Of a DNA stretch of 64,000 bases, positions 1 to 64,000 are shown one piece after another. The DNA comes from Actinobacteria bacterium IMCC19121. Its GTDB lineage: Bacteria; Actinomycetota; Actinomycetes; Nanopelagicales; Nanopelagicaceae. The stretch spans positions 124,001 through 188,000 of the forward strand of contig CP015605.1 of assembly GCA_002284895.1 (NCBI GenBank), in the 5' to 3' direction. A program made the position numbers and the translations under genes. The stretch's first letter is position 1, and every line of letters begins with the position of its first letter. Below the pieces are notes generated by a model that saw nothing but the letters and a program-made list of their open reading frames with translations, ran no database searches and was not told where the DNA came from.

Positions 1-560
1 CTTGTGTACTCCCCATATAAATTGTTTTCAATCACAAAGATGATAGGAAGCTTGAAAATGCTCGCCATATTTAATGTTTCATGGAATGCACCAATATTTG
101 TAGAGCCATCTCCGAAAATAGTTAGCGCTACTGAATCATTTTTCTTAAGCTTTGCAGCAAGGGCTACTCCTGCAGCTACAGGCAAACCTGCTCCAACAAT
201 TGCAAATGTTGGCATTAGTCCGACAGAAGCATCCATTAGGTGCATTGATCCACCCATGCCACCAGAACAACCAATTACTCGTCCACAAATCTCCCCAAGT
301 ACGCCCTCGGGCGAAACTCCTAAGGCTAAAGCGGCAGCATGTCCACGATATGTGCAGGTAACCACATCAGTTGGTCTTAAGACGCTTGCGATTCCAACTG
401 AGACTGCTTCCTGTCCATTAGCTAAGTGTGTGCTTCCGCGAACATGACCGTCGTTATAAAGTGTTTGAATACTCTCTTCAACTGCTCGAATCTCAAGCAT
501 TCTTTCAAGACGTCCTAGCTCGGTATTGAGTGCTTGGCGCCTTACAAGTGATGTTGTCAT
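1..560 (-). CDS. 2-oxoacid dehydrogenase E1 component, alpha subunit (3' end beyond window)
   Basis: Translating the minus strand from the ATG at 560 gives 186 codons with no stop before the edge, so the C-terminus is missing. The thiamine-diphosphate motif is complete: GDG at residues 150-152 and the closing ENN at 178-180. HLANGQEA and YRGHA blocks are typical of the pyruvate/acetoin/branched-chain E1 alpha family. Its start overlaps the E1 beta stop as ATGA, and the two subunits form a heterotetramer in this family. With a lipoyl carrier it would decarboxylate a 2-oxoacid. The substrate cannot be read from the sequence. Any E2 would have to lie past position 1. Confidence 0.93.
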   Translation of the reverse strand, partial: MTTSLVRRQALNTELGRLERMLEIRAVEESIQTLYNDGHVRGSTHLANGQEAVSVGIASVLRPTDVVTCTYRGHAAALALGVSPEGVLGEICGRVIGCSGGMGGSMHLMDASVGLMPTFAIVGAGLPVAAGVALAAKLKKNDSVALTIFGDGSTNIGAFHETLNMASIFKLPIIFVIENNLYGEYT

Positions 561-1567
561 GACTTAAATCCTTCCCACCATGGTGCTGGACATTTACCAG
601 TTTTTAAGAGAGCTGTAATTTGAGATACAACGTATTCAGGGCTAGGTAAATAACGCTTTTCTAGCTCTTGAGCGTAAGGAATGGGTGCATCCGGGGAAGT
701 TATCCGATGGGGCGGCGCTTTCAATTGTCCCCAAAGCTGAGAAACTACTTCAGAAGATATTTCAGTTCCCCACCCACCAGAATAAGAACTTTCTTCAACA
801 ACTACCAAGCGCCCAGTCTTTGCAACACTCTTCATTACCGTTTCCTTATCCCACGGAATCAAGGTTTGTAGATCAATTATCTCTGCTGACCATTCACTTT
901 GTGATTCCATAGCAGCCCTTGCAGTATGCACAGTGCTACCGATTGCAACAATTGTTACATCTGTACCTTGAGAGACAACATTTGCCTTGCCAATTGGAAT
1001 GATTCCTGCTTCACCAGTTACAACTTCACCGCGCTCACCGTAGAGAGCCTTATGTTCCAAGACAACAACTGGATCATTACTCCTAATGGCACTTCTTAAA
1101 AGTCCATACATTGACTGGGGACTTGAAGGAATCACCAGGCTGATGCCAGCATTTCCCCTAAACCATTGGTCCAATATTTGTGAATGTTGGCACCCAAAAC
1201 CTAAGCCAGCACCTGCAGCAGCACGAATGGTTAACGGAACCTCATATGCCCCTCTTGATAAGTAGCGATAGAAGGCACCTTGTGTTGTTAACTGGTCGAG
1301 GGCAACACCAATGAATTCGATAAACATCATTTCTACTACAGGGCGCATGCCCATAGCTGCCGCTCCAACCCCTGCTCCAAGAAAGGCCATCTCTGATATC
1401 GGGGTATCAATAACTCGCTCTTCGCCAAATTTTTCAATCAATCCTTCTGTTGCTTTAAATGGTCCACCAGAACCAATATCTTCTCCCATTAAGAAAACAG
1501 TTGGATCGCTCTCGAGTTCATCTGAAAGTGCTTGAATCACTGCTTGGCGAGTTCGCATTACTGTCAT
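557..1567 (-). CDS. 2-oxoacid dehydrogenase E1 component, beta subunit
   Basis: The 336-aa product has the usual length and blocks of E1 beta proteins: MGEDIG near residue 27, an RVIDTPISE stretch near 51, and a C-terminal transketolase-like domain carrying VVVEESSYSGGWGTEI. It completes the thiamine-diphosphate site with E1 alpha. The start overlaps the upstream muconolactone-isomerase-like gene by ATGA and its stop overlaps E1 alpha by ATGA, so all are translated from one mRNA starting at the VOC gene. The substrate may be pyruvate, acetoin, a branched-chain or a sugar-derived 2-oxoacid. The neighbourhood argues for a dedicated catabolic role rather than the housekeeping pyruvate dehydrogenase. 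Confidence 0.92.
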   Translation of the reverse strand: MTVMRTRQAVIQALSDELESDPTVFLMGEDIGSGGPFKATEGLIEKFGEERVIDTPISEMAFLGAGVGAAAMGMRPVVEMMFIEFIGVALDQLTTQGAFYRYLSRGAYEVPLTIRAAAGAGLGFGCQHSQILDQWFRGNAGISLVIPSSPQSMYGLLRSAIRSNDPVVVLEHKALYGERGEVVTGEAGIIPIGKANVVSQGTDVTIVAIGSTVHTARAAMESQSEWSAEIIDLQTLIPWDKETVMKSVAKTGRLVVVEESSYSGGWGTEISSEVVSQLWGQLKAPPHRITSPDAPIPYAQELEKRYLPSPEYVVSQITALLKTGKCPAPWWEGFKS

Positions 1568-1860
1568 TTCAGGTCTCCGTATTTCTTTGGGTCATTTGGG
1601 TGATCGGCAAGGGGCCAAATCTCAACCTCTAACCAGGGGAAAAAAGGTAAACTCGAAATTGCTGAATGTAGCTCTGTTGCATTGGGTGCAACCCAAATTC
1701 CAACATTAGATTTTTGGCCTGTCCTGCGCCATATCTTCTTTATTACGCCAGTTGCTGCTAATTCTGCAGCTCGTGCACTTTCTTCCTTAACTAATTGAGT
1801 TAGTAAGTCCTTATCTCCATCGGGTGGAAACTTATTTGTTATGTGCACCATAAATTCCAT
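1564..1860 (-). CDS. Muconolactone delta-isomerase (CatC)-like small protein
   Basis: This 98-aa protein matches the ferredoxin-like muconolactone isomerase family in size (about 90-100 aa) and pattern: an N-terminal FMVHITNKFP strand, a KEESARAAEL helix, an IKKIWRRTG strand and a closing PFFPWLEVEIWPLADHPND segment. CatC isomerises muconolactone in the beta-ketoadipate pathway, but no other aromatic-degradation gene is present, so a related lactone or enol substrate is as likely. It sits 2 nt after the VOC gene and overlaps E1 beta by 4 nt. Starts at 1860 or 1851 (second Met) are both possible. Confidence 0.75.
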   Translation of the reverse strand: MEFMVHITNKFPPDGDKDLLTQLVKEESARAAELAATGVIKKIWRRTGQKSNVGIWVAPNATELHSAISSLPFFPWLEVEIWPLADHPNDPKKYGDLK

Positions 1861-1862
1861 TT

Positions 1863-2336
1863 TTATTCGCCCCTATAATCGCTAAATGATTTCGAGCTTT
1901 GAATTAATTCCACTCTGACGCCATCTGGGTCAATCATATAAATTGCCCGCCCGCCTTTATTAGGCCCCATTGTGGGTGTTACCGGTTTTGAAACACTCTT
2001 GACTCCCTTAGCAGTAAGGATTTCGTACCATGCTTCAACATCATCAACAAAAAAAGCAATATGTGCAATTCCAGGATTAGCATTTCCGTGATCTATAGAC
2101 TTCAAGTCAACATTTCCATACTCTAAAAGCTCAAGAAAGACATCTACACCTGGCAACTTTAAAATTGTTGCATTCAAATCTACTTCTGGATATCCAGTAA
2201 GTACGCCAATGTATTCGGCTTGAGGGTTCCAAGAAAAAACTTCTTCGAAGCCAAGAAGGTCCTTATAGAATTTGGTTGACTCGCGCATTGAGCGCACGGA
2301 TATTCCCATGTGATGCGCCTTCGTTATTTGAGCCAC
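1863..2336 (-). CDS. VOC-superfamily (glyoxalase/dioxygenase fold) protein
   Basis: The 157-aa protein has two beta-alpha-beta-beta-beta modules: HHMGISVRSMRESTKFY at the N-terminus and GIAHIAFFVDDVEAWYEIL in the second half, ending with YMIDPDGVRVELIQ. Candidate metal ligands are the His of HHMGIS, the Glu of FLELLEYG, the His of IAHIAF and the Glu of VELIQ. This is the usual set of lyases, epimerases and dioxygenases of this fold; the reaction cannot be told. The start codon is GTG, with AGAGGG upstream. It is the first gene of the operon leading to E1 alpha and lies directly behind an 18-bp LacI-type operator. Confidence 0.85.
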   Translation of the reverse strand: MAQITKAHHMGISVRSMRESTKFYKDLLGFEEVFSWNPQAEYIGVLTGYPEVDLNATILKLPGVDVFLELLEYGNVDLKSIDHGNANPGIAHIAFFVDDVEAWYEILTAKGVKSVSKPVTPTMGPNKGGRAIYMIDPDGVRVELIQSSKSFSDYRGE

Positions 2337-2384
2337 TAAAGAAAGCCCTCTCTTTTCGGTGCATTGCCTACCTTAACTGTGAGC

Positions 2385-2424
2385 AGACTATTGGAAGGGT
2401 TAATTTTAGTCAACCGATTGACTA
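2385..2424 (-). promoter_or_regulatory. Promoter with LacI-type operator upstream of the VOC/E1 operon
   Basis: The inverted repeat TAGTCAACCGATTGACTA occupies 2407-2424 with the central CpG typical of LacI-family sites. On the minus strand its arm supplies a TTGACT -35 box (2413-2408), followed after 17 nt by TAGTCT as -10 (2390-2385). A repressor bound here would cover the -35. The same 18 bases occur at 8830-8847. The site lies between the lacI-type gene and the VOC gene, so that regulator is the obvious candidate to bind it. Confidence 0.75.
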
Positions 2425-2432
2425 GTCAAGTT

Positions 2433-3473
2433 TTACCTCAAATGAGGGGAGGATGACTCACGAATGGTCAGCGTTGGAAGATCACTCACGACCAAATTGG
2501 TTAGTGAACCCCCATTCATGACTCTGACCAGTAGATCCACAGCCTGCATCCCCATCTCAATAGTCGGAAGATTCACCGTTGTTAGGGAGGGAGTGAGGTA
2601 GTTTGCAATTGGGCTATCGTGCAATGCAACAACGCGTACATCCTCTGGAATCTTGACTGAAAGCTCGTGTGCAGCTCTCAGGAAGCCAATACCCATCATA
2701 ATTGTTGAAGTAAAGATTGCATCTGGCAGTACTTTCTTACTCAGAAGTTCAACTCCGACTTTTCGCCCATCCTCCATACCCCACGATGCAACTTCAATAC
2801 TTTGGTGTTTAAGTCCAAGTTTCTCGGCAGCCATTTCAAACCCTTTTTTGCGACGTTGTGATGTCTCAATATATTGGGGCCCAAATATGCCAGTAATTGT
2901 TTTCGTTCCATATTGGGAAAGATGTTGAACTGCTAGCTCTGCGCCAAGTTCATCTTTTACGATTACGCTGGCAGAAGCCCCTCTCACTTTTCTATTGATC
3001 ATAACTACGGGTTCGTGGTGATTTAAGATTTCATTTTTCAAAAATGAGTCTGAAAGGGTTCCTGATGCAATTAAAAGTCCATCGACTTGACCTCTCTGCA
3101 ATAAATCCGCAAAAGTCTTTTCGGAGTTTCCTTCCGCATGATCGCCAAGTAATACTCCGTAGCCAAGCTCTGAACAGCGCTTTTCTACTCCAGAAATAAT
3201 CGCTGAATACATTGGGTTTGAGAAGTCAGGTAATAGAAGGCCAATCATTTGAGTACGAGCAGTTTTAAGCATTCGTGCAGCAGAATTAGCTCGATATCCC
3301 AATACTTCAACAGCATCAAGAACACGTTTTCTCGTAGCTAAGGTGGCGCTTGCTTTTGGATCATTATTTACAATTCTTGAGACAAGACTGGGATCGACTT
3401 TGGCAATTCGGGCTACATCACGAATTGTTGCTCTTGCGGGCTTTGTGTTGGCAGAGTCCTTGTTTGATGCCAT
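2433..3473 (-). CDS. LacI-family transcriptional regulator
   Basis: The 346-aa product has an N-terminal helix-turn-helix and hinge (ATIRDVARIAKVDPSLVSRI at about 15-34, then NSAARML) followed by a periplasmic-binding-protein-like effector domain (TQMIGLLLPDFSNPMYSAI onward) ending with LTIRES. This is the full length and order of LacI/GalR regulators, which usually respond to a sugar or sugar acid. Adjacent operators at 2407-2424 and 8830-8847 probably define its regulon. It lies downstream of the two SDR genes and could be cotranscribed with them or use a TATAAT-like box at 3527-3522. The effector is unknown. Confidence 0.93.
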   Translation of the reverse strand: MASNKDSANTKPARATIRDVARIAKVDPSLVSRIVNNDPKASATLATRKRVLDAVEVLGYRANSAARMLKTARTQMIGLLLPDFSNPMYSAIISGVEKRCSELGYGVLLGDHAEGNSEKTFADLLQRGQVDGLLIASGTLSDSFLKNEILNHHEPVVMINRKVRGASASVIVKDELGAELAVQHLSQYGTKTITGIFGPQYIETSQRRKKGFEMAAEKLGLKHQSIEVASWGMEDGRKVGVELLSKKVLPDAIFTSTIMMGIGFLRAAHELSVKIPEDVRVVALHDSPIANYLTPSLTTVNLPTIEMGMQAVDLLVRVMNGGSLTNLVVSDLPTLTIRESSSPHLR

Positions 3474-3521
3474 TTTGCCCCCAAATCTGCTCTATATCTC
3501 GCACTTTTCTGCCCTGCTGTA

Positions 3522-3527
3522 ATTATA
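3522..3527 (-). promoter_or_regulatory. Possible -10 box of the lacI-type gene
   Basis: The minus strand reads TATAAT here, about 50 nt before the regulator's ATG, in the 84-nt gap after the SDR gene. I see no clear -35. A 12-bp perfect palindrome AAAGCGCGCTTT lies just upstream (3543-3554) and could be an operator or part of a hairpin. Confidence 0.3.
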
Positions 3528-3557
3528 GTCTGAATGATAGTAAAAGCGCGCTTTACG

Positions 3558-4310
3558 TTAGTAGAGCGTAAACCCACCAGAGACGTTAATTGTTGCTCCA
3601 GAAATAAAACTAGCGGCATCAGATGCTAGAAATACAACGACTGATGCCACCTCCTCCGGAGTGCCAAAGCGTTTGAGCGGGGTTGCCTCTTCCATCTGCC
3701 TTCTGGCTGAATCGCTTAAGCCTTTGCGCATCATGGCGGTATCGATTAAACCTGGCGCAATAGTATTAACAGTAATTCCATATGGACCATAGGCTTTAGC
3801 TAAACCCCTGGCCATTGTTGTGACAGCGCCTTTGGTAGTTGCATAGGGCAATCGAGTCGACATACCGCCTGACAGCCACGCAACTGATGACATAAGAATA
3901 ATTTTTCCGCCCTTATCCTGCTCTTTCATTATGTTTGCTGCGGTCCTTGCGAAGAAAAAAGTTGCATTTATGTTTACTCCCATATGACTCTGCCATTGAT
4001 CTTCAGTCACATCATCTATTTCAAGAGCCTCTAAAACAGCAGACATATGAATGAGTGCATCCAAGCGAGTGTGCCTTGCCATAGAAAGTTCTATTACTCT
4101 AGAGGCTGAAGCTGCATCAGTGACAGCAACTGGGATGATAGTTATTTGATCTTGGGGTAAACCTTTTGCAAGCTCTTGCAGAGCCTCTGCATTCTGATCG
4201 ACACAAACAACATGTGCGCCATGCTCAACAAGTAACTTTACAGAGGCTGATCCAATTCCGCCCCCAGCGCCAGTCAAAATGATTACACGATTATTTAATT
4301 CCATTGTCAT
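3558..4310 (-). CDS. Short-chain dehydrogenase/reductase (SDR), first of a pair
   Basis: A classical 250-aa SDR: the nucleotide-binding TGAGGGIG motif lies at about residues 13-20, a Ser in MSSVAWLSG, the catalytic YATTK (Tyr-x-x-x-Lys), and a C-terminal ISGATINVSGGF. It should oxidise or reduce a hydroxyl/keto group with NAD(P). Sugar-acid dehydrogenases and 3-oxoacyl reductases share this architecture, so the substrate is open. It follows the second SDR gene by 2 nt in the same operon. Starts at 4310 or 4304 are both plausible. Confidence 0.9.
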   Translation of the reverse strand: MTMELNNRVIILTGAGGGIGSASVKLLVEHGAHVVCVDQNAEALQELAKGLPQDQITIIPVAVTDAASASRVIELSMARHTRLDALIHMSAVLEALEIDDVTEDQWQSHMGVNINATFFFARTAANIMKEQDKGGKIILMSSVAWLSGGMSTRLPYATTKGAVTTMARGLAKAYGPYGITVNTIAPGLIDTAMMRKGLSDSARRQMEEATPLKRFGTPEEVASVVVFLASDAASFISGATINVSGGFTLY

Positions 4311-4312
4311 GC

Positions 4313-5158
4313 TTATTTGCTATCTAGAAATCGCTTATTAGATTCTTTGGCCTCCTGCGAAGCTTGATCCACATAAAAGTCGTAAGCGGCAGTTAGCCCT
4401 CCATCAACTGGAACGGCAACACCCGTCATCCCTAGTGAATCTGGGCTTGCTAAAAAGTCCACTACAGCAGCAACATCGTCGGGCTGCAATAATCTTCCCG
4501 CCGGATGTCTTTGAGTTTTGACTTCAAGAAAACCTTGTGGGTCTGGGGCTGCTTCAACGTGACGCATGAAAAATGGAGTCATAATCGAACCTGGGCATAC
4601 CGCATTAACGCGAATACCTTGTCGAGCATGATCAACTGCTGCCGACTTCATGAGCATGAGTCCTGCACCTTTGGATGATGCATAGGCGGCAAGATTTTGT
4701 TCAGCCATGTGCCCAACGCTGCTATTAACAAAAACAACAGTACCTCCTCCTCTTGCTGCCATCCGAGGTATTACATGCCTGAGTGCGCGAGCTGGTCCAA
4801 ACACGTTTGTTTCAAAAATATTCTGCCAGTCTTTTTCTTCAAGTGTCACAACGCTTCCGATAACAAGAACCGCTGCACAAAAAACCACAGAGTTTGGATC
4901 AGCACCGTAGAGTGAACGGCATTTCTCCAATACCTCTACCCACACCTTTTCGCTTCCCGCATCGGCAGTCACATGTGAATATCTGCCACTTGCGTCTTGA
5001 GGCATTGTCGGAACTACATCGGATCTATCGATGCCTATAACATTCACGCCTCTGCGCACCATTCTGGCTACCGTGGCTGCTCCAACTCCTGAACTAGAGC
5101 CAGCAATAATTGCTACATCTGGGCCCTGCTGGTTATTCGAACTTAAGTTATCTGCCAT
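4313..5158 (-). CDS. Short-chain dehydrogenase/reductase (SDR), second of a pair
   Basis: This 281-aa SDR has the cofactor loop AGSSSGVGAATV near residue 19, an acidic residue after the second strand (GIDRSD) that favours NAD, a Ser in VNSSVGHM, the catalytic YASSK and a C-terminal AVPVDGGLTAAYDFY. It is longer than its neighbour through a C-terminal tail. The pair may act on successive hydroxyls of one substrate or form a hetero-oligomer. It is the first gene of its operon, with a promoter and a LacI-like palindrome at 5236-5264. Confidence 0.9.
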   Translation of the reverse strand: MADNLSSNNQQGPDVAIIAGSSSGVGAATVARMVRRGVNVIGIDRSDVVPTMPQDASGRYSHVTADAGSEKVWVEVLEKCRSLYGADPNSVVFCAAVLVIGSVVTLEEKDWQNIFETNVFGPARALRHVIPRMAARGGGTVVFVNSSVGHMAEQNLAAYASSKGAGLMLMKSAAVDHARQGIRVNAVCPGSIMTPFFMRHVEAAPDPQGFLEVKTQRHPAGRLLQPDDVAAVVDFLASPDSLGMTGVAVPVDGGLTAAYDFYVDQASQEAKESNKRFLDSK

Positions 5159-5235
5159 GAAATGAACTCCTAACTCGCATTTCCTTTAATCTCGTGCCTG
5201 TCGCCCCATGAAAGTCCAACTGAATTTATCCCCAT

Positions 5236-5264
5236 AGGCTATTGGGCTCAAACGATTGAGTCAA
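5236..5264 (-). promoter_or_regulatory. SDR-operon promoter with a second type of LacI-like palindrome
   Basis: On the minus strand TTGACT (5264-5259) and TAGCCT (5241-5236) are 17 nt apart, forming a promoter for the SDR genes. The spacer carries the imperfect inverted repeat CTCAAACGATTGAG (5247-5260) with a central CpG. It resembles the 18-bp operators in its ACGATTGA core but differs in the outer arms, so it may be a weaker site for the same regulator or a site for a different one. The gap 5159-5377 holds nothing else I can name beyond this and the IclR promoter. Confidence 0.5.
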
Positions 5265-5340
5265 TGCTCGGCTAGAATTTTTGATAAGAGTATTCAAAGA
5301 GAGATAAATTAGTAGATTCTTTGGGGGGAAATATTGCCTA

Positions 5341-5370
5341 TTGATAGATCCAATCTCACCTGGCTATAGT
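5341..5370 (+). promoter_or_regulatory. Promoter of the IclR gene, probably leaderless
   Basis: TTGATA (5341-5346) and TATAGT (5365-5370) are separated by 18 nt. The ATG at 5378 begins 7 nt after the -10 box, so the transcript would start at or next to the start codon. Confidence 0.6.
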
Positions 5371-5377
5371 TTGGATT

Positions 5378-6157
5378 ATGCCTTCACGAGAGACTTCGCT
5401 TGGATCCATTCAGAGGGCATTCTTGGCGCTTTCAAAAATTGCAGAATGCCCAAGCCCGATGACACCCAAAGAGCTTGCTCAAGAAATAGACACTCCGTTA
5501 CCCACTACTTACCATCTTTTAAAAACATTGGTAGACCTTGGCGCATTGGTGAAATTAGAGAGAGAGGGTTACCGATTAGGCCCTGCTATAGGTGCGTTGT
5601 CAGACTCATACTTAGAACAAGGCGAACCTCTAAGAATCCTTGAACCCGCGGTACGGGACCTTGCAAAAATCACTGGGGAAACTACATATATGACAGCCTG
5701 GCGCAGTGGCAAAATTGAAGTTGTGGTCACTGTCTCAAGTTCACGTCCAGTACGAGTCGCACCGCTCGGGCATAGCTCACAAAGTTACGCGCATGCCAGG
5801 GCCTCTGGAAAAGTAATGCTTGCATTTGCTCGGCCATCACTTCGGGAAGAGTACTTGTATAACAACCCACTTGAGAAAATAACGCCAGTGACAATTGATA
5901 ACTCAGAGATTCTCGAAGGAGAGTTAAAAGAAATTGTTAAACGAGGATACGCGACTGACTTAGAAGAATATGCCCCTGATGTTTCTTGTTTATCTGTTCC
6001 AGTCTTAGCTTCTGGACATTTAATTGCGGCTTTGACTGTCTCGGCACCCACTATCCGGTTTAATACTGAGTTTGACACATTACTAAGCCAAATTTGGGCT
6101 ACAAAAGGACAAGCTGAAAGACTGTTAATTGGTAGTGAAGTAGCGAACACAGTTTGA
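5378..6157 (+). CDS. IclR-family transcriptional regulator
   Basis: The 259-aa protein has an N-terminal winged helix (SIQRAFLALSKIAE, then LPTTYHLLKTLVDLGAL as recognition helix and a YRLGPAIGAL wing) and a C-terminal effector domain with the family's YAHARASGKVMLAF, RGYATDLEEYAPDVSCLSVPV and LIAALTVSAP blocks. IclR proteins typically bind small carboxylates or sugar acids. It is divergent from the SDR operon and 10 nt before the DUF1349 gene. It is the second regulator of the island, and its targets are not apparent from sequence. Confidence 0.93.
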   Translation: MPSRETSLGSIQRAFLALSKIAECPSPMTPKELAQEIDTPLPTTYHLLKTLVDLGALVKLEREGYRLGPAIGALSDSYLEQGEPLRILEPAVRDLAKITGETTYMTAWRSGKIEVVVTVSSSRPVRVAPLGHSSQSYAHARASGKVMLAFARPSLREEYLYNNPLEKITPVTIDNSEILEGELKEIVKRGYATDLEEYAPDVSCLSVPVLASGHLIAALTVSAPTIRFNTEFDTLLSQIWATKGQAERLLIGSEVANTV

Positions 6158-6167
6158 GAGTGAATAT

Positions 6168-6749
6168 ATGAACAAAGATCCACTCCAATGGAATTCTGGC
6201 ACTTGGACTCGTGAACCGCTCTCTGTAGAAATCCAAGACGGAAAGCTCCTTGCCAAAGCAGCCGAAGGCAGTGATTGGTGGCGAAATACTTCATATAACT
6301 TTGTTCACAATGATGGTCATGCCTTATTACATGATTTTGCAGAAGGTACAGCTATGGAAGTCACCTTCCGTTTGAACTACACACAGAATTTCGATCAGTG
6401 TGGAATTTTTCTCTATGCCGGTGATCTAAATTGGATAAAGGCAGCAGTTGAACAATCAGATGGAGTTCCACAGCTTGGCGCAGTTGTTACGATAAATAAC
6501 TCTGATTGGTCAATGGCCCCCGTGCCGGAATGGTTCGGCAAAGAGGTAACGATTCGTGCAAGTCGTGAAGGAAATGCGATTACCGTGAGAGCAAAGACTG
6601 ACGGAGATTTTAGAATGGTCCGTGTAGCGCCGATCGATCAGAATTTGAATTGGAGAGCTGGACCATATCTTTGTGCCCCAACTGGACCGAACTTAATTGG
6701 TGAGTTCACCTCATGGACTATGGGTGATGCCGATAATTCCTTGCACTAG
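6168..6749 (+). CDS. DUF1349 (concanavalin-like beta-sandwich) protein
   Basis: The 193-aa protein has the pattern of the DUF1349 family: DWWRNTSYNFVHNDGH, then MEVTFRLNYTQNFDQCGIFLYAG, NWIKAAVEQSDG and a final GPYLCAPTG. These fold as a jelly-roll related to concanavalin-like lectins and glycosidase accessory domains. Their activity is not established. There is no signal peptide, so it is probably cytoplasmic. It lies 10 nt after the IclR gene and is probably cotranscribed with it, which suggests a link to carbohydrate use in this island. Confidence 0.75.
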   Translation: MNKDPLQWNSGTWTREPLSVEIQDGKLLAKAAEGSDWWRNTSYNFVHNDGHALLHDFAEGTAMEVTFRLNYTQNFDQCGIFLYAGDLNWIKAAVEQSDGVPQLGAVVTINNSDWSMAPVPEWFGKEVTIRASREGNAITVRAKTDGDFRMVRVAPIDQNLNWRAGPYLCAPTGPNLIGEFTSWTMGDADNSLH

Positions 6750-6766
6750 CGCAGCTGGAGTTAAAC

Positions 6767-7633
6767 CTAGGTAGTTGACTCTGGATAAACCCATTTCTCT
6801 CCTGCCAAGCTGGCAAGCAAGCGATCCCTCATGAGGATCGTCTCAGAGACATTATCGCAACGATTCATACCGCCCCAGTCAATCCAAACATATTCAACTG
6901 CAAGAAAGTCTTGGTACTTATTTTCAGCTAATACTGCGACAACAGATTCGTAATCGATAGTGTTTTCTTTCATTGAACACTGGCCGGCATCAACCCGACC
7001 ACCACGGACTTGGACATGTCCGGCAAAAGGAGCAAGACGATCAATATCTGTTTGCTTGTACCCAGGGGCAATGAAGTGAGTGTAATCAAGAGTTAATTTA
7101 AGATCGGGTGCGTACTCAAGTAGTTTGAGAACATCATCAGGTGATGCCGCAACCGATCCCATATGGCACTCAACACTAAAGCGCAAACCCTCTGCAGTTG
7201 CCTTGGCTGCTCTCCACTGCAACTCTTGTCCTGCAAGCTCTAATGAAGCATCATGACCAAGAGTTGGGAAATCGATGCCAGGAACCATTGTTATCCCGGG
7301 ACCTTTAATGCGTAGAGTGAAATCTAGAAGATCATCAAATAATTTCCGGGAAGCGATGCGCTCATCTTCATCTGGATGATTAGGCGCAAGAACTTCAAAA
7401 GTTGTCCAAGGAATACAAAAGACATCACTTATCTCTAAGCCTCGGCGGCGAATGGATTTTCCAATAGTTTGCGCAGCTGAAGCAATATCACTTCGGATAT
7501 GCTCTGGGCGAATATGTGAGCGGTTACCCATGAGGGCTAAATCAAAGCCCTCGAAGCCCATCCCCGCTATTAAGTCAATCGTGGCCTCATGGTTAAGCAT
7601 TGGAAAACTGTGATCTCCACATGCAAGCTTCAT
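6767..7633 (-). CDS. Sugar phosphate isomerase/epimerase-like TIM-barrel protein
   Basis: The 288-aa protein fits the xylose-isomerase-like TIM-barrel (AP endonuclease 2) family. Candidate metal ligands are the Glu of FSVECHMGS, the Asp of TLDYTHF, the His of GHVQVRGG and the Glu of FLAVEYVWIDW, each at the end of a strand as in inosose/tagatose epimerases. It probably isomerises or epimerises a sugar or sugar acid; dehydratases of this fold also exist. It is on the same strand 30 nt downstream of the enolase-superfamily dehydratase gene and likely cotranscribed. Confidence 0.8.
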   Translation of the reverse strand: MKLACGDHSFPMLNHEATIDLIAGMGFEGFDLALMGNRSHIRPEHIRSDIASAAQTIGKSIRRRGLEISDVFCIPWTTFEVLAPNHPDEDERIASRKLFDDLLDFTLRIKGPGITMVPGIDFPTLGHDASLELAGQELQWRAAKATAEGLRFSVECHMGSVAASPDDVLKLLEYAPDLKLTLDYTHFIAPGYKQTDIDRLAPFAGHVQVRGGRVDAGQCSMKENTIDYESVVAVLAENKYQDFLAVEYVWIDWGGMNRCDNVSETILMRDRLLASLAGEKWVYPESTT

Positions 7634-7663
7634 ATTTCCAACCTCCTAGAAATAATTAGTCCG

Positions 7664-8800
7664 TTAAACCCTAAATAAGATTTTATCTGGGTCCACACAT
7701 TTTTGAGTTTTTATCCATTCAAAATTAACGAGATCGCCAAATCCAGGTTTTTCACTCAAGGGCTCCATCAGCCCATCAACTCTAATTTTTGGTTGTTCTA
7801 AACTATCTGCGTATGGATCAACCCCAGTCCAAGGAACTCCCCACTCGATAGGAACATTTGTAAATCCCCACGCACCGAAAACTTGACTGTGGACATGGGC
7901 AAACATGTGGGCGGCAAAACTAACTCCTGCTTTTAAGCACTCGTCAACTATTCTCCTACCCCCAGTAATTCCTCCCATACAGGTTAAGTCAATTCGAATG
8001 ACATCTACGGCCGACTTTGCAATCAAAGCCTCAGGGTAGTAAATCCCACCTTGCTCATCTCCCATTGCAATCGGAATTTTTGTACTCGACCTAAGTTCAG
8101 CAACTACCTGTGCATTTCCAGGAGGGAAAATATCTTCAAACCAACCTAGATCTACCCCATCCAACATGTTCAAAAGCTCCATTGCCCCTGCTACATCATT
8201 AAATATCCAGGCGGCATCACAACCAATCCACGCATCTGGTGCAGCTTTTCTAGCAGCTTTTAATCTTTCAGCTGTTGCTTGATTGTTGATGCCTACAGGT
8301 GCTTTAAATCTGCGCCAGCCTTGTGAATAAAGATCTTGCACTTGATCAAAAACTTCCTCAGGGCCCATTGTGGCTGGTGGATACCCAATGATCGCTGTTG
8401 CTGGCATTGGAGATCTGTTGCCCTTGAGAAATTTGGAAATCGACTGTCCGGCTTCCTTAGATCGGGCATCCCACAACGCTAAGTCAGCTAATGACAGGGC
8501 TCGAAGTCCTACACCCGCAGAATGAGAGGCAAGACTACGGCGTTGCGCAACCCTAAAAGTTGACTCAACATCTTTGGTTAATGTCCCCACATAAATATTG
8601 CGTAGAGTTTTTCGAATGTGCTCAGCAACAGCACCATCTCGGCTGAGTGTGAAAGCCCATCCCTCTATGCCTGAGTCCAAAGTGATTCTTACAACTACAA
8701 ATTCACGGGTGCGCATAATCCAATCTCCAAAGACCACCGGAGCCGGCAGCTCGGCTTCAACCGTAGCTACACTTAAATCAGTGACCTTTGACTCAGACAT
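7664..8800 (-). CDS. Mandelate racemase/muconate lactonizing enzyme-family sugar-acid dehydratase
   Basis: The 378-aa enolase-superfamily protein has the metal ligands Asp195 (GCDAAW), Glu222 (WFEDIF) and Asp248/Glu249 (MGDEQGG), with His298 in AAHMFAHVH as a base on the other side of the site. The usual Lys-x-Lys on the second barrel strand reads Arg164-Phe-Lys166. The family removes water from aldonic acids to give 2-keto-3-deoxy acids; the substrate is unassigned. I start it at the ATG at 8800, because a TATATT box ends 6 nt before it. An upstream ATG at 8818 would lie between the -35 and -10 boxes. Confidence 0.85.
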   Translation of the reverse strand: MSESKVTDLSVATVEAELPAPVVFGDWIMRTREFVVVRITLDSGIEGWAFTLSRDGAVAEHIRKTLRNIYVGTLTKDVESTFRVAQRRSLASHSAGVGLRALSLADLALWDARSKEAGQSISKFLKGNRSPMPATAIIGYPPATMGPEEVFDQVQDLYSQGWRRFKAPVGINNQATAERLKAARKAAPDAWIGCDAAWIFNDVAGAMELLNMLDGVDLGWFEDIFPPGNAQVVAELRSSTKIPIAMGDEQGGIYYPEALIAKSAVDVIRIDLTCMGGITGGRRIVDECLKAGVSFAAHMFAHVHSQVFGAWGFTNVPIEWGVPWTGVDPYADSLEQPKIRVDGLMEPLSEKPGFGDLVNFEWIKTQKCVDPDKILFRV

Positions 8801-8870
8801 ATAATGAATATAATGCACCTAAATCCAATTAGTCAACCGATTGACTAAAATTCCAAGCTTGCTGTATCGT
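8801..8870. promoter_or_regulatory. Divergent promoter pair sharing one LacI-type operator
   Basis: The operator TAGTCAACCGATTGACTA (8830-8847) is identical to the copy at 2407-2424. Each arm provides a -35 box for one direction. Rightward: TTGACT 8841-8846, 18 nt, TATCGT 8865-8870, then AAGGA and the MaoC ATG. Leftward: TTGACT 8836-8831, 18 nt, TATATT 8812-8807, then 6 nt to the dehydratase ATG, a leaderless start. One bound repressor would block both transcripts. Confidence 0.8.
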
Positions 8871-8907
8871 GTGGCCCTACTCAACTTGCCAGCGATAAGG
8901 ACTGAAT

Positions 8908-9393
8908 ATGACTCGTGAATTCGATGCGCGGTCAACTCGCTATGGTCGCTTTTTTGATGAGTTTGAAATTGGTGATATCTATAATCATTGGCCTGGTAAA
9001 ACCATTACCGAATCTGAAGATCATCTTTATTGTTTATTAACCATGGCTGGAAGCCCATTGCATATTGACAGTAATTATGCAAAGACTGAGATGGTTGATG
9101 GCAAGAACCTTGTTGTTGGAACTTATATTTATGCGTTATTGACTGGCATGTCCGTAAATGACATTTCTGGAAAAGCCATCGCGAGTTTGGGTGTTAAGGA
9201 GTTACAGCACTTACTTCCCGTATTCCACGGGGACACCATTTATGCAAGTACCGAGATTCTTGATAAGCGTGTATCAAAGAGCAAACCTACTCAGGGGATT
9301 TTGACGGTAAAAACTAAGGGTACAAATCAACACGGAAAAATAGTATGTACTTTTGAGCGCTCTGTAATGCTGCCATTGAAAGTGGCCGATTGA
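8908..9393 (+). CDS. MaoC-like (R)-specific enoyl-CoA hydratase, mesaconyl-CoA hydratase type
   Basis: The 161-aa single hot-dog domain opens with RYGRFFDEFEIGDIY and has a hydratase segment MAGSPLHID (His about residue 50). The second half (NDISGKAIASLG, PVFHGDTIYASTEI, a closing RSVMLP) resembles mesaconyl-CoA (2-methylfumaryl-CoA) hydratases more than generic MaoC proteins; that judgement is from memory of the family. Such enzymes interconvert methylmalyl- or citramalyl-CoA with mesaconyl-CoA. It is the first gene of the plus-strand operon behind the operator, and its stop overlaps the next start as TGATG. Confidence 0.85.
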   Translation: MTREFDARSTRYGRFFDEFEIGDIYNHWPGKTITESEDHLYCLLTMAGSPLHIDSNYAKTEMVDGKNLVVGTYIYALLTGMSVNDISGKAIASLGVKELQHLLPVFHGDTIYASTEILDKRVSKSKPTQGILTVKTKGTNQHGKIVCTFERSVMLPLKVAD

Positions 9394-10538
9394 TGAGCAA
9401 TGTGAAGCACCAAGGACCTCTTGTCGGTTTAAAGGTAATTGACTTGGCTACAGTGGTCGCCGGCCCAGGTGTAGCAAAATATTTTGCCGACTACGGTGCA
9501 GATGTTATAAAGGTTGAAAGGCCGTCTGGAGATTCAACCAGATCCATGGGTTGGACTCAACCCGGTGAATCCGACTCTTTGTGGTGGAAGCTTGTAAATC
9601 GCGGAAAGCGCTCACTTGTCCTTGATTTAAAGCAAACTTCAGATTTAGCGGTGCTAAAAGAATTGATTGACTCGGCAGATTTGCTGATTGAAAATATGCG
9701 TCCAGGTAAAATTGAGCAACTTGGTTTAGATCCAGCTGAGTTGATTAAAAGGAATCCTAAGTTAGTTGTATTGCGGGTTTCAGGATTTGGACAGTCAGGG
9801 CCATATGCGCAAAAGCCTGGTTTTGCAACAATTGCCGAAGCTTTATCTGGTCTTTCAGGTTTATTGGGCGAACCTGATGGGGGGCCTTTACTGCCACCCA
9901 TTGCCCTTACCGATGAAGTAACTGCGCTCGTGGGTTCCTTCTCTGCGATGATGGCAATCTTTCATGCCAAACAAACAGGGCAAGGACAAGTTGTTGAAAT
10001 AGATTTAGTTAACTCAGTGCTCCAAATCATGGGTCCCTTACCGGCGGCATGGGATTCAATGGGTTACTTACAGCCAAGGTTAGGGTCAAGCATTCCTTAT
10101 TCAATTCCCCGTGGTACTTATCAATGTTCTGACGGGGTATGGGTGGCACTTTCAGCATCGGCAGAATCAGTTGCACGCAGATTGATTGAAACTGTAGGTG
10201 GAGGTGGGGATCCTAGATTCATGTCCTTCCAGGCGAGATTTGAAAATAGAGAAGCTCTAGAAGAATTGACGCGGAATTGGATTAGTTCAAGACCCTCAGC
10301 AGAAGTAATTAGCATTATTGATTCTGCCGATGCTGCAATCGCCCCGGTATACAGCATGCAACAGGTTATTGAAGATCCTCATTTCATCGAGCGCGAGAGT
10401 TTCACTCGAGTTGATGGAATTTTAATGCAAAATTTAGTAGCTCGAATGTCTAAAACACCGGGGAAGATTAATTCTGTTGGTCCTAAACTTGGGGAACACA
10501 CAGAAGAGATTGTTGACGAGTTAAATGCCAAGAAGTGA
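9393..10538 (+). CDS. Class III CoA-transferase (CaiB/BaiF family), first copy
   Basis: The 381-aa protein has the family III layout: LVGLKVIDLATVVAGPGVAK, GADVIKVERPSGDSTR, SLVLDLK, LLIENMRPG and VVLRVSGFGQSGPYA, with the catalytic Asp at about residue 174 (PPIALTDEVTAL). Members move CoA between carboxylic acids through an aspartyl-CoA mixed anhydride. It is closest in pattern to intermolecular transferases such as formyl- or succinyl-dependent enzymes; donor and acceptor are unknown. I use the ATG at 9393 (TGATG overlap with MaoC), though a TTG at 9390 is in frame. The next gene starts 14 nt before its end. Confidence 0.9.
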   Translation: MSNVKHQGPLVGLKVIDLATVVAGPGVAKYFADYGADVIKVERPSGDSTRSMGWTQPGESDSLWWKLVNRGKRSLVLDLKQTSDLAVLKELIDSADLLIENMRPGKIEQLGLDPAELIKRNPKLVVLRVSGFGQSGPYAQKPGFATIAEALSGLSGLLGEPDGGPLLPPIALTDEVTALVGSFSAMMAIFHAKQTGQGQVVEIDLVNSVLQIMGPLPAAWDSMGYLQPRLGSSIPYSIPRGTYQCSDGVWVALSASAESVARRLIETVGGGGDPRFMSFQARFENREALEELTRNWISSRPSAEVISIIDSADAAIAPVYSMQQVIEDPHFIERESFTRVDGILMQNLVARMSKTPGKINSVGPKLGEHTEEIVDELNAKK

Positions 10539-11481
10539 TGTAAATCTAAAAAGAGCAGTGCTTGCAGTTCCCGGTTCTAGTGAAAAAATGATCACTAAAG
10601 CTCGAACAATTGATGTTGATGAGATTTTTCTAGATCTTGAGGACTCTGTCTCTCAAACTGAAAAATCACTTGCTCGGAATAAAGTCATAGACGCTTTATT
10701 AGAGGGTAACTTCAAAACTCCACAAATTGCTGTACGAGTCAATGAACAGATTACAAGTGTAGGAATTGAAGATGTTTCAGCCATAGTTCTACGGGCTGGA
10801 AAAAGTATTAACTCATTGATTATTCCTAAGGTAGAGACTGCAGACCAAGTTTTTGACTTAGATAAGAGATTGTCTGATTTAGAGCAATCTGCAAACTTAA
10901 CTATTGGATCGATCAAGATCCAAATTCAAATTGAATCAGCACTAGGGCTTTCAAATATCACAAGCATTGCAGGAGCATCTAAGCGGATTACTTCCCTCAT
11001 ATTTGGTCCTGGAGATTTTGCTGCAAGTCTTGGAATGCATGTTATCAATATTGGAGAGAACCCCATTAATTATCCAGGTACTGATGCCTATCACTACGTC
11101 TTATTTTCGATTTTAGTTGCCGCAAGGGCCAATGGGCTCCTTGCAATTGATGGGCCATACTCGGACATTTCCAATACCGGAGGACTAAAAAATCGATCTA
11201 ATCTTTCAGCGTCTCTCGGCTACGATGGAAAGTGGGTCATCCATCCAGGACAAATTGAAACGGTAAATGTGGCGTTCACTCCGAGCCAAAAGTCTTTCGA
11301 TCTGGCTGCAAAAGTGATGAATCACTTTATTGAAGAGGCTAATTCAAAAGAGCAAAGTGGGGCCTTCCTTTTTGAGGGCAAGATGATTGATGAAGCTTCA
11401 AGAAAGATGGCAGAAGGGATATACCTAAAGGGAATCGCTGGCGGACTAAAACCATCAATAGAAGGAGAGAAAAATGGCTAA
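10525..11481 (+). CDS. HpcH/HpaI-CitE family lyase, malyl/methylmalyl/citramalyl-CoA lyase-like
   Basis: The 318-aa TIM-barrel protein has the CitE-family blocks in order: AVLAVPGSSEKM, EIFLDLEDSV (acidic pair about 39-40), IIPKVET, IQIQIESALGL, LIFGPGDFAASLGM, AIDGPYSDI and GKWVIHPGQIE. The last two are characteristic of malyl-CoA/beta-methylmalyl-CoA lyases, which split a 3-hydroxy-dicarboxyl-CoA into an acyl-CoA and glyoxylate or pyruvate, reversibly. It overlaps the CoA-transferase gene by 14 nt and the second MaoC gene by 8 nt. A hydroxymethylglutaryl-type substrate, as proposed for mycobacterial CitE homologues, is an alternative. Confidence 0.88.
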   Translation: MPRSDVNLKRAVLAVPGSSEKMITKARTIDVDEIFLDLEDSVSQTEKSLARNKVIDALLEGNFKTPQIAVRVNEQITSVGIEDVSAIVLRAGKSINSLIIPKVETADQVFDLDKRLSDLEQSANLTIGSIKIQIQIESALGLSNITSIAGASKRITSLIFGPGDFAASLGMHVINIGENPINYPGTDAYHYVLFSILVAARANGLLAIDGPYSDISNTGGLKNRSNLSASLGYDGKWVIHPGQIETVNVAFTPSQKSFDLAAKVMNHFIEEANSKEQSGAFLFEGKMIDEASRKMAEGIYLKGIAGGLKPSIEGEKNG

Positions 11482-12007
11482 TCATAAAGCAGTGCTTGGG
11501 CGTTTCTATGAAGATTTTATTGTTGGTGACACTTTTGAACATCCATTTGGTAGGACTATTAGTGAGACTGACTGCACGTGGTTTACACAATTAACTTGTA
11601 ATACCAATCAGAATCATTTCAACGCTCATTTAGCTAATTCTAACCCTGTTTCAAATGGAAAAATAATTGTTAATTCAGGCTTGACAGTTGCGATGATTTT
11701 AGGAATATCTGTTATTGATATGAGTCAAAATGCAGTTGCAAATCTGGGTTGGACAGATATTAAACTTACTCATCCTGTATATGTCGGGGATACTTTATAT
11801 GCTGAGAGCATTTGTACTGGTGTCCGTGAATCATCTTCAAAACCAGAGATGGGCATCATTTCGATGTTTACCCGCGGATTAAATCAAGATGGAATTGAGA
11901 TTGTCACTTGGAATAGAAGTGTAATGATTCCAAAAAGAAGTTCGGGAATTGGTCAAAACTATTTTCCTACTCCAATTTCTGGACCAATTGAAAGTCGGCT
12001 GAATTAA
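11474..12007 (+). CDS. MaoC-like enoyl-CoA hydratase, second copy
   Basis: The 177-aa single hot-dog protein is paralogous to the MaoC protein at 8908: both share GRF(Y/F)(E/D)(D/E)F, a TxSE start of helix, the IDMSQNAVANLG/NDISGKAIASLG segment, (V/F)xxGDT(L/I)YAES and a closing RSVMxP. In the usual hydratase segment it reads TCNTNQNHFNAH instead of MAGSPLHID, so its His sits differently and its substrate may differ. Together the two could be the C1- and C4-CoA hydratases of a mesaconyl-CoA route, or two halves of a heterodimer. It overlaps the lyase gene by 8 nt and precedes the second CoA-transferase by 2 nt. Confidence 0.85.
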   Translation: MANHKAVLGRFYEDFIVGDTFEHPFGRTISETDCTWFTQLTCNTNQNHFNAHLANSNPVSNGKIIVNSGLTVAMILGISVIDMSQNAVANLGWTDIKLTHPVYVGDTLYAESICTGVRESSSKPEMGIISMFTRGLNQDGIEIVTWNRSVMIPKRSSGIGQNYFPTPISGPIESRLN

Positions 12008-12009
12008 AA

Positions 12010-13230
12010 ATGACGACAAGTCTTGCCCCGCTAAGTGGGTTGAGAATTATCGAAGGTTCAGCATTTGTGGCTGCTCCACTAGGTGGATTAACTCTGGCAC
12101 AACTGGGCGCTGATGTAATTAGGTTTGACCAAATAAATGGAGGCTTAGACTTTCACCGTTGGCCCGTAACAGAAGATAATCAAAGTCTTTTTTGGATTGG
12201 TTTAAACAGAGGAAAGCGATCAATTGAGATTGATATGAGATCAGCAGCTGGTAGAGAACTTATTTCTGACCTGATTACAGCGCCAGGTCGAGATGCTGGT
12301 ATTTTTCTTACTAATTTACCTATGAAGGATGAGCTCAGCTATGAAGCCCTTAAAGAAAAAAGACCTGATTTAATTATGGTCTCTCTTACTGGAAACTATG
12401 ACGGATCCAGTGAAGTTGACTATACGGTTCATCCCTCATTTGGCTATCCCTTGATAACAGGCCCTGCAGGGACGAATATTCCTGTAAATGCAGTCTTACC
12501 GACTTGGGACCTAATTCTTGGAAATATGGTTGCCATAGCAATTCTTGTTGCTGAAAGAAAGCGCAGAGAATCAGGGGAAGGAGAGTTTATCCAAATCGCC
12601 CTTTCGGATGTTGCACTTTCAGTTGTTGGTGCACTTGGGCGACTCTCTCAAGCCTATTTAGGTAGTGAGAAAGTTTCTGCAGACGGTAATTTTCTCTACG
12701 GCGCCTTTGGCTCGAACTTCCTCACAAAAGATAACGTTCAAATCATGATAGTCGGACTCACTCCGAGGCAATGGAGTTCATTGAAGGATGCTCTTCAGAT
12801 TCACGATTCCCTATCGAAAATAGAGAGCCAGTTCAAAGTCAACTTAAATCTCGAAGCGGACCGATTTAAAATGAGACGAGAAATCTCGAATTTAATCGCA
12901 TCCATCATTAAGGAGAAGTCGCTATCAGAGTTAAGTAATGTATTTTCTAGTTTTAATGTTAGCTGGTCAAAATATCAAACTTTTCAAGAGCTCCTAAATA
13001 ATGACCACCGTGCCTCGGAGAGTAATCCAATTTTCAACCTTAGTGAACAGCAAGGTATCGGAGATCTTCCAAATATTGCATCCCCTATTCGATTTACAAA
13101 TGTACCCAATTTAGGAGCACAATCTGCACCACTTCTAGGTGCTAATACTGAGGAAATTTTAAAGGAATTATTGAATATGAGCGGTGCTGGAATACAAGAC
13201 TTAAAACAAAAGAAAATCATCAACCAATAG
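12010..13230 (+). CDS. Class III CoA-transferase, 2-methylfumaryl-CoA isomerase (Mct)-like
   Basis: The 406-aa protein has LRIIEGSAFVAAPLGGLTLA, GADVIRFD, GLDFHRWPVT and LFWIGLNRGKRSIEID, and the predicted catalytic Asp167 in AVLPTWDLILGN. From memory these blocks match mesaconyl-CoA C1-C4 CoA transferase (2-methylfumaryl-CoA isomerase), which shifts CoA within one molecule, better than ordinary CaiB proteins. It differs clearly from the first CoA-transferase of this operon (381 aa), so it is not a recent tandem duplicate. The lipoyl-domain gene follows after 20 nt. Confidence 0.82.
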   Translation: MTTSLAPLSGLRIIEGSAFVAAPLGGLTLAQLGADVIRFDQINGGLDFHRWPVTEDNQSLFWIGLNRGKRSIEIDMRSAAGRELISDLITAPGRDAGIFLTNLPMKDELSYEALKEKRPDLIMVSLTGNYDGSSEVDYTVHPSFGYPLITGPAGTNIPVNAVLPTWDLILGNMVAIAILVAERKRRESGEGEFIQIALSDVALSVVGALGRLSQAYLGSEKVSADGNFLYGAFGSNFLTKDNVQIMIVGLTPRQWSSLKDALQIHDSLSKIESQFKVNLNLEADRFKMRREISNLIASIIKEKSLSELSNVFSSFNVSWSKYQTFQELLNNDHRASESNPIFNLSEQQGIGDLPNIASPIRFTNVPNLGAQSAPLLGANTEEILKELLNMSGAGIQDLKQKKIINQ

Positions 13231-13250
13231 AGCAGAAAAGGAAAGAATCC

Positions 13251-13490
13251 ATGATCACCAAAGTAAAAATGCCAAGGTTGGGTGAAAACGTTAACTCGGT
13301 ATTTATTGTCGAACTAAAGTGCGAACCTGGCCAGCAAATAAATGCTGGAGAGATACTTGTTTCCGTAGAAACGGACAAGGCCACTGTAGATGTCGAGTCT
13401 CCTGTTGCCGGCAAAATTGTTGAGTTTTTAGTAAAAATTGATGAAGAAGTTCAGCCTGGTGTGCCCTATGTCATTATTGAAACTGCGTAA
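13251..13490 (+). CDS. Free-standing lipoyl-domain protein
   Basis: The 79-aa protein is a single biotinyl/lipoyl beta-barrel. The tight turn reads VETDKATVDVESP, with the DKA lysine typical of lipoylated E2 domains rather than the MKM of biotin carriers. There is no peripheral-subunit-binding domain and no acyltransferase domain, so it would be a mobile lipoyl carrier, by analogy with glycine cleavage H protein. The E1 alpha and E1 beta genes at the start of the window, under the same operator, are its likely partners. An E2 core would still be needed and is not in the window. Confidence 0.88.
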   Translation: MITKVKMPRLGENVNSVFIVELKCEPGQQINAGEILVSVETDKATVDVESPVAGKIVEFLVKIDEEVQPGVPYVIIETA

Positions 13491-13526
13491 TATGCTTTAC
13501 TTATATTTCGAAATGTAATCTGATAA

Positions 13527-14303
13527 ATGCAACTTATAAGCTCGAATAATCTCAAAGTTGTTGTTGATTTGAATAATGGTGGGCGAATATCCTCTTTAAA
13601 ATTCCATGGTCACGAATTTGTTATTCCAAATAATGGAAAAGTCCTTCATTGGGGCTGGTATCCAATGGTCCCGTGGGCAGGAAGAATTAACAAGGGAGAA
13701 TTTCTCGGCCCATCAAGCAAGATTGAATTGCCAACCGATTTGATGCCCCCTCATGCGATCCATGGATTTGGCCACTCAGTAGTTTGGCAAGATGAGGGTG
13801 AAGGAATTTCTAGTTGTGAATTTGAAGGTGACTTTGCTGGCGCAGGAGCAGTTCAGGAAATCAAAGTGAGTGAAGATACTTTGCACTACAAATTACAGTA
13901 CGTGCCGAACTCATGTGAACTGCCTGCTTGGCTAGGATTGCACACTTGGTTTCCATGGACGATTGAATCAAGTCAGAGAGCAACAATTAACTTTAGTGCG
14001 AACAATATGTTGGAACTCTCAGCCGATGGAATACCGAGCGGAGAATTAGTCCCAGCAAGTGAAGGCCCCTGGGATGACACATTTACAAACCTCAACAGCG
14101 TCCCAAAAATCACTTGGCCCGGGATTGCTTCGCTTGAGATTAAGTCAAATGTTGATTGGTGGACTATTTACACAAAAGATAAAGCAGTTTTCTGCGTTGA
14201 ACCGCTAAATGCCCCACCTGATGCGATTCGAATTGGTCGGCTAATTGGAAATACCCACAATTTAGAAGTTACTTTTTCCTTTAGTCAGGACTTTATTAAA
14301 TAA
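13527..14303 (+). CDS. Aldose 1-epimerase (galactose mutarotase-like) family protein
   Basis: The 258-aa protein has the mutarotase blocks: WYPMVPWAGRINKGEF, PPHAIHGFGHSVVW (candidate catalytic His), LGLHTWFPW and FCVEPLNAPPDAIR (candidate catalytic Glu). It should interconvert anomers of a free sugar. It is the last gene of the plus-strand operon, 36 nt after the lipoyl gene, and ends 8 nt from the convergent polyprenyl synthase gene. Its presence supports a sugar or sugar acid as the starting substrate of the island. Confidence 0.87.
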   Translation: MQLISSNNLKVVVDLNNGGRISSLKFHGHEFVIPNNGKVLHWGWYPMVPWAGRINKGEFLGPSSKIELPTDLMPPHAIHGFGHSVVWQDEGEGISSCEFEGDFAGAGAVQEIKVSEDTLHYKLQYVPNSCELPAWLGLHTWFPWTIESSQRATINFSANNMLELSADGIPSGELVPASEGPWDDTFTNLNSVPKITWPGIASLEIKSNVDWWTIYTKDKAVFCVEPLNAPPDAIRIGRLIGNTHNLEVTFSFSQDFIK

Positions 14304-14311
14304 TGACCCAA

Positions 14312-15301
14312 TCAAGCAGAACGGTCGATAACAGCGTCACACAGTGACATCAGCGCACCTGTTGCATCACATACAGGTAGTGGGCCAAGAGCGGTTCTAG
14401 CCTCTTTGGCAATCTGAAATAGCTGTTCCCGTGATTCACTCAAAGCTTTGTGATTGCGCAAAGCACTTAACACTTGCTGAACGGTCTCTTCATCTTCAAT
14501 AGGAGCCGATAAAAGCTGCTGCAATGCACGATCAGATGAATCAGTTGATTTCATAACATTGAGAGTCACAAGTGTTGGGACACCTTCTCGCAAGTCTGTG
14601 CCAGGAGTTTTGCCTGATTGATTTGATTCACTGGCAATATCAATAACATCATCAGCTAACTGGAATGCAACGCCAATCTTTTCACCAAATTTTGTCACTG
14701 TCTCTGTAATCTCTGCAGGTGCTCCAGAAATCATTCCCCCATATCTAGCAGAAGCTGAAATGAGTGAGCCAGTCTTATCTGCAACAACTTTTAAGTAATG
14801 CTCAAGTGGATCTTGTCCTGGGTTTGGCCCCTGAGTCTCCATGATCTGGCCAATAACCAAGCGCTCGAATGTGCGGGCCTGTAAGCGCACTGCTTCTGGG
14901 CCAAGGTCGGCTAATAAATCAGAGGACTTTGCAAAGAGAAAATCGCCCGTCAAAATCGCAATGGTGTTTCCCCATCGCATATTTGCACTTTCAACTCCGC
15001 GGCGAAGAGGTGCCTCATCCATAACATCATCGTGATAGAGAGTTGCAAGGTGTGTAATTTCGCAGGCAACTGCAGCTGCAATAACTCCTTGACGTGTTGA
15101 ATCACCAAACTGAGCGGTTAACAAGGTGAGCAGTGGGCGCAAACGCTTGCCGCCAGCTGCAACAAGGTGGTGTGCAGTCTCATCGACAAATGGGTACTCG
15201 CTGCGTGTGTGACTCAGAAGCAAGCTTTCAACTTCTGCCATCTGCCTAATCAGCGTTGCTTCCAGCTCTGGAGCAACGTTAGGAATGCCAAATGATGACA
15301 T
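14312..15301 (-). CDS. Polyprenyl diphosphate synthase (menaquinone side chain)
   Basis: The 329-aa trans-prenyltransferase has GGKRLRPLL, the first aspartate-rich motif in LYHDDVMDEA followed by RRG, the second as QLADDVIDI, and KTGSLI. Long-chain synthases of this type make the C35-C50 tail of menaquinone. Its ATG overlaps the nuoN stop by one base (TAATG), making it the last gene of the menG-nuo operon. This placement points to quinone rather than carotenoid or dolichol-type synthesis. Product chain length cannot be read off reliably. Confidence 0.93.
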   Translation of the reverse strand: MSSFGIPNVAPELEATLIRQMAEVESLLLSHTRSEYPFVDETAHHLVAAGGKRLRPLLTLLTAQFGDSTRQGVIAAAVACEITHLATLYHDDVMDEAPLRRGVESANMRWGNTIAILTGDFLFAKSSDLLADLGPEAVRLQARTFERLVIGQIMETQGPNPGQDPLEHYLKVVADKTGSLISASARYGGMISGAPAEITETVTKFGEKIGVAFQLADDVIDIASESNQSGKTPGTDLREGVPTLVTLNVMKSTDSSDRALQQLLSAPIEDEETVQQVLSALRNHKALSESREQLFQIAKEARTALGPLPVCDATGALMSLCDAVIDRSA

Positions 15302-16818
15302 TAGCGAATGAAGGTTGCGAGGTTTGAGATGAAGTTAAGAACTGGTGCTGGGAACACACCTAAGGCAATTGTTACAATAATTGAGAAAATAACTGTAATT
15401 GATGTCAGAGATGACGGGATTTCAACGCTTGTGCCATCTTCAACTGGATCAGTGAAGAACATTAGAACAATCACTCGAATATAGAAGAAGGCTGCAATCG
15501 CACTTGATAGCACACCAGCTATAACAACACTTCGTGCACCACTTTCATATGCTGCAGAGAAGATTGAAAACTTTCCAATAAATCCGCTAGTAAGAGGAAT
15601 TCCAGCAAAGGAAAGCAGGAATGTAGCAAAAGCAATAGCAACCCAAGGAGAGCGCTTTCCTAAACCTTTCCAACGGTTGAGATCAGTTACTTCACCTGCA
15701 GAGTCACGAACCAAAGTCACAATGGCAAATGCTCCAACTGTTGTGATTCCATAAGCAAAGAGATAGAACAGTGAAGCCTCAAGGCCAGCCTTATTCAAGG
15801 CAATAACACCAGTTAATAAGAAGCCAGCATGGGCAATGGAAGAGTAAGCCAACATGCGCTTGACATCACGCTGTGCGATGGCAACTAGTGAACCAAAGAC
15901 CATAGTGATGATTGCAATGATTGTGAGCATTGGCGACCATGACCATTGGGCATTAGCAAAGACGGTGTAGTAAATGCGAAGCATTGCGCCAAAGGCTGCA
16001 ACCTTTGTAGCAGCTGCCATAAATGCAGTTACTGGTGTTGGTGCGCCTTGGTAAACATCGGGTGACCAGGCATGAAATGGAACTGCTCCCACTTTAAAGA
16101 GCAGACCAACAGATAAAAATGCGATTCCAATGAGTAGGAAGACATCGTTTCCACCGCCTCCGACAACGGCGTTGCGGATTCCGGTAAAGGTAATTGATGA
16201 TGAGTATCCATAGAGGAAAGCTGCGCCAAATAAGAAGAATGCTGATGAAAAAGCACCCAGTAGGAAGTACTTAAGTGCTGCTTCCTGGGATGCTAAACGG
16301 CGGCGACGAGAAAGGCCTGCCATTAAATACAGCGGCAATGAGAGCACTTCGAGTGCCACAAACAATGTAATGAGATCACTTGAAACTGGGAACAACATCA
16401 TTCCCGCCACAGCAAAGAGGGTAAGTGGATAGACCTCAGTTACTTGATTACCGCTTTGCATGGCATGACGTTCTTCATCTGAACCTGGAAGTGCTGCAGC
16501 TAAAGGAGTGAAGTGTTCTGCATCTGCAATGAGTAAAACAGAGATGAGAGAAATAATAAGAATTGAAGCCTGCATCAAAACCGCAGGACCATCTATGACC
16601 ACAGAGCCCATAGCTGCTGAGAGTGATTGTTCGTTACGAATTCGCCAGACCTGCACAAGTGCCAAAACTAAGGAACCTAAAGTCACTGATAATTGTGTAA
16701 ATGGGCGTAGCGCCTTAGACATAAAGGCTTCAACTAGCACGCCAATGATTGCTCCACCCAGCAAAATAAGCATAGGTGAGAGAAGTGTGTAGTTAAGAAC
16801 TGGTGAGCTGAATTCCAT
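15301..16818 (-). CDS. nuoN: NADH-quinone oxidoreductase subunit N
   Basis: This 505-aa antiporter-like membrane subunit of complex I has many hydrophobic helices, the family's QEAALKYFLLGAFSSAFFLF and KVGAVPFHAWSPDVYQGAP blocks (key lysines and the HxW motif), and KRMLAYSSIAHAGF. It contributes one proton path of the membrane arm. The nuoM stop and nuoN start share one base (16818), and nuoN overlaps the polyprenyl synthase gene in the same way. Confidence 0.97.
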   Translation of the reverse strand: MEFSSPVLNYTLLSPMLILLGGAIIGVLVEAFMSKALRPFTQLSVTLGSLVLALVQVWRIRNEQSLSAAMGSVVIDGPAVLMQASILIISLISVLLIADAEHFTPLAAALPGSDEERHAMQSGNQVTEVYPLTLFAVAGMMLFPVSSDLITLFVALEVLSLPLYLMAGLSRRRRLASQEAALKYFLLGAFSSAFFLFGAAFLYGYSSSITFTGIRNAVVGGGGNDVFLLIGIAFLSVGLLFKVGAVPFHAWSPDVYQGAPTPVTAFMAAATKVAAFGAMLRIYYTVFANAQWSWSPMLTIIAIITMVFGSLVAIAQRDVKRMLAYSSIAHAGFLLTGVIALNKAGLEASLFYLFAYGITTVGAFAIVTLVRDSAGEVTDLNRWKGLGKRSPWVAIAFATFLLSFAGIPLTSGFIGKFSIFSAAYESGARSVVIAGVLSSAIAAFFYIRVIVLMFFTDPVEDGTSVEIPSSLTSITVIFSIIVTIALGVFPAPVLNFISNLATFIR

Positions 16819-18326
16819 TATTTATCACCATTCGTTGGAGCTGGATCAGTGAAGCCCATTTGAGCAATCACATGCGCTGAGGCTGGATTGATTACATTTA
16901 ATAACGGCGAAGGATAGAAACCAAGTGCAATGATGATTGCCATCACTGGTGCAATTGCAACCTTCTCGCGAAGATTGAGATCACTTAATCCCTCATTACT
17001 CGGAGTTGTTGGACCATGCAGAGCTTTTTGAACTGGAATCAAGATATAGAGCGCAGCTAGAACAATTCCAAATGTTGCAATAACTGCATGCACTGGATAT
17101 CGAGTAAATGTTCCAACAAGAACTAAGAACTCACTCACAAAGCTAGACAAGCCTGGCAACGCAAGTGATGACATTCCAGCTAAGAAGAATGACCAAGCCA
17201 TCACTGGTGTGACGCGTTGTAGTCCGCCAAAGTCTGCAATCGTTGAAGAACCACGACGTGCAATCATCCAACCACCAACAATGAACAAGGCTGCCGTTGA
17301 GAAGCCGTGATTAAACATATACAAAGTAGCCCCGCTGTGACCCTGTGAGGTCATTGCAAAGATACCCATCGTGATGAAACCAAAGTGTGAAATAGATGTA
17401 AATGCAATTAAGCGCTTTAGATCCTTTTGGCCAATTGCAAGGATTGCGCCATAAACAATTGAAATAACCGCAAGAACCATAATCAATGGTGTGAATGTCT
17501 TGCTTGCCTCTGGGAACAAAGTTAGGCAGTAGCGAATCATTCCGAAAGTTCCGACTTTATCTAGAACGCCGAGCAATAACACTGAAGTCCCAGGGGTTGC
17601 AGAAGCAGCAGCATCTGGCAGCCACGTGTGAAGCGGCCACAGAGGTGCCTTAATTGCAAAGGCAATGAAGAAGCCTAGGAATAGGAAGTTCTGCGTAGTC
17701 GAACTCATCTCTAGTTGTGAAAGTGCTTGCAGATCAAAAGTATGTCCGCCTTGAGCACCTGACATCACATAGAGCGCGATGATGGATGCCAACATTAGTA
17801 ATCCACCGAAGAGGCTGTAAATCAAGAACTTCACTGCCGCCGCTGAGCGCTCACCAGTTCCGTAACCACCAATAAGGAAGTAAACCGGAATCAACATCGC
17901 TTCAAAGATGACGTAGAACAAGAAAACATCTGTTGCTGCAAAGACACCAATCATCATCGTTTCAAGGACAAGGATGAGGATGTAGAACGTCTTTACAGAC
18001 CAACGCCCACCGTGAGCTTCATTCCAACCTGATAACACAACGATTGGTGCCAAAATCGTTGACATCAAAATCAAGACAAGGGCTAAACCATCAACACCAA
18101 CAGAAAAGTTAATACCAAAAGTTGGAATCCAAGAATACTTCTCAACAAACTGAAGATCTACGTTATCGCGCTGGAAGTTCATAGCCATCGCAATAGTTGC
18201 GATGGCAACAATCACAGAAGTTGCAAGTGCAACTTGCTTACTCAAAACTTCTTTTGTCTTAGGTGTAGCAGCAACTGCAATCGAGCCAATGATTGGCAAG
18301 AGCATCAGTAGAACTAATGAATTCAT
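16818..18326 (-). CDS. nuoM: NADH-quinone oxidoreductase subunit M
   Basis: The 502-aa antiporter-like subunit begins [15 protein letters not shown] and carries FYVIFEAMLIPVYFLIGGYG (transmembrane Glu), KAPLWPLHTWLPDAAASATP and KRLIAFTSISHFGF. I place the start at the ATG at 18326, which shares a base with the nuoL stop (TAATG) like the other junctions. A TTG 18 nt upstream is in frame but has no support. The length matches NuoM of other actinobacteria. Confidence 0.97.
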   Translation of the reverse strand: MNSLVLLMLLPIIGSIAVAATPKTKEVLSKQVALATSVIVAIATIAMAMNFQRDNVDLQFVEKYSWIPTFGINFSVGVDGLALVLILMSTILAPIVVLSGWNEAHGGRWSVKTFYILILVLETMMIGVFAATDVFLFYVIFEAMLIPVYFLIGGYGTGERSAAAVKFLIYSLFGGLLMLASIIALYVMSGAQGGHTFDLQALSQLEMSSTTQNFLFLGFFIAFAIKAPLWPLHTWLPDAAASATPGTSVLLLGVLDKVGTFGMIRYCLTLFPEASKTFTPLIMVLAVISIVYGAILAIGQKDLKRLIAFTSISHFGFITMGIFAMTSQGHSGATLYMFNHGFSTAALFIVGGWMIARRGSSTIADFGGLQRVTPVMAWSFFLAGMSSLALPGLSSFVSEFLVLVGTFTRYPVHAVIATFGIVLAALYILIPVQKALHGPTTPSNEGLSDLNLREKVAIAPVMAIIIALGFYPSPLLNVINPASAHVIAQMGFTDPAPTNGDK

Positions 18327-20218
18327 TATTGAACCACCACCCAAATCCCTGCGATTAATAAGGCGGCTCCAACAAAGATTAGCGCTGCATAACTACGAAC
18401 AAATCCGCTCTGAACGCCTCTTAGAAGTGAGCTTGAGGTCATTGCTAACTGGCCAACTCCGCGCACTGTTCCATCAATGACAGCTTCATCAGTTTTGACC
18501 AAAACCTGCGTTAACTGCTGGCCAGGGCGCATAAAGACGGCCTCATTGAAGCGATCCTGCATGAGATCTTGGCGCGCAATCTTGGTTAATACTGAGACAT
18601 TTTCTGGCGCAATCGCAGCAACTTCTTGGCGTGAATACTTAAAGAATGCAATCGCAACACCGATGGCAACCATTGTTAAGGCAAGTCCTGAAACAACAAT
18701 TGGTTCGAGCAGGTGATGTTCGTGCTCTTCATGATGATCAAAGAGTGGATGTAGCCAGTTAACGAGTGCATCACCACGCGATAGCAAGAATCCAGATGAG
18801 ACTGAACCAATTGCAAGAATTGCCATTGGTAGCCACATCAACCATGGGGATTCATGAGGATGTGCATCCTCATCCCAGCGCTTTGTTCCGGTGAAAGTAA
18901 GAATCATTACGCGAGTCATGTAGAAGGCAGTAATTCCTGCACCTAACAATGTAATTGATCCTAGAAGAATTCCCTTTATACCACCGGCGTTAAATGCAGT
19001 TTCAATAATCATGTCCTTGGAATAGAAACCTGCAAATGGTGGCACGCCAAGGATTGCTAAATACCCAAGTCCAAATGTCACAAATGTAATTGGCATAAAC
19101 TTACGAAGTGCGCCGTATTTGCGCATATTTACTTGATCATTCATTCCATGCATCACTGAACCTGCACCAAGGAACATTCCAGCTTTAAAGAAACCGTGAG
19201 TTAACAAGTGCATGATTGCGAATGCATAACCAACTGGACCTAATCCAGCTGCAAGAGTCATGTAACCAATCTGCGACATTGTTGAAGCAGCGAGTGCTTT
19301 CTTGATGTCATCTTTTGCAGTACCGATGAGTGCACCAAATAACAATGTAATAGCGCCAACGATCACAACTAGTAGTTGGGCAGTTGGCGCAGCATCGAAA
19401 ATGAAGTTAGAGCGAGTAATGAGATAAACACCTGCTGTAACCATTGTCGCTGCGTGGATAAGTGCTGAAACAGGGGTTGGGCCCGCCATCGCATCGCCTA
19501 ACCAAGCCTGTAATGGGAATTGAGCTGATTTACCGGCTGCTGCAACCAGCAACATAATTCCAATGGCGGTTAGTGCTCCGGTCGATGTCTGATCAACCTG
19601 CTCTTTGATTCCCGCAAATGAAACAGTTCCTACTGTTGCAAAGGCGATCATGATTGCAAAAGAGAGCCCCATGTCACCAACTCGGTTCATAACAAATGCC
19701 TTCTTGGATGCAGTTGCATAAGCAGGCTTTTGATTCCAGAAACCAATCAATAGATAAGAAGCAAGACCCACACCTTCCCAACCAACATAAAGGTTGAGGT
19801 AGCTATCACCGAGTACCAACAAGAGCATCGCTGCAATAAAAAGGTTTAAATATGCAAAGAAGCGTCTGCGGTCTTTATCGTGTGACATATAAGAAATTGA
19901 ATAAATGTGGATTAACGTTCCAACGCCTGTAATGAGAAGCACGAAGCAGATAGAAAGTTGATCAAGGAGTAATCCCGCATCAACCTTAAAACTTCCAACT
20001 GAGATCCACTCAAATAGCTTTTGACCCACTGGGCGCTCTTCTGTGGATCGGCCCAGCATCAATGAGAGTTGATAGAGACCAACAGCAAATGATGACGCCG
20101 ACATTAGAGTTCCAAGAATGTGGCCCCACTTATCAGCACGTCGGCCAGCAAGTAAAAGAATGGTTGCGCCAAGTAATGGCAGTGCAATTAAATAAACGAG
20201 GCTGTTTGAAGTTGTCAT
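18326..20218 (-). CDS. nuoL: NADH-quinone oxidoreductase subunit L
   Basis: At 630 aa this is the largest membrane-arm subunit, with [40 protein letters not shown], the lateral-helix region and a long amphipathic C-terminal part. [17 protein letters not shown] is an unusually His-rich loop near residue 490. It begins 2 nt after the nuoK stop and hands over to nuoM through TAATG. It provides a distal proton channel coupled to quinone reduction. Confidence 0.97.
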
Positions 20219-20220
20219 GG

Positions 20221-20520
20221 CTATCGCTTCAACAAACTAGCATCATCAACTGATGCTGAACGGCGTGAGCGATAAATCGTCACGATAATTGCAAGACCAA
20301 CTACAACCTCACATGCGGCAACAACCATCGTAAAGAAGGCCACTACTTGTCCGTTGAGATCTCCGTTGATTCTGGAAAAAGTCACAAAAGCTAGGTTTGC
20401 AGCGTTGAGCATGAGTTCAACACACATGAAAACAACGATTGCATTGCGTCGAACAACCACTCCAACAGCTCCAATAGTGAAGAGAAGTGCGGATAGATAT
20501 AGATAGTTAGCTGCATCCAT
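20221..20520 (-). CDS. nuoK: NADH-quinone oxidoreductase subunit K
   Basis: This 99-aa three-helix subunit shows the family's [33 protein letters not shown] pattern in two parts, with the conserved membrane Glu in CVELMLNA and a second acidic residue in [11 protein letters not shown]. It directly abuts nuoJ (TAA then ATG). The size is standard. Confidence 0.96.
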
Positions 20521-21312
20521 TTACTTCTCCTCTCCCTTACTGGTGTCGACCTTGCCGAGTTCAAAGGTTCCTGAAGTCAACATGTCTCCACGTGCTTGCA
20601 AAGTGGCGTTAATTGAGTTCGCAGCTGGAGTGCCATCTGGCAAAAGAGCTGGAACATCTACAGCGTTGTGACGAGCAAACACACCTGGCGCTGGAAGACC
20701 TGCAGCGTTAGCAAGTGATTTCCCGCGGAAACGTTGGGTTGAAAGTTGGCGCTGAGTTGGTCGCACTTGAATACTTTGGTGATGTGCAAGAACCATTGCA
20801 CCTAGCGCTGCAGTGATTAAAAGCGCTGAAACAACTTCAAATGGCCAGACATATCTTGAAAATAGAAGTTGTGCAATGCCTTGAACATTTCCCAGTGAAT
20901 TGGCTGCTTCTAATCCAATTGCATTTCGACCAAGAGTTGCACGTCCAATCAAAGAAACCATCAAGCCACCAAAGCCAACCGCTGCAACTATCGCGATTGG
21001 TCGAAGACCTGTGATTGTTTCAGTGAGTGAATCAGATGAATCAACACCGACAAGCATGAGAATAAAGAGGAAGAGCATCATTACTGCGCCGGTATAAACA
21101 ACAATCTGCACGATTCCAAGGAAGAGTGCATCTTGAGCAATATAGAAAACTGCCAAGTTGACCATGACAGATGCCATCAAAATTGCAGAGTGCACAGCTT
21201 TCTTAACAAGCAACATTCCTAACGCTGCAGCAACAGTCAATGGAGCTAGAACCCAGAACAAAACAGCTTCTGGAGTCTGTGTTTGACCCACTGAAATAGC
21301 TAAATCAAGCAT
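20521..21312 (-). CDS. nuoJ: NADH-quinone oxidoreductase subunit J
   Basis: The 263-aa subunit has five predicted helices in its first 180 residues, with FLGIVQIVVYTGAVMMLFLF as the conserved third helix that takes part in the quinone-to-channel relay. The last 80 residues form a polar tail (RPTQRQLSTQRFRGK onward), longer than in E. coli but usual in actinobacteria. It abuts nuoI (TAG then ATG). Confidence 0.96.
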   Translation of the reverse strand: MLDLAISVGQTQTPEAVLFWVLAPLTVAAALGMLLVKKAVHSAILMASVMVNLAVFYIAQDALFLGIVQIVVYTGAVMMLFLFILMLVGVDSSDSLTETITGLRPIAIVAAVGFGGLMVSLIGRATLGRNAIGLEAANSLGNVQGIAQLLFSRYVWPFEVVSALLITAALGAMVLAHHQSIQVRPTQRQLSTQRFRGKSLANAAGLPAPGVFARHNAVDVPALLPDGTPAANSINATLQARGDMLTSGTFELGKVDTSKGEEK

Positions 21313-21924
21313 CTACTTCACATCCTGAGATGGGTGTGATTGCTTCACATCACCCTTGTAGTAATTGCTGTCATCCATATCTGGATACATTGGATGCGGA
21401 GGCATCAACATTCCTTGGCGAAGTGGCGCTAATAAATCTTCCTTTTCAAAGATTAACTTTTCACGTGATTCATCAGCTAATTCATACTCATTTGTCATTG
21501 TTAGGGCGCGTGTTGGGCAGGCTTCAATACATAGGCCGCAGAAAACACAACGCAGATAGTTAATTTGATAAACCTTGCCGTAGCGCTCTCCTGGAGACAT
21601 TTGATTCTCTGGAGTGTTATTTGCACCTTCAACATAAATTGCATCTGCTGGACATGCCCAAGCACAAAGCTCGCACCCAATACATTTTTCTAAACCATCT
21701 GGGTGACGGTTAAGTTGGTGACGACCATGGAAGCGCTCAGCTGTTGGTGCTTTTACTTCTGGGTATTCAACTGTAAGAGTCTTTTTAAAGATCTTCGAAA
21801 ATGGAACCAGGAAGCCTTTTAGGTGTCCAAGTAGTCCCACTGATTCACCTGTCTCCATCTTTGTGTAGGCGATATCGTTAACTGAAATCTCACTCTTCTT
21901 TAGCGGTTCGAGTTGCTCAGACAT
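21313..21924 (-). CDS. nuoI: NADH-quinone oxidoreductase subunit I (2[4Fe-4S])
   Basis: The 203-aa ferredoxin-like subunit has two cluster motifs, [12 protein letters not shown] and [12 protein letters not shown], that pass electrons to NuoB. I start it at the ATG at 21924 (MSEQLEPL), because AAGGGAGG lies just before it on the minus strand. An in-frame upstream ATG at 21969 would reach 53 nt into nuoH without a ribosome site. With this start nuoH and nuoI overlap by 8 nt. Confidence 0.96.
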
Positions 21925-23164
21925 GATCGCCTCCCTTGCTACTTTGTGACACATTGATGTTTGAAACATTCATTGGAACAGTTGGAACAGCAAAAGTTGG
22001 CTCACTGACTTCGACCTCAAGTGATTCCAGCTTTTTCTTCTTAGCATTTTCAAAGCCGATGTTTGCAGCCATAACTAGAAGAACTACAAAGCTTGCAAAA
22101 CCAATGACAACAATGCGTGGAGCACCTTCAAGTGAGAGAGTGCGAAGGGTTGCAACAACCAAAATCCAGAGAATTGATACTGGAATCAAGATCTTCCAGC
22201 CAAACTGCATAAATTGGTCATAACGAAGACGTGGGAGCGTGCCGCGTAGCCAAACGAATACGAAGAAGAAAACAAGCACCTTTGAGAAGAACCAGATGCC
22301 GGTAAACCATCCGCCTAACCAGGCTTCAGTAAAGCCAAGTCCTGGAGGAGCGTGATAACCACCAAGGAAGAGAGTTGTGGCAAGAGCTGAAACTGCGATG
22401 ATGTTTACATACTCAGCCAAGAAGAAGAGTGCGAACTTAAGTGATGAATACTCAGTGTGGAAACCACCAACTAATTCACCTTCTGCTTCAGCTAAATCGA
22501 ATGGTGCACGGTTAGTTTCACCCACCATTGAGATTGCATAGATTGCAAATGATGGGAACAAGACAACGCCATACCACCACGTTGATTGCGCAGCCACGAT
22601 GTCAGAAGTTGACATTGAACCTGCATAAATAAAGACAGCAACGAGAGAAAGTCCCATTGCAACTTCATAAGAAATCACTTGAGCACTTGAGCGCAATCCA
22701 CCAAGCAGTGGATATGTAGAACCAGATGACCAACCAGCCAACACAATTCCATAGACGCCTACTGATGCAATTGCTAATACATAGAGCACGCCCACAGGAA
22801 GATCAGTTAATTGCATCGCAGTTGTGTGACCAAAAAGTGAAACTTCACCGGTAATAGGAATAACTGCAAAAGACATAAAGCATGTCGTTGCACTAATGAT
22901 TGGTGCAAGAACAAAGACAATCTTGTCTGCGGCCGCTGGAATCAAATCTTCTTTAAGCGCTAACTTCACACCATCAGCTAAAGCTTGAATTAAACCAAAT
23001 GGACCAACACGGTTAGGACCTGGACGCTCCTGCATGCGACCAACAAGGCGACGCTCTCCCCATACCGACATAAGTGTGAGAACAACACAGAAAACAAAGA
23101 CAAGGAGTGCCTTTATGAGAATGGTTGTCCCTGAATCTGCGGCAATAAGCTCTGCTGTTGTCAT
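21917..23164 (-). CDS. nuoH: NADH-quinone oxidoreductase subunit H
   Basis: The 415-aa membrane subunit contacts quinone. Diagnostic blocks are [26 protein letters not shown] in its two halves, [24 protein letters not shown], and [24 protein letters not shown], followed by [11 protein letters not shown] polar C-terminal tail of about 50 residues follows the last helix. The ATG overlaps the nuoG stop as ATGA. Confidence 0.97.
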
Positions 23165-25509
23165 ATCTTCACCACACTCACTACTGCGCCATGTGCAACG
23201 CCTAGATTTACTAGTAATTGAGAACCGCGTGAATTACGTGGTGCCCAGAGCGCATCGTCATGAATATCTTCAACAAGTGCGCTCAAAGTTACTGAACCTA
23301 AAGAGGTTGAAATCTTAAGTTTGTCGCCATCGACCACACCAAGTGCGCCAGCGCGCTTAGGTGAAATAACTGCAACAGTTGCACGTGCTGTTCCTGCAAG
23401 GTTTTCTTCACCTTGTTGCAAAGTTCCAAGATCGAGCAAACGGCGCCATGATGTGAGAATGAATTGATCTCCAGACACTGATGGCTGAGCAGGTGCAGAA
23501 ACTTTGCTCATTGATGCGCGAGCACCATCCCACTTACCAAGGGATGCAATTTCTTTAATTGCTGCTGTGACAGTTCCAAGATTTATAGATGTGCCCATTT
23601 CTTCGGCAATCATTGAAAGAATACGTAGATCGCTGCGATTGAGTGAATCTTGCACTGCAGCATCAAATGAACGTGGTCGGCCTTCCCAGTTCAAAAATGA
23701 ACCGCTCTTTTCAGTAACTGCAGCAACTGGCAATACAACATCTGCATGTTGTGTAACCGTGCTGCTAGCAATTTCTAGAGAAACAACAAAAGCCTTTTCC
23801 AGGGCTGCAAGTGCGCTTTGACTATTTTCACCATCAAGTGGATCAACTCCGCCAACAACTAATGCACCGATTTCACCAGCATTGACTGCTGCATAAATCT
23901 CTTGCGTGCTCTTACCTTCTGCACTTGGTAATGAGTCAGTTCCCCACACCGCTGCAATATCAACACGTGCTGATGCATCAGTAACTGGGCGTCCACCTGG
24001 CAATACGTTTCCGATCGCACCAGCTTCAAGTGCACCGCGCTCTCCAGCACGACGTGGAATCCAAGCAATCTTGGCACTGCTTGAATCAGCAAGAGCTCCA
24101 ACTGCGCTTAATACTCCAGCACTTTCAGCGCCTCGCTCCCCCACCAAAATCACTGATTTTGAAGTAAGTGATTGTGAGGCAATAGCAGCAGCTTCAGCCC
24201 CTGGTGCAACCTTTATAAACTCACCCTTGAGTTTTTCAACTCCGATTGAAAGCTTGGTTGCAATTGCTGTGACCTTGAGTGCGCGCTTTCGTACTTGCTT
24301 GTTCAAACGCAAGAAAACAATCGGTGATTCTTCCTCTGGCTCAAAGCCAACGAGTAGAACATGATCTGCACGATCAATATCCAAGTACGTTGTAGTAGAA
24401 CCAACTACCCGTGCTGCAAGGAATTCACGTTCTTCATTTGATGAAAGACGTGAACGGAAATCAATATCGTTTGTGCCAAGTGCAACACGTGCAAACTTGC
24501 TATAGCCATATGCATCTTCATACGTTGCACGGCCACCAACAAGAACTGCAGCCTTTGAAGCTTTCAATCCCTTTGCTGCTGCAGCTAACGCCTCTGGCCA
24601 TGAAGCTGCAACTAACTCTCCAGATGCATTTCGAACCATTGGTGTTGTGAGGCGATCAACTGAAGTGACATATTTAAATGCCCAACGTCCCTTATCGCAG
24701 TTCCACTCTTCATTGACAGTTGAATCATCACCAGCAAGGCGACGCAGAGTCTTTCCACGGCGAACATCGGTGCGCATATCGCAACCAGATGCACAGTGCT
24801 CACAAGCAGATGGTGTTGAAACTAAATCGAATGGACGTGCACGGAATCGGTATGCAGCACCAGTAAGTGCCCCCACCGGACAGATTTGAACTGTGTTGCC
24901 TGAGAAATAAGATTCAAAAGGTTTGTTTTCATAGATACCAACTTGTTGCAAAGCACCACGTTCATTCAAAGTAATGAATGGGTCAGATGCAATCTGCTCA
25001 GAGAATCGTGTGCAGCGAGCACAGAGAACACAACGCTCGCGATCAAGTAAAACTTGAGAAGAAATATTGATTGGCTTTTGGAATGTGCGCTTCACGCCCT
25101 CAAAGCGGGTTTCACCCTGGCCATTGCTCATTGCCTGGTTTTGCAATGGGCACTCGCCACCCTTGTCACATACTGGGCAATCAAGTGGGTGGTTAATAAG
25201 TAGTAGCTCCATAACACCGCGCTGTGCCTTTTCAGCAACAGGTGAAGTGAGTTGAGTTTTAACAATCATGCCTGGCTCAACTGGAATCGTGCAAGAAGCT
25301 TGTGGCTTTGGAAAAGCACGGCCATTAATTTCAATATCAACTAAACATTGGCGACATGCACCAACTGGATCGAGAAGTGGGTGATCACAAAAACGTGGAA
25401 TCTGAATTCCAAGTTGCTCTGCCGCACGAATTACTAATGTTCCCTTAGGAACGCTCACTTCAAATCCATCAACAACGACAGTGATCATGTCTACAACTTC
25501 AGTAGTCAT
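23161..25509 (-). CDS. nuoG: NADH-quinone oxidoreductase subunit G
   Basis: The 782-aa iron-sulfur subunit has an N-terminal 2Fe-2S domain ([15 protein letters not shown]), [20 protein letters not shown] with a later CPVGAL, and [10 protein letters not shown] for the additional cluster. The molybdopterin-oxidoreductase-like domain follows, without a cofactor role in complex I. Start choices are 25509, directly abutting the nuoF stop, or an internal Met at 25488 (MITVVVDG). The first keeps the tight packing of the operon. Confidence 0.96.
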
Positions 25510-26790
25510 TTATGCACCTGCCCCTGCAAATAGAGTTGATGCAACTGGATCAAATGGGCATCCACCATGAGTGATGTGAGCGATGTATTCATCGCGGAAA
25601 TACTTAATAGATGAAGTAATTGGACTTGTTGCACCATCACCTAGAGCACAGAATGAGCGGCCCATGATGTTGTCGCAAAGATCAAGCAACTTAGCAAGAT
25701 CTGCTTCAGTACCTTTACCTGCTTCAAGATCGCGTAGAAGTTGTACTAACCACCATGTGCCTTCACGACATGGTGTGCACTTACCGCATGACTCATGCTT
25801 ATAGAACTCAGTCCAGCGCAATACTGCGCGAACAACACATGTTGTTTCATCAAAGATTTGTAGAGCTTTAGTTCCAAGCATTGAACCTGCTGCTGAAACA
25901 CCTTCGTAATCCAATGGAACATCTAGATGCTCTGCTGTAAAGAGTGGAGTTGAAGATCCACCTGGTGTCCAGAACTTCAATGTGTGACCAGTGCGAATTC
26001 CACCCGATAGTTCAAGAATTTCGCGAAGAGTAATTCCAAGTGGTGCTTCAAACTGTCCAGGGTTATTGACGTGGCCTGAGAGTGAATAAAGCGTTGCGCC
26101 TTTGCTCTTCTCAGTTCCCATGCTCTGATACCACTCAGCGCCATTAGCAATAATCGCTGGAACTGAAGCAATGGATTCAACGTTATTTACAACTGTTGGG
26201 CGGGCATAAAGGCCTGCAATAGCTGGAAATGGTGGGCGCAAACGTGGTTGTCCGCGGAAGCCTTCAAGTGAATCAAGGAGTGCGGTTTCTTCACCACAAA
26301 TATATGCACCAGCACCAATATGTAAAACAACATCAATGCCATTTCCAAGTAATCCTGCTTTGTAAGCATCTTCGATTGCTTGATTCACTCGACGAACAAC
26401 ATGTGTTACTTCGCCTCGAATATAGATAAATGCATGCTTTGCACGAATTGCATGGCAGGCGATGATGCAGCCTTCAATAAGCACATGTGGGTTTGCCATC
26501 AATAGCGGTGTGTCTTTGCATGTTCCTGGCTCTGATTCATCAGCGTTAACAACTAAGTAATGCTCCCTGTTATCGCCCTGCGGGATAAAGCCCCACTTCA
26601 TTCCTGTTGGGAAACCTGCTCCGCCACGACCGCGTAACCCTGAGTCTTTTACAAGTTGAATAATTGCATCTGGATCCATTGCAAGTGCTTTAGCAGATGC
26701 GGTGTAACCACCGTGACGCTTATAGCCCTCAATTGTGAATGAATCTTTTTCATCCCAATGGGCAGATAGAACTGGAGTTAACTTAGTCAT
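25510..26790 (-). CDS. nuoF: NADH-quinone oxidoreductase subunit F (NADH/FMN site)
   Basis: The 426-aa subunit takes electrons from NADH. It has the NADH/FMN-binding glycine-rich loop GLRGRGGAGFPTGMKWGF near residue 51, the second glycine loop GAGAYICGEETALLDSLEG, and the N3 cluster ligands ESCGKCTPCREG with a later Cys (GRSFCALGDGA). It abuts nuoE and nuoG without spacer. Confidence 0.97.
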   Translation of the reverse strand: MTKLTPVLSAHWDEKDSFTIEGYKRHGGYTASAKALAMDPDAIIQLVKDSGLRGRGGAGFPTGMKWGFIPQGDNREHYLVVNADESEPGTCKDTPLLMANPHVLIEGCIIACHAIRAKHAFIYIRGEVTHVVRRVNQAIEDAYKAGLLGNGIDVVLHIGAGAYICGEETALLDSLEGFRGQPRLRPPFPAIAGLYARPTVVNNVESIASVPAIIANGAEWYQSMGTEKSKGATLYSLSGHVNNPGQFEAPLGITLREILELSGGIRTGHTLKFWTPGGSSTPLFTAEHLDVPLDYEGVSAAGSMLGTKALQIFDETTCVVRAVLRWTEFYKHESCGKCTPCREGTWWLVQLLRDLEAGKGTEADLAKLLDLCDNIMGRSFCALGDGATSPITSSIKYFRDEYIAHITHGGCPFDPVASTLFAGAGA

Positions 26791-27420
26791 TTACTTAGTT
26801 TCTCCCTTTGCAATTTTCAAACCAAGAAGTGTTGGTCCACCGGCTTGAACGCCTTCATTTGCTCTTCCATCATTTAATCCTGCAAGAACTTCTGACGCTT
26901 GCTTCCATGTAACCAAAGTGTTTGGTCCGCGAGTTGGAGGCTTTGGATTTCCTGCACGCATTGAATCAACTAAATCTTTTGCAGATTGAACAGTCTGGTT
27001 GTCATAGAACTCCCAGTTGGCCATAACAACTGGTGCATAATCACATGCAGCGTTGCACTCAATATGCTCAAGTGAAACTTTGCCATCTGCTGTAACACCA
27101 TCGTTTTCAATTCCAAGGTGATCTTTCAACCCTTCCATGATTGCGTCCCCACCCATAATTGCGCACAAAGTATTTGTGCACACACCCACGTGGTATTCGC
27201 CCACAGGCGTTGGCTTGTATTGGGTATAAAACGTAGACACAGCAGTGACTTCAGCGGCTGCAAGTTCTAACTGCTGGGCAATGATTTCAATGCCTTCATT
27301 TGTCACATAACCCGCACGTGATTGCACAAAGTGGAGCAAGGGCATGATTGCAGAGCGAGGACGTGGATAACGCTTAATAATCGTTTCCATGATTGCTAGA
27401 TCTTCTTGTGAGAATGCCAT
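26791..27420 (-). CDS. nuoE: NADH-quinone oxidoreductase subunit E
   Basis: The 209-aa thioredoxin-fold subunit binds a 2Fe-2S cluster through Cys residues in GVCTNTLCAIMG and HIECNAACDYAP. The N-terminal helical part (IIKRYPRPRSAIMPLLHFVQ) is typical. Its C-terminal extension past the second Cys pair is as in other actinobacterial NuoE. The ATG shares a base with the nuoD stop (TAATG). Confidence 0.96.
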   Translation of the reverse strand: MAFSQEDLAIMETIIKRYPRPRSAIMPLLHFVQSRAGYVTNEGIEIIAQQLELAAAEVTAVSTFYTQYKPTPVGEYHVGVCTNTLCAIMGGDAIMEGLKDHLGIENDGVTADGKVSLEHIECNAACDYAPVVMANWEFYDNQTVQSAKDLVDSMRAGNPKPPTRGPNTLVTWKQASEVLAGLNDGRANEGVQAGGPTLLGLKIAKGETK

Positions 27421-28757
27421 TAGCGGTCAACGCCTCCCATAACTGGATCGATAGAGGCAACAGCGCCAATGATGTCGGCAACCATGCCACCTTCACTCAT
27501 CGCAGAAGTTGCTTGCAAGTTATTAAATGATGGTTCGCGAAAGTGCATGCGATAAGGCTTAGTTCCACCGTCAGAGACAACCTGGGCACCAAGTTCACCG
27601 CGTGGAGATTCAATTGCCACATAGACCTGACCTGCAGGAACATGGAAACCTTCTGTGACTAGCTTGAAGTGGTGAATCAATGACTCCATTGATGTTCCCA
27701 TGATTTCGCGGATGTGGTTAAGAGAGTTACCGAGTCCATCCCCGCCCATTGCCAGCTGTGCTGGCCAAGCAATCTTCTTGTCTGCAACCATGACAGGTGC
27801 ACCTTCTAGTTTTTCCAACTTATCAAGTGCTTGTTCAACAATACGAAGGGATTGCTCAAGTTCATTCATGCGAATTAAGAAACGTCCATAAACATCGCAT
27901 GTGTCTGCTGTAATCACATCAAAGTTGTAATCCTCATAACCACAATATGGTTGCATCTTGCGTAAATCCCAAGGCAATCCAGTTGAACGAAGTACTGGGC
28001 CTGTGATGCCAAGAGTGGTGCAACCAGCAAGATCTAGGTAACCAATACCTTGTGTGCGCTTCATCCAAATTGAATTTCCAACGAGCAATGTTGTGTTGTC
28101 TTTAAAGTTCTTGCGCATCAGCTTTACTGCATCGCGAATCTTTGGAATCGCACCTGCAGGGAGATCTTGTTGAACTCCACCTGGGCGCACATAAGCCATA
28201 TTCATGCGAAGACCTGAAATCATTTCAAAGATATCTAGAACAGTTTCGCGCTCACGGAAGGCAAAGAACATAGGTGAAATAGCACCTAATTCAAGGGCTC
28301 CTGTGCCGAGGGCAACCATGTGTGAAGAGATTCGATTGAGCTCCATCATCATCACTCGAATAACGCTGGCGCGCTCTGGAACATCCTGTGTAATTCCCAA
28401 AAGCTTTTCAACAGCTAAGCAATATGCAGTTTCATTAAACAGCGGAGCCAAATAATCCATACGAGTGACGAAAGTCGTGCCCTGAGTCCAGCTGCGGTAC
28501 TCCATGTTCTTTTCAATACCTGTGTGTAGGTAGCCAATTCCAGCACGAGCTTCAGTAACTGTTTCGCCCTCTAGCTCTAGAACTAAACGCAGCACACCGT
28601 GAGTAGATGGGTGCTGTGGACCCATGTTCACAACAACGCGCTCTTCTTTAGTTGAACCAATCTCTTGAACGAGTGAATCCCAATCCCCACCGGTTACTGA
28701 ATAAACAGTTCCTTCAGTTGTATCTCTAGACGGTGCATATGGATCAAAAGTTGTCAC
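27420..28757 (-). CDS. nuoD: NADH-quinone oxidoreductase subunit D
   Basis: The 445-aa hydrogenase-like subunit lines the quinone pocket. It has [21 protein letters not shown] in two adjoining blocks (His pair of the quinone site), [19 protein letters not shown] and the C-terminal DPVMGGVDR. The start codon is GTG, overlapping the nuoC stop as GTGA, with GAAGGAG 7 nt upstream. Confidence 0.97.
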
Positions 28758-29383
28758 TTGTAACTCCTTCTCTCATTAGGAGGAGGAGTTGTTGCACCCT
28801 TGTACTCAACTGGAATTCCACCGAGTGCATAATCTTTGCGTTGTGGGTGTCCTTGCCAATCATCTGGCATCAAAATGCGAGTAAGACCTGGGTGGCCATC
28901 AAAAATAATTCCAAACATGTCAAAAGTCTCGCGCTCATGCCAGTTATTTCCTGCCCACACTTCAACAACTGATGGAATGTGAGCATCTGCATCAGGCACT
29001 GATACTTCAAGGCGAATACGTCGGTTATTTGTCAATGAAAGCAATGGATAAACGGCGTGTAGTTCACGTCCTGCATCTGCTGGATAGTTAACTCCAGAGA
29101 CTCCCATGCACATTTCAAACTTTAATGAATCACGCAAAATCTTAGAAACTTCTACTAGCTTTTCACGCTTCACATGCAAAGTTAATTCACCGCGATCAAC
29201 AACCACGCGTTCAATTGCATCTGAAAACATTGGATATGCGCGCTCTAAATCATCGGCAACTTCATCAAAATAACGGCCATAAGGACGCTCGGATGAGCCT
29301 GTGGAAGCAGCTGTGCGGGCCAGCCCGCCATATCCTGATGTGTCGCCGGTGCCCTGAGCACCAAACATTCCTTGTTCACTCAT
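28754..29383 (-). CDS. nuoC: NADH-quinone oxidoreductase subunit C
   Basis: The 209-aa peripheral-arm subunit is recognised by [27 protein letters not shown] and the closing [13 protein letters not shown], split here for length. The N-terminal 40 residues are a Gly/Ser/Ala-rich stretch of low complexity, as in other actinobacteria. It is a separate gene, not fused to nuoD. It abuts nuoB and overlaps nuoD by 4 nt. Confidence 0.96.
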
Positions 29384-29941
29384 TTAAGCCAACAGGCCCT
29401 TCATCTCAATAGTTGGCTTTGCATTCATTGCAGCAAGTTCAACTTCCTTGATGATTTGTGCGCGATTTGAGCCTAATTTTTCATCATAAATCTTTGAATG
29501 TAGTTTCAAGATTGCATCGAGCAACATCTCAGGACGTGGTGGGCAACCTGGAAGATAGATATCAACTGGAACTACGTGATCAACACCTTGCACGATTGCA
29601 TAATTGTTAAACATTCCACCTGAAGATGCACAAGCACCCATTGCAATTACCCACTTTGGCGCTGCCATTTGATCATAAATCTGGCGAAGCACTGGGGCCA
29701 TCTTGTTTGAAACACGTCCAGCAACAATCATTAAATCTGCTTGACGTGGGGATGCACGGAAAACTTCCATACCAAAACGTGAAATATCGTATTTAGCTGC
29801 TGAACCCACTGCCATCATTTCAATCGCACAGCAAGCAAGACCAAATGTTGCTGGCCACAATGAGTTCTTGCGCATGTAGCCGGCTAGCTTTTCAACAGTG
29901 GTTAGAACAAAACCGCTTGGGATTTTCTCTTCAAGACCCAT
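29384..29941 (-). CDS. nuoB: NADH-quinone oxidoreductase subunit B (cluster N2)
   Basis: The 185-aa subunit carries the terminal 4Fe-4S cluster N2. Its ligands are the tandem Cys in [11 protein letters not shown] (about residues 37-38), a Cys in [12 protein letters not shown] and another in LPGCPPRPE. It begins 3 nt after nuoA and abuts nuoC. Confidence 0.97.
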
Positions 29942-29944
29942 TTT

Positions 29945-30337
29945 TTAATCCCATTCCAATCCACCGCGTCGCCACACATATGCATATGCAACAAAGACTG
30001 TTCCAATGAAGATAGCCATTTCGATTAAGCCAAAAAGTCCAAGTGCATCAAATGAGACTGCCCATGGGTAAAGGAAAACAATTTCAATATCAAAGATAAT
30101 GAAAAGCATTGCCGTTAAAAAATACTTAACTGGAAAACGTCCACCTTCAGCAGCTTGCGGTGAAGGTTCAATTCCACACTCATAAGCATCTAACTTCGCA
30201 CGGTTGTAGCGCTTTGGACCTGTCAGAGCGCCTGCAACTATTGAAAAGACCGCAAAACCAAAGCCAATAGCCCCTAGTACCAAAATTGGCACGTATGGAT
30301 TTGATGTAGCTGGCACGGATGAAATCTTAGAGTTCAT
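29945..30337 (-). CDS. nuoA: NADH-quinone oxidoreductase subunit A
   Basis: The 130-aa three-helix membrane subunit has the family's DAYECGIEPSPQA loop, the VKYFLTAMLFIIFDIEIVFL second helix and a third helix ending FVAYAYVWRRGGLEWD. It follows menG after 19 nt, so menG appears to be the first gene of the complex I operon. Confidence 0.97.
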   Translation of the reverse strand: MNSKISSVPATSNPYVPILVLGAIGFGFAVFSIVAGALTGPKRYNRAKLDAYECGIEPSPQAAEGGRFPVKYFLTAMLFIIFDIEIVFLYPWAVSFDALGLFGLIEMAIFIGTVFVAYAYVWRRGGLEWD

Positions 30338-30356
30338 TGGCTTATGCCAGTGACCG

Positions 30357-31055
30357 CTAGCCCTTTATCCCGCTGTGAACTGCAACAACCCCGCCGGTCA
30401 GGTTTTTCCAGCTGACCTGGCTCCACCCCGCCTTTTCCATGGCGCCAGCCAAAGCCTTTTGATCAGGCCAGGCCCGAATGGATTCAGCCAGATAGACATA
30501 GGCATCTGGGTTGGAGGAGGTCTTGCGGGCAATGGCTGGCAGGGCCTTCATTAAATACTCGGTATAGATGGTGCGAAAGGGGCGCCAGGTGGGGTGGCTG
30601 AACTCGACCACGACCATGCGACCGCCTGGTTTGGTGACTCGAAGGGCTTCTGCGAGCGCCTTGGGGTAATCCACTGTGTTTCGAAGGCCATAGGAGATGG
30701 TCACAACATCAAATCGATTGGCTTCAAAGGGCAGATTGAGGGCATCAGCCTTTGAGAAGTTCAGATACGGGCGGCTTTTGCGGCCCACAGCCAGCATTCC
30801 TTCAGAGAAATCTGTGGCAAAGACCGTTGCCCCTGCTTTATGAAGGGGTTCAGAGGATGATCCTGGGCCAGCGGCTAAATCAAGGATCTGCATTCCAGCC
30901 TCTGGGGCAATGATCTTGGTTGCAGCTTTACGCCAAGCCTTTGTGCGTCCCAAACTCAGTAAATCATTGACCAGGTCATAGCGCTTTGCCACGCCATCAA
31001 ACATCGCTGCTACTTCATCTGGATCTTTGCTCAAATTTGCCCGCGACATAGCCAT
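30357..31055 (-). CDS. menG: Demethylmenaquinone methyltransferase
   Basis: The 232-aa SAM-dependent methyltransferase has [20 protein letters not shown] and the SAM site [11 protein letters not shown], with [12 protein letters not shown] and EFSHPTW as UbiE/MenG signatures. It adds the last methyl group of menaquinone. I choose the ATG at 31055 because AAGGGAG lies 4 nt before it; an ATG at 31082 would add nine residues without support. It heads the nuo operon and is divergent from bioY across a 55-nt gap. Oddly for this window, the gene looks more GC-rich than its neighbours by eye. Confidence 0.93.
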
Positions 31056-31110
31056 ATTCTCCCTTGAAGTAGGCTCATCCACAACTCAGCCCACACGAGA
31101 GGACTCGAAT

Positions 31111-31695
31111 ATGTCATATCCAGCCACATCCCTTCGAACAATCGTGCTGCCTAGAGCAAGTGCGCTGAGTAATGCGGTGTTAATTGTTGGGGGCGTGTTT
31201 TTCTTAGCTGCCCTCGCCCAAATAACAATTCCAATTCCGGGTTCACCTGTTCCAGTTACTGGGCAAACTCTTGGTGTTCTCTTAGTTGGAACCACCTATG
31301 GCGCATCACTTGGCTTTACAACCTTTGCCATATACCTCTTAGCTGGAATTGCTGGAGCTCCAGTATTTGCTGGGCAAAGTTATGGAATTGAAAAAGTTGT
31401 TGGGGCAACTGGTGGCTATTTAGTAGGAATGCTTGTTTCAACATTTCTTTTAGGTTTACTTGCACAAAAGTGTTTAGATCAAAAGTTTGTAACGGCTCTG
31501 CCTTCAATGCTACTTGGAACACTGACAACATTTACTTTTGGTTTGCTCTGGTTGCATCAGTTCACTGGCCAAAGTTGGAGTTGGACAATAAATGCAGGGC
31601 TAACACCATTTATTTTTGGTGAAGTTCTAAAGATTGCAATTGCCGGAACCTCACTTCCAATTATTTGGCGGATAGTAAATCGAAAGCACAATTAA
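31111..31695 (+). CDS. bioY: Biotin transporter substrate-binding subunit BioY
   Basis: The 194-aa membrane protein has about six hydrophobic helices and the BioY motif sequence around PIPGSPVPVTGQTLGVLLVG, GIAGAPVFAG and GATGGYLVGM. It binds and imports biotin as the S component of an ECF transporter, or alone in some bacteria. No ATPase or transmembrane partner (BioM/BioN) is adjacent. I start it at the ATG at 31111, which has GAGAGGA 7 nt upstream. It ends 14 nt before the isochorismate synthase gene. Confidence 0.93.
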   Translation: MSYPATSLRTIVLPRASALSNAVLIVGGVFFLAALAQITIPIPGSPVPVTGQTLGVLLVGTTYGASLGFTTFAIYLLAGIAGAPVFAGQSYGIEKVVGATGGYLVGMLVSTFLLGLLAQKCLDQKFVTALPSMLLGTLTTFTFGLLWLHQFTGQSWSWTINAGLTPFIFGEVLKIAIAGTSLPIIWRIVNRKHN

Positions 31696-31709
31696 GTAGA
31701 ACTTCACTT

Positions 31710-32930
31710 ATGACTTCCCTCATTCCTGTTACAACCACCCGCCTTGGCGAACACCTGCCCTTATTGGATTTGCTTCCTGATTCAGCACCAACTGCGTGGG
31801 TGCGAGGTGGTGAAGGTTTAGTTGGTTGGGGTGTCCATGCAACAACAACTGTTAGCGGGCCACATAGATTTGCTGATGCCAGACACTGGTGGCAGAAGCA
31901 GTTAGAAACTTTTGCAGTTACTAATACTGTTCACGGAAACGGCACCGGACCAGTTCTGTTCTCTTCATTTTCTTTCTCACCCGATGATGTATCAGTCCTA
32001 GTTATTCCTAAAGTAATAGTGGGTAAAAAGGGCGATAAATCATGGATTACCTGGGTTGGCTCTGACCCACAACCAATTCTTAATTCAGAAAGAGCAGATT
32101 TGCCTAAGACTTCTGTTACCTGGCAAGTGAGTGAAAGTAGCGATCAAGCCTGGAAATCAGGTGTGAAAACCGCAGTTGATCGTATTCACGATAATGGTTT
32201 GGACAAAGTTGTATTAGCTCGCGATGTTGTTGGAACTTCAGAGAATGCAATCGATGCACGCTCTATTTTAAAGACCTTGGCTGCTGAATACCCTTCCACT
32301 TGGAATTTCTCTGTTGCAGGATTAGTAGGAGCAACGCCTGAACTTCTTTTGCGTTTAACAAAGAGCATGGTCACATCCCGAGTCTTGGCCGGAACCATTA
32401 GCAAGACCGGTGATGATGAGCGAGATTTAGCATTAGCTGCATCACTTGCGCGTTCATCAAAGGATTTAGAAGAACATGAATATGCAGTTCGCTCGGTTGC
32501 AGATGCCATTGAGCCTTTCTGCACATCCATCAACGTTCCTGAATCTCCTTTTGTTTTGCACTTAGCAAACGTCATGCACCTTGCAACAGATGTGACTGGG
32601 GCTCTTGCTGAAACTTTGGCTCATGTTGATGCATTCACAATCTTGGAACAACTTCATCCATCGGCAGCGGTGTGTGGAACTCCTAGAGATAAAGCTGCTG
32701 CCCTTATTAATGAAATTGAAGCAATCTCTCGTGGTCGCTATGCAGGCCCTGTTGGTTGGATAGATGCTGCAGGAGATGGTGAATTAGGTATTGCTCTTCG
32801 TTGTGGTCAGATTAAAGGTGATTCAATTCGAATCTTTGCTGGATGCGGAATTGTTGCTGGATCAGATCCGGTAAGAGAGTTAGCTGAAAGTGAAGCAAAG
32901 TTCATACCCATGCGAAGTGCGTTACTTTAA
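31710..32930 (+). CDS. menF: Isochorismate synthase
   Basis: The 406-aa chorismate-binding enzyme has LDKVVLARDVVG, SPFVLHLANVMHLATDVTG, LHPSAAVCGTPRDKA and GRYAGPVGWIDAAGDGELGIALRCG, in that order. These are the anthranilate/isochorismate synthase signature blocks. It converts chorismate to isochorismate, the first menaquinone step; the adjacent convergent menD argues for this over siderophore synthesis. The ATG at 31710 is chosen because longer in-frame reading would run back into bioY. Its stop overlaps the menD stop region by 4 nt. Confidence 0.92.
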   Translation: MTSLIPVTTTRLGEHLPLLDLLPDSAPTAWVRGGEGLVGWGVHATTTVSGPHRFADARHWWQKQLETFAVTNTVHGNGTGPVLFSSFSFSPDDVSVLVIPKVIVGKKGDKSWITWVGSDPQPILNSERADLPKTSVTWQVSESSDQAWKSGVKTAVDRIHDNGLDKVVLARDVVGTSENAIDARSILKTLAAEYPSTWNFSVAGLVGATPELLLRLTKSMVTSRVLAGTISKTGDDERDLALAASLARSSKDLEEHEYAVRSVADAIEPFCTSINVPESPFVLHLANVMHLATDVTGALAETLAHVDAFTILEQLHPSAAVCGTPRDKAAALINEIEAISRGRYAGPVGWIDAAGDGELGIALRCGQIKGDSIRIFAGCGIVAGSDPVRELAESEAKFIPMRSALL

Positions 32931-34501
32931 ATAGAGTTCATCGATTCATAAATAGCTTTGAGTGAATCTGCATTCTCATCTCGGGATGGAACATTTGCCA
33001 CAACAATTGAAATACCTTTAATTGGTGCCTTCAATACTTTCTTTAGTTCATCAATGGATGAAATTGTTGAAGAGTTAATCCCCATGGCGCTGGCTATTGA
33101 TGCTGGGTCCAAGCCGTGTGGTGTGCCAAAGACGCTCTCAAAGCCATCCACACCGCGCTGTGGCAGAGTAGAAAAAATGCCACCCCCATCATTGTTAATC
33201 ACAATGAAGCAACAATTAATATCTTCACGATGAATCAAGCCAGTTAAATCATGCAAGAACGATAAGTCGCCAAGTACTGCAAATGTTTGCTTGCTTGCAG
33301 ATGCAATTCCCAATGCAGTTGAGATATTGCCATCTATGCCTGCTAGTCCACGGTTTGCATAAGTTGTTACACCTGAACGAGGTGCACCGAATCCCTCTAA
33401 ATCTCTAATGGGTCTAGAAGATGAAACAAAGAGAGTGGAACCCTCAGGCAGATTGGAAGCTATCTCTCTAGCAATCACAGCTTCGCTAAAACCAGTGAGC
33501 GCGTTAATACTCTTGGCAGCGCGATCTGCATATTTCTCCCACTGCTCACTCCACTCAGGCGATGCTGTTTTTGTGTTGAGCTCTGGAATCTGCATAAAGC
33601 GCTTATCTGCATGTCTGTCACTATCTACAGTGGCCATGCGTGGATCGATAACTATCTGAGTGGGTGCAAGTTTTAAGAAGGTATTAATTGAGCGAGATAA
33701 AGTTGTGCGACCTATGACAATTACGGTTTGTGGAATCAACGCTGCGCGAATTTGGGCTGATGTCAAAAAGATAGAGGCGTGAGCCACTGCATCTGGAAAT
33801 GAAAGCGGATCCTCAGCGATAGTTGGCCAATCTAGTTCTTTAGCAAATTTTCTAACGCTCTCAACGCTTAATCCGCCTCGATCATGACCAATTACTAGAA
33901 CACCTCTGTTGGCATCACTCTTGAGTGTTGTTGGCTTAGTTCTAGTTTCAAACGCTTTGGCTGAGACATTAATTTCATCCAACCACTGATCAGAATCATC
34001 GGGCAACATTGGCTCATCGAATTGAACATTCAAATGCACTGGACCATTTCGCAAACTATCAAAAGGCAGATCCATCGGAAATACTGGTCCGTCGATATCT
34101 GCAAAGTAGCGGACTGCTTTTCCATAAATTCTTGCTTGTTCGGTCGTTTGATTTGCGCCAGTTTTGCGCAAGATGGCGGGGCGATCAGCAGTTAAAACTA
34201 ATAGTGGAGCATTGGTGTGGCTGGCCTCTAGTACTGCTGGGTGGTAATTAGCAACTGCCGTTCCACTTGTGCAAACAATGGAAACCGGGCGACCTGTTGC
34301 TTTAATGATTCCTAATGCAAAGAAAGCTGCTGTGCGTTCATCAATTCTCACATGTAACTTAATTAATCCACGCTTTGATGCAGCAAAGAATGCAAGTGAG
34401 AGTGGGGCATTTCGAGAACCTGGAGAAACAACTACATCAGTGATTCCCGCTTCAATAATCTGGCGAACCATCACGCGCGCAAGGCTGGTTGAGTTGTTCA
34501 T
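32927..34501 (-). CDS. menD: SEPHCHC synthase
   Basis: The 524-aa thiamine-diphosphate enzyme joins isochorismate and 2-oxoglutarate. N-terminal VVSPGSRNAPLSLAF, DERTAAFFALG and CTSGTAVANYHPAVLEA are the MenD blocks; the C-terminal ThDP/Mg segment is NRGLAGIDGNISTALGIA with NDGGGIF. I start it at the ATG at 34501, which overlaps the menC stop as ATGA. An in-frame start 42 nt further upstream has no support. Confidence 0.95.
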   Translation of the reverse strand: MNNSTSLARVMVRQIIEAGITDVVVSPGSRNAPLSLAFFAASKRGLIKLHVRIDERTAAFFALGIIKATGRPVSIVCTSGTAVANYHPAVLEASHTNAPLLVLTADRPAILRKTGANQTTEQARIYGKAVRYFADIDGPVFPMDLPFDSLRNGPVHLNVQFDEPMLPDDSDQWLDEINVSAKAFETRTKPTTLKSDANRGVLVIGHDRGGLSVESVRKFAKELDWPTIAEDPLSFPDAVAHASIFLTSAQIRAALIPQTVIVIGRTTLSRSINTFLKLAPTQIVIDPRMATVDSDRHADKRFMQIPELNTKTASPEWSEQWEKYADRAAKSINALTGFSEAVIAREIASNLPEGSTLFVSSSRPIRDLEGFGAPRSGVTTYANRGLAGIDGNISTALGIASASKQTFAVLGDLSFLHDLTGLIHREDINCCFIVINNDGGGIFSTLPQRGVDGFESVFGTPHGLDPASIASAMGINSSTISSIDELKKVLKAPIKGISIVVANVPSRDENADSLKAIYESMNSI

Positions 34502-35427
34502 CCCAGTAGCGCCGCTGTTCTCATGATTCGATTCTTCCACCAATCAAAGCGCTCGGCCGACACTTCCAACCCATCAAAGTTGGGCTCAAAGCGCTGGATC
34601 TGCATTTTTCCATCAACAATTGGAATCTCTGCAACGTTCTTTGCAAGCAGTGAGCCTGTGCCAAGGCCGCAGTCATAACTCATCTCTTCAAAGGAGGCGG
34701 CCAAAGTTAGTCCGTAATTGATACCCACCGCACTTTCAAGGGCGCTTGAAACAACGACTGGTAATTTGTGGTGAGCTGCTAAGGCATGTGCATTTCTTAT
34801 TCCACCGAGTGGTTGAACTTTTAGCATCAAGATATCTATTGCACCATCTAGATCTAATTCGAATGGGTTTTCACTCTTGCGAAGTACTTCATCGCCAACA
34901 ATCTTCACATCTACTCGTGATTTCAATTCACGCAGTTCTGCCACTGTGGCACATGGCTGTTCTACGTATTCAATTTCTCCGCAGCTCTCTAGAAACTTTG
35001 CTGCCTGATCCACGCTCCATAAACCATTCACATCAATGCGAATCTTGGACTGCGGGCTTAACTTTCTTACTGTTTCAATTCTTCCTAGATCTTCTTTCTC
35101 GTTTACTCCAACTTTAATCTTTACTGTTGTGCAACCAGGAAATCCTGCAAGAACATCTGCAATCTCACTGTGGCTATTTAGCGCAGGCATCGTTGCATTT
35201 ACGCCTACTGAACTTCGATAGAGCGTTGGTGGTGCTTGTGTTGCAGCCTCTATTGCACAGGCCAACCAGTGTGAAGATTCTTCATCTGAGTATTCAAGAA
35301 AAGGTGAAAACTCTGCCCAACCTTGTGGGCCTTCAAAGAAAGCAACTTCACGGTGATTGATTCCACGAAAATTGGTCTTCATGGGAAGGCTAATGACTCT
35401 TAAAGAGTCGAGAATCAAATCAAGCAT
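34498..35427 (-). CDS. menC: o-Succinylbenzoate synthase
   Basis: The 309-aa enolase-superfamily dehydratase has the catalytic Lys pair in VKIKVGV, metal ligands in IRIDVNGLW, IEYVEQPC and IVGDEVLR, and an MLKVQPLGG strand with the second catalytic Lys. It dehydrates SHCHC in menaquinone synthesis. It lies 3 nt after menB and overlaps menD. It is easily separated from the mandelate-racemase-type paralogue at 7664-8800 by context and by its K-x-K. Confidence 0.93.
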   Translation of the reverse strand: MLDLILDSLRVISLPMKTNFRGINHREVAFFEGPQGWAEFSPFLEYSDEESSHWLACAIEAATQAPPTLYRSSVGVNATMPALNSHSEIADVLAGFPGCTTVKIKVGVNEKEDLGRIETVRKLSPQSKIRIDVNGLWSVDQAAKFLESCGEIEYVEQPCATVAELRELKSRVDVKIVGDEVLRKSENPFELDLDGAIDILMLKVQPLGGIRNAHALAAHHKLPVVVSSALESAVGINYGLTLAASFEEMSYDCGLGTGSLLAKNVAEIPIVDGKMQIQRFEPNFDGLEVSAERFDWWKNRIMRTAALLG

Positions 35428-35430
35428 CGC

Positions 35431-36309
35431 TTAGGGGCGCTTTGGAAATTTCCCGAAATCAGGATCTCGTTTTTCCATATATGCATCGCGTCCTTCTTGA
35501 CCTTCTTCAGTCATATAGAACAACAAGGTTGCATCCCCTGCTAACTGCTGAACACCGGCTAAACCATCATCTGCGGCATTTAAACTTGCTTTAAGTAAGC
35601 GAAGTGCAAGTGGAGAGTTACGCAGCATCTCGCGACACCAAGAAACAGTTTCTGCTTCTAGCTCTGCGATTGGAACAACAGTATTCACAAGTCCCATATC
35701 GAGAGCTTCTTGGGCGTTGTATTGACGAGTCATGAACCAAATTTCGCGGGCCTTCTTTTGACCAACATGTGCTGCAAGTAGACCTGCACCATATCCGCCA
35801 TCAAATGAACCAACCATTGGACCGGTTTGGCCAAACTTTGCATTATCTGCAGCAATAGTTAAATCACAGACAACATGTAATACATGTCCCCCACCAACTG
35901 CCCAGCCTGCAACCATTGCAACAACTGGTTTTGGTGTGCGACGGATTTGTACTTGTAAATCTAAAACATTAAGACGGCCAATACCCTTTTTAGCTAACTT
36001 GTCATCTCCAAGATAACCGTCGTCACCGCGAACATTTATGTCGCCACCTGAACAAAAGGCTTCAGTACCTTCACCAGTAAAGATAATGACGCCGACTTCT
36101 TCGTTATCTCGCGCTAAATGAAAAGCTTCAATTAATTCAATAATGGTTTGTGGACGAAATGCATTACGAACTTGAGGTCGATTAATGGTGATCTTGGCAA
36201 TGCCATCACCCATTTGATATTTAATATCAACGAACTCTTCACCGCCGGGCGCAGTTATCCAATGAGGTATCTCACGGCTACCAAAATCACGCTTAAAGGG
36301 CTTGCTCAC
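35431..36309 (-). CDS. menB: 1,4-Dihydroxy-2-naphthoyl-CoA synthase
   Basis: The 292-aa crotonase-fold protein closes the naphthoate ring from o-succinylbenzoyl-CoA. It has [14 protein letters not shown], the oxyanion-hole block [31 protein letters not shown], and [14 protein letters not shown], which is characteristic of MenB. The start is GTG at 36309 with GGAGGAA just upstream; the ATG two bases earlier runs into TGA. It heads menB-menC-menD and is divergent from menE over 41 nt. Confidence 0.95.
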
Positions 36310-36350
36310 ATTTCCTCCATTGTCTTTACAAGGGATACCCTACGGGTGCA

Positions 36351-37427
36351 ATGGAGATGAAGTCACAACGAGATATTCACCGAGTCAGCCCTGCGTGCGC
36401 AATCCCTGATTTAGCGGGAGAAATCACAGCAGCCCTGGCTGGTACTGGCCCAGCCCTAGGTCTTGGAGAAGTTAGATCAACTGGCGCTCCGTCACATATC
36501 GCATTAGTTATTGGCACCAGTGGCACTACTGGAATGAGTAAAGAGGTAGCTTTCACAGCTTCTGCACTACTTGCATCTGCTCGCGCATCAAATAAATTTT
36601 TAGAAGCAAAGCCTGGGCAGCAATGGTCACTATTTTTACCTCTGACGCATATAGCTGCCGTCAATGTGATTATTCGGTCAATGGAACTTGGAACCCTTCC
36701 TATTGATTTACGTGAGCATCAAGGTGAATATCCAAAAGTGGATTTTACGTCAATTGTTCCTACACAGTTATTTAGAGCTCTCAATAGTGATGAACGTTTA
36801 CTGCGCCATTTACAAAAAGCACAAGCGGTATTGGTAGGAGGCGCAGCATTATCGCAAGTCCTTCGACAACAAGCTCTAACTGCTGGAATTAATGTTGTTG
36901 AAACTTATGGAATGACCGAAACTTCTGGCGGCTGCATCTATAACGGTCAAGCAATTGAGGGTGTTGAATATTGCCTCAATGAAAAATCCTTAGTCCAAAT
37001 CCGAGGTTCAGTAATGTCAGAAACATATCTGAATGCGCCGGAGCTCTATGTTCTTAACGATGGATGGTTTGTTACAAATGATCTTGGTGAAGTCATAGAT
37101 GGCAAGCTTTATATCTTGGGAAGAGCTGATGATGTAATCATCTCGGGCGGTGAAAATGTCTCACTCACTGCCATAGAAGCAACACTTTCAATTCGTTATC
37201 CAGAGATTGAATTTGCTGCCTTTGCAGTCAATGACATTCAATGGGGACATGCTTTACACCTAGCTGTCGTTGGTGAAATCGGTGAGAGTGAAATTGCGCA
37301 TTATTTAGAGGCAGCCCTTGGAGCGGCTTCAAAACCAAAAGGAATTCATCACCTAGAGCAGTTACCCTTGCTCGGTATCGGCAAAGTCGATCGCATAGCC
37401 CTTGCGAAAATGGTGGGACATGAATAA
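36351..37427 (+). CDS. menE: o-Succinylbenzoate-CoA ligase (short form)
   Basis: The 358-aa adenylate-forming enzyme has the phosphate loop GTSGTTGMSKEV near residue 55, the adenine-site block VVETYGMTETSGG, the hinge GRADDVIISGGENV and a C-terminal catalytic Lys in GIGKVDR. It is about 100 residues shorter than most acyl-CoA ligases because the N-terminal part before the phosphate loop is reduced. Short actinobacterial MenE proteins are known. It overlaps menA by 8 nt. Confidence 0.92.
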   Translation: MEMKSQRDIHRVSPACAIPDLAGEITAALAGTGPALGLGEVRSTGAPSHIALVIGTSGTTGMSKEVAFTASALLASARASNKFLEAKPGQQWSLFLPLTHIAAVNVIIRSMELGTLPIDLREHQGEYPKVDFTSIVPTQLFRALNSDERLLRHLQKAQAVLVGGAALSQVLRQQALTAGINVVETYGMTETSGGCIYNGQAIEGVEYCLNEKSLVQIRGSVMSETYLNAPELYVLNDGWFVTNDLGEVIDGKLYILGRADDVIISGGENVSLTAIEATLSIRYPEIEFAAFAVNDIQWGHALHLAVVGEIGESEIAHYLEAALGAASKPKGIHHLEQLPLLGIGKVDRIALAKMVGHE

Positions 37428-38268
37428 ATGGATTCTCGGTGCGCGCCCGCGCACACTGCCTGCAGCTATTGCACCTGTGGTTGTTGCAACTGCATTAGCG
37501 GGTAGTGATTGGAACTGGTTTCGAGCAGCCCTTGCGCTAAAGGTGGGAGTTTGGCTTCAGATCGGCGTTAACTATGCCAACGATTATTCAGATGGCGTTA
37601 AGGGAAGCGATGACAATCGCATTGGGCCAACACGATTAGTTGCAAGTGGTTTGGCAACAGCTGCGCAAGTAAAGCGCGCTGCATTCATCTCTTTTGGTAT
37701 TGCCTCAATAGCCGGAATCTGGCTCTCTCTCCTGAGTTCACCATGGTTAATAGTTGTGGGTGTTGCAGCTATTGCTGCAGCTTGGGGTTACACCGGTGGA
37801 AAAAATCCATATGGCTATAGTGGTTTGGGTGAAGTTTCAGTATTTATTTTCTTCGGCTTAACTGCAACAGTTGGAACCTACTTTGCACAAACCAGTCAGA
37901 TCACTGCCTTAAGTGTTTTATGTGCGGTGCCCATGGGTTCTCTGGCTTGTGCAATCTTGGCAGTTAATAACATCCGCGATCGTGCGCAAGATGAATTAGT
38001 TGGTAAGCGAACTCTGGCAGTCAGAGTGGGCGATTCCAAAGCGCGTAAAGGATTTGTGGCTTTACTTGCTATCGCGCACATAAGTGCACTTGCAACTTTG
38101 GTTCCAGGCTCATTGCTGACACTGGCAGTGCTTCCATTAACAATCTCTATCTCGCGTGCAGTGATGTCAGGTGCAAGTGGACCTAGCCTTATTCCGCTGC
38201 TGGGCAAGACCGGCAAACTTCAAATGTTTTTTGGGGCTCTCTTTGCACTAGCTCTAGCGATACAATAA
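37420..38268 (+). CDS. menA: 1,4-Dihydroxy-2-naphthoate polyprenyltransferase
   Basis: The 282-aa membrane prenyltransferase attaches the isoprenoid tail. The two Asp-rich motifs are NYANDYSDGVKGSDD and NNIRDRAQDELVGKRTLAVR; about eight hydrophobic helices follow the family pattern. The ATG at 37420 lies inside the last codons of menE; an in-frame start 18 nt upstream is less likely. Its isoprenoid substrate is probably made by the polyprenyl synthase at 14312-15301. Confidence 0.95.
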   Translation: MNKWILGARPRTLPAAIAPVVVATALAGSDWNWFRAALALKVGVWLQIGVNYANDYSDGVKGSDDNRIGPTRLVASGLATAAQVKRAAFISFGIASIAGIWLSLLSSPWLIVVGVAAIAAAWGYTGGKNPYGYSGLGEVSVFIFFGLTATVGTYFAQTSQITALSVLCAVPMGSLACAILAVNNIRDRAQDELVGKRTLAVRVGDSKARKGFVALLAIAHISALATLVPGSLLTLAVLPLTISISRAVMSGASGPSLIPLLGKTGKLQMFFGALFALALAIQ

Positions 38269-38272
38269 TTCC

Positions 38273-38536
38273 ATGGCCAGGCTCATTGTTGTATTTCTAG
38301 TCTTTGGAATCACTATCTATGCCCTCATTGATTGTGCCCGTAAAGATGAGTCAGAGGTAAAGACTTTGCCAAAATGGGGATGGCTATTAGTAATTATTCT
38401 CATTGGTCCACAAGCACTAGCTATTGGCCCGATTGCTTATTTAATTGCTGGAAGAAATCGTAAGAGTGGTGGGCGCAAACCTAAGCGTCGCATCTTGCCA
38501 CCAGATGATGATCCTGATTTCTTAGGCAAGCTCTAA
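38273..38536 (+). CDS. Small membrane protein with PLDc_N-like segment
   Basis: The 87-aa protein has two predicted helices (IVVFLVFGITIYALIDCA and WGWLLVIILIGPQALAIGPI), joined by a short KDESEVKTLPK loop and followed by a basic then acidic tail (KPKRRILPPDDDPDFLGKL). This matches the PLDc_N two-helix domain found alone in many actinobacteria; its function is unknown. It starts 4 nt after menA and is probably cotranscribed. The gene ends 3 nt from the convergent ccsB. Confidence 0.8.
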   Translation: MARLIVVFLVFGITIYALIDCARKDESEVKTLPKWGWLLVIILIGPQALAIGPIAYLIAGRNRKSGGRKPKRRILPPDDDPDFLGKL

Positions 38537-38539
38537 CCT

Positions 38540-39433
38540 CTATAAACCTGAGTAGGTGTGCTTTCCTGTGCCCCAGATATTTACGTATACATAGTTAAAT
38601 AGAAAAGTTGAACCTGCAAACAAGCACAACCATGCAGCTTTGCGTCCTCGCCAGCCAACAGTTACGCGTGCATGTAGGTATGCCGCATATGCCACCCACG
38701 TAATAAAGGCCCACGTCTCTTTTGGATCCCAGCCCCAATAACGACCCCATGCACTTTCGGCCCAAATTGCACCTGCAATAACTGCAAAGGTCCATAGTGG
38801 GAAGACAAATGCAACTAAACGATAAGAAAGTTGATCTAAGTCTTCAAGTGATGGCAAGCGCTTTGCCCAAGCAGTTCTTTCCCCGCGAGACTCCATTGCA
38901 TCTAAATAAAGATAAGCAGCAGCTATCGCGTTTGCAAGTAAGAAGACACCGCCAGAGATAATCGCGGCAGAGACGTGAATGACTAACCATGTTGATTTAA
39001 GTGCAGGAACAAGAGGTGCACTAGGACGATAGAGAACTGCAATAGCAGTTCCAAGGGTTAGTAATACGGCAATTGAAACTAATAATCCCAGCCAACGCAG
39101 ATCATATTTACGGAGCGCGGCTAGGTATGCACCAGAAAATGCCATTGCACCAGTAATTGAAAACTCATACATATTGCCCCATGGCACTCGACCAGCAGAA
39201 ACACCACGAGCAACAACACCAGCAAACAACAAAACAAATCCTAAAATCATCATTGCGGTTGCAATACGAGCAACTTTTTCTGTGCGCTTGTAATCAATGT
39301 TTTTCTTTGAATCTTCAGTCGTTACTCGAACTGCCCATGCTGTTTCAATTGCATGTGCAAAAAATGAGAGGGTGTAAACAGCCATTGATGAATACACAAG
39401 GTAGTTAGAGAGATAAGCCCATGTGCGTGACAT
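38540..39433 (-). CDS. ccsB: Cytochrome c biogenesis protein CcsB/ResC
   Basis: The 297-aa membrane protein of the CcmC/CcsA family has the Trp-rich heme-handling motif in WGRYWGWDPKETWAFITW and His residues at helix ends (VIHVSAAI, YAAYLHARV). With ResB it forms the system II heme lyase that delivers and attaches heme to apocytochromes c outside the membrane. It directly abuts resB. It is the last gene of a five-gene operon starting at the histidine phosphatase gene. Confidence 0.95.
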   Translation of the reverse strand: MSRTWAYLSNYLVYSSMAVYTLSFFAHAIETAWAVRVTTEDSKKNIDYKRTEKVARIATAMMILGFVLLFAGVVARGVSAGRVPWGNMYEFSITGAMAFSGAYLAALRKYDLRWLGLLVSIAVLLTLGTAIAVLYRPSAPLVPALKSTWLVIHVSAAIISGGVFLLANAIAAAYLYLDAMESRGERTAWAKRLPSLEDLDQLSYRLVAFVFPLWTFAVIAGAIWAESAWGRYWGWDPKETWAFITWVAYAAYLHARVTVGWRGRKAAWLCLFAGSTFLFNYVYVNIWGTGKHTYSGL

Positions 39434-40903
39434 CTATTTCTCTCCCTTTAACATCGCTACAAACTCTGCCATTTCACTCTCTAAACCTGGTGCTGCATTT
39501 TTAGCTAAACCTGCAACTTCTACACTCTTACCAACACGAATCCAGATTCGGCGGCGTCTTGTAAACAGTGATGCAAGCAAGCCAAGGATGGCAACAATAC
39601 CGCCGAGGAGGGCATAGTTCTTCCCAGGATCATTAACTATCTCAAGGTTGACCCACTGCAGATATCCCTCAAAGGTTATTGATCCTTGTGGATATATAAA
39701 TGTCTCACCTGGCTTTAATGATTTAAGGCCCACTTGATTCATCTTTGATGTGTCAATGCGATAAACAGATTGTGGAACTCCACTATCGAGACCTAAATCA
39801 CCCACCCATGCAGCTAACAAAAGTCGTGGATCTAGAGCTTCAGGAAAAACACTCACAGCACCATCTGCGCCACTGCGCGAATACGTTGGCACGAATGAGC
39901 CCACGAAACCGATTTGTGGATCTGCATCTGGGACTTTAATGGCACCAATGGATCGTAAGTTTGCATCCTGAGGCAAGAAAGGTACTGGTCCTTGCATCGC
40001 AACATTGCCTTTTGAATCTCTTACAGTTACAACAGGTGAATAACCATTTGCTTGTAAGTAAATACTTGTGTTGCCTAATTTCAAAGGTGAATTTACTTTA
40101 ATTGTGCGCTTCTCTGTTTTAGTTAAATCATCCTTGGCAAAAGAAACTTCGAGTGTGTAGTCCTCAGGAGCGCTAGTAAGGACGTTGTATTTGGCAGTGA
40201 ACTTATCGACTGTTAGTGCAAAATCAGAAAGATTGCTTTCGCTAAAGAGTTTGCCGTAGTTCAAAGAGTCATAACTAGTTGTGGTGTTGACAAAGCGCTC
40301 ACCCACGTTCACGATTGCCATTCCTCGCATGCCAAACAAAGAACTAAATGAAATTCCTAGCAAAATTAAAATGAGAGCCAAGTGGAAAAAGAGATTTCCA
40401 GTCTCTCGTGTGAAACCTTTTTCAGCCGATATAGAGCCATCTCTTTCTAAAACTCTAAATCGCTTAGATTTAAACCATGCGCGCGCTTTGTCTAACTCAT
40501 CACCTTGTGCTGTCCATGAGGAGTGATGCTCCATGCGATCAAGGTTCTTTGGTGTGGCAGGAGGTAGCGCACGTGCAGCATGAAAGTGTTCGATTGTTCT
40601 AGGTAGTACACAGCCAATAAGTGAAATAAAGAGCAAGATGTAGATGGCGCTAAACCATGGAGATCCATAAACATCAAAGAGTGAGAATCGATCCATCCAC
40701 TTAGAGAGCTCTGGTGAATTCTTGAAGTACTCACCGACTTTAATGGGGTTCTGTGTTCGCTGAGGAACGAGTGAACCTGGTATTGCTGCGATGCCAAGTA
40801 ATAACAAGAGAATGAGCGCTGTGCGCATGCTTGTTAATTGGCGCCAGCCGTAGCGCAATAAGCCAACGCTGCCTAACTCAGGGACTTCTATCTCTTGGCT
40901 CAT
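39434..40903 (-). CDS. resB: Cytochrome c biogenesis protein ResB
   Basis: The 489-aa protein has three N-terminal helices (SMRTALILLLLLGIAAIPGS, then IYILLFISLIGCVLPRT, then LALILILLGISFSSLFG), a long extracytoplasmic domain and a final helix near residue 440 (ALLGGIVAILGLLASLF) followed by a basic stretch. This is the standard ResB/Ccs1 topology. It abuts both ccdA and ccsB. Confidence 0.94.
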   Translation of the reverse strand: MSQEIEVPELGSVGLLRYGWRQLTSMRTALILLLLLGIAAIPGSLVPQRTQNPIKVGEYFKNSPELSKWMDRFSLFDVYGSPWFSAIYILLFISLIGCVLPRTIEHFHAARALPPATPKNLDRMEHHSSWTAQGDELDKARAWFKSKRFRVLERDGSISAEKGFTRETGNLFFHLALILILLGISFSSLFGMRGMAIVNVGERFVNTTTSYDSLNYGKLFSESNLSDFALTVDKFTAKYNVLTSAPEDYTLEVSFAKDDLTKTEKRTIKVNSPLKLGNTSIYLQANGYSPVVTVRDSKGNVAMQGPVPFLPQDANLRSIGAIKVPDADPQIGFVGSFVPTYSRSGADGAVSVFPEALDPRLLLAAWVGDLGLDSGVPQSVYRIDTSKMNQVGLKSLKPGETFIYPQGSITFEGYLQWVNLEIVNDPGKNYALLGGIVAILGLLASLFTRRRRIWIRVGKSVEVAGLAKNAAPGLESEMAEFVAMLKGEK

Positions 40904-41629
40904 TTAAACCACCGGAATGAAATCTGAAATGAGAGCGCGCATTGAGTTCATTAACTGGCCCCACAAGCCCGTGACTTCTAGCAAACCAATCACGATGAGA
41001 AACACTCCACCAACTTTAGAGATTACATCTCCGCGCTTAACTAAATACTTACGCAATTTCTCTGAGCGATCTAAGAAGACGCCTGAAGCGATGAAAGGTA
41101 AACCTAATCCGAAGCAATAACCCAAAGACAATAACCCACCACGAAACGCACTTGATTCTTGGAAAGCTAAAGTTTGAACGGCAGCAAGTGCAGGACCAAT
41201 GCAAGGTGTCCAACCCACGCCAAATAGAAATCCCAATATGGGTGCACCTACTAAACCACCCGTTGTCTTTATCGTTGGACGAAATGTTGGAGCAAATGGA
41301 AATTTGCCCAGAAATACAAAACCAAGAAATATCGTCAATACACCTAAGACTTTAGAGACTACATCTTCATGTGCGACTAATTGATTACCAAGTCCACCAA
41401 AAATTGCACCGTATGAAACGAAAACAGTACTAAAACCTAGGACGAACAAAATAGAACCGAGAAATACCTTGCCACGATTGAGCGAAAAGCCTGCGGCAAA
41501 GGACAAGTAACCCGGCACAAGAGGCAATACACAAGGAGAAAGAAAGGAAATTATGCCGGCAACAAATGCCACTGGTAGCGCAGTGATAAGAAAGCCACTC
41601 ATGATTTGTTCTACAAAGAAATCTTTCAT
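40904..41629 (-). CDS. ccdA: Thiol-disulfide transporter CcdA
   Basis: The 241-aa six-helix membrane protein of the DsbD-beta/CcdA family has the two functional Cys motifs SFLSPCVLPLVPGYLS and GWTPCIGPALAA. It passes reducing equivalents across the membrane to keep apocytochrome thiols reduced, via the neighbouring ResA. The ATG at 41629 overlaps the resA stop as ATGA, favouring it over the internal Met at 41602. Confidence 0.95.
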   Translation of the reverse strand: MKDFFVEQIMSGFLITALPVAFVAGIISFLSPCVLPLVPGYLSFAAGFSLNRGKVFLGSILFVLGFSTVFVSYGAIFGGLGNQLVAHEDVVSKVLGVLTIFLGFVFLGKFPFAPTFRPTIKTTGGLVGAPILGFLFGVGWTPCIGPALAAVQTLAFQESSAFRGGLLSLGYCFGLGLPFIASGVFLDRSEKLRKYLVKRGDVISKVGGVFLIVIGLLEVTGLWGQLMNSMRALISDFIPVV

Positions 41630-42171
41630 TCTGTGCTCACCCGCTCAATTAAATCTGAAAGTGAGGCAACTGTGACGGCGCCAGATATGCGAGCAGCAAC
41701 TCTGCCAGCCTTATCAATGAGAACTGTTGATGGGATGGCATTTGCTGGAAGTGATCCTTTGAAGCCTATTAATAGTGAATCATCAATAAGGGTTGGGTAT
41801 GGAAGTGAGAAACGTCTTTGGAATGCTTCTGCAGTTGCTGGGTTATCACGAGTCAAAATTCCTATAAATGCAACATCACTATATTTATTTGCAAGGGCCA
41901 CAAGAGTTGGGGCTTCTGCTCTACATGGAGAACACCATGAAGCCCACACGTTTACCACCGCGACCTTACCAACTGAATACGTGTAGTTAGTTCCAGACAA
42001 AGTCATTCCAGACAAAGCTGGTGCTTCAACTCTTTTCTCAGGATTAATAAAAGTTACAGAACCATTTCCAGAAACAAAAGATTCTTGGGAAGTAGAAGTT
42101 CCACCACCTCCACAAGAAGTGAGTAAAACAGAAATAGCCATAAGTGCTACGGCCTTAATTCCTAATTTCAT
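41626..42171 (-). CDS. resA: ResA/TlpA-type thioredoxin lipoprotein
   Basis: The 181-aa protein starts with a lipoprotein signal (MKLGIKAVALMAISVLLTSC, lipobox LTSC, Cys20), then a Gly/Ser linker and a thioredoxin fold with the active site WASWCSPCRAEAP and a cis-Pro at NAIPSTVLID. It should reduce apocytochrome c CxxCH sites on the outer face, recharged by CcdA encoded next to it. Its ATG shares a base with the preceding stop (TAATG). Confidence 0.92.
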   Translation of the reverse strand: MKLGIKAVALMAISVLLTSCGGGGTSTSQESFVSGNGSVTFINPEKRVEAPALSGMTLSGTNYTYSVGKVAVVNVWASWCSPCRAEAPTLVALANKYSDVAFIGILTRDNPATAEAFQRRFSLPYPTLIDDSLLIGFKGSLPANAIPSTVLIDKAGRVAARISGAVTVASLSDLIERVSTE

Positions 42172-42794
42172 TAATTCTTCTTTGGCAATAAATGACGTGC
42201 TGGTTCAGAGTAAGTAAGACCTGAAATAAAACCTTCATCATCAAAATGAACGCTAGTAACTGATGCTAATGAACACTCACGACGGCGTGGGTCATGGAGC
42301 AATCTGCGATTCTCAATTGCACTTCTTAGTATCCAAATAGGTAATTGGTGTGAAACAACGATTGCATCTTTGCCATGAGCCGCATCTCGCGCAGCAAATA
42401 TTGCCGCCAACATTCGATTGATTTGTTGATCGTATGGTTCACCCCATGATGGTTTCCATGGATTCCACAAGTGACGCCATGAAGATGGATGCTTCAAAAC
42501 GCCATCTCCCACCCCAAAAGGTTTTCCTTCAAAAACATTTGCAGCTTCGATTAAGCGCTCATCGGTTGTAATTGCAATCTTATGTGCAGCAGCAATTGGA
42601 GCTGCGGTTTCTTGTGCTCGCTGAAGTGGAGAGACATGCAGAGCGCCTAGATCAATGGTTCGAGACCACTCACCCAATGTTTGTGCCATTTCCTGACCAC
42701 GGGCAGAAAGTCCCCAACCGGGTTGGCGGCCATAGAGAATCTTGTTGGGATTTTCTACTTCACCGTGGCGGACGACATGGACTGTTGAACTCAT
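42171..42794 (-). CDS. Histidine phosphatase (phosphoglycerate mutase-like) family protein
   Basis: The 207-aa protein has the catalytic VVRHGEVENP near its start, LHVSPLQRAQETA, and the second catalytic His in AIVVSHQLPIW. A broad-specificity phosphatase or mutase of the cofactor-dependent family is likely; the substrate is unknown. I start it at the ATG at 42794, because TATGCT lies exactly 6 nt upstream. It heads the cytochrome c maturation operon, a placement seen in actinobacteria. Confidence 0.88.
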   Translation of the reverse strand: MSSTVHVVRHGEVENPNKILYGRQPGWGLSARGQEMAQTLGEWSRTIDLGALHVSPLQRAQETAAPIAAAHKIAITTDERLIEAANVFEGKPFGVGDGVLKHPSSWRHLWNPWKPSWGEPYDQQINRMLAAIFAARDAAHGKDAIVVSHQLPIWILRSAIENRRLLHDPRRRECSLASVTSVHFDDEGFISGLTYSEPARHLLPKKN

Positions 42795-42806
42795 TGGTAA
42801 AGCATA
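42795..42806 (-). promoter_or_regulatory. -10 box of a leaderless start (histidine phosphatase/resA operon)
   Basis: On the minus strand TATGCT (42806-42801) is followed by 6 nt and then the ATG at 42794. There is no Shine-Dalgarno sequence, and the transcript would start at or beside the A of ATG. I see no clear -35. Confidence 0.5.
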
Positions 42807-42832
42807 AAGCGTCCCAATTGATGCAAGTTCGT

Positions 42833-42844
42833 TAAGGTAGTGAC
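42833..42844 (+). promoter_or_regulatory. -10 box of a leaderless start (HAD-IB gene)
   Basis: TAAGGT (42833-42838) is followed by 6 nt and the ATG at 42845, without a ribosome-binding site. It is back-to-back with the leftward promoter at 42795-42806 in the 50-nt divergent gap. Confidence 0.5.
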
Positions 42845-43612
42845 ATGGCACTCACGGCGAAGCGAGCAGCCTTTTTTGATGTAGATAACACCCTGATTCG
42901 TGGCTCAACCCTCTACTTCCTGGGTAAGGGCATGTATCAGCGTGGTTATTTCACAAAGAAGGATATTTCGCGCTTCGTTTTGGCCAACCTTAGATTTCGA
43001 CTCACAGGTAAAGAGAACAGAGAAGAGATTCAACGCTTTCAAGATGCTGCCACAGATTTTATTGGTGGCCACAGCGTTGATGACATATTAAAGATCGCAC
43101 AAGAGATTTATGATCAATATGTCTCACCTGCTCTATGGCAAGGAACAATTGATATTGCTCAAAAACATTTAGCGGCCGGTGAAGAAGTTTGGTTGGTCAC
43201 TGCAGCACCTGAAGATATGGCAGTGCTCATGGCAAAGAGATTAGGTTTTACTGGAGCACTTGGCAGTAAAGCTGAAACTAAAGATGGTAAATACACCGGT
43301 GCAATGCTGGGTCTTCTCTTGCATGGAAAAGAAAAGGCTGTTGCAGTTCGTGAACTTGCACAGAACAAGAATTTAGATCTAAGCCAGTGTTATTCATATT
43401 CAGATAGCCATAATGACTTTCCATTACTGCAATGCGTCGGACATCCATCAGCAATTAATCCGGATGCAATCTTGTCGCTGCGCGCAATGGCTGAAGGTTG
43501 GCCAATCCATGATTTCCGCCGTGCTCGTTTTTTAGGCAAGATCGTCTCTCCTGTAGTTGTGCGACTTGCAGCCCTTGGAACATGGTTGACCCCGCGCAGA
43601 AAGCGACGTTGA
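42845..43612 (+). CDS. HAD-IB family hydrolase (SerB-like phosphatase)
   Basis: The 255-aa protein has the HAD motifs in order: I, FFDVDNTLIRGS (nucleophile Asp and acid Asp); II, WLVTAAP; a Lys region near KAETKDGKYTG; and IV, YSYSDSHNDFPLL. The helical cap between motifs I and II (FTKKDISRFVLANLRF onward) marks subfamily IB, which includes phosphoserine and lipid-phosphate phosphatases. The C-terminal RRARFLGKIVSPVVVRLAAL is basic and amphipathic and may touch the membrane. Its start is leaderless. Confidence 0.9.
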   Translation: MALTAKRAAFFDVDNTLIRGSTLYFLGKGMYQRGYFTKKDISRFVLANLRFRLTGKENREEIQRFQDAATDFIGGHSVDDILKIAQEIYDQYVSPALWQGTIDIAQKHLAAGEEVWLVTAAPEDMAVLMAKRLGFTGALGSKAETKDGKYTGAMLGLLLHGKEKAVAVRELAQNKNLDLSQCYSYSDSHNDFPLLQCVGHPSAINPDAILSLRAMAEGWPIHDFRRARFLGKIVSPVVVRLAALGTWLTPRRKRR

Positions 43613-43652
43613 TTAACCCCTAAACGCTAAATGCCAGTAATGTAGGCAAGTT

Positions 43653-45848
43653 ATGGAAATGCGCTCCTTCTCCGACTACCTACGTAGTGTCGATGATGCT
43701 GCCTTCCTCACATTATTTTCTGCTCGCCCAGATTTAGTAACGCCTGTACCGCCAGACATCGCATCTCTTGCCGTTCGTGCATGCTCTGCGCCTAGTTTGG
43801 CTCGTGCAATTGATTCTCTCAATCAGTGGCAGTTCCAGGTATTAGAAGCTGCAGCTGCGCTTAATGAGCCATTTTCATTAAAAAGTATTGTTGCGATAAC
43901 AGATAAAGCTGCATCCTGCGCGTTAGATCACTTGATTTCTATTGGTCTGATCTACCCATCCGATGATGGAATGCGCCTTCCTTCACAACTTCGCGATGTT
44001 ATTGGTAATGAGCCTGCAGGTCTTGGTCCTGCATCAGTTGCAAAAATTAAAGTATCTGAAGTTGAAAAAGCTCCACCAGAGGCAAAGAAAGTCTTAGAAA
44101 GATTAATTTGGGGACCTCCGCGCGGAAGTGTTGGAGATATTAAGAATCCTGGTCCAGGAGTTGCGTGGTTGCTAGAACAAAAATTCCTTGTGCCACTAGA
44201 TCAGCGAACAGTTATTTTGCCTCGCGAAGTAGCAATCCATCTTCGTGGTGGCAAAGTGCATAAAGAAAACTTTATTGTTCAGCCAAAGTTAGCTGGGGCC
44301 AAGCGCAATGAACAACAGGTCAATCTTGCAGCCATTGCAAACATCTCCACCGTTTTGCGTTGGGTAGAAGAGCTACTTAACTTTTGGGCAGATGAGCCTT
44401 CCGATGCATTGCGTGCAGGTGGTTTAGGAGTTCGCGATTTAAAAATTCTTTCTAATCACCTAGGTGTGGATGAATCCTGCACAGCTTTCATTACCGAGAT
44501 TGCTTATCTTGCTTCACTTATTAGTTTTGATGCTCAAGATCGAATAATGCCAAGTAATAAATTTGATATCTGGTTGATGCAAACCCCGGCAGATCGTTGG
44601 CAAGTTCTTGCATCCCAATGGCTCATTACTTCTCGAGTCAGCGGATTAGTTGGCCGAGCTGAATCTAAAAACGTTGCAGCACTAGGACCAGAGCTAGACC
44701 GTGTGAATGCATCCAAAGTACGCGCTTTAACTCTGGCCATCCTCAATGAGAATCAAGGAATTGCACCAGAGCTTGCATCCTTTAATGAAGTGATTGCTTG
44801 GCGTGCTCCTGTGCGCCGCAACTCATCCCTGCAAGAAGAGTTAGCTAGTTGGACTCTGCGGGAGGCTGAATGGCTTGGAATCACAGGACAAGGCGCAATC
44901 TCTAAATACGGCGTTGAGTTTTTGGGCGGTGAAGAGTTAGCAATCATTAATGAAGACCTACCTAAAACCGTTGACCATATTTTGATTCAAAGCGATAACA
45001 CCGCAATTGCGCCGGGCCCACTTGAACATGAAATTTCACAGCAACTTGCCATGATGGCCGATATTGAAAGCCGTGGCGGTGCAACGGTTTATCGCTTTAG
45101 CGAAGCAACGATTCGCCGTGCACTTGATCATGGCAAAACTGGAGATGAGATTAAGGTCTTCTTAACTAAAACCTCAAAGACTCCTATGCCACAACCGTTG
45201 GAATATCTCATTGCTGATGTTTCTAAGAAACATGGCAAGTTACGTGTTGGAAATACTTCGGCCTTCATTCGCTGCGAAGATACTGCTCTTATTTCTCAGA
45301 TTATGAATGATAAGAGATTAGAGATTCTTGAACTGCGCCGCATTGCACCTGAAGTTGTCATCTGTGATCATGATGCAACAGACACGATGCGTATTTTGCG
45401 TGAAGCTGGTTATTTACCTGCAGGTGAATCAGCAACTGGAATTATGCTCACTGGTCCGCGATCAAATCGTGCAGTGACTAAACCTCGACCTCCTCGAGTG
45501 ATTGGTGAAATTGAAATACCAACCGAAGAGAATTTAAATGCTGCAATTAGAGCAATTCGTACCGGTGAAAAATCAACTCACAAGCAAACTCATTTGCGAC
45601 AAGCTGCCAATGAGGCTTTGGGTGCGCTACCTCGCACCACAGCAAATGAAACTATGGATTTAGTAAATAGATACATCCTGGAGGAAAAATCTCTTTCCAT
45701 TGGATATGCCGATAACAATGGGGCGGTAACACACCGCATCATTGATCCAATACGTGTAAGCGCAGGTGCCTTAATCGCTCGCGATCACGCAACCGGTGAA
45801 GTCCAATCCTTCAGAATCCCTCGCATCACCGGCGTTGCGCCACTATAG
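43653..45848 (+). CDS. Helicase-associated protein, probable partner of bacterial XPB
   Basis: The 731-aa protein lacks helicase motifs. Its N-terminal ~300 residues look like tandem winged helices (QWQFQVLEAAAAL, then LISIGLIYPSDDGMRLP). At about 441-535 it has a Helicase_C_3/XPB-N-terminal-like domain (DHILIQSDNTAIAPG, YRFSEATIRRALDHG, YLIADVSKKHGKLRVG) that matches the XPB N-terminus encoded at 46912. The last ~60 residues (SIGYADNNGAVTHRIIDPIR to SFRIPRITG) resemble a WYL domain. Actinobacteria such as mycobacteria carry such a gene next to XPB. A role in DNA repair is likely but inferred. Confidence 0.82.
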   Translation: MEMRSFSDYLRSVDDAAFLTLFSARPDLVTPVPPDIASLAVRACSAPSLARAIDSLNQWQFQVLEAAAALNEPFSLKSIVAITDKAASCALDHLISIGLIYPSDDGMRLPSQLRDVIGNEPAGLGPASVAKIKVSEVEKAPPEAKKVLERLIWGPPRGSVGDIKNPGPGVAWLLEQKFLVPLDQRTVILPREVAIHLRGGKVHKENFIVQPKLAGAKRNEQQVNLAAIANISTVLRWVEELLNFWADEPSDALRAGGLGVRDLKILSNHLGVDESCTAFITEIAYLASLISFDAQDRIMPSNKFDIWLMQTPADRWQVLASQWLITSRVSGLVGRAESKNVAALGPELDRVNASKVRALTLAILNENQGIAPELASFNEVIAWRAPVRRNSSLQEELASWTLREAEWLGITGQGAISKYGVEFLGGEELAIINEDLPKTVDHILIQSDNTAIAPGPLEHEISQQLAMMADIESRGGATVYRFSEATIRRALDHGKTGDEIKVFLTKTSKTPMPQPLEYLIADVSKKHGKLRVGNTSAFIRCEDTALISQIMNDKRLEILELRRIAPEVVICDHDATDTMRILREAGYLPAGESATGIMLTGPRSNRAVTKPRPPRVIGEIEIPTEENLNAAIRAIRTGEKSTHKQTHLRQAANEALGALPRTTANETMDLVNRYILEEKSLSIGYADNNGAVTHRIIDPIRVSAGALIARDHATGEVQSFRIPRITGVAPL

Positions 45849-45857
45849 GATTAACCC
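45846..45857 (+). promoter_or_regulatory. -10 box of a leaderless start (M20 peptidase gene)
   Basis: TAGGAT (45846-45851) overlaps the stop of the upstream gene and is followed by 6 nt to the ATG at 45858. No Shine-Dalgarno sequence is present. I cannot tell a promoter here from read-through from the preceding gene. Confidence 0.4.
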
Positions 45858-46919
45858 ATGTTGGCCGCCCTTGAAGCTCTCGTGAAGTTGGAATCACCAA
45901 CTGAAGATCTAGCCGCATGCCAAGACGTGGTGCGTTTAGCAAGTGAACTTGCAACAACAATTCTTGGAACTCCTGCACAAATCCGTGATGTGAACGGTCG
46001 TCCAGTTTTTTGGTGGGGCGCAGAAAATCCTGATGTAGTTGTGTTGGCGCATTTAGATACTGTCTGGCCAAAAGGCTCATTCACACCTTTATGGAAAGTT
46101 GAAGGCAACAAAGCAACGGGTCCTGGAATTTTTGATATGAAAGCTGGATTTATTCAAGCTCTTTATGCAATGAAGGGCATTACTGGTTCTGCAGCATTAG
46201 TTGCAACTACAGATGAAGAAACTGGTAGTGCAACAAGTAAAGAATTCATTAAAGAGATCTCAGCGAAAGCTAAAGCAGTTTTAGTTTTAGAGGCATCACT
46301 TAACGGAATGGTTAAAACTGGCCGCAAAGGCACAGCGATGTATCAAATAAAGATTCACGGCAAAGCATCACACGCTGGCCTTGAACCAGAAAAAGGAATC
46401 AACTCCACAGTTGAGATGGCCCATGCAGTCATCGCGGTTGCAGCTCTTGAAAATAAAGAACATGGAACCACCGTTGTGCCAACAATGTTGCGCGCTGGCA
46501 ACACAACAAACACAGTTCCAGATTTAGCTGTGCTTGATATAGATATCCGTTCTTACTCCATGGATGATCTAAAGCGTGTAGATGCAGCTATTAGAAATTT
46601 AAAGGCTGTTAATGCCGATGCACGTTATGAAATCACTGGTGGCTTTAACCGGCCACCGCTTGAAACTTCTTCAACTATGGCCCTCTATGAGCGTGCAGAA
46701 AAAGTTGCTAAAGAATTAGGAATGCCTCATCTTGGCCACGCCTCCGTTGGCGGAGCAAGTGATGGCAATTTTGCTGCAGCTGCCGGTGCTCAAGTTCTAG
46801 ATGGTTTAGGCGCAATTGGTGATGGGGCCCATGCTGCCCATGAATGGGTAGATATCAGCACTCTTGAGATTAGAAGCACGTTACTGAACGCCTTGATTAA
46901 GGATTTATTAGATGACTGA
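45858..46919 (+). CDS. M20-family zinc peptidase (glutamate carboxypeptidase-like)
   Basis: The 353-aa protein has the metal ligands of the M20 family: VVLAHLDTVWP (His), GPGIFDMKAGF (bridging Asp), TTDEETGS (catalytic and ligand Glu), VLVLEASL and a C-terminal His in GDGAHAAHEWV. The dimerisation lid contains GKASHAGLEPEKGIN. It resembles carboxypeptidase G2-like enzymes that remove C-terminal Glu or hydrolyse amidated amino acids. It has no signal peptide. It lies between the two XPB-related genes and overlaps XPB by 8 nt. Confidence 0.9.
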   Translation: MLAALEALVKLESPTEDLAACQDVVRLASELATTILGTPAQIRDVNGRPVFWWGAENPDVVVLAHLDTVWPKGSFTPLWKVEGNKATGPGIFDMKAGFIQALYAMKGITGSAALVATTDEETGSATSKEFIKEISAKAKAVLVLEASLNGMVKTGRKGTAMYQIKIHGKASHAGLEPEKGINSTVEMAHAVIAVAALENKEHGTTVVPTMLRAGNTTNTVPDLAVLDIDIRSYSMDDLKRVDAAIRNLKAVNADARYEITGGFNRPPLETSSTMALYERAEKVAKELGMPHLGHASVGGASDGNFAAAAGAQVLDGLGAIGDGAHAAHEWVDISTLEIRSTLLNALIKDLLDD

Positions 46920-48561
46920 TGGCCCGTTAATCGTCCAAAGCGATAAAACCCTGCTGTTAGATATCGATCACCCGCTTTCTACAGAGTGCCGCCGCGCAAT
47001 TGCACCTTTTGCTGAACTAGAGCGCTCCCCTGAACACATTCACACGTACCGTTTAACTCCACTTGGATTATGGAATGCACGTGCTGCTGGCCATGATGCA
47101 GAGCAAGTAATCGACACATTAATTAAGTATTCACGCTATGCCGTGCCACACTCAATTTTGATTGACGTCGCAGAAACGATGTCTCGCTACGGGCGCCTGC
47201 GCCTTGAAGCAGATCCAGTCCACGGATTAATCCTTGTAACAACTGATTCTGCAGTTCTTGAAGAAGTTATTCGCGCTAAGAAGATTCAACCTTTACTGGG
47301 TGCACGCATTGATAAAGAAACGATTGCTGTTTTGCCAAGCCAGCGTGGACAGATTAAACAATCATTACTTCGCCTTGGGTGGCCAGCAGAAGACTTTGCT
47401 GGCTACGTCGATGGTCAAGCACATGAAATTGCACTCAAGCAAGAGGATTGGAAGATTCGCCCTTATCAAGAGTTAGCCGCTGAAGGTTTTTGGCATGGTG
47501 GTTCAGGTGTGGTCGTTTTGCCGTGCGGTGCTGGAAAGACAATTGTCGGCGCAGCAGCAATGGCACATGCCAAAGCCACAACATTGATTTTGGTGACAAA
47601 TACAGTTGCAGCAAGACAGTGGCGCGAAGAGCTACTCAAGCGAACAACTTTAAATGAGGATGAGATTGGCGAGTATTCAGGTGCCAAGAAAGAGATTCGT
47701 CCCGTAACAATTGCTACCTATCAAGTGATGACAAAGAAAAAGAACGGTGTTTACGCCCACCTTGATCTCTTTGATTCATATGACTGGGGATTGATTATTT
47801 ACGATGAAGTTCACCTTTTGCCAGCACCAATTTTTCGCTTCACCGCAGATATCCAATCCCGTCGCCGTTTAGGTTTAACTGCCACTTTGGTACGCGAGGA
47901 TGGAATGGAAGGTGAGGTCTTCTCACTCATCGGCCCTAAGCGCTTTGATGTTCCCTGGAAAGAAATAGAAACTCAGGGATATATCGCACCTGCCGAGTGC
48001 ATTGAAGTTCGAGTAAACCTGACTGAATCTGAGCGCTTGTCCTATGCAACAGCTGAAGTTGAAAATCGCTATCGCTATTGCGCAACTACTCGCACAAAGC
48101 GCGATGTTGTGGAAGCACTTGTCAAGAAACACCAAGGTGAGCAGATTTTGGTAATCGGTCAATACATCGACCAGTTAGATGAATTATCTGAGGTTCTAGG
48201 GGTGCCAGTAATTAAAGGTGAGACCCCAGTCAAAGAACGTGAAATTCTCTTTAACAAATTTAGATCAGGTGAGGTAACCACGCTGGTTGTTTCCAAAGTA
48301 GCTAACTTTTCCATTGATTTACCTGATGCAACTATCGCTATTCAGGTAAGTGGTGCATTTGGAAGCCGTCAAGAAGAAGCACAACGTTTAGGTCGTATCT
48401 TGCGTCCCAAGTCCGATGGGCGCTCGGCAACGTTTTATTCTGTAGTTTCCAGAGATACTATCGATCAAGATTTTGCACAGAACCGCCAACGCTTTTTAGC
48501 CGAGCAGGGTTACTCTTACAAAATTATTGATGCTGACGATGTTTTTCAAGGGAAGATTTAA
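46912..48561 (+). CDS. XPB-like DNA repair helicase
   Basis: The 549-aa superfamily 2 helicase has Walker A LPCGAGKT at about 203-210, the DEVH box at 298-301 (IIYDEVHLLPAP), GLTATLVREDG as motif III, VVSKVANFSIDLPDA and QRLGRILRPKSDGR as motifs V and VI. The N-terminal ~100 residues (PLIVQSDKTLLLDI, YRLTPLGLWNARAAG, SRYGRLRLE) form the XPB-type domain. It should unwind DNA 3' to 5' with ATP; a role in nucleotide excision repair is inferred from the eukaryotic family. Its last 38 nt overlap the convergent glutaredoxin-like gene. Confidence 0.93.
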   Translation: MTDGPLIVQSDKTLLLDIDHPLSTECRRAIAPFAELERSPEHIHTYRLTPLGLWNARAAGHDAEQVIDTLIKYSRYAVPHSILIDVAETMSRYGRLRLEADPVHGLILVTTDSAVLEEVIRAKKIQPLLGARIDKETIAVLPSQRGQIKQSLLRLGWPAEDFAGYVDGQAHEIALKQEDWKIRPYQELAAEGFWHGGSGVVVLPCGAGKTIVGAAAMAHAKATTLILVTNTVAARQWREELLKRTTLNEDEIGEYSGAKKEIRPVTIATYQVMTKKKNGVYAHLDLFDSYDWGLIIYDEVHLLPAPIFRFTADIQSRRRLGLTATLVREDGMEGEVFSLIGPKRFDVPWKEIETQGYIAPAECIEVRVNLTESERLSYATAEVENRYRYCATTRTKRDVVEALVKKHQGEQILVIGQYIDQLDELSEVLGVPVIKGETPVKEREILFNKFRSGEVTTLVVSKVANFSIDLPDATIAIQVSGAFGSRQEEAQRLGRILRPKSDGRSATFYSVVSRDTIDQDFAQNRQRFLAEQGYSYKIIDADDVFQGKI

Positions 48562-48775
48562 ACCGCTCAGGATCAACTCTAAAGAAATCATGGTGGATTC
48601 CGTCGATATGAATTACAGGAACTTGTTCACTATAGAGTTTTTCTAACTCTGTATTTCCCTCAATATAAATCTTTTCTATTTCAAAGTTAAGTTCAGTTTG
48701 CATACCTTCAAGAACTTCTACTGCAACCTCACACAAATGACAACCATGTCTACCGAATACGGTTATCACTGTCAT
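48524..48775 (-). CDS. Glutaredoxin-like protein
   Basis: The 83-aa thioredoxin-fold protein has FGRHGCHLCEVAVEVL with a CxxC pair (C-H-L-C) and a cis-Pro-like EQVPVIHIDG. It belongs to the DUF836/glutaredoxin-like proteins of actinobacteria and is probably a thiol oxidoreductase with unknown partner. The ATG at 48775 is preceded by AAAGGTGAG. An in-frame start 66 nt further upstream has no ribosome site. The gene overlaps the XPB 3' end tail to tail. Confidence 0.85.
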   Translation of the reverse strand: MTVITVFGRHGCHLCEVAVEVLEGMQTELNFEIEKIYIEGNTELEKLYSEQVPVIHIDGIHHDFFRVDPERFKSSLEKHRQHQ

Positions 48776-48855
48776 TAGGCTCACCTTTCCTGTCAGTTTT
48801 CTTAGAGAGTTGCTTAATCCAACCCTCGGGCTATGAGGCAATCATCTCACCTTGG

Positions 48856-48867
48856 TAGTGTGCACCT
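48856..48867 (+). promoter_or_regulatory. -10 box of a leaderless start (secreted metalloprotease-like gene)
   Basis: TAGTGT (48856-48861), then 6 nt, then the ATG at 48868. No Shine-Dalgarno sequence precedes the start and no clear -35 is visible. Confidence 0.45.
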
Positions 48868-51246
48868 ATGCAGAAAATCCTCTCAAAAAAGGTGCGGGCC
48901 AGCGTTGTTGCCCTTGCCCTTGTTACTTCAATTTTTTCTGCACCGACTGCTGAGGCACTTTTTAAAGTTATCCCAGCAACTCAATGGGGTCATATCTATG
49001 CAGGAACTGCTACAGATACAAAACCAGAGCAACGGGGACCGGTTAAAAATCTCCAAGCAAAATCTAAAATTGAAGTTAAGTACAACAATTTCCCTGACTG
49101 GGCAAAAAAAGAAGTACAAGCTGCCGTTGATACCTGGGCCGCAAATTTTGCATCCACGGTAACTATCAATATTGATGCATCATGGGGTCGCTCAAGCTCT
49201 TGGGGTATTTTAGGAAGTGCACGCCCAGGAAGTTTCTACTCAGGATTTTCAGGTGCACCTGATCCATCACTTTGGTACACCTCAGCATTAGCAAATGCTC
49301 TAGCAGGAAAAGATTTAGATAAAGCGAACCCAGAAATGATTATTCAAGTTAATTCATCCGCTGCGTGGAACACTCGCGGGGATGGAATGCCAAGCAATAA
49401 CGAGTATGACTTGGAGTCAGTTTTCTTACATGAAATCGCACATGGCTTGGGTTTTCTATCTAATGATGCCTACGACACTTTCTACGGAGTTGCCAGCTTG
49501 GATCAACCAACTCCCTTTGATGCATACGCACAGACTGAAGATGGTCGACGCCTAGCTGATTTACCGACACCATCACTTGAACTTGGTAGGGCTCTTACAT
49601 CCTCACTTGTTTGGTCAGGTCCTCTTGGAATTAAAGCTAATAATGGTGTGAAGCCAAAGCTTTATACACCCTCTCGTTATCAACCTGGATCCTCAACTAG
49701 CCATTTAGATGAGGCAACATTCTCTAAATCTGGTTTGGATTCAGTAATGACTCCTAATTTAGATCCAGGTGAGATTTTTAAAGAGCCTGGACCTTTGTTA
49801 TTGGCGATGATGGAAGATATGCGCAATAAACCACCAGCAGGCATTGCTACTGGCTTACCTGAATCACCACGAAATGTTCAAGCATTTATTGGTGACTCTT
49901 CCGCTCTGATTTCATTTGACCCACCAGTAAATATCCGTACCGCTCAAGTCACTGAGTACGTTGTGAAGAATCTAAAAACTGGAGTTGAGAAGAAAGCTAC
50001 TTCTAGCCCAGTTGTAATTACAGGATTAAAAAATGGACTTTCTTACTCCTTCACTGTTGTTGCAAAGAACTCCTTAGGTATTTCAACTGCTGCGACAAGT
50101 AAGGCAATCACGCCACAAGCAGGCTGGAGAAGCTCAGTTATTGATACAACTGCAGATGGAAAATCTGTTTCAAGCACGGTTTTCAATGGCCAACCGACGG
50201 TTGCCTATACCGACACCAAGAGCGGTGATTTAAAACTAGCCACCTACGATGGCAAAGCGTGGAAGAAAGTAACCGTGGACGGTGCTGGTGGTTCTAGCGG
50301 TCGAACTTCAAATCCAATATCTGGTCAGATTTCAATGTGCGTAAATGGCAGTGGTACCAAGCAGACACTGCACCTTTTCTATAGCGATTCAACTGAAAAA
50401 GATCTGCGCTATGCCTCTTACAACGGCAAGAGTTTTGTCTTTAACGTAGTCGATGGTGATGGTCCATCAGTTAATGATTATTCAGATCCTGTTCGTGTGC
50501 GCACATCAAGTGATGTCAGCGTCTCAAATGCATGTGTTGCAACTGCCTCTGCTATTCAGGTTTTTTATCGTGATGAAAGCCAAGGCGTCTTGCTAGGTGC
50601 AGTAAAGACTAAAGCTCCTGGTTGGACCTATGAAATGGTTGATGGAGACCGTAAAACTGATGGTCGCTCAACAGGAGACGTTGGATTCCATCTTCAAGCA
50701 ATCTTTGATGGTGTTAAAACTTACGTTGCTTATGATTCCGTTGTGACTATGAATCAAAAGAAAGAGATAACTTCTGGGGCAATCCGTGTGGCCACTCGTA
50801 CAGGTAGTGATGCAAACACTTGGAGCTATCAAACTCTTGATATTGCAACCGATGAGGCATCTGTATTTGGCTATGACGTTGCGATGTCTAAGGTCAACAA
50901 CGACGTATTAATTACTTGGTTAGCCACCTCAGCAGCTACATTCCCAAAGCCAAATCAGCTGCGTTGGGCGATGCTGAGCAAGCCACTTGAGATTTCAAAG
51001 ATCACTACTGAGAACTTTGGAACACCAGGTGAGTACTTATCTACCGATGGAAAAACAATTTTGTTTAACTGCCAAGAGCGTCTGTGTTCAGTTGACACAA
51101 CTAAGAAAGATCTTGGCCAATCTGCAATCAGTTTAATTAGAAGCACCCAAGGCTCTGAACCCACTCAGAGCACCTGGGTGATCGTTAATAAAATTAAGTA
51201 TGTGCTTGCCACGGTTAATGGAAAGCTGGCCTTACTAAAACCGTAA
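48868..51246 (+). CDS. Secreted zinc metalloprotease-like protein with Fn3 and repeat domain
   Basis: The 792-aa protein starts with a signal peptide (KKVRASVVALALVTSIFSAP, A-E-A end). The catalytic-like domain has VFLHEIAHGLGF with His188, Glu189 and His192. The position where metzincins have the third His reads Ser198, with Asp200 nearby. Further on are SHLDEATF (His279, Asp281) and SVMTP (292-296), which resembles a Met-turn. A fibronectin type III domain spans about 327-418. The last 370 residues contain loose repeats (YTDTKSGDLKLATYDGKAW, YSDSTEKDLRYASYNGKSF, YRDESQGVLLGAVK) that look like propeller blades. It is likely exported; peptidase activity is unproven. Confidence 0.8.
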   Translation: MQKILSKKVRASVVALALVTSIFSAPTAEALFKVIPATQWGHIYAGTATDTKPEQRGPVKNLQAKSKIEVKYNNFPDWAKKEVQAAVDTWAANFASTVTINIDASWGRSSSWGILGSARPGSFYSGFSGAPDPSLWYTSALANALAGKDLDKANPEMIIQVNSSAAWNTRGDGMPSNNEYDLESVFLHEIAHGLGFLSNDAYDTFYGVASLDQPTPFDAYAQTEDGRRLADLPTPSLELGRALTSSLVWSGPLGIKANNGVKPKLYTPSRYQPGSSTSHLDEATFSKSGLDSVMTPNLDPGEIFKEPGPLLLAMMEDMRNKPPAGIATGLPESPRNVQAFIGDSSALISFDPPVNIRTAQVTEYVVKNLKTGVEKKATSSPVVITGLKNGLSYSFTVVAKNSLGISTAATSKAITPQAGWRSSVIDTTADGKSVSSTVFNGQPTVAYTDTKSGDLKLATYDGKAWKKVTVDGAGGSSGRTSNPISGQISMCVNGSGTKQTLHLFYSDSTEKDLRYASYNGKSFVFNVVDGDGPSVNDYSDPVRVRTSSDVSVSNACVATASAIQVFYRDESQGVLLGAVKTKAPGWTYEMVDGDRKTDGRSTGDVGFHLQAIFDGVKTYVAYDSVVTMNQKKEITSGAIRVATRTGSDANTWSYQTLDIATDEASVFGYDVAMSKVNNDVLITWLATSAATFPKPNQLRWAMLSKPLEISKITTENFGTPGEYLSTDGKTILFNCQERLCSVDTTKKDLGQSAISLIRSTQGSEPTQSTWVIVNKIKYVLATVNGKLALLKP

Positions 51247-51249
51247 TTA

Positions 51250-51348
51250 CTATTTAGCGTTACGGCGCTGAATGCGAGTCTTCTTCAGAAGTTTCTTATG
51301 CTTCTTCTTCGCCATGCGCTTGCGTCGCTTTTTAATTACGGAACCCAT
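51250..51348 (-). CDS. 30S ribosomal protein bS22 (AURKAIP1/COX24-like)
   Basis: A 32-aa gene found by translating the minus strand from the ATG at 51348: [20 protein letters not shown] followed by [12 protein letters not shown] and TAG. It is almost entirely basic and matches bS22 of mycobacteria (33 aa), a small-subunit protein found near the decoding centre in actinobacterial ribosomes. Such genes are usually missed by length cut-offs. It ends 3 nt from the convergent metalloprotease-like gene and starts 52 nt after the unknown secreted protein's stop. Confidence 0.93.
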
Positions 51349-51400
51349 ATGTCACGCTCTCATTTCTTGAATCGTTGTTGCTCAGGGAGTTAGGTTACCT

Positions 51401-52567
51401 CTAGTTGAGGGTAAAAATCGAAACGGTTTCTGCGCTTGAAGTGATACACAAAGGACCCAAATCCTTGGAAAGGTAGAGCCCTAGTACTTCTTTTTGCTCG
51501 GCTGGAGCGCTGTAGCCGCCAGTAATGACACCTTTGGCATCAAAGGTTAGAAGTAAGGCTTGTGCGCTCTTAGGTGCCCAATTAGCCAGCTGTGTTATCG
51601 CACCCTTTGATTGAAAAAATGCAAATGTTGATCCTGCAGTAAAAGTCTTACCGCTAGAACTAAATCTATATGTCCAAGTTGGAACATATGCGTTTGAAAA
51701 CTTGGTCACTGCGCTCTCAGCCTTTGCGCCAGTTATTACTTCTCCACCCAGCAAAAGTGAATTAGTTGCACTCAGCCAGTTTCTTGAAGCTTTAGGTGCA
51801 CTACTTCGAACCACTGAAACAACTTTTCCCACTTTAGAAACTTTGATAATTACTCCATCAACTTTTCCTACAAGTTTTTTACCGCCTAAAGTTTCACCAC
51901 TTGATCCAACTACAGTGATTGATCCATCAGTATTTTTCACAACAGACTCAAATACTGTTGATTCCGTGCCGACATTAATGGGCTTAGCTATTTTTCCCGA
52001 AAGATCGGCATTAATGATCGTGCCAGAGCTTCCAACAGCCGTTATCCCATTTTTATCAACTGCAATGGAATTAATTAGAATCGGTGCACTCAGTTGCACT
52101 GTGTATTGCGCAAGTGCTTGCGTTGTGGGATTAAGCGACCATAAAGAAAATGCATCTAAGTCAGCATTAAATATTTCAGCAATAGGGATAGTTTTATCCG
52201 GATTGAGTACCGAAGCAGATGGGGAAGGCGCAGGTGTTGCACGCACCAGTGAAGTTGAACCTGCAAGCCACATAACTCCACTGCTATCTACTGTTGCAGC
52301 CGTTACTACCGAAGGCGATGCTTTATCTAGCTCAATGTTCCAGAGCTCTTTTCCAGCTATATCTAGGGCTTTAGCAAATGATTTATCACCCTTATTGCCA
52401 TAAACAACAATATTTTTGCCAGAAGCAAGCATTCCGGAAAACTCATCAGCAGAACCAATTGTTGTAAGCAACTTAAGAGATTTAACTACAGGCTTTTTAG
52501 GTGCCGCGTTCGCTAGTGGTGTGAAGAAGAGAGAAGAAATTACAACCAGTGATAGTAAGCGTTTCAC
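51401..52567 (-). CDS. Secreted protein of unknown function
   Basis: The 388-aa protein has a signal peptide (MKRLLSLVVISSLFFTPLAN, cleavage likely after ANA). The rest is rich in short beta-strand-like segments with recurring blocks of the type DSSGVMWLAGST, DKNGITAVGSSG and NTDGSITVVGSSG, each about 50-60 residues apart. This suggests a beta-propeller. I see no catalytic motif or known family. Its ATG overlaps the proC stop as ATGA, so it is the second gene of a proC operon. Confidence 0.7.
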   Translation of the reverse strand: MKRLLSLVVISSLFFTPLANAAPKKPVVKSLKLLTTIGSADEFSGMLASGKNIVVYGNKGDKSFAKALDIAGKELWNIELDKASPSVVTAATVDSSGVMWLAGSTSLVRATPAPSPSASVLNPDKTIPIAEIFNADLDAFSLWSLNPTTQALAQYTVQLSAPILINSIAVDKNGITAVGSSGTIINADLSGKIAKPINVGTESTVFESVVKNTDGSITVVGSSGETLGGKKLVGKVDGVIIKVSKVGKVVSVVRSSAPKASRNWLSATNSLLLGGEVITGAKAESAVTKFSNAYVPTWTYRFSSSGKTFTAGSTFAFFQSKGAITQLANWAPKSAQALLLTFDAKGVITGGYSAPAEQKEVLGLYLSKDLGPLCITSSAETVSIFTLN

Positions 52568-53358
52568 GCTAATTCCTGCGAGCGATCGCGCGCGGCTTTC
52601 ATAGCTTGGGCAACTACATCACCCAGTTGATGTGATTCAAAGGAGGCAAGAGCTGCGGCAGTTGTTCCATTTGGGCTTGTGACATTTTCGCGCAAGGTTG
52701 TTGCACTCTTTCCTGATTCATCGAGCAATTTTGCTGCCCCAACAATTGTTTGTACTGTAAGAGTTGTTGCATCAGCATCAGATAAACCAAGGGCTTTAGC
52801 CCCTTCAACCATTGCTTCAACGAATCTAAAGAAGTAGGCAGGACCTGATCCACTGGTTGCAGTGACAGCATCTTGGAGATCTTCATTGACTTCAATCACT
52901 TTGCCAGTTGCAGCTAGAAATCCTGAGACAAATTTAGATTGATCTGCACTTACGCCAGCTCCAAGTGAGATTGCAGCCATTCCAGCTCCAACCAAAGTTG
53001 GAGTATTTGGCATTACGCGAACAACTGGATTACCCGTTCCAAGTCCTTGTTCAATGAATGAGATCTGCTTGCCTGCTGCAAATGTGATGACTACGGCCGA
53101 TTTATTGATTGATCCCTTGATTTCATCAAGGACTGTAGCCATATCTTGTGGCTTAACAACAAGAAGGAGCGCATCAGCTTTTGAAACATTGGTTGCAACA
53201 TCTTCGACCTTGATTCCATAGCGCGTGCGTAGTTCATCGGCACGTTCTTTGCGCTTTTCAGAGATCGTGATGGAACCTGGCGCTGTGCCATAAGAAATCA
53301 GCGCAGCGATAAGGGCTTCGCCCATTACTCCTGCCCCGATTACTCCAACTTGATTCAT
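52564..53358 (-). CDS. proC: Pyrroline-5-carboxylate reductase
   Basis: The 264-aa Rossmann protein makes proline from pyrroline-5-carboxylate with NAD(P)H. It has VGVIGAGVMGEALIAAL at the N-terminus, LLVVKPQDM, VVRVMPNTPTLVGAGM and the C-terminal GSGPAYFFRFVEAM and NVTSPNGTTAAAL blocks. These are standard for ProC. The start is preceded by a -10 box at 6 nt (53370-53365), so it is probably leaderless. Confidence 0.96.
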   Translation of the reverse strand: MNQVGVIGAGVMGEALIAALISYGTAPGSITISEKRKERADELRTRYGIKVEDVATNVSKADALLLVVKPQDMATVLDEIKGSINKSAVVITFAAGKQISFIEQGLGTGNPVVRVMPNTPTLVGAGMAAISLGAGVSADQSKFVSGFLAATGKVIEVNEDLQDAVTATSGSGPAYFFRFVEAMVEGAKALGLSDADATTLTVQTIVGAAKLLDESGKSATTLRENVTSPNGTTAAALASFESHQLGDVVAQAMKAARDRSQELA

Positions 53359-53370
53359 GTAACAAGCCTA
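53359..53370 (-). promoter_or_regulatory. -10 box of a leaderless start (proC)
   Basis: On the minus strand TAGGCT (53370-53365) is followed by 6 nt and the proC ATG at 53358. On the plus strand another TAGGCT at 53383-53388 precedes the Cys-rich gene's ATG by 8 nt, so the 38-nt gap holds two divergent promoters. Confidence 0.5.
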
Positions 53371-53396
53371 CCTTTATGCCTGTAGGCTCTGCGACT

Positions 53397-54209
53397 ATGT
53401 CTGAATTAAAACCTGGGTTTGCGCGTGATTGGGTTGAATTTAGCGACCCCAGTGACGAAGAAGAAATCTTCAAGTGCGACCTCACATGGTTGACCTCATA
53501 TTGGACCTGTATTTATGGCGATGGTTGCCAAGGAGTATTTAAGAGCCAGCCATTTGGTGGTTGCTGCACAGAAGGTGCAATGTATACAGATGAAGATGAT
53601 GAGAAGCGCACAGATAAAGCTGCAGCTTTTTTAACTCCAGACATGTGGCAGTTCTATTCAGAGGCTCGTCCAAAGAAGCCTGGTGGATCTTTGCGTATTT
53701 CTGAAAAAGATGAAGATGGGGAACGTAAGACTCGTCGCGTTGAAGATGGATGTATTTTCTTAAACCGTAAAGGTTATGAAGCAGAAGGTTTCACTGGTTC
53801 ATTTGGTTGCGTATTGCACCACTTAGCAATTAAGGAAAAGAAACACTTTGTAGATACCAAGCCAGATGTTTGCTGGCAGTTGCCTTTGCGTCGTAGTTTT
53901 GAAACTCGCGAAGTCGGCGAGCGCGAATATTCAATTACCGTTATCGGTGAGTACGAGCGTCTTGCTTGGGGCGATGGCGGAGAAGATTTCGATTGGTACT
54001 GCACAAGCAATCCTGATGCACACATAGGAACCGAGCCGGTGTATATCTCCAATAGGTATGAACTCCAAAAACTTATGGGTGAGCAGGCTTACGCCGAGCT
54101 GGCACGCCTGTGTGACATCCGTATTGCAGGTATTAAGGATGCTCAGTCCCGTTCACTTCCCCTCTTTGTTATCCAACATCCAGCAACACTTGCTGCCCAG
54201 AAGAAATAG
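53397..54209 (+). CDS. Conserved Cys-rich protein of unknown function
   Basis: The 270-aa protein (from the ATG at 53397; 277 aa from 53376) has Cys residues at CDLTWLTSYWTC, DGCQGVF, PFGGCCTEGA, EDGCIFLNR, GSFGCVLHHLA, DVCWQLP, WYCTSN and RLCDIR. Their spacing suggests a bound metal or Fe-S cluster, loosely like YkgJ-type zinc/iron-chelating proteins. I do not recognise a named family. It has no signal peptide or helix of membrane type. It is divergent from proC and precedes radA by 26 nt; radA seems to have its own promoter. Confidence 0.75.
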   Translation: MSELKPGFARDWVEFSDPSDEEEIFKCDLTWLTSYWTCIYGDGCQGVFKSQPFGGCCTEGAMYTDEDDEKRTDKAAAFLTPDMWQFYSEARPKKPGGSLRISEKDEDGERKTRRVEDGCIFLNRKGYEAEGFTGSFGCVLHHLAIKEKKHFVDTKPDVCWQLPLRRSFETREVGEREYSITVIGEYERLAWGDGGEDFDWYCTSNPDAHIGTEPVYISNRYELQKLMGEQAYAELARLCDIRIAGIKDAQSRSLPLFVIQHPATLAAQKK

Positions 54210-54223
54210 TCAGTCCTTCGTTC

Positions 54224-54235
54224 TAGGCTCTACCC
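54224..54235 (+). promoter_or_regulatory. -10 box of a leaderless start (radA)
   Basis: TAGGCT (54224-54229), then 6 nt, then the radA ATG at 54236. No Shine-Dalgarno sequence is present; the -35 is not evident. Confidence 0.5.
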
Positions 54236-55603
54236 ATGGCCAAAGTTGAGAAAGATCCATTCCGCTGTAGTGAATGCGGTTGGAGCTCGCAAAAATGGGT
54301 TGGCCGCTGCGGTGAATGCCAAGCATGGGGCTCTGTTGAAGAGTTAGCTGCACCTAAAAAACTCTCACTTGTTCCTGGAAATGTCACAAGTAAAGCAACT
54401 CCTATTGGAGATGTTGATCTATCTGCAGCACATGCACGTCCTACGGGCGTATCAGAGCTCGATCGCGTACTTGGTGGTGGATTAGTTCCAGGTGCTGCAA
54501 TCTTATTAGCAGGTGAACCTGGAGTTGGTAAATCAACGCTACTTCTCTCAGTTGCGGCGCAAACTGCAGCTAAAGGAATTCCTGCCCTCTATGTCAGCGG
54601 TGAAGAATCAGCATCACAAGTTCGCTTACGTGCCGAGCGCATTAAGGCAATTGATCCACAGTTATTTCTAGCATCTGAGACAGATCTCGGCGCAGTCATA
54701 GCTCACATTGATGCTGTTAAACCACAGTTACTCATTATTGACTCAGTACAAACAATTGGTAGTAGCACAGCAGATGGTTCACCTGGTGGTGTGACACAAG
54801 TGCGCGAAGTTGCCGGAGCACTTATACGAATCTGTAAAGATCGCGACATCACTTTGCTTCTAGTTGGCCATGTGACTAAAGATGGCTCTATTGCAGGTCC
54901 TCGACTTCTTGAACACATTGTTGATGTTGTTTTGCAGTTTGAAGGAGAGCGTCATTCACGCCTTCGCTTAATCCGTGCAATTAAAAACCGCTTCGGTGCA
55001 TCTGATGAAGTAGGTTGTTTTGATTTAAGTGATTCAGGAATTGAATCTGTGCTTGACCCAACCGGGCTTTTCACATCCCGCCATGCTGAACCAGTTCCTG
55101 GTACTTGTGTGACTGTAACTCTTGAAGGTCGCCGTCCACTACTTGCAGAGATTCAAGCGTTAGTAAGCCAAGGGCGGGAGAATGATTTTGGTAATGCACG
55201 TCGTGTTGTCTCTGGCCTTGATTCTGCCCGCACATCAATGACTTTAGCTGTTCTAGAACTTCGCGCAGGAGTGCGAGTAGGTGGCCGTGATGTTTATGCC
55301 GCAACAGTTGGTGGCATGAAAATGTCGGAGCCGGCTGCTGATTTAGCGTTGGCTTTGGCTGTTGCATCTGCAGCTAAAGGTTTAGCCCTTCCTTCTGATT
55401 TAGTTGCAATCGGTGAAGTTGGTCTAGCTGGTGAAATTCGTAAGGTGAGCGGCGTTGATCGCCGCCTGCAAGAAGCATTTCGTTTAGGTTTCAAGAGAGC
55501 GTTAGTTCCTACGGGATCAGAGACGAAGATTGCCGGCATGGAGATTGTTGAAGTTTCACGTCTTGATCAAGCACTCAAACGGGTAAAAATCACTGGCGAA
55601 TGA
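54236..55603 (+). CDS. radA: DNA repair protein RadA
   Basis: The 455-aa protein has the N-terminal zinc finger (CSECGWSS, then CGECQAWGSV), a RecA-like ATPase with Walker A GEPGVGKST and the RadA-specific KNRFG motif (IKNRFGASDEVG), and a C-terminal Lon-protease-like domain (LRAGVRVGGRDVYAATVGG, IGEVGLAGEIR). RadA promotes branch migration in recombinational repair. Length and order are standard. The stop overlaps the mutY start as ATGA. Confidence 0.96.
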   Translation: MAKVEKDPFRCSECGWSSQKWVGRCGECQAWGSVEELAAPKKLSLVPGNVTSKATPIGDVDLSAAHARPTGVSELDRVLGGGLVPGAAILLAGEPGVGKSTLLLSVAAQTAAKGIPALYVSGEESASQVRLRAERIKAIDPQLFLASETDLGAVIAHIDAVKPQLLIIDSVQTIGSSTADGSPGGVTQVREVAGALIRICKDRDITLLLVGHVTKDGSIAGPRLLEHIVDVVLQFEGERHSRLRLIRAIKNRFGASDEVGCFDLSDSGIESVLDPTGLFTSRHAEPVPGTCVTVTLEGRRPLLAEIQALVSQGRENDFGNARRVVSGLDSARTSMTLAVLELRAGVRVGGRDVYAATVGGMKMSEPAADLALALAVASAAKGLALPSDLVAIGEVGLAGEIRKVSGVDRRLQEAFRLGFKRALVPTGSETKIAGMEIVEVSRLDQALKRVKITGE

Positions 55604-56451
55604 ACCAGTTAGAAAAACCGATAGTTTCCTGGTTTAAGAAAAACAAACGCGATCTGCCTTGGCGAAACACCACGCCTTGGGGTGTGATGGTCAGTGAATA
55701 TATGTTGCAACAAACCCCAGTCAATCGCGTTCTTCCTAAATGGGATGAATGGATGAAGCGTTGGCCAACTCCTAAAGATTTAGCTAAAGCAACACCGGCC
55801 GAAGTTATTACAGCGTGGGGACGTCTTGGCTATCCACGTCGCGCTCTTCGCCTACATGCTGCAGCACAAATCATTGCCGAAGATTTCAATAACCAAGTCC
55901 CAGAAGATCCTGCCACCTTACAAACTCTTCCTGGCATCGGTGAATACACCGCGGCTGCAATTGGTGCTTTCGCTTTTGAAAAACAAACTCTTGTGATGGA
56001 TGTGAATATCAGACGGTTGTTAACCCGCATCATCGATGGTAATGAACACCCAAAGCCAGCGCCAACAAGTAGAGAGAAAGCTTCGCGCCTTGCTCTGCAA
56101 CCTCCAAGGAATGCTCACATATGGGCTGCAGCAACAATGGAACTTGGCGCATTGGTGTGCACATCCAAAAATCCGATTTGCGAACAGTGCCCAGTCATTG
56201 GCCAATGTAATTGGCGAAAGAATGGTTATCCAAAAACTGATTTATTACGTAAGTCTCAAGATTGGCATGGCACCGATAGAAAGTGCCGTGGCACAATCGT
56301 TCAAGCTCTGCGTGAGAATGAATCGTTAACTGAGAACGCAATCAAAAAACTCTGGCCAGATGAGTCACAAGTTGAGAAAGCGCTTAAAACTCTGCAGGCA
56401 GATTTACTTATAGAAGCTATCCCCCGCAAGCGATATAGACTGCCCGCATGA
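55600..56451 (+). CDS. mutY: A/G-specific adenine glycosylase
   Basis: The 283-aa enzyme removes adenine opposite 8-oxoguanine. It has the catalytic Glu in SEYMLQQTPVNRV, the helix-hairpin-helix LPGIGEYTAAAIGAF, the catalytic Asp in VMDVNIRRLL and the 4Fe-4S ligands CTSKNPICEQCPVIGQC. The C-terminal part is short; the NUDIX-like domain of E. coli MutY is largely missing, as in other actinobacterial MutY. It overlaps radA and the GNAT gene by 4 nt each, so three genes form one operon. Confidence 0.95.
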   Translation: MNQLEKPIVSWFKKNKRDLPWRNTTPWGVMVSEYMLQQTPVNRVLPKWDEWMKRWPTPKDLAKATPAEVITAWGRLGYPRRALRLHAAAQIIAEDFNNQVPEDPATLQTLPGIGEYTAAAIGAFAFEKQTLVMDVNIRRLLTRIIDGNEHPKPAPTSREKASRLALQPPRNAHIWAAATMELGALVCTSKNPICEQCPVIGQCNWRKNGYPKTDLLRKSQDWHGTDRKCRGTIVQALRENESLTENAIKKLWPDESQVEKALKTLQADLLIEAIPRKRYRLPA

Positions 56452-56921
56452 TCCGCGTTGCTATAAAGCAAGATGCTCCACGCATCCTCCAACTCATTAA
56501 AGATTTAGCTGAGTATGAAAAAGCCCCACTGGAGGCAAAGGCAACGCTGCAACAAATTGAAGAAACAATCTTTGGTGATAAGCCAAGCGCTTTCTGCCAT
56601 GTTGCCGAAGTTGATGGTGAAGTAATTGGTATTGCAATTTGGTTCTTAAATTACTCAACATGGCTCGGAAAACCAGGTCTGTATTTAGAAGATCTCTATG
56701 TTGATCCTGCCCATCGCGGAAAAGGTTTTGGAATGGGATTTTTAAAGACACTTGCAAAAATTTGTATTGAACGTGGCTATGAAAGATTCCAATGGTGGGT
56801 TCTGGATTGGAATGAGCCATCTATTGAGCTCTATAAATCCATAGGCGCAGTGGCCATGGATGAATGGACAGTATTTAGACTTAGTGGAGATTCATTAAAG
56901 AATTTTGCTGGTAAGGCTTAA
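56448..56921 (+). CDS. GNAT-family N-acetyltransferase (diamine acetyltransferase-like)
   Basis: The 157-aa GNAT domain has the acetyl-CoA loop YVDPAHRGKGFGMGFL, LYLEDLYV before it, and WWVLDWNEPSIELYKSIGA, which is characteristic of the spermidine/thialysine acetyltransferase (SSAT) branch. The substrate is probably a small amine, not proven. It overlaps mutY by ATGA and its stop overlaps the convergent SOUL-protein stop by 4 nt. Confidence 0.88.
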   Translation: MIRVAIKQDAPRILQLIKDLAEYEKAPLEAKATLQQIEETIFGDKPSAFCHVAEVDGEVIGIAIWFLNYSTWLGKPGLYLEDLYVDPAHRGKGFGMGFLKTLAKICIERGYERFQWWVLDWNEPSIELYKSIGAVAMDEWTVFRLSGDSLKNFAGKA

Positions 56922-57439
56922 AGAGTTGGAATAACAATCTCGTTGTATTGCAGGAAACTAGGTTTAAAGGGTGGATCAAAGCGAGCAACTCTGGTCTCTG
57001 CAGAAAGTGCCACGTTGTGCTTTTCGGCTGCAGCACGAAGTGCAGCGATTTTCTCTGCAGATAACGCAGTAGTTGCTTTGCCACGAAATGAAGCAACAAC
57101 ACACATCTCTGCAGCAAGTTCGCGCAAGACAACCTTGGAATTAATTGGGAGAGGCATATCGGCAAGCGTGCTTCCTGCTGGCATCACAAATGAGACAAAC
57201 CATTCATCCTCAGTGAGATTGTCGTTTCTTTTCGCAGTAATCACCGGGGCAGTCATAGCTATTGCCTGCTCAGCTTTATTGCCTTTAGAGATGTAACTAA
57301 AGAGTGAACCAAAAGCAGAACTTCCAGCATCGGAATAATTAGCAGAACTTTTCACTTCAGCAATTACACAGGGCTTATATTCACGGAGTTCAAAGCCTGG
57401 ATAGGTTTTTAATACCGTGAACTCTTGCCTCTTAGTCAT
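56918..57439 (-). CDS. SOUL-family heme-binding protein
   Basis: The 173-aa protein matches the SOUL/HBP family: FELREYKPCVIAEV near the N-terminus, FGSLFSYISKGNKAEQAIAM, TAPVIT and WFVSFVMPAGSTLADMPLP, ending KPSFLQYNEIVIP. Family members bind heme or porphyrin with modest affinity; the role in bacteria is not settled. There is no signal peptide, so it is probably cytoplasmic. It starts 7 nt after the clpC stop and may be cotranscribed with clpC. Confidence 0.88.
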   Translation of the reverse strand: MTKRQEFTVLKTYPGFELREYKPCVIAEVKSSANYSDAGSSAFGSLFSYISKGNKAEQAIAMTAPVITAKRNDNLTEDEWFVSFVMPAGSTLADMPLPINSKVVLRELAAEMCVVASFRGKATTALSAEKIAALRAAAEKHNVALSAETRVARFDPPFKPSFLQYNEIVIPTL

Positions 57440-57446
57440 TTAGTTA

Positions 57447-59948
57447 CTAAGCAGTTGGTGCTTCAGCAAGGTCTTCAGGTGAATCAGGCATTTGCGCCTT
57501 AGTAGCACCCTTAAATGTGAAGACAGCTTCTGCGTCTACTCCCTCAACATCAACAACGATGATTTCCCCGGCCTTTAGTTCACCGAACAAGATGCGCTCT
57601 GAAAGAGCATCTTCGATTTCACGTTGAATTGTGCGACGAAGTGGACGTGCACCAAGAAGTGGGTCATAACCACGTGCAGCAAGTAAATCCTTAGCTGCAG
57701 GAGTTAATTCAATTCCCATGTCCTTTGCTTGCAGACGATCATCAAGGTTCTTGATCATCAAATCAACGATTTGAATAATCTGATCCTTAGTCAACTGGTG
57801 GAAGACGATGACATCATCAATACGGTTGAGGAACTCAGGGCGGAAGTGAGACTTAAGTTCATCACTTACCTTGCCCTTCATGCGCTCATAGTTTGTTTGA
57901 TCATCATCGCTGTTAGCAAAACCAAGGCCCAAGCTCTTTGAAATATCGCGTGTTCCAAGGTTTGTAGTCATGATGATGACAGTGTTTTTGAAGTCAACGG
58001 TGCGACCTTGCGCATCTGTTAAGCGACCATCTTCAAGAACCTGAAGAAGTGAGTTGAAGATATCTGGGTGTGCTTTTTCGATTTCATCGAAAAGAACCAC
58101 AGAGAATGGGCGACGGCGAACCTTTTCAGTTAACTGTCCACCCTCGTCATATCCAACATATCCTGGAGGTGCACCAAACAAACGAGATGCGGTGTGACGC
58201 TCAGAGTATTCAGACATGTCGAGTTGGATGAGCGCATCTTGATCACCAAATAAGAATGATGCAAGGGTGCGAGAAAGTTCAGTCTTACCAACACCTGAAG
58301 GACCGGCGAAGATAAATGATCCACCTGGACGGCGTGGATCCTTTAGACCTGCACGCGTGCGGCGAATTGCTTGTGACAGCGCCTTAATAGCTTGGTCTTG
58401 TCCGATAACACGGTTGTGTAGTTCATCTTCCATACGAAGAAGTCGTGCAGTTTCTTCTTCTGTAAGTTTAAAGACTGGAATACCAGTTGAGATTGAAAGT
58501 ACTTGAGCGATGAGTTCTTCATCAACTTCAGTGACCTTATCTAGGTCGGTTGCTTTCCAATTCTTTTCAGCTTCATGCTTTTCAGTGATAAGGGTTTTTT
58601 CCTTATCGCGAAGAGATGCTGCTAACTCAAAATCTTGGCCATCAATTGCAGACTCTTTTTCCTTGCGTGCACTTGCGATTTTGTCATCAAATTCACGCAG
58701 CTCTGCTGGCGCAGTCATGCGCTTAATACGAAGACGTGAACCTGCTTCATCGATTAAATCGATTGCCTTATCTGGCAAGAAACGATCTGAAACATAGCGA
58801 TCAGCAAGGTTTGCTGCCGCAGCTAGCGCACCATCTGTAATTGAAACGCGGTGGTGAGTTTCATAGCGATCGCGAAGACCCTTCAAGATTTCAATGGTGT
58901 GCGCAACTGATGGCTCTTTTACTTGAATTGGTTGGAAGCGGCGCTCAAGGGCTGCATCTTTTTCAACGTGCTTGCGATACTCATCAAGTGTTGTTGCACC
59001 GATTGTCTGTAGTTCACCGCGAGCAAGCATTGGCTTCAAGATGCTGGCAGCATCAATTGCACCTTCTGCAGCTCCTGCGCCGACAAGTGTGTGGATTTCA
59101 TCGATGAAAAGAATGATGTCTCCACGAGTTTTAATCTCTTTTAGTACTTTCTTCAAGCGCTCTTCGAAATCACCGCGGTAGCGGCTGCCGGCAACAAGTG
59201 CGCCAAGATCGAGTGAGTAGAGCTGCTTATCTTTCAACGTCTCTGGAACATCGTTCTTATAGATGGCTTGTGCAAGACCTTCAACAACTGCAGTCTTACC
59301 AACACCTGGTTCACCGATTAGAACTGGGTTATTTTTTGTGCGACGTGAAAGAACTTGCATCACACGTTCGATTTCATTTTCGCGACCAATAACTGGATCA
59401 AGCTTTCCTTCACGGGCAGCTTGTGTGAGGTTGCGACCGAATTGATCTAGAACTAATGATGTTGATGGTGTGCCCTCTGCAGGTCCACCAGTTTGTACAG
59501 CTTCTTTTCCTTGGTAACCAGAAAGTAATTGAATAACTTGTTGGCGAACACGATTCAAATCTGCGCCAAGCTTTACAAGAACCTGTGCAGCAACGCCTTC
59601 GCCTTCGCGAATGAGGCCAAGCAAAATGTGTTCTGTGCCAATGTAGTTGTGACCAAGTTGCAACGCTTCACGAAGTGAAAGTTCTAGAACTTTCTTTGCA
59701 CGTGGAGTAAATGGAATATGCCCACTTGGAGCTTGTTGTCCTTGACCAATAATTTCTTCTACCTGTGCGCGAACGCCTTCAAGTGAAATACCTAATGACT
59801 CAAGACCTTTTGCAGCAACGCCTTCACCTTCATGGATGAGTCCGAGCAAGATGTGCTCTGTGCCGATGTAGTTGTGATTGAGCATGCGAGCTTCTTCTTG
59901 GGCCAGCACGACGACTCGGCGGGCTCGATCTGTAAAGCGCTCAAACAT
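57447..59948 (-). CDS. clpC: ATP-dependent Clp protease ATP-binding subunit ClpC
   Basis: The 833-aa AAA+ unfoldase has two N-terminal repeats ([14 protein letters not shown] occurs twice), a first ATPase module ([10 protein letters not shown]), a UVR middle domain ([13 protein letters not shown]), a second module ([10 protein letters not shown]) and a C-terminal Clp domain ([17 protein letters not shown]). It feeds proteins to Clp[13 protein letters not shown] at the start is the actinobacterial hallmark. The 126-nt upstream gap (59949-60074) carries a TAGGCT -10-like box at 59986-59981, and CTCGCGAG further up. Confidence 0.97.
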
Positions 59949-60074
59949 GGGCGGGGCTCTCTTCCTGTGGTCTTCTCTTTAGCCTAATACCTACAGGCTT
60001 ACGCTCGCGAGGTGAACAGCTACTGGTTTTTATAACCCAATAACTAGGTGTTTTATGCCCGGCGAAGGCTATAT

Positions 60075-60572
60075 CTAGGCCAGTTTCTTGAGCATTCGGG
60101 TGTTGCCCAGGGTATTGGGCTTCACTGATTCAAGATCTAAGAACTCGGCCACACCGGCGTCATAGGAGCGCAAAAGCTCGGCATAGACCGCTGGGTCAAC
60201 TGGGGTTCCCTCAATTACTTCAAAACCGTGGGCTCCAAAGAACTCAGTTTGGAATGTAAGACAGAAAAGCTTTTCTACGCCTACTTCACCAGCACGTTTA
60301 ATAATAGCTTCCAAAATTTTATGACCGATGCCTTGGCGATTAAGTTCTTTCTTAACTGCCATGGTGCGCACTTCAGCTAAATCTTCCCAAAGTATGTGTA
60401 GTGCCCCGCATCCAACAACAACACCATCTACTTCAGCAACGATAAATTCTTGAACGCTTTCATACAAAGTAACAGTTTCCTTGGAGAGCATCTGGCCAGG
60501 AGCAGCGTATGAATCAACGAGTGAGCGAATTGCTTTCACATCCATAGTCTTTGCAGGGCGAACAAGAACCAT
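60075..60572 (-). CDS. Amino-acid N-acetyltransferase (ArgA-like GNAT)
   Basis: The 165-aa GNAT protein has VRPAKTMDVKAIRSLVDSYA, LAEVRTMAVKKELNRQGIGH as the acetyl-CoA region and LTFQTEFFGAHGFEVIEG. This matches the stand-alone short N-acetylglutamate synthases of actinobacteria (as in M. tuberculosis), which start arginine synthesis. It follows lysS after 2 nt and ends the folK-panC-coaX-lysS run. Substrate assignment is by similarity only. Confidence 0.85.
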   Translation of the reverse strand: MVLVRPAKTMDVKAIRSLVDSYAAPGQMLSKETVTLYESVQEFIVAEVDGVVVGCGALHILWEDLAEVRTMAVKKELNRQGIGHKILEAIIKRAGEVGVEKLFCLTFQTEFFGAHGFEVIEGTPVDPAVYAELLRSYDAGVAEFLDLESVKPNTLGNTRMLKKLA

Positions 60573-60574
60573 TC

Positions 60575-62080
60575 TTACTCAACCTCAGGCTTTACTAACG
60601 GGAACAAAATAGTCTCGCGAATTCCAAGTCCAGTCAGTGCCATCAATAAACGGTCAACACCCATTCCCATTCCACCCATCGGTGGCATTCCAAACTCCAT
60701 GGCACGTAAGAAATCTTCATCAACTTGCATTGCTTCTAGATCACCCTTGGCACCAAGTGTTGCTTGCTCTACTAAGCGATCTCTTTGAATAACTGGATCA
60801 ATTAACTCTGAGTAGCCAGTTGCTAATTCAAAACCATCAACATAGAGGTCCCACTTTTCAGCCACACCAGGAATATCACGATGTGCGCGAACTAGTGGAG
60901 AAGTATCAACTGGGAAACCCATCACAAAAGTAGGTGCAATCAACTGATCTTTAGCAACGTGCTCAAAGATTTCTTCAGCTAACTTGCCTGTTATCCACTT
61001 TGGATCAATCTTCATGCCTAACTTTGTAGCAATCGTCTTTAGTTCATCAATAGGAGTAAGTGCAGTAACGCTTTGGCCAACACCTTCAGAGATAGCGTCG
61101 TATAGGGATATTTCGCGCCACTTTCCACCTAGATCTGCTTGGCGACCATCAAGGTGGGTAACAACGTGTGAACCAGCAACTGCCATCGCAGCGTTTTGTA
61201 CAAGCTCGCGAGTTAAATCAGCAATGCTGCGCCAGTCACCATATGCCTGATAACTCTCGATCATTGCAAACTCTGGTGAGTGAGAAGAGTCAGCACCTTC
61301 ATTGCGGAAATTTCGGTTAATCTCAAATACGCGCTCTATCCCACCAACAACACAGCGCTTAAGAAAGAGCTCTGGGGCAATACGCAAGTAAAGATCCATG
61401 TCATAGGCATTTGAGAAAGATTTAAATGGTCGAGCAGCAGCCCCACCATGCATCACCTGCAGCATCGGTGTTTCTACCTCAATAAAGTTTTGGTTATGGA
61501 AAGTTTCGCGAAGTGAGCGCATGACCTGTGGTCGCAAACGGGCATTACTGCGAGCTTCAGGGCGAACAATCAAATCAACATAACGCATGCGAACACGTGT
61601 CTCTTCAGACATTGGCTTGTGATCATTTGGAAGTGGGCGAAGAGATTTAGAAGCTAACTTCCATGAGTTAGCAAGAATAGAAAGTTCACCGCGCTTTGAT
61701 GTAATGATCTCGCCAGTAACAGAAACAATGTCACCTAAATCAATATCTGATTTCCAGGAATCGATTGATTCTTGACCAATTTTATCCAGTGAGAACATTG
61801 CTTGAAGTTCTGTTCCGTCGCCTTCACGAAGTGTTGCAAAACAAAGCTTGCCAGTGTCGCGCTTAAAAATAATGCGACCTGTTAAGGATTCAATATCGCC
61901 CGTCGCAACATCGATTTCAAGGGCTGAATACTTTTCGCGAACTTCTTTTAAAGTTTTAGTTCTTGGCACAGAGACTGGATATGGCTGCGTTCCGCCCTCT
62001 AGTAGCGATGCACGCTTTTCACGGCGGATGCGAAGCTGCTCTGGCAGATCCTCTTCAATAGGCGCGTTCTCTGTGCTCAT
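60575..62080 (-). CDS. lysS: Lysyl-tRNA synthetase, class II
   Basis: The 501-aa enzyme has an OB-fold anticodon-binding domain ([20 protein letters not shown]) and the class II core: [18 protein letters not shown], motif 2 [20 protein letters not shown] and motif 3 [15 protein letters not shown]. It charges tRNA-Lys in the cytoplasm. The start at 62080 has a TAGACT box 10 nt upstream on the minus strand and could be expressed from its own promoter as well as from the operon. Confidence 0.96.
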
Positions 62081-62101
62081 AATGAGGTGAAGTCTACCGA
62101 G

Positions 62102-62866
62102 TTAGGCATTTCGTTCGTGAATCAAACGAAGGCCAATGAGCGTTAAATCTGGCTCATGATGGTCAATAGTTTCAGAAACACCAATTATCAGCGGGGCTAA
62201 GCCACCCGTGGCGATGACTGTTGGTGCTTGTGAATAGCTTTCAAGAAGTTCAGCTGAAATGCGATCGACTAATCCATCTACTTGTCCGGCAAATCCAAAG
62301 ATTGTTCCTGATTGAAGAGCTTCAACTGTGTTCTTACCAATGACATTCTTTGGTCGAACTAATTCAACTTTGCGAAGTTGAGCAGCGCGAGAGGCTAGGG
62401 CATCAACAGAGATTTCAATTCCTGGAGCAAGTGCGCCTCCTAGGAACTCACCTTTAGGTGAAACAACATCTAAATTAGTAGAAGTACCAAAATCAACCAC
62501 AATTGCTGGACCACCGAAAAGAGTATGCGCAGCCAAGGTATTTACGATTCTGTCAGCGCCAATTTCTTTTGGATTATCTACTAGAAGTGGCACGCCTGTT
62601 TTGATTCCAGGTTCAACAATTGTTACTCGTGTATCTGAGAAGTAGTCATCAATCATGGAGCGAAGCTCGCGCAAAGTTGCTGGAACAGTTGAACACACTG
62701 ATAACCCAGTGATTTCATAGCCATCTACAAGTGAGCGGTATTGAAGCCAGAGTTCATCAGCTGTGCTGCGAGGATCTGTTTTAACGCGCCAAGAACGCAC
62801 TAATTCATCACCTTTAAAAATTCCCAATACGGTGTTGGTATTACCCACATCAACAGTTAGTAACAC
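62102..62866 (-). CDS. coaX: Type III pantothenate kinase
   Basis: The 254-aa ASKHA-fold kinase phosphorylates pantothenate at the start of CoA synthesis. It has LTVDVGNTNTVLGIF, the VDFGTSTNLDVV phosphate loop, GGALAPGIEIS and VIATGGLAPLI. The start codon is GTG at 62866, directly after the panC stop (TAA then GTG). Pairing of pantothenate synthase and kinase genes makes functional sense. Confidence 0.95.
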   Translation of the reverse strand: MLLTVDVGNTNTVLGIFKGDELVRSWRVKTDPRSTADELWLQYRSLVDGYEITGLSVCSTVPATLRELRSMIDDYFSDTRVTIVEPGIKTGVPLLVDNPKEIGADRIVNTLAAHTLFGGPAIVVDFGTSTNLDVVSPKGEFLGGALAPGIEISVDALASRAAQLRKVELVRPKNVIGKNTVEALQSGTIFGFAGQVDGLVDRISAELLESYSQAPTVIATGGLAPLIIGVSETIDHHEPDLTLIGLRLIHERNA

Positions 62867-63622
62867 TTAGCGCCCCTCTCCCATTTTCATATTGTCAATC
62901 AATCGAACTCCATCTATCCAGCCCGCAATAATTGCCCGTTTATTGCGTGTTTGATCCGTTGCTACTTCAAAAGAATCCTCATCAATAATTGCCGCATAAT
63001 CCTTTTTAAATCCAACCTCTGTTGCAAGGGTTGAATCAATGATCTCTTGGGCGATTACAACACTAGGAGCCAAATGGGCCGCAGCTAAAGCTCTGTGTAT
63101 GACATTGGCACTTACTCGTCCTTGTTCACTCAAACGGACGTTGCGAGAAGAAAGGGCAAGACCATCAAATTCACGAACAGTTGGAACGCCAATAATCTCC
63201 ACTTTGCTCTTCATGGCCTTAATGATTGCTAGTTGCTGAAAGTCTTTTTCTCCAAAAACAGCAGAGTCTGGTTTAACAATTTCAAATAAGCGATTAACAA
63301 CTGTTACAACACCATCAAAGTGATCTGGGCGAGATTGGCCTTCATAAAGTGTACCTAGTGGGCCTGCGCTTAACTTCTTAATCTCAGCTGGGTAAATCTC
63401 TTCATACTCAGGCATCCACACTTCTGTGGCACCAGCCAACGTTGCTAGCTGAATATCTCTTTCGGGACTTCGTGGATAGTTTTTAAGATCATCTGTATTT
63501 TCAAATTGAAGTGGATTAACAAAAATACTCACAACAACTTCTTTACTCATACTGCGAGCACGCTTAATCAACGCTTGGTGGCCTTTATGCAAGGCACCCA
63601 TAGTTGGCACTAATACAGTCAT
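62867..63622 (-). CDS. panC: Pantothenate synthetase
   Basis: The 251-aa enzyme joins pantoate and beta-alanine. It has TMGALHKGHQALIKRA (HxGH), VSIFVNPLQFE, DSAVFGEKDFQQLAIIK and LALSSRNVRLSEQGR. It is about 20-30 residues shorter than usual because it starts right at the first core strand (MTVLVPTMG). GGAG lies 8 nt before the ATG. FolK precedes it by 51 nt. Confidence 0.93.
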   Translation of the reverse strand: MTVLVPTMGALHKGHQALIKRARSMSKEVVVSIFVNPLQFENTDDLKNYPRSPERDIQLATLAGATEVWMPEYEEIYPAEIKKLSAGPLGTLYEGQSRPDHFDGVVTVVNRLFEIVKPDSAVFGEKDFQQLAIIKAMKSKVEIIGVPTVREFDGLALSSRNVRLSEQGRVSANVIHRALAAAHLAPSVVIAQEIIDSTLATEVGFKKDYAAIIDEDSFEVATDQTRNKRAIIAGWIDGVRLIDNMKMGEGR

Positions 63623-63673
63623 CGTGTGGCTCCAGTCCTTTCAGGTACCGGGCAAGATGAGACAAGTTTAGGC

Positions 63674-64000
63674 TTACTTAGGCAATTGTTCCAAAAGCTG
63701 GCTTATTTTCCCATGTGTAAGCAGGATGGCATCGGGTTCTATTTCAAACCAAGGCTCTAAAACAAAGCGGCGCTCATGTGCCCGTGGATGAGGCAGTTCT
63801 AGCTCTTCACTCTTACTCAGAAGTGAGCCATATTGAATAAGATCTAAATCAATAGTTCTTGGCCCCCAACGTTGAATTCGCTCACGCCCCATAGATTTTT
63901 CAATGCCGTGCAAGAGTGAAAGTAAATCAGTTGCTGGTAATTCACTCTCAACAATACAGACAGCGTTTAAATAATCAGGCTGCTCTGGGCCACCAACAGG
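63674..64000 (-). CDS. folK: Hydroxymethyldihydropterin pyrophosphokinase (5' end beyond window)
   Basis: The minus strand is open from 64000 to the TAA at 63674, giving 108 residues that lack the N-terminus. FolK blocks are clear: PDYLNAVCIVE, LLHGIEKSMGRERI, RWGPRTIDLDLIQYG (Asp residues that hold Mg-ATP) and LPHPRAHERRFVLEPW. It makes the pyrophosphorylated pterin for folate. In frame with this, the TTG at 63913 is internal, not a start. Confidence 0.95.
   Translation of the reverse strand, partial: PVGGPEQPDYLNAVCIVESELPATDLLSLLHGIEKSMGRERIQRWGPRTIDLDLIQYGSLLSKSEELELPHPRAHERRFVLEPWFEIEPDAILLTHGKISQLLEQLPK

Follow-up and report, generated by a model that had tools for sequence, protein, structure and literature searches.

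An Mct-like CoA-transferase operon within a LacI-type sugar regulon of a freshwater actinobacterium: possibly the lower half of an undescribed sugar-catabolic pathway

Gene content of the cluster

The window, a stretch of 64,000 nucleotides of contig CP015605.1 from Actinobacteria bacterium IMCC19121, carries in its first 13.5 kb a gene cluster that continues for about 9 kb upstream of the window (Table 1). The upstream part contains a further SDR, a second MR/MLE protein, a sugar ABC transporter of the XylF/ChvE type, a lyxose-isomerase-like cupin, and two SMP-30 proteins. The original prediction of five overlapping or abutting genes at 8908–13230 agrees with the open reading frames, which are all located on the forward strand with overlaps of 4–14 bp or a 2-bp gap, and the motif blocks AIDGPYSD, GKWVIHPGQIE, and AVLPTWD on which it relied were all found. 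Profile searches assign the five products, in gene order, to MaoC (PF01575/PF19315), CoA_transf_3, HpcH_HpaI/CitE, MaoC, and CoA_transf_3. The operon includes at least a sixth gene absent from that prediction, which encodes a free-standing lipoyl carrier. No aldolase or 2-oxo-3-deoxy-acid dehydratase was recognised in the cluster.

Table 1. Features of the gene cluster inside the window
Feature	Position	Strand	Evidence or remark
PDH-type E1 alpha, cut by the window's left end	1–560	−	
PDH-type E1 beta	557–1567	−	PRK09212 298 bits; 57–61% identical in rhizobial clusters
Muconolactone delta-isomerase-like protein	1564–1860	−	PF02426 94.2 bits
VOC (glyoxalase-fold) protein	1863–2336	−	61–64% identical in rhizobial clusters
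Predicted operator TAGTCAACCGATTGACTA, second copy, between VOC and LacI	2407–2424		
LacI-family regulator, RbsR/CytR-like	2433–3473	−	Rhizobial cluster LacI 33–34% identical
SDR dehydrogenase	3558–4310	−	
SDR dehydrogenase	4313–5158	−	
IclR-family regulator	5378–6157	+	Weak top match BhcR, 97 of 350 bits
DUF1349 protein	6168–6749	+	
AP_endonuc_2 TIM-barrel protein	6767–7633	−	PF01261 70.9 bits
MR/MLE enolase-superfamily protein, sugar-acid dehydratase-like	7664–8818	−	PF13378/PF02746; top PDB 5olc, galactonate dehydratase
Predicted operator TAGTCAACCGATTGACTA, divergent MR_MLE/Mct-operon promoter	8830–8847		Exact in window, L015, and L026
MaoC1, single-hotdog enoyl-CoA hydratase/dehydratase	8908–9393	+	RipB_Ich, PDB 8hgn; co-travels with CT1
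CT1, family III CoA-transferase	9390–10538	+	SucGlutTfs profile match
CitE-superfamily malyl/citramalyl-CoA-type lyase	10525–11481	+	PDB 5ugr, 4l9y matches
MaoC2, single-hotdog hydratase	11474–12007	+	RipB_Ich, PDB Mch 4e3e/8hgn
MCT, Mct-like CoA-transferase	12010–13230	+	TIGR04253, PDB 7xkg/8apq, Mct clade
Free-standing lipoyl carrier, 79 aa, ETDKA lipoylation motif	13251–13490	+	PF00364 60.5 bits
Aldose 1-epimerase-like protein, possible last operon gene	13527–14303	+	PF01263 43 bits; 36 bp past lipoyl gene

All six genes from MaoC1 to the lipoyl carrier recur in two related actinobacterial loci (L015 and L026) and the last four in a third (L028), and the lipoyl gene follows MCT in these three loci and in all rhizobial clusters. 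Given that three related loci from actinobacteria share this order and five rhizobial genomes share the wider cluster, the association of these genes is not due to chance.

Operators and conservation

Three LacI-type operator sites with at most two mismatches occur in the 1.5 Mb genome, all of them in the cluster, while the reversed control gave none. These CG-centred, palindromic sites lie in promoters of the cluster, in the neighbourhood of the regulator gene, and tie the Mct operon to sugar uptake and to the LacI/VOC/E1 side, in line with the sugar regulon originally proposed; the LacI protein encoded in the cluster is presumed to read them. Matching operators are present in the rhizobial clusters (9 sites versus 0.05 expected). 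A survey of LacI regulons makes no mention of a CoA-transferase, mandelate racemase, or Mesorhizobium (PMC4052901), and a generic scan for promoters and terminators remained at chance level.

The cluster core is conserved in five rhizobial-family genomes at 55–68% protein identity, and Mct is found wherever the contig extends far enough; carriers of the cluster include Mesorhizobium sp. LSHC420B00. Identities to the rhizobial cluster proteins amount to 57–66% for MaoC1, which forms a joint clade with its counterparts (100/100), 57–60% for CT1, 59–61% for the MR/MLE protein encoded in the window, and 55–56% for the L026 homologue of the muconolactone-isomerase-like protein. In rhizobia, MaoC1 and CT1 travel with the sugar and E1 genes, separately from a pair formed by a double MaoC and Mct, and no CitE was found in the fetched cluster regions. 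A plasmid collection yielded no close relative of the MR/MLE protein and only distant matches to CT1 and MCT.

Enzymes of the operon

MCT falls within a 72-row clade (support 100/99) together with the Mct of Chloroflexota and Accumulibacter, whereas CT1 is placed far outside it in the same tree; since MCT sits inside this clade, it does not group with ordinary CaiB enzymes. It is 45–50% identical to known Mct, about 45% to the solved enzyme (PDB 7xkg/8apq, E 1e-124). The catalytic Asp165 and the carboxylate clamp Arg47/Tyr136 are kept as D167, R50, and Y138, as are the equivalents of Asn100 and Asp135, and these five residues are invariant in 93 of 93 Mct homologues, the characterised lineage included. 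The CoA-cork residues Phe101, which stacks on adenine, and Arg104 are replaced by Leu103 and Lys106; Phe101 is fixed in the 13 Chloroflexota/Accumulibacter rows, among which Arg104 varies. Thus, MCT is predicted to work like Mct, as first proposed, although its 444.8 bits fall below the TIGR04253 equivalog cut-off (725 bits) and it is not classed as such an equivalog. Separate recruitment of Mct by actinobacteria and rhizobia seemed likely from a large tree and is not claimed here, a smaller tree having joined the two weakly (49/74); in neither tree are they clearly mutual nearest kin.

CT1 scores 208.7 bits on SucGlutTfs (cut-off 750) and only 50 bits on the Mct model, lacks equivalents of Arg47 and Tyr136, and is an ordinary, presumably intermolecular, family III CoA-transferase. 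The two MaoC genes are present as predicted, but their description as Mch-like needs correction: Mch is a double-hotdog enzyme of about 350 aa while MaoC1 (161 aa) and MaoC2 (177 aa) are single-hotdog proteins, whose best-scoring model is RipB_Ich (148.6 and 153.9 bits, respectively; cut-off 340) and which both lie outside the Mch and Meh-like clades. The top PDB match of MaoC1 is the beta-methylmalyl-CoA dehydratase of Chloroflexus (8hgn, E 5e-26), and MaoC2 matches Mch structures (4e3e/8hgn). MaoC2 is also 54% identical to a MaoC adjoining Mct and a CitE-like lyase in locus L046, and is presumed to be a mesaconyl-C4-CoA hydratase.

The best PDB matches of CitE are bifunctional malyl/beta-methylmalyl-CoA lyases (5ugr, E 6e-46; 4l9y, E 6e-45), and its score on RipC_Ccl is 159 bits, below the cut-off of 375. 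The catalytic residues of RsMCL comprise the Mg ligands Glu141/Asp168 together with Glu44/Asp45, Arg76, and Asp299 (PMC3832036), and their equivalents (E/D/R/E/D/D) are all kept, with LEDSV, VRVN, IESALG, GPGDFAAS, and MIDEAS aligned. CitE is 38–41% identical to Thermoleophilia lyases adjoining a Meh-like MaoC and Mct, and groups weakly with them (86/86), so that the malyl-CoA-type assignment is supported, although PDB matches and tree place it by its relatives and not by its substrate.

Likeness to known systems

The second cycle of the 3-hydroxypropionate bi-cycle (Mcl–Mch–Mct–Meh) operates in Chloroflexus and is partially present in Accumulibacter and Kentron. The operon resembles it in joining an Mct-family enzyme, a malyl-CoA-type lyase, and two MaoC hydratases, but the Mch and Meh of that system are double-hotdog proteins, the lyase of the window belongs to another branch (26–28% identical to the Chloroflexota/Accumulibacter lyases), and CT1, the lipoyl carrier, the LacI sugar regulon, and the E1 partners are additional. 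The same three activities are adjacent as a CitE–double MaoC–Mct trio in five Thermoleophilia loci (L037, L042, L043, L049, and L065), with MCT 47–51% identical; however, the MaoC of the trio is Meh-like and no adjoining sugar, E1, or lipoyl genes were found.

The SDRs, lactonases, MR/MLE dehydratases, ABC transporter, and LacI regulator recall oxidative (non-phosphorylative) sugar-acid pathways, whereas this cluster continues with a PDH-type E1 and CoA-ester steps. E1 alpha/beta and a lipoyl domain are shared with pyruvate and other 2-oxoacid dehydrogenase complexes, yet the lipoyl domain is here a free-standing protein and no E2 acyltransferase catalytic domain occurs among the listed cluster ORFs. 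Since the genome also encodes an AceE of its own (1372 bits), a large OGDH-type E1, and an AceF-like ORF in which two lipoyl domains are present, the cluster E1 appears to be dedicated. Literature searches found no paper on this gene set, in agreement with the original statement that no such pathway had been described.

Proposed pathway and alternatives

Genome-wide gene content was assessed by single-family searches, which covered isocitrate lyase and methylmalonyl-CoA mutase as sources of glyoxylate and routes for propionyl-CoA, and found neither in the 1.5 Mb genome. Because of these absences, the cluster partners, the operators, the rhizobial conservation, and the genome's own AceE, the locus looks like an undescribed sugar-catabolic pathway under LacI control, of which the five genes would form the lower half, a reading to which we give somewhat less than an even chance. 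A monosaccharide would enter through the XylF/ChvE-like transporter; SDRs would oxidise it to a lactone, SMP-30 lactonases would open the ring, and MR/MLE enzymes would dehydrate the sugar acid to a 2-oxo-3-deoxy acid. The dedicated E1 would decarboxylate the resulting 2-oxo acid onto the lipoyl protein, from which the acyl group would pass to CoA. The thioester may then be converted into a mesaconyl-type C5 dicarboxyl-C1-CoA by MaoC1, CT1, the VOC protein, and the muconolactone-isomerase-like protein acting together. MCT would then shift CoA from C1 to C4, MaoC2 would hydrate the C4 ester to a citramalyl-CoA-type ester, and CitE would split the latter, these last three steps probably giving acetyl-CoA and pyruvate. 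The analysis itself establishes the gene content, the co-regulation, the conservation across phyla, and the family placements of MCT and the lyase with their active-site residues; each reaction, the direction in which it runs, and the steps linking E1 to MCT are inferred.

Several observations count against this pathway. No chemistry is evident that would turn a common sugar into a methyl-branched C5 dicarboxylate, nor could a route be derived that employs all conserved genes; among the routes worked out on paper from linear pentose, hexose, 6-deoxyhexose, hexarate, apiose, and 2-C-methylerythritol, none both employs all of them and arrives at mesaconyl-CoA. Further points are the sub-cut-off score of MCT and its lack of Phe101, the unclear kinship of actinobacterial and rhizobial MCTs, the absence of CitE from the fetched rhizobial cluster regions, and an acyl transfer from lipoyl to CoA without an E2 catalytic domain in the cluster.

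The original prediction was that a compact version of the Chloroflexus cycle may run forwards or in reverse. In such a reading, with glyoxylate and propionyl-CoA as substrates, the sugar pathway would only supply one or both of them; an apiose or methylerythritol route would yield propionyl-CoA and thereby feed it. This is possible, though less favoured than the sugar pathway and, in our estimate, unlikely. One operon could encode all four activities, the structural matches of CitE and MaoC1 point in this direction, and without methylmalonyl-CoA mutase, propionyl-CoA would require another route. Nevertheless, the genes conserved alongside the module encode a sugar transporter, enzymes acting on sugar acids, and a dedicated pair of E1 and lipoyl proteins, with which rhizobial MaoC1–CT1 are associated rather than with double MaoC–Mct; isocitrate lyase was not found, and CT1, E1, and the lipoyl protein are left unexplained.

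It is also rather unlikely that the substrate is another unsymmetrical dicarboxyl-CoA, e.g., from a hydroxylated or hydroxymethyl-branched sugar-derived acid, with no mesaconyl-CoA involved, MCT moving CoA between its carboxylates and CitE giving acetyl-CoA and a different 2-oxo acid. The sugar context, the conserved E1, the identity of MCT to known Mct at a score under the curated cut-off, and the catalytic breadth of the CT1, MaoC, and CitE families agree with this, while the invariant active-site residues of Mct homologues argue against it. Degradation of itaconate, mesaconate, or citramalate (Ict–Ich–Ccl/RipABC), in which CT1 would activate the free acid with succinyl-CoA, the MaoCs would be itaconyl/mesaconyl-CoA hydratases and CitE a citramalyl-CoA lyase, is very improbable despite the RipB/Ich-type MaoCs, the RipC/Ccl match of CitE, and the hydration of mesaconyl-C4-CoA by Ich (PMC12290011), as all scores fall below curated cut-offs, the transferase is of family III and not of the Ict type, MCT would be superfluous if mesaconate were activated at C4, and the sugar transporter and operators would be unexplained.

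In its full form, the sugar pathway would be a new type of sugar oxidation. A 2-oxo acid derived from a sugar acid would be decarboxylated oxidatively, with a free-standing lipoyl protein taking up the acyl group; once the CoA ester had been remodelled to a branched C5 dicarboxyl-CoA, an Mct would isomerise it before its cleavage to acetyl-CoA and pyruvate, and freshwater actinobacteria and rhizobia would have both the pathway and its LacI control in common. We regard this as a possibility that is less likely than not. So far, Mct has been studied for its part in autotrophic CO2 fixation. In the present case, the enzyme belongs to a sugar regulon that streamlined freshwater bacteria share with legume-associated relatives, and it is linked to a second 2-oxoacid dehydrogenase whose lipoyl carrier is free. 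If the proposal is correct, sugars would have an additional route to acetyl-CoA and pyruvate, and there would be testable substrates for a multi-gene cluster.

Organization and regulation of the Mct operon

The window spans positions 124001-188000 of a single-contig genome of 1.51 Mb. ORF calling confirmed, at the positions given, the five overlapping or abutting genes of the original prediction, which family searches assign, in gene order, to MaoC, CoA_transf_3, CitE-like, MaoC and CoA_transf_3. A sixth small gene, 20 bp after that of the Mct-family protein (MCT; Mct is mesaconyl-CoA C1-C4 transferase, or 2-methylfumaryl-CoA isomerase), encodes a free-standing lipoyl protein of 79 aa that carries an ETDKA motif, and the next gene is aldose-epimerase-like. 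The order of the six operon genes is identical in the related actinobacterial loci L015 and L026, and the last four are seen in L028, whose contig begins inside CitE.

Upstream, in the window and the region preceding it (L106), the genes encode E1 alpha and beta subunits of PDH type, LacI and IclR regulators, VOC and muconolactone-isomerase-like proteins, several SDRs, a pair each of MR/MLE enzymes and SMP-30 lactonases, and a cupin resembling lyxose isomerase. A sugar ABC transporter is also encoded there, and its binding protein is closest to XylF/ChvE. The two MR/MLE paralogues in one cluster hint at two dehydration or isomerisation steps. Since the genome encodes a separate AceE (1372 bits), a 589-aa AceF-like ORF with two lipoyl domains, and a 1225-aa OGDH-like ORF matching E1_dh, the E1 pair of the cluster is probably a second, dedicated enzyme. 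Neither methylmalonyl-CoA mutase nor isocitrate lyase was found in a genome search.

LacI-family operators are CG-centred, like the palindrome TAGTCAANCGNTTGACTA, which has three genome sites at ≤2 mismatches (reversed control, 0). Exact copies of the VOC/LacI and MR_MLE/Mct-operon sites occur in L015 and L026. Related sites are located at the divergent MR_MLE promoter of rhizobial clusters, three of which carry a further site between an SDR gene and an ABC binding-protein gene (9 rhizobial operator-like sites observed versus 0.05 expected). These predicted operators, at uptake, LacI and Mct-operon promoters, bear out the proposed sugar regulon, and thus the Mct operon is very probably co-regulated with sugar uptake.

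Features of the cluster and of adjoining or related loci
Feature	Position	Remark
Cupin, 182 aa	L106:4959-5507	D-lyxose isomerase family PF07385, 32.9 bits
MR/MLE paralogue	L106:9622-10761	45% identical to the window paralogue
IclR-family regulator	window 5378-6157	best curated match BhcR (beta-hydroxyaspartate cycle), 97 of 350 bits
MR/MLE paralogue	window 7664-8818	
MaoC1	window 8908-9393 (+)	
CT1	window 9390-10538 (+)	
CitE	window 10525-11481 (+)	
MaoC2	window 11474-12007 (+)	
MCT	window 12010-13230 (+)	
Operator site 1		before sugar-binding protein gene
Operator site 2		between VOC and LacI
Operator site 3		promoter common to MR_MLE and Mct operon
Second rhizobial gene block	L124:950-6573	also in L045

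Transferases, lyase and hydratases

The two TRANSFERASES of the operon are MCT and CT1. In a 79-row tree, MCT falls inside the clade of Chloroflexota and Accumulibacter Mct (support 100/99) and CT1 far outside it, so that the predicted likeness of the second transferase to 2-methylfumaryl-CoA isomerase holds. MCT also matches the solved Mct enzymes 7xkg/8apq (E ~1e-124). Mapped onto the C. aurantiacus Mct residues given in PMC9813914, it keeps the equivalents of Asp165, Arg47, Tyr136, Asp135 and Asn100, invariant in 93/93 homologues compared; in MCT itself, Phe101 (adenine stacking) is replaced by Leu and Arg104 by Lys. The kept catalytic and clamp residues and the clade placement therefore make MCT Mct-like by sequence, and it is predicted to work like Mct; strict membership fails on the Phe101/Arg104 replacements and on TIGR04253, with 444.8 bits, below the cut-off of 725. 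In CT1 the catalytic Asp is conserved but the Mct clamp is missing, and its best curated model, succinate-glutarate CoA-transferase, scores far under cut-off.

CitE resembles the expected malyl-CoA-type lyase: its nearest PDB entries are the malyl/beta-methylmalyl-CoA lyases 5ugr and 4l9y, and the catalytic residues described in PMC3832036 are kept. In the tree, CitE clusters weakly (support 86/86) with lyases adjoining double MaoC and Mct in Thermoleophilia, and the Chloroflexota/Accumulibacter lyases are distant. MaoC1 and MaoC2, originally taken for Mch-like hydratases, are each a single hotdog, and neither lies inside the Mch or Meh-like clade of the tree. The nearest outside relative of MaoC2 (54% identical) adjoins Mct and a CitE-like ORF in the outside locus L046.

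Conservation in rhizobia and spread

An MR_MLE search found carriers in 5/298 genomes of the rhizobial family of locus L100 (59-61% identity), in 1/296 genomes of the window's phylum (its own) and in 1/289 of the class of L100 (its own); the cluster is therefore rare and patchy, which suggests horizontal transfer. Identities to the rhizobial proteins are 57-60% for CT1, 57-66% for MaoC1, 66-68% for SDR, 61-64% for VOC, 57-61% for E1 beta and 62-63% for E1 alpha, and, in those clusters where they are found, 52-53% for SMP-30 and 55-56% for the muconolactone-isomerase-like protein. The free lipoyl protein is likewise present, and Mct (49-54% identical) occurs in all three clusters whose contig is long enough to reach it, preceded by a double MaoC. 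An acyl-CoA ligase and a tartrate-dehydrogenase-type gene adjoin these Mct/MaoC genes; CitE was not found in the rhizobial cluster regions fetched.

The second gene block adjoining rhizobial clusters encodes, in L124, a tartrate dehydrogenase (527 bits, over cut-off), a fuconolactonase-like amidohydrolase, a VOC protein, two SDRs and an acyl-CoA ligase. Locus L045 of Mesorhizobium comanense retains E1, lipoyl, double MaoC and Mct; within 10 kb, no MR_MLE, CT1, MaoC1 or MIase-like gene was found, and the locus could represent a variant pathway.

Proposed route and its significance

The most likely function of the cluster is a route from a sugar to acetyl-CoA and pyruvate via a mesaconyl-type ester and MCT. 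The sugar would be converted through a lactone and a sugar acid into a 2-oxo-3-deoxy acid, from which E1 and the lipoyl carrier would form a CoA ester; MaoC1/CT1 and helpers could turn this into a mesaconyl-type C1-CoA. MCT would isomerise it to the C4-CoA, from which MaoC2 would form a citramalyl-type ester for CitE to split into acetyl-CoA and pyruvate. What is established for this route is gene content, regulation and family placements; the middle steps are its weak point, as by known steps no common sugar yields a methyl-branched C5 dicarboxylate. The originally proposed cycle of glyoxylate and propionyl-CoA is a possible alternative, because the genes could supply all four activities and CitE is nearest to bifunctional lyases, although it leaves the conserved partner genes out of account.

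Heterotrophs with Mct-containing partial 3HP cycles are already known (PMC6593406; PMC9813914), and Mct homologues are widespread, a relative being encoded at no fewer than 564 candidate loci. In the Thermoleophilia loci L037, L042, L043, L049 and L065, the lyase adjoins a Meh-like MaoC and Mct, and this adjacency suggests that modules converting mesaconyl-C1-CoA to acetyl-CoA and pyruvate are common in heterotrophic Actinobacteria. The literature searched yielded no sugar-regulated Mct system that includes an E1/lipoyl pair. The enzyme families are real and ordinary, and their combination is undescribed and conserved.
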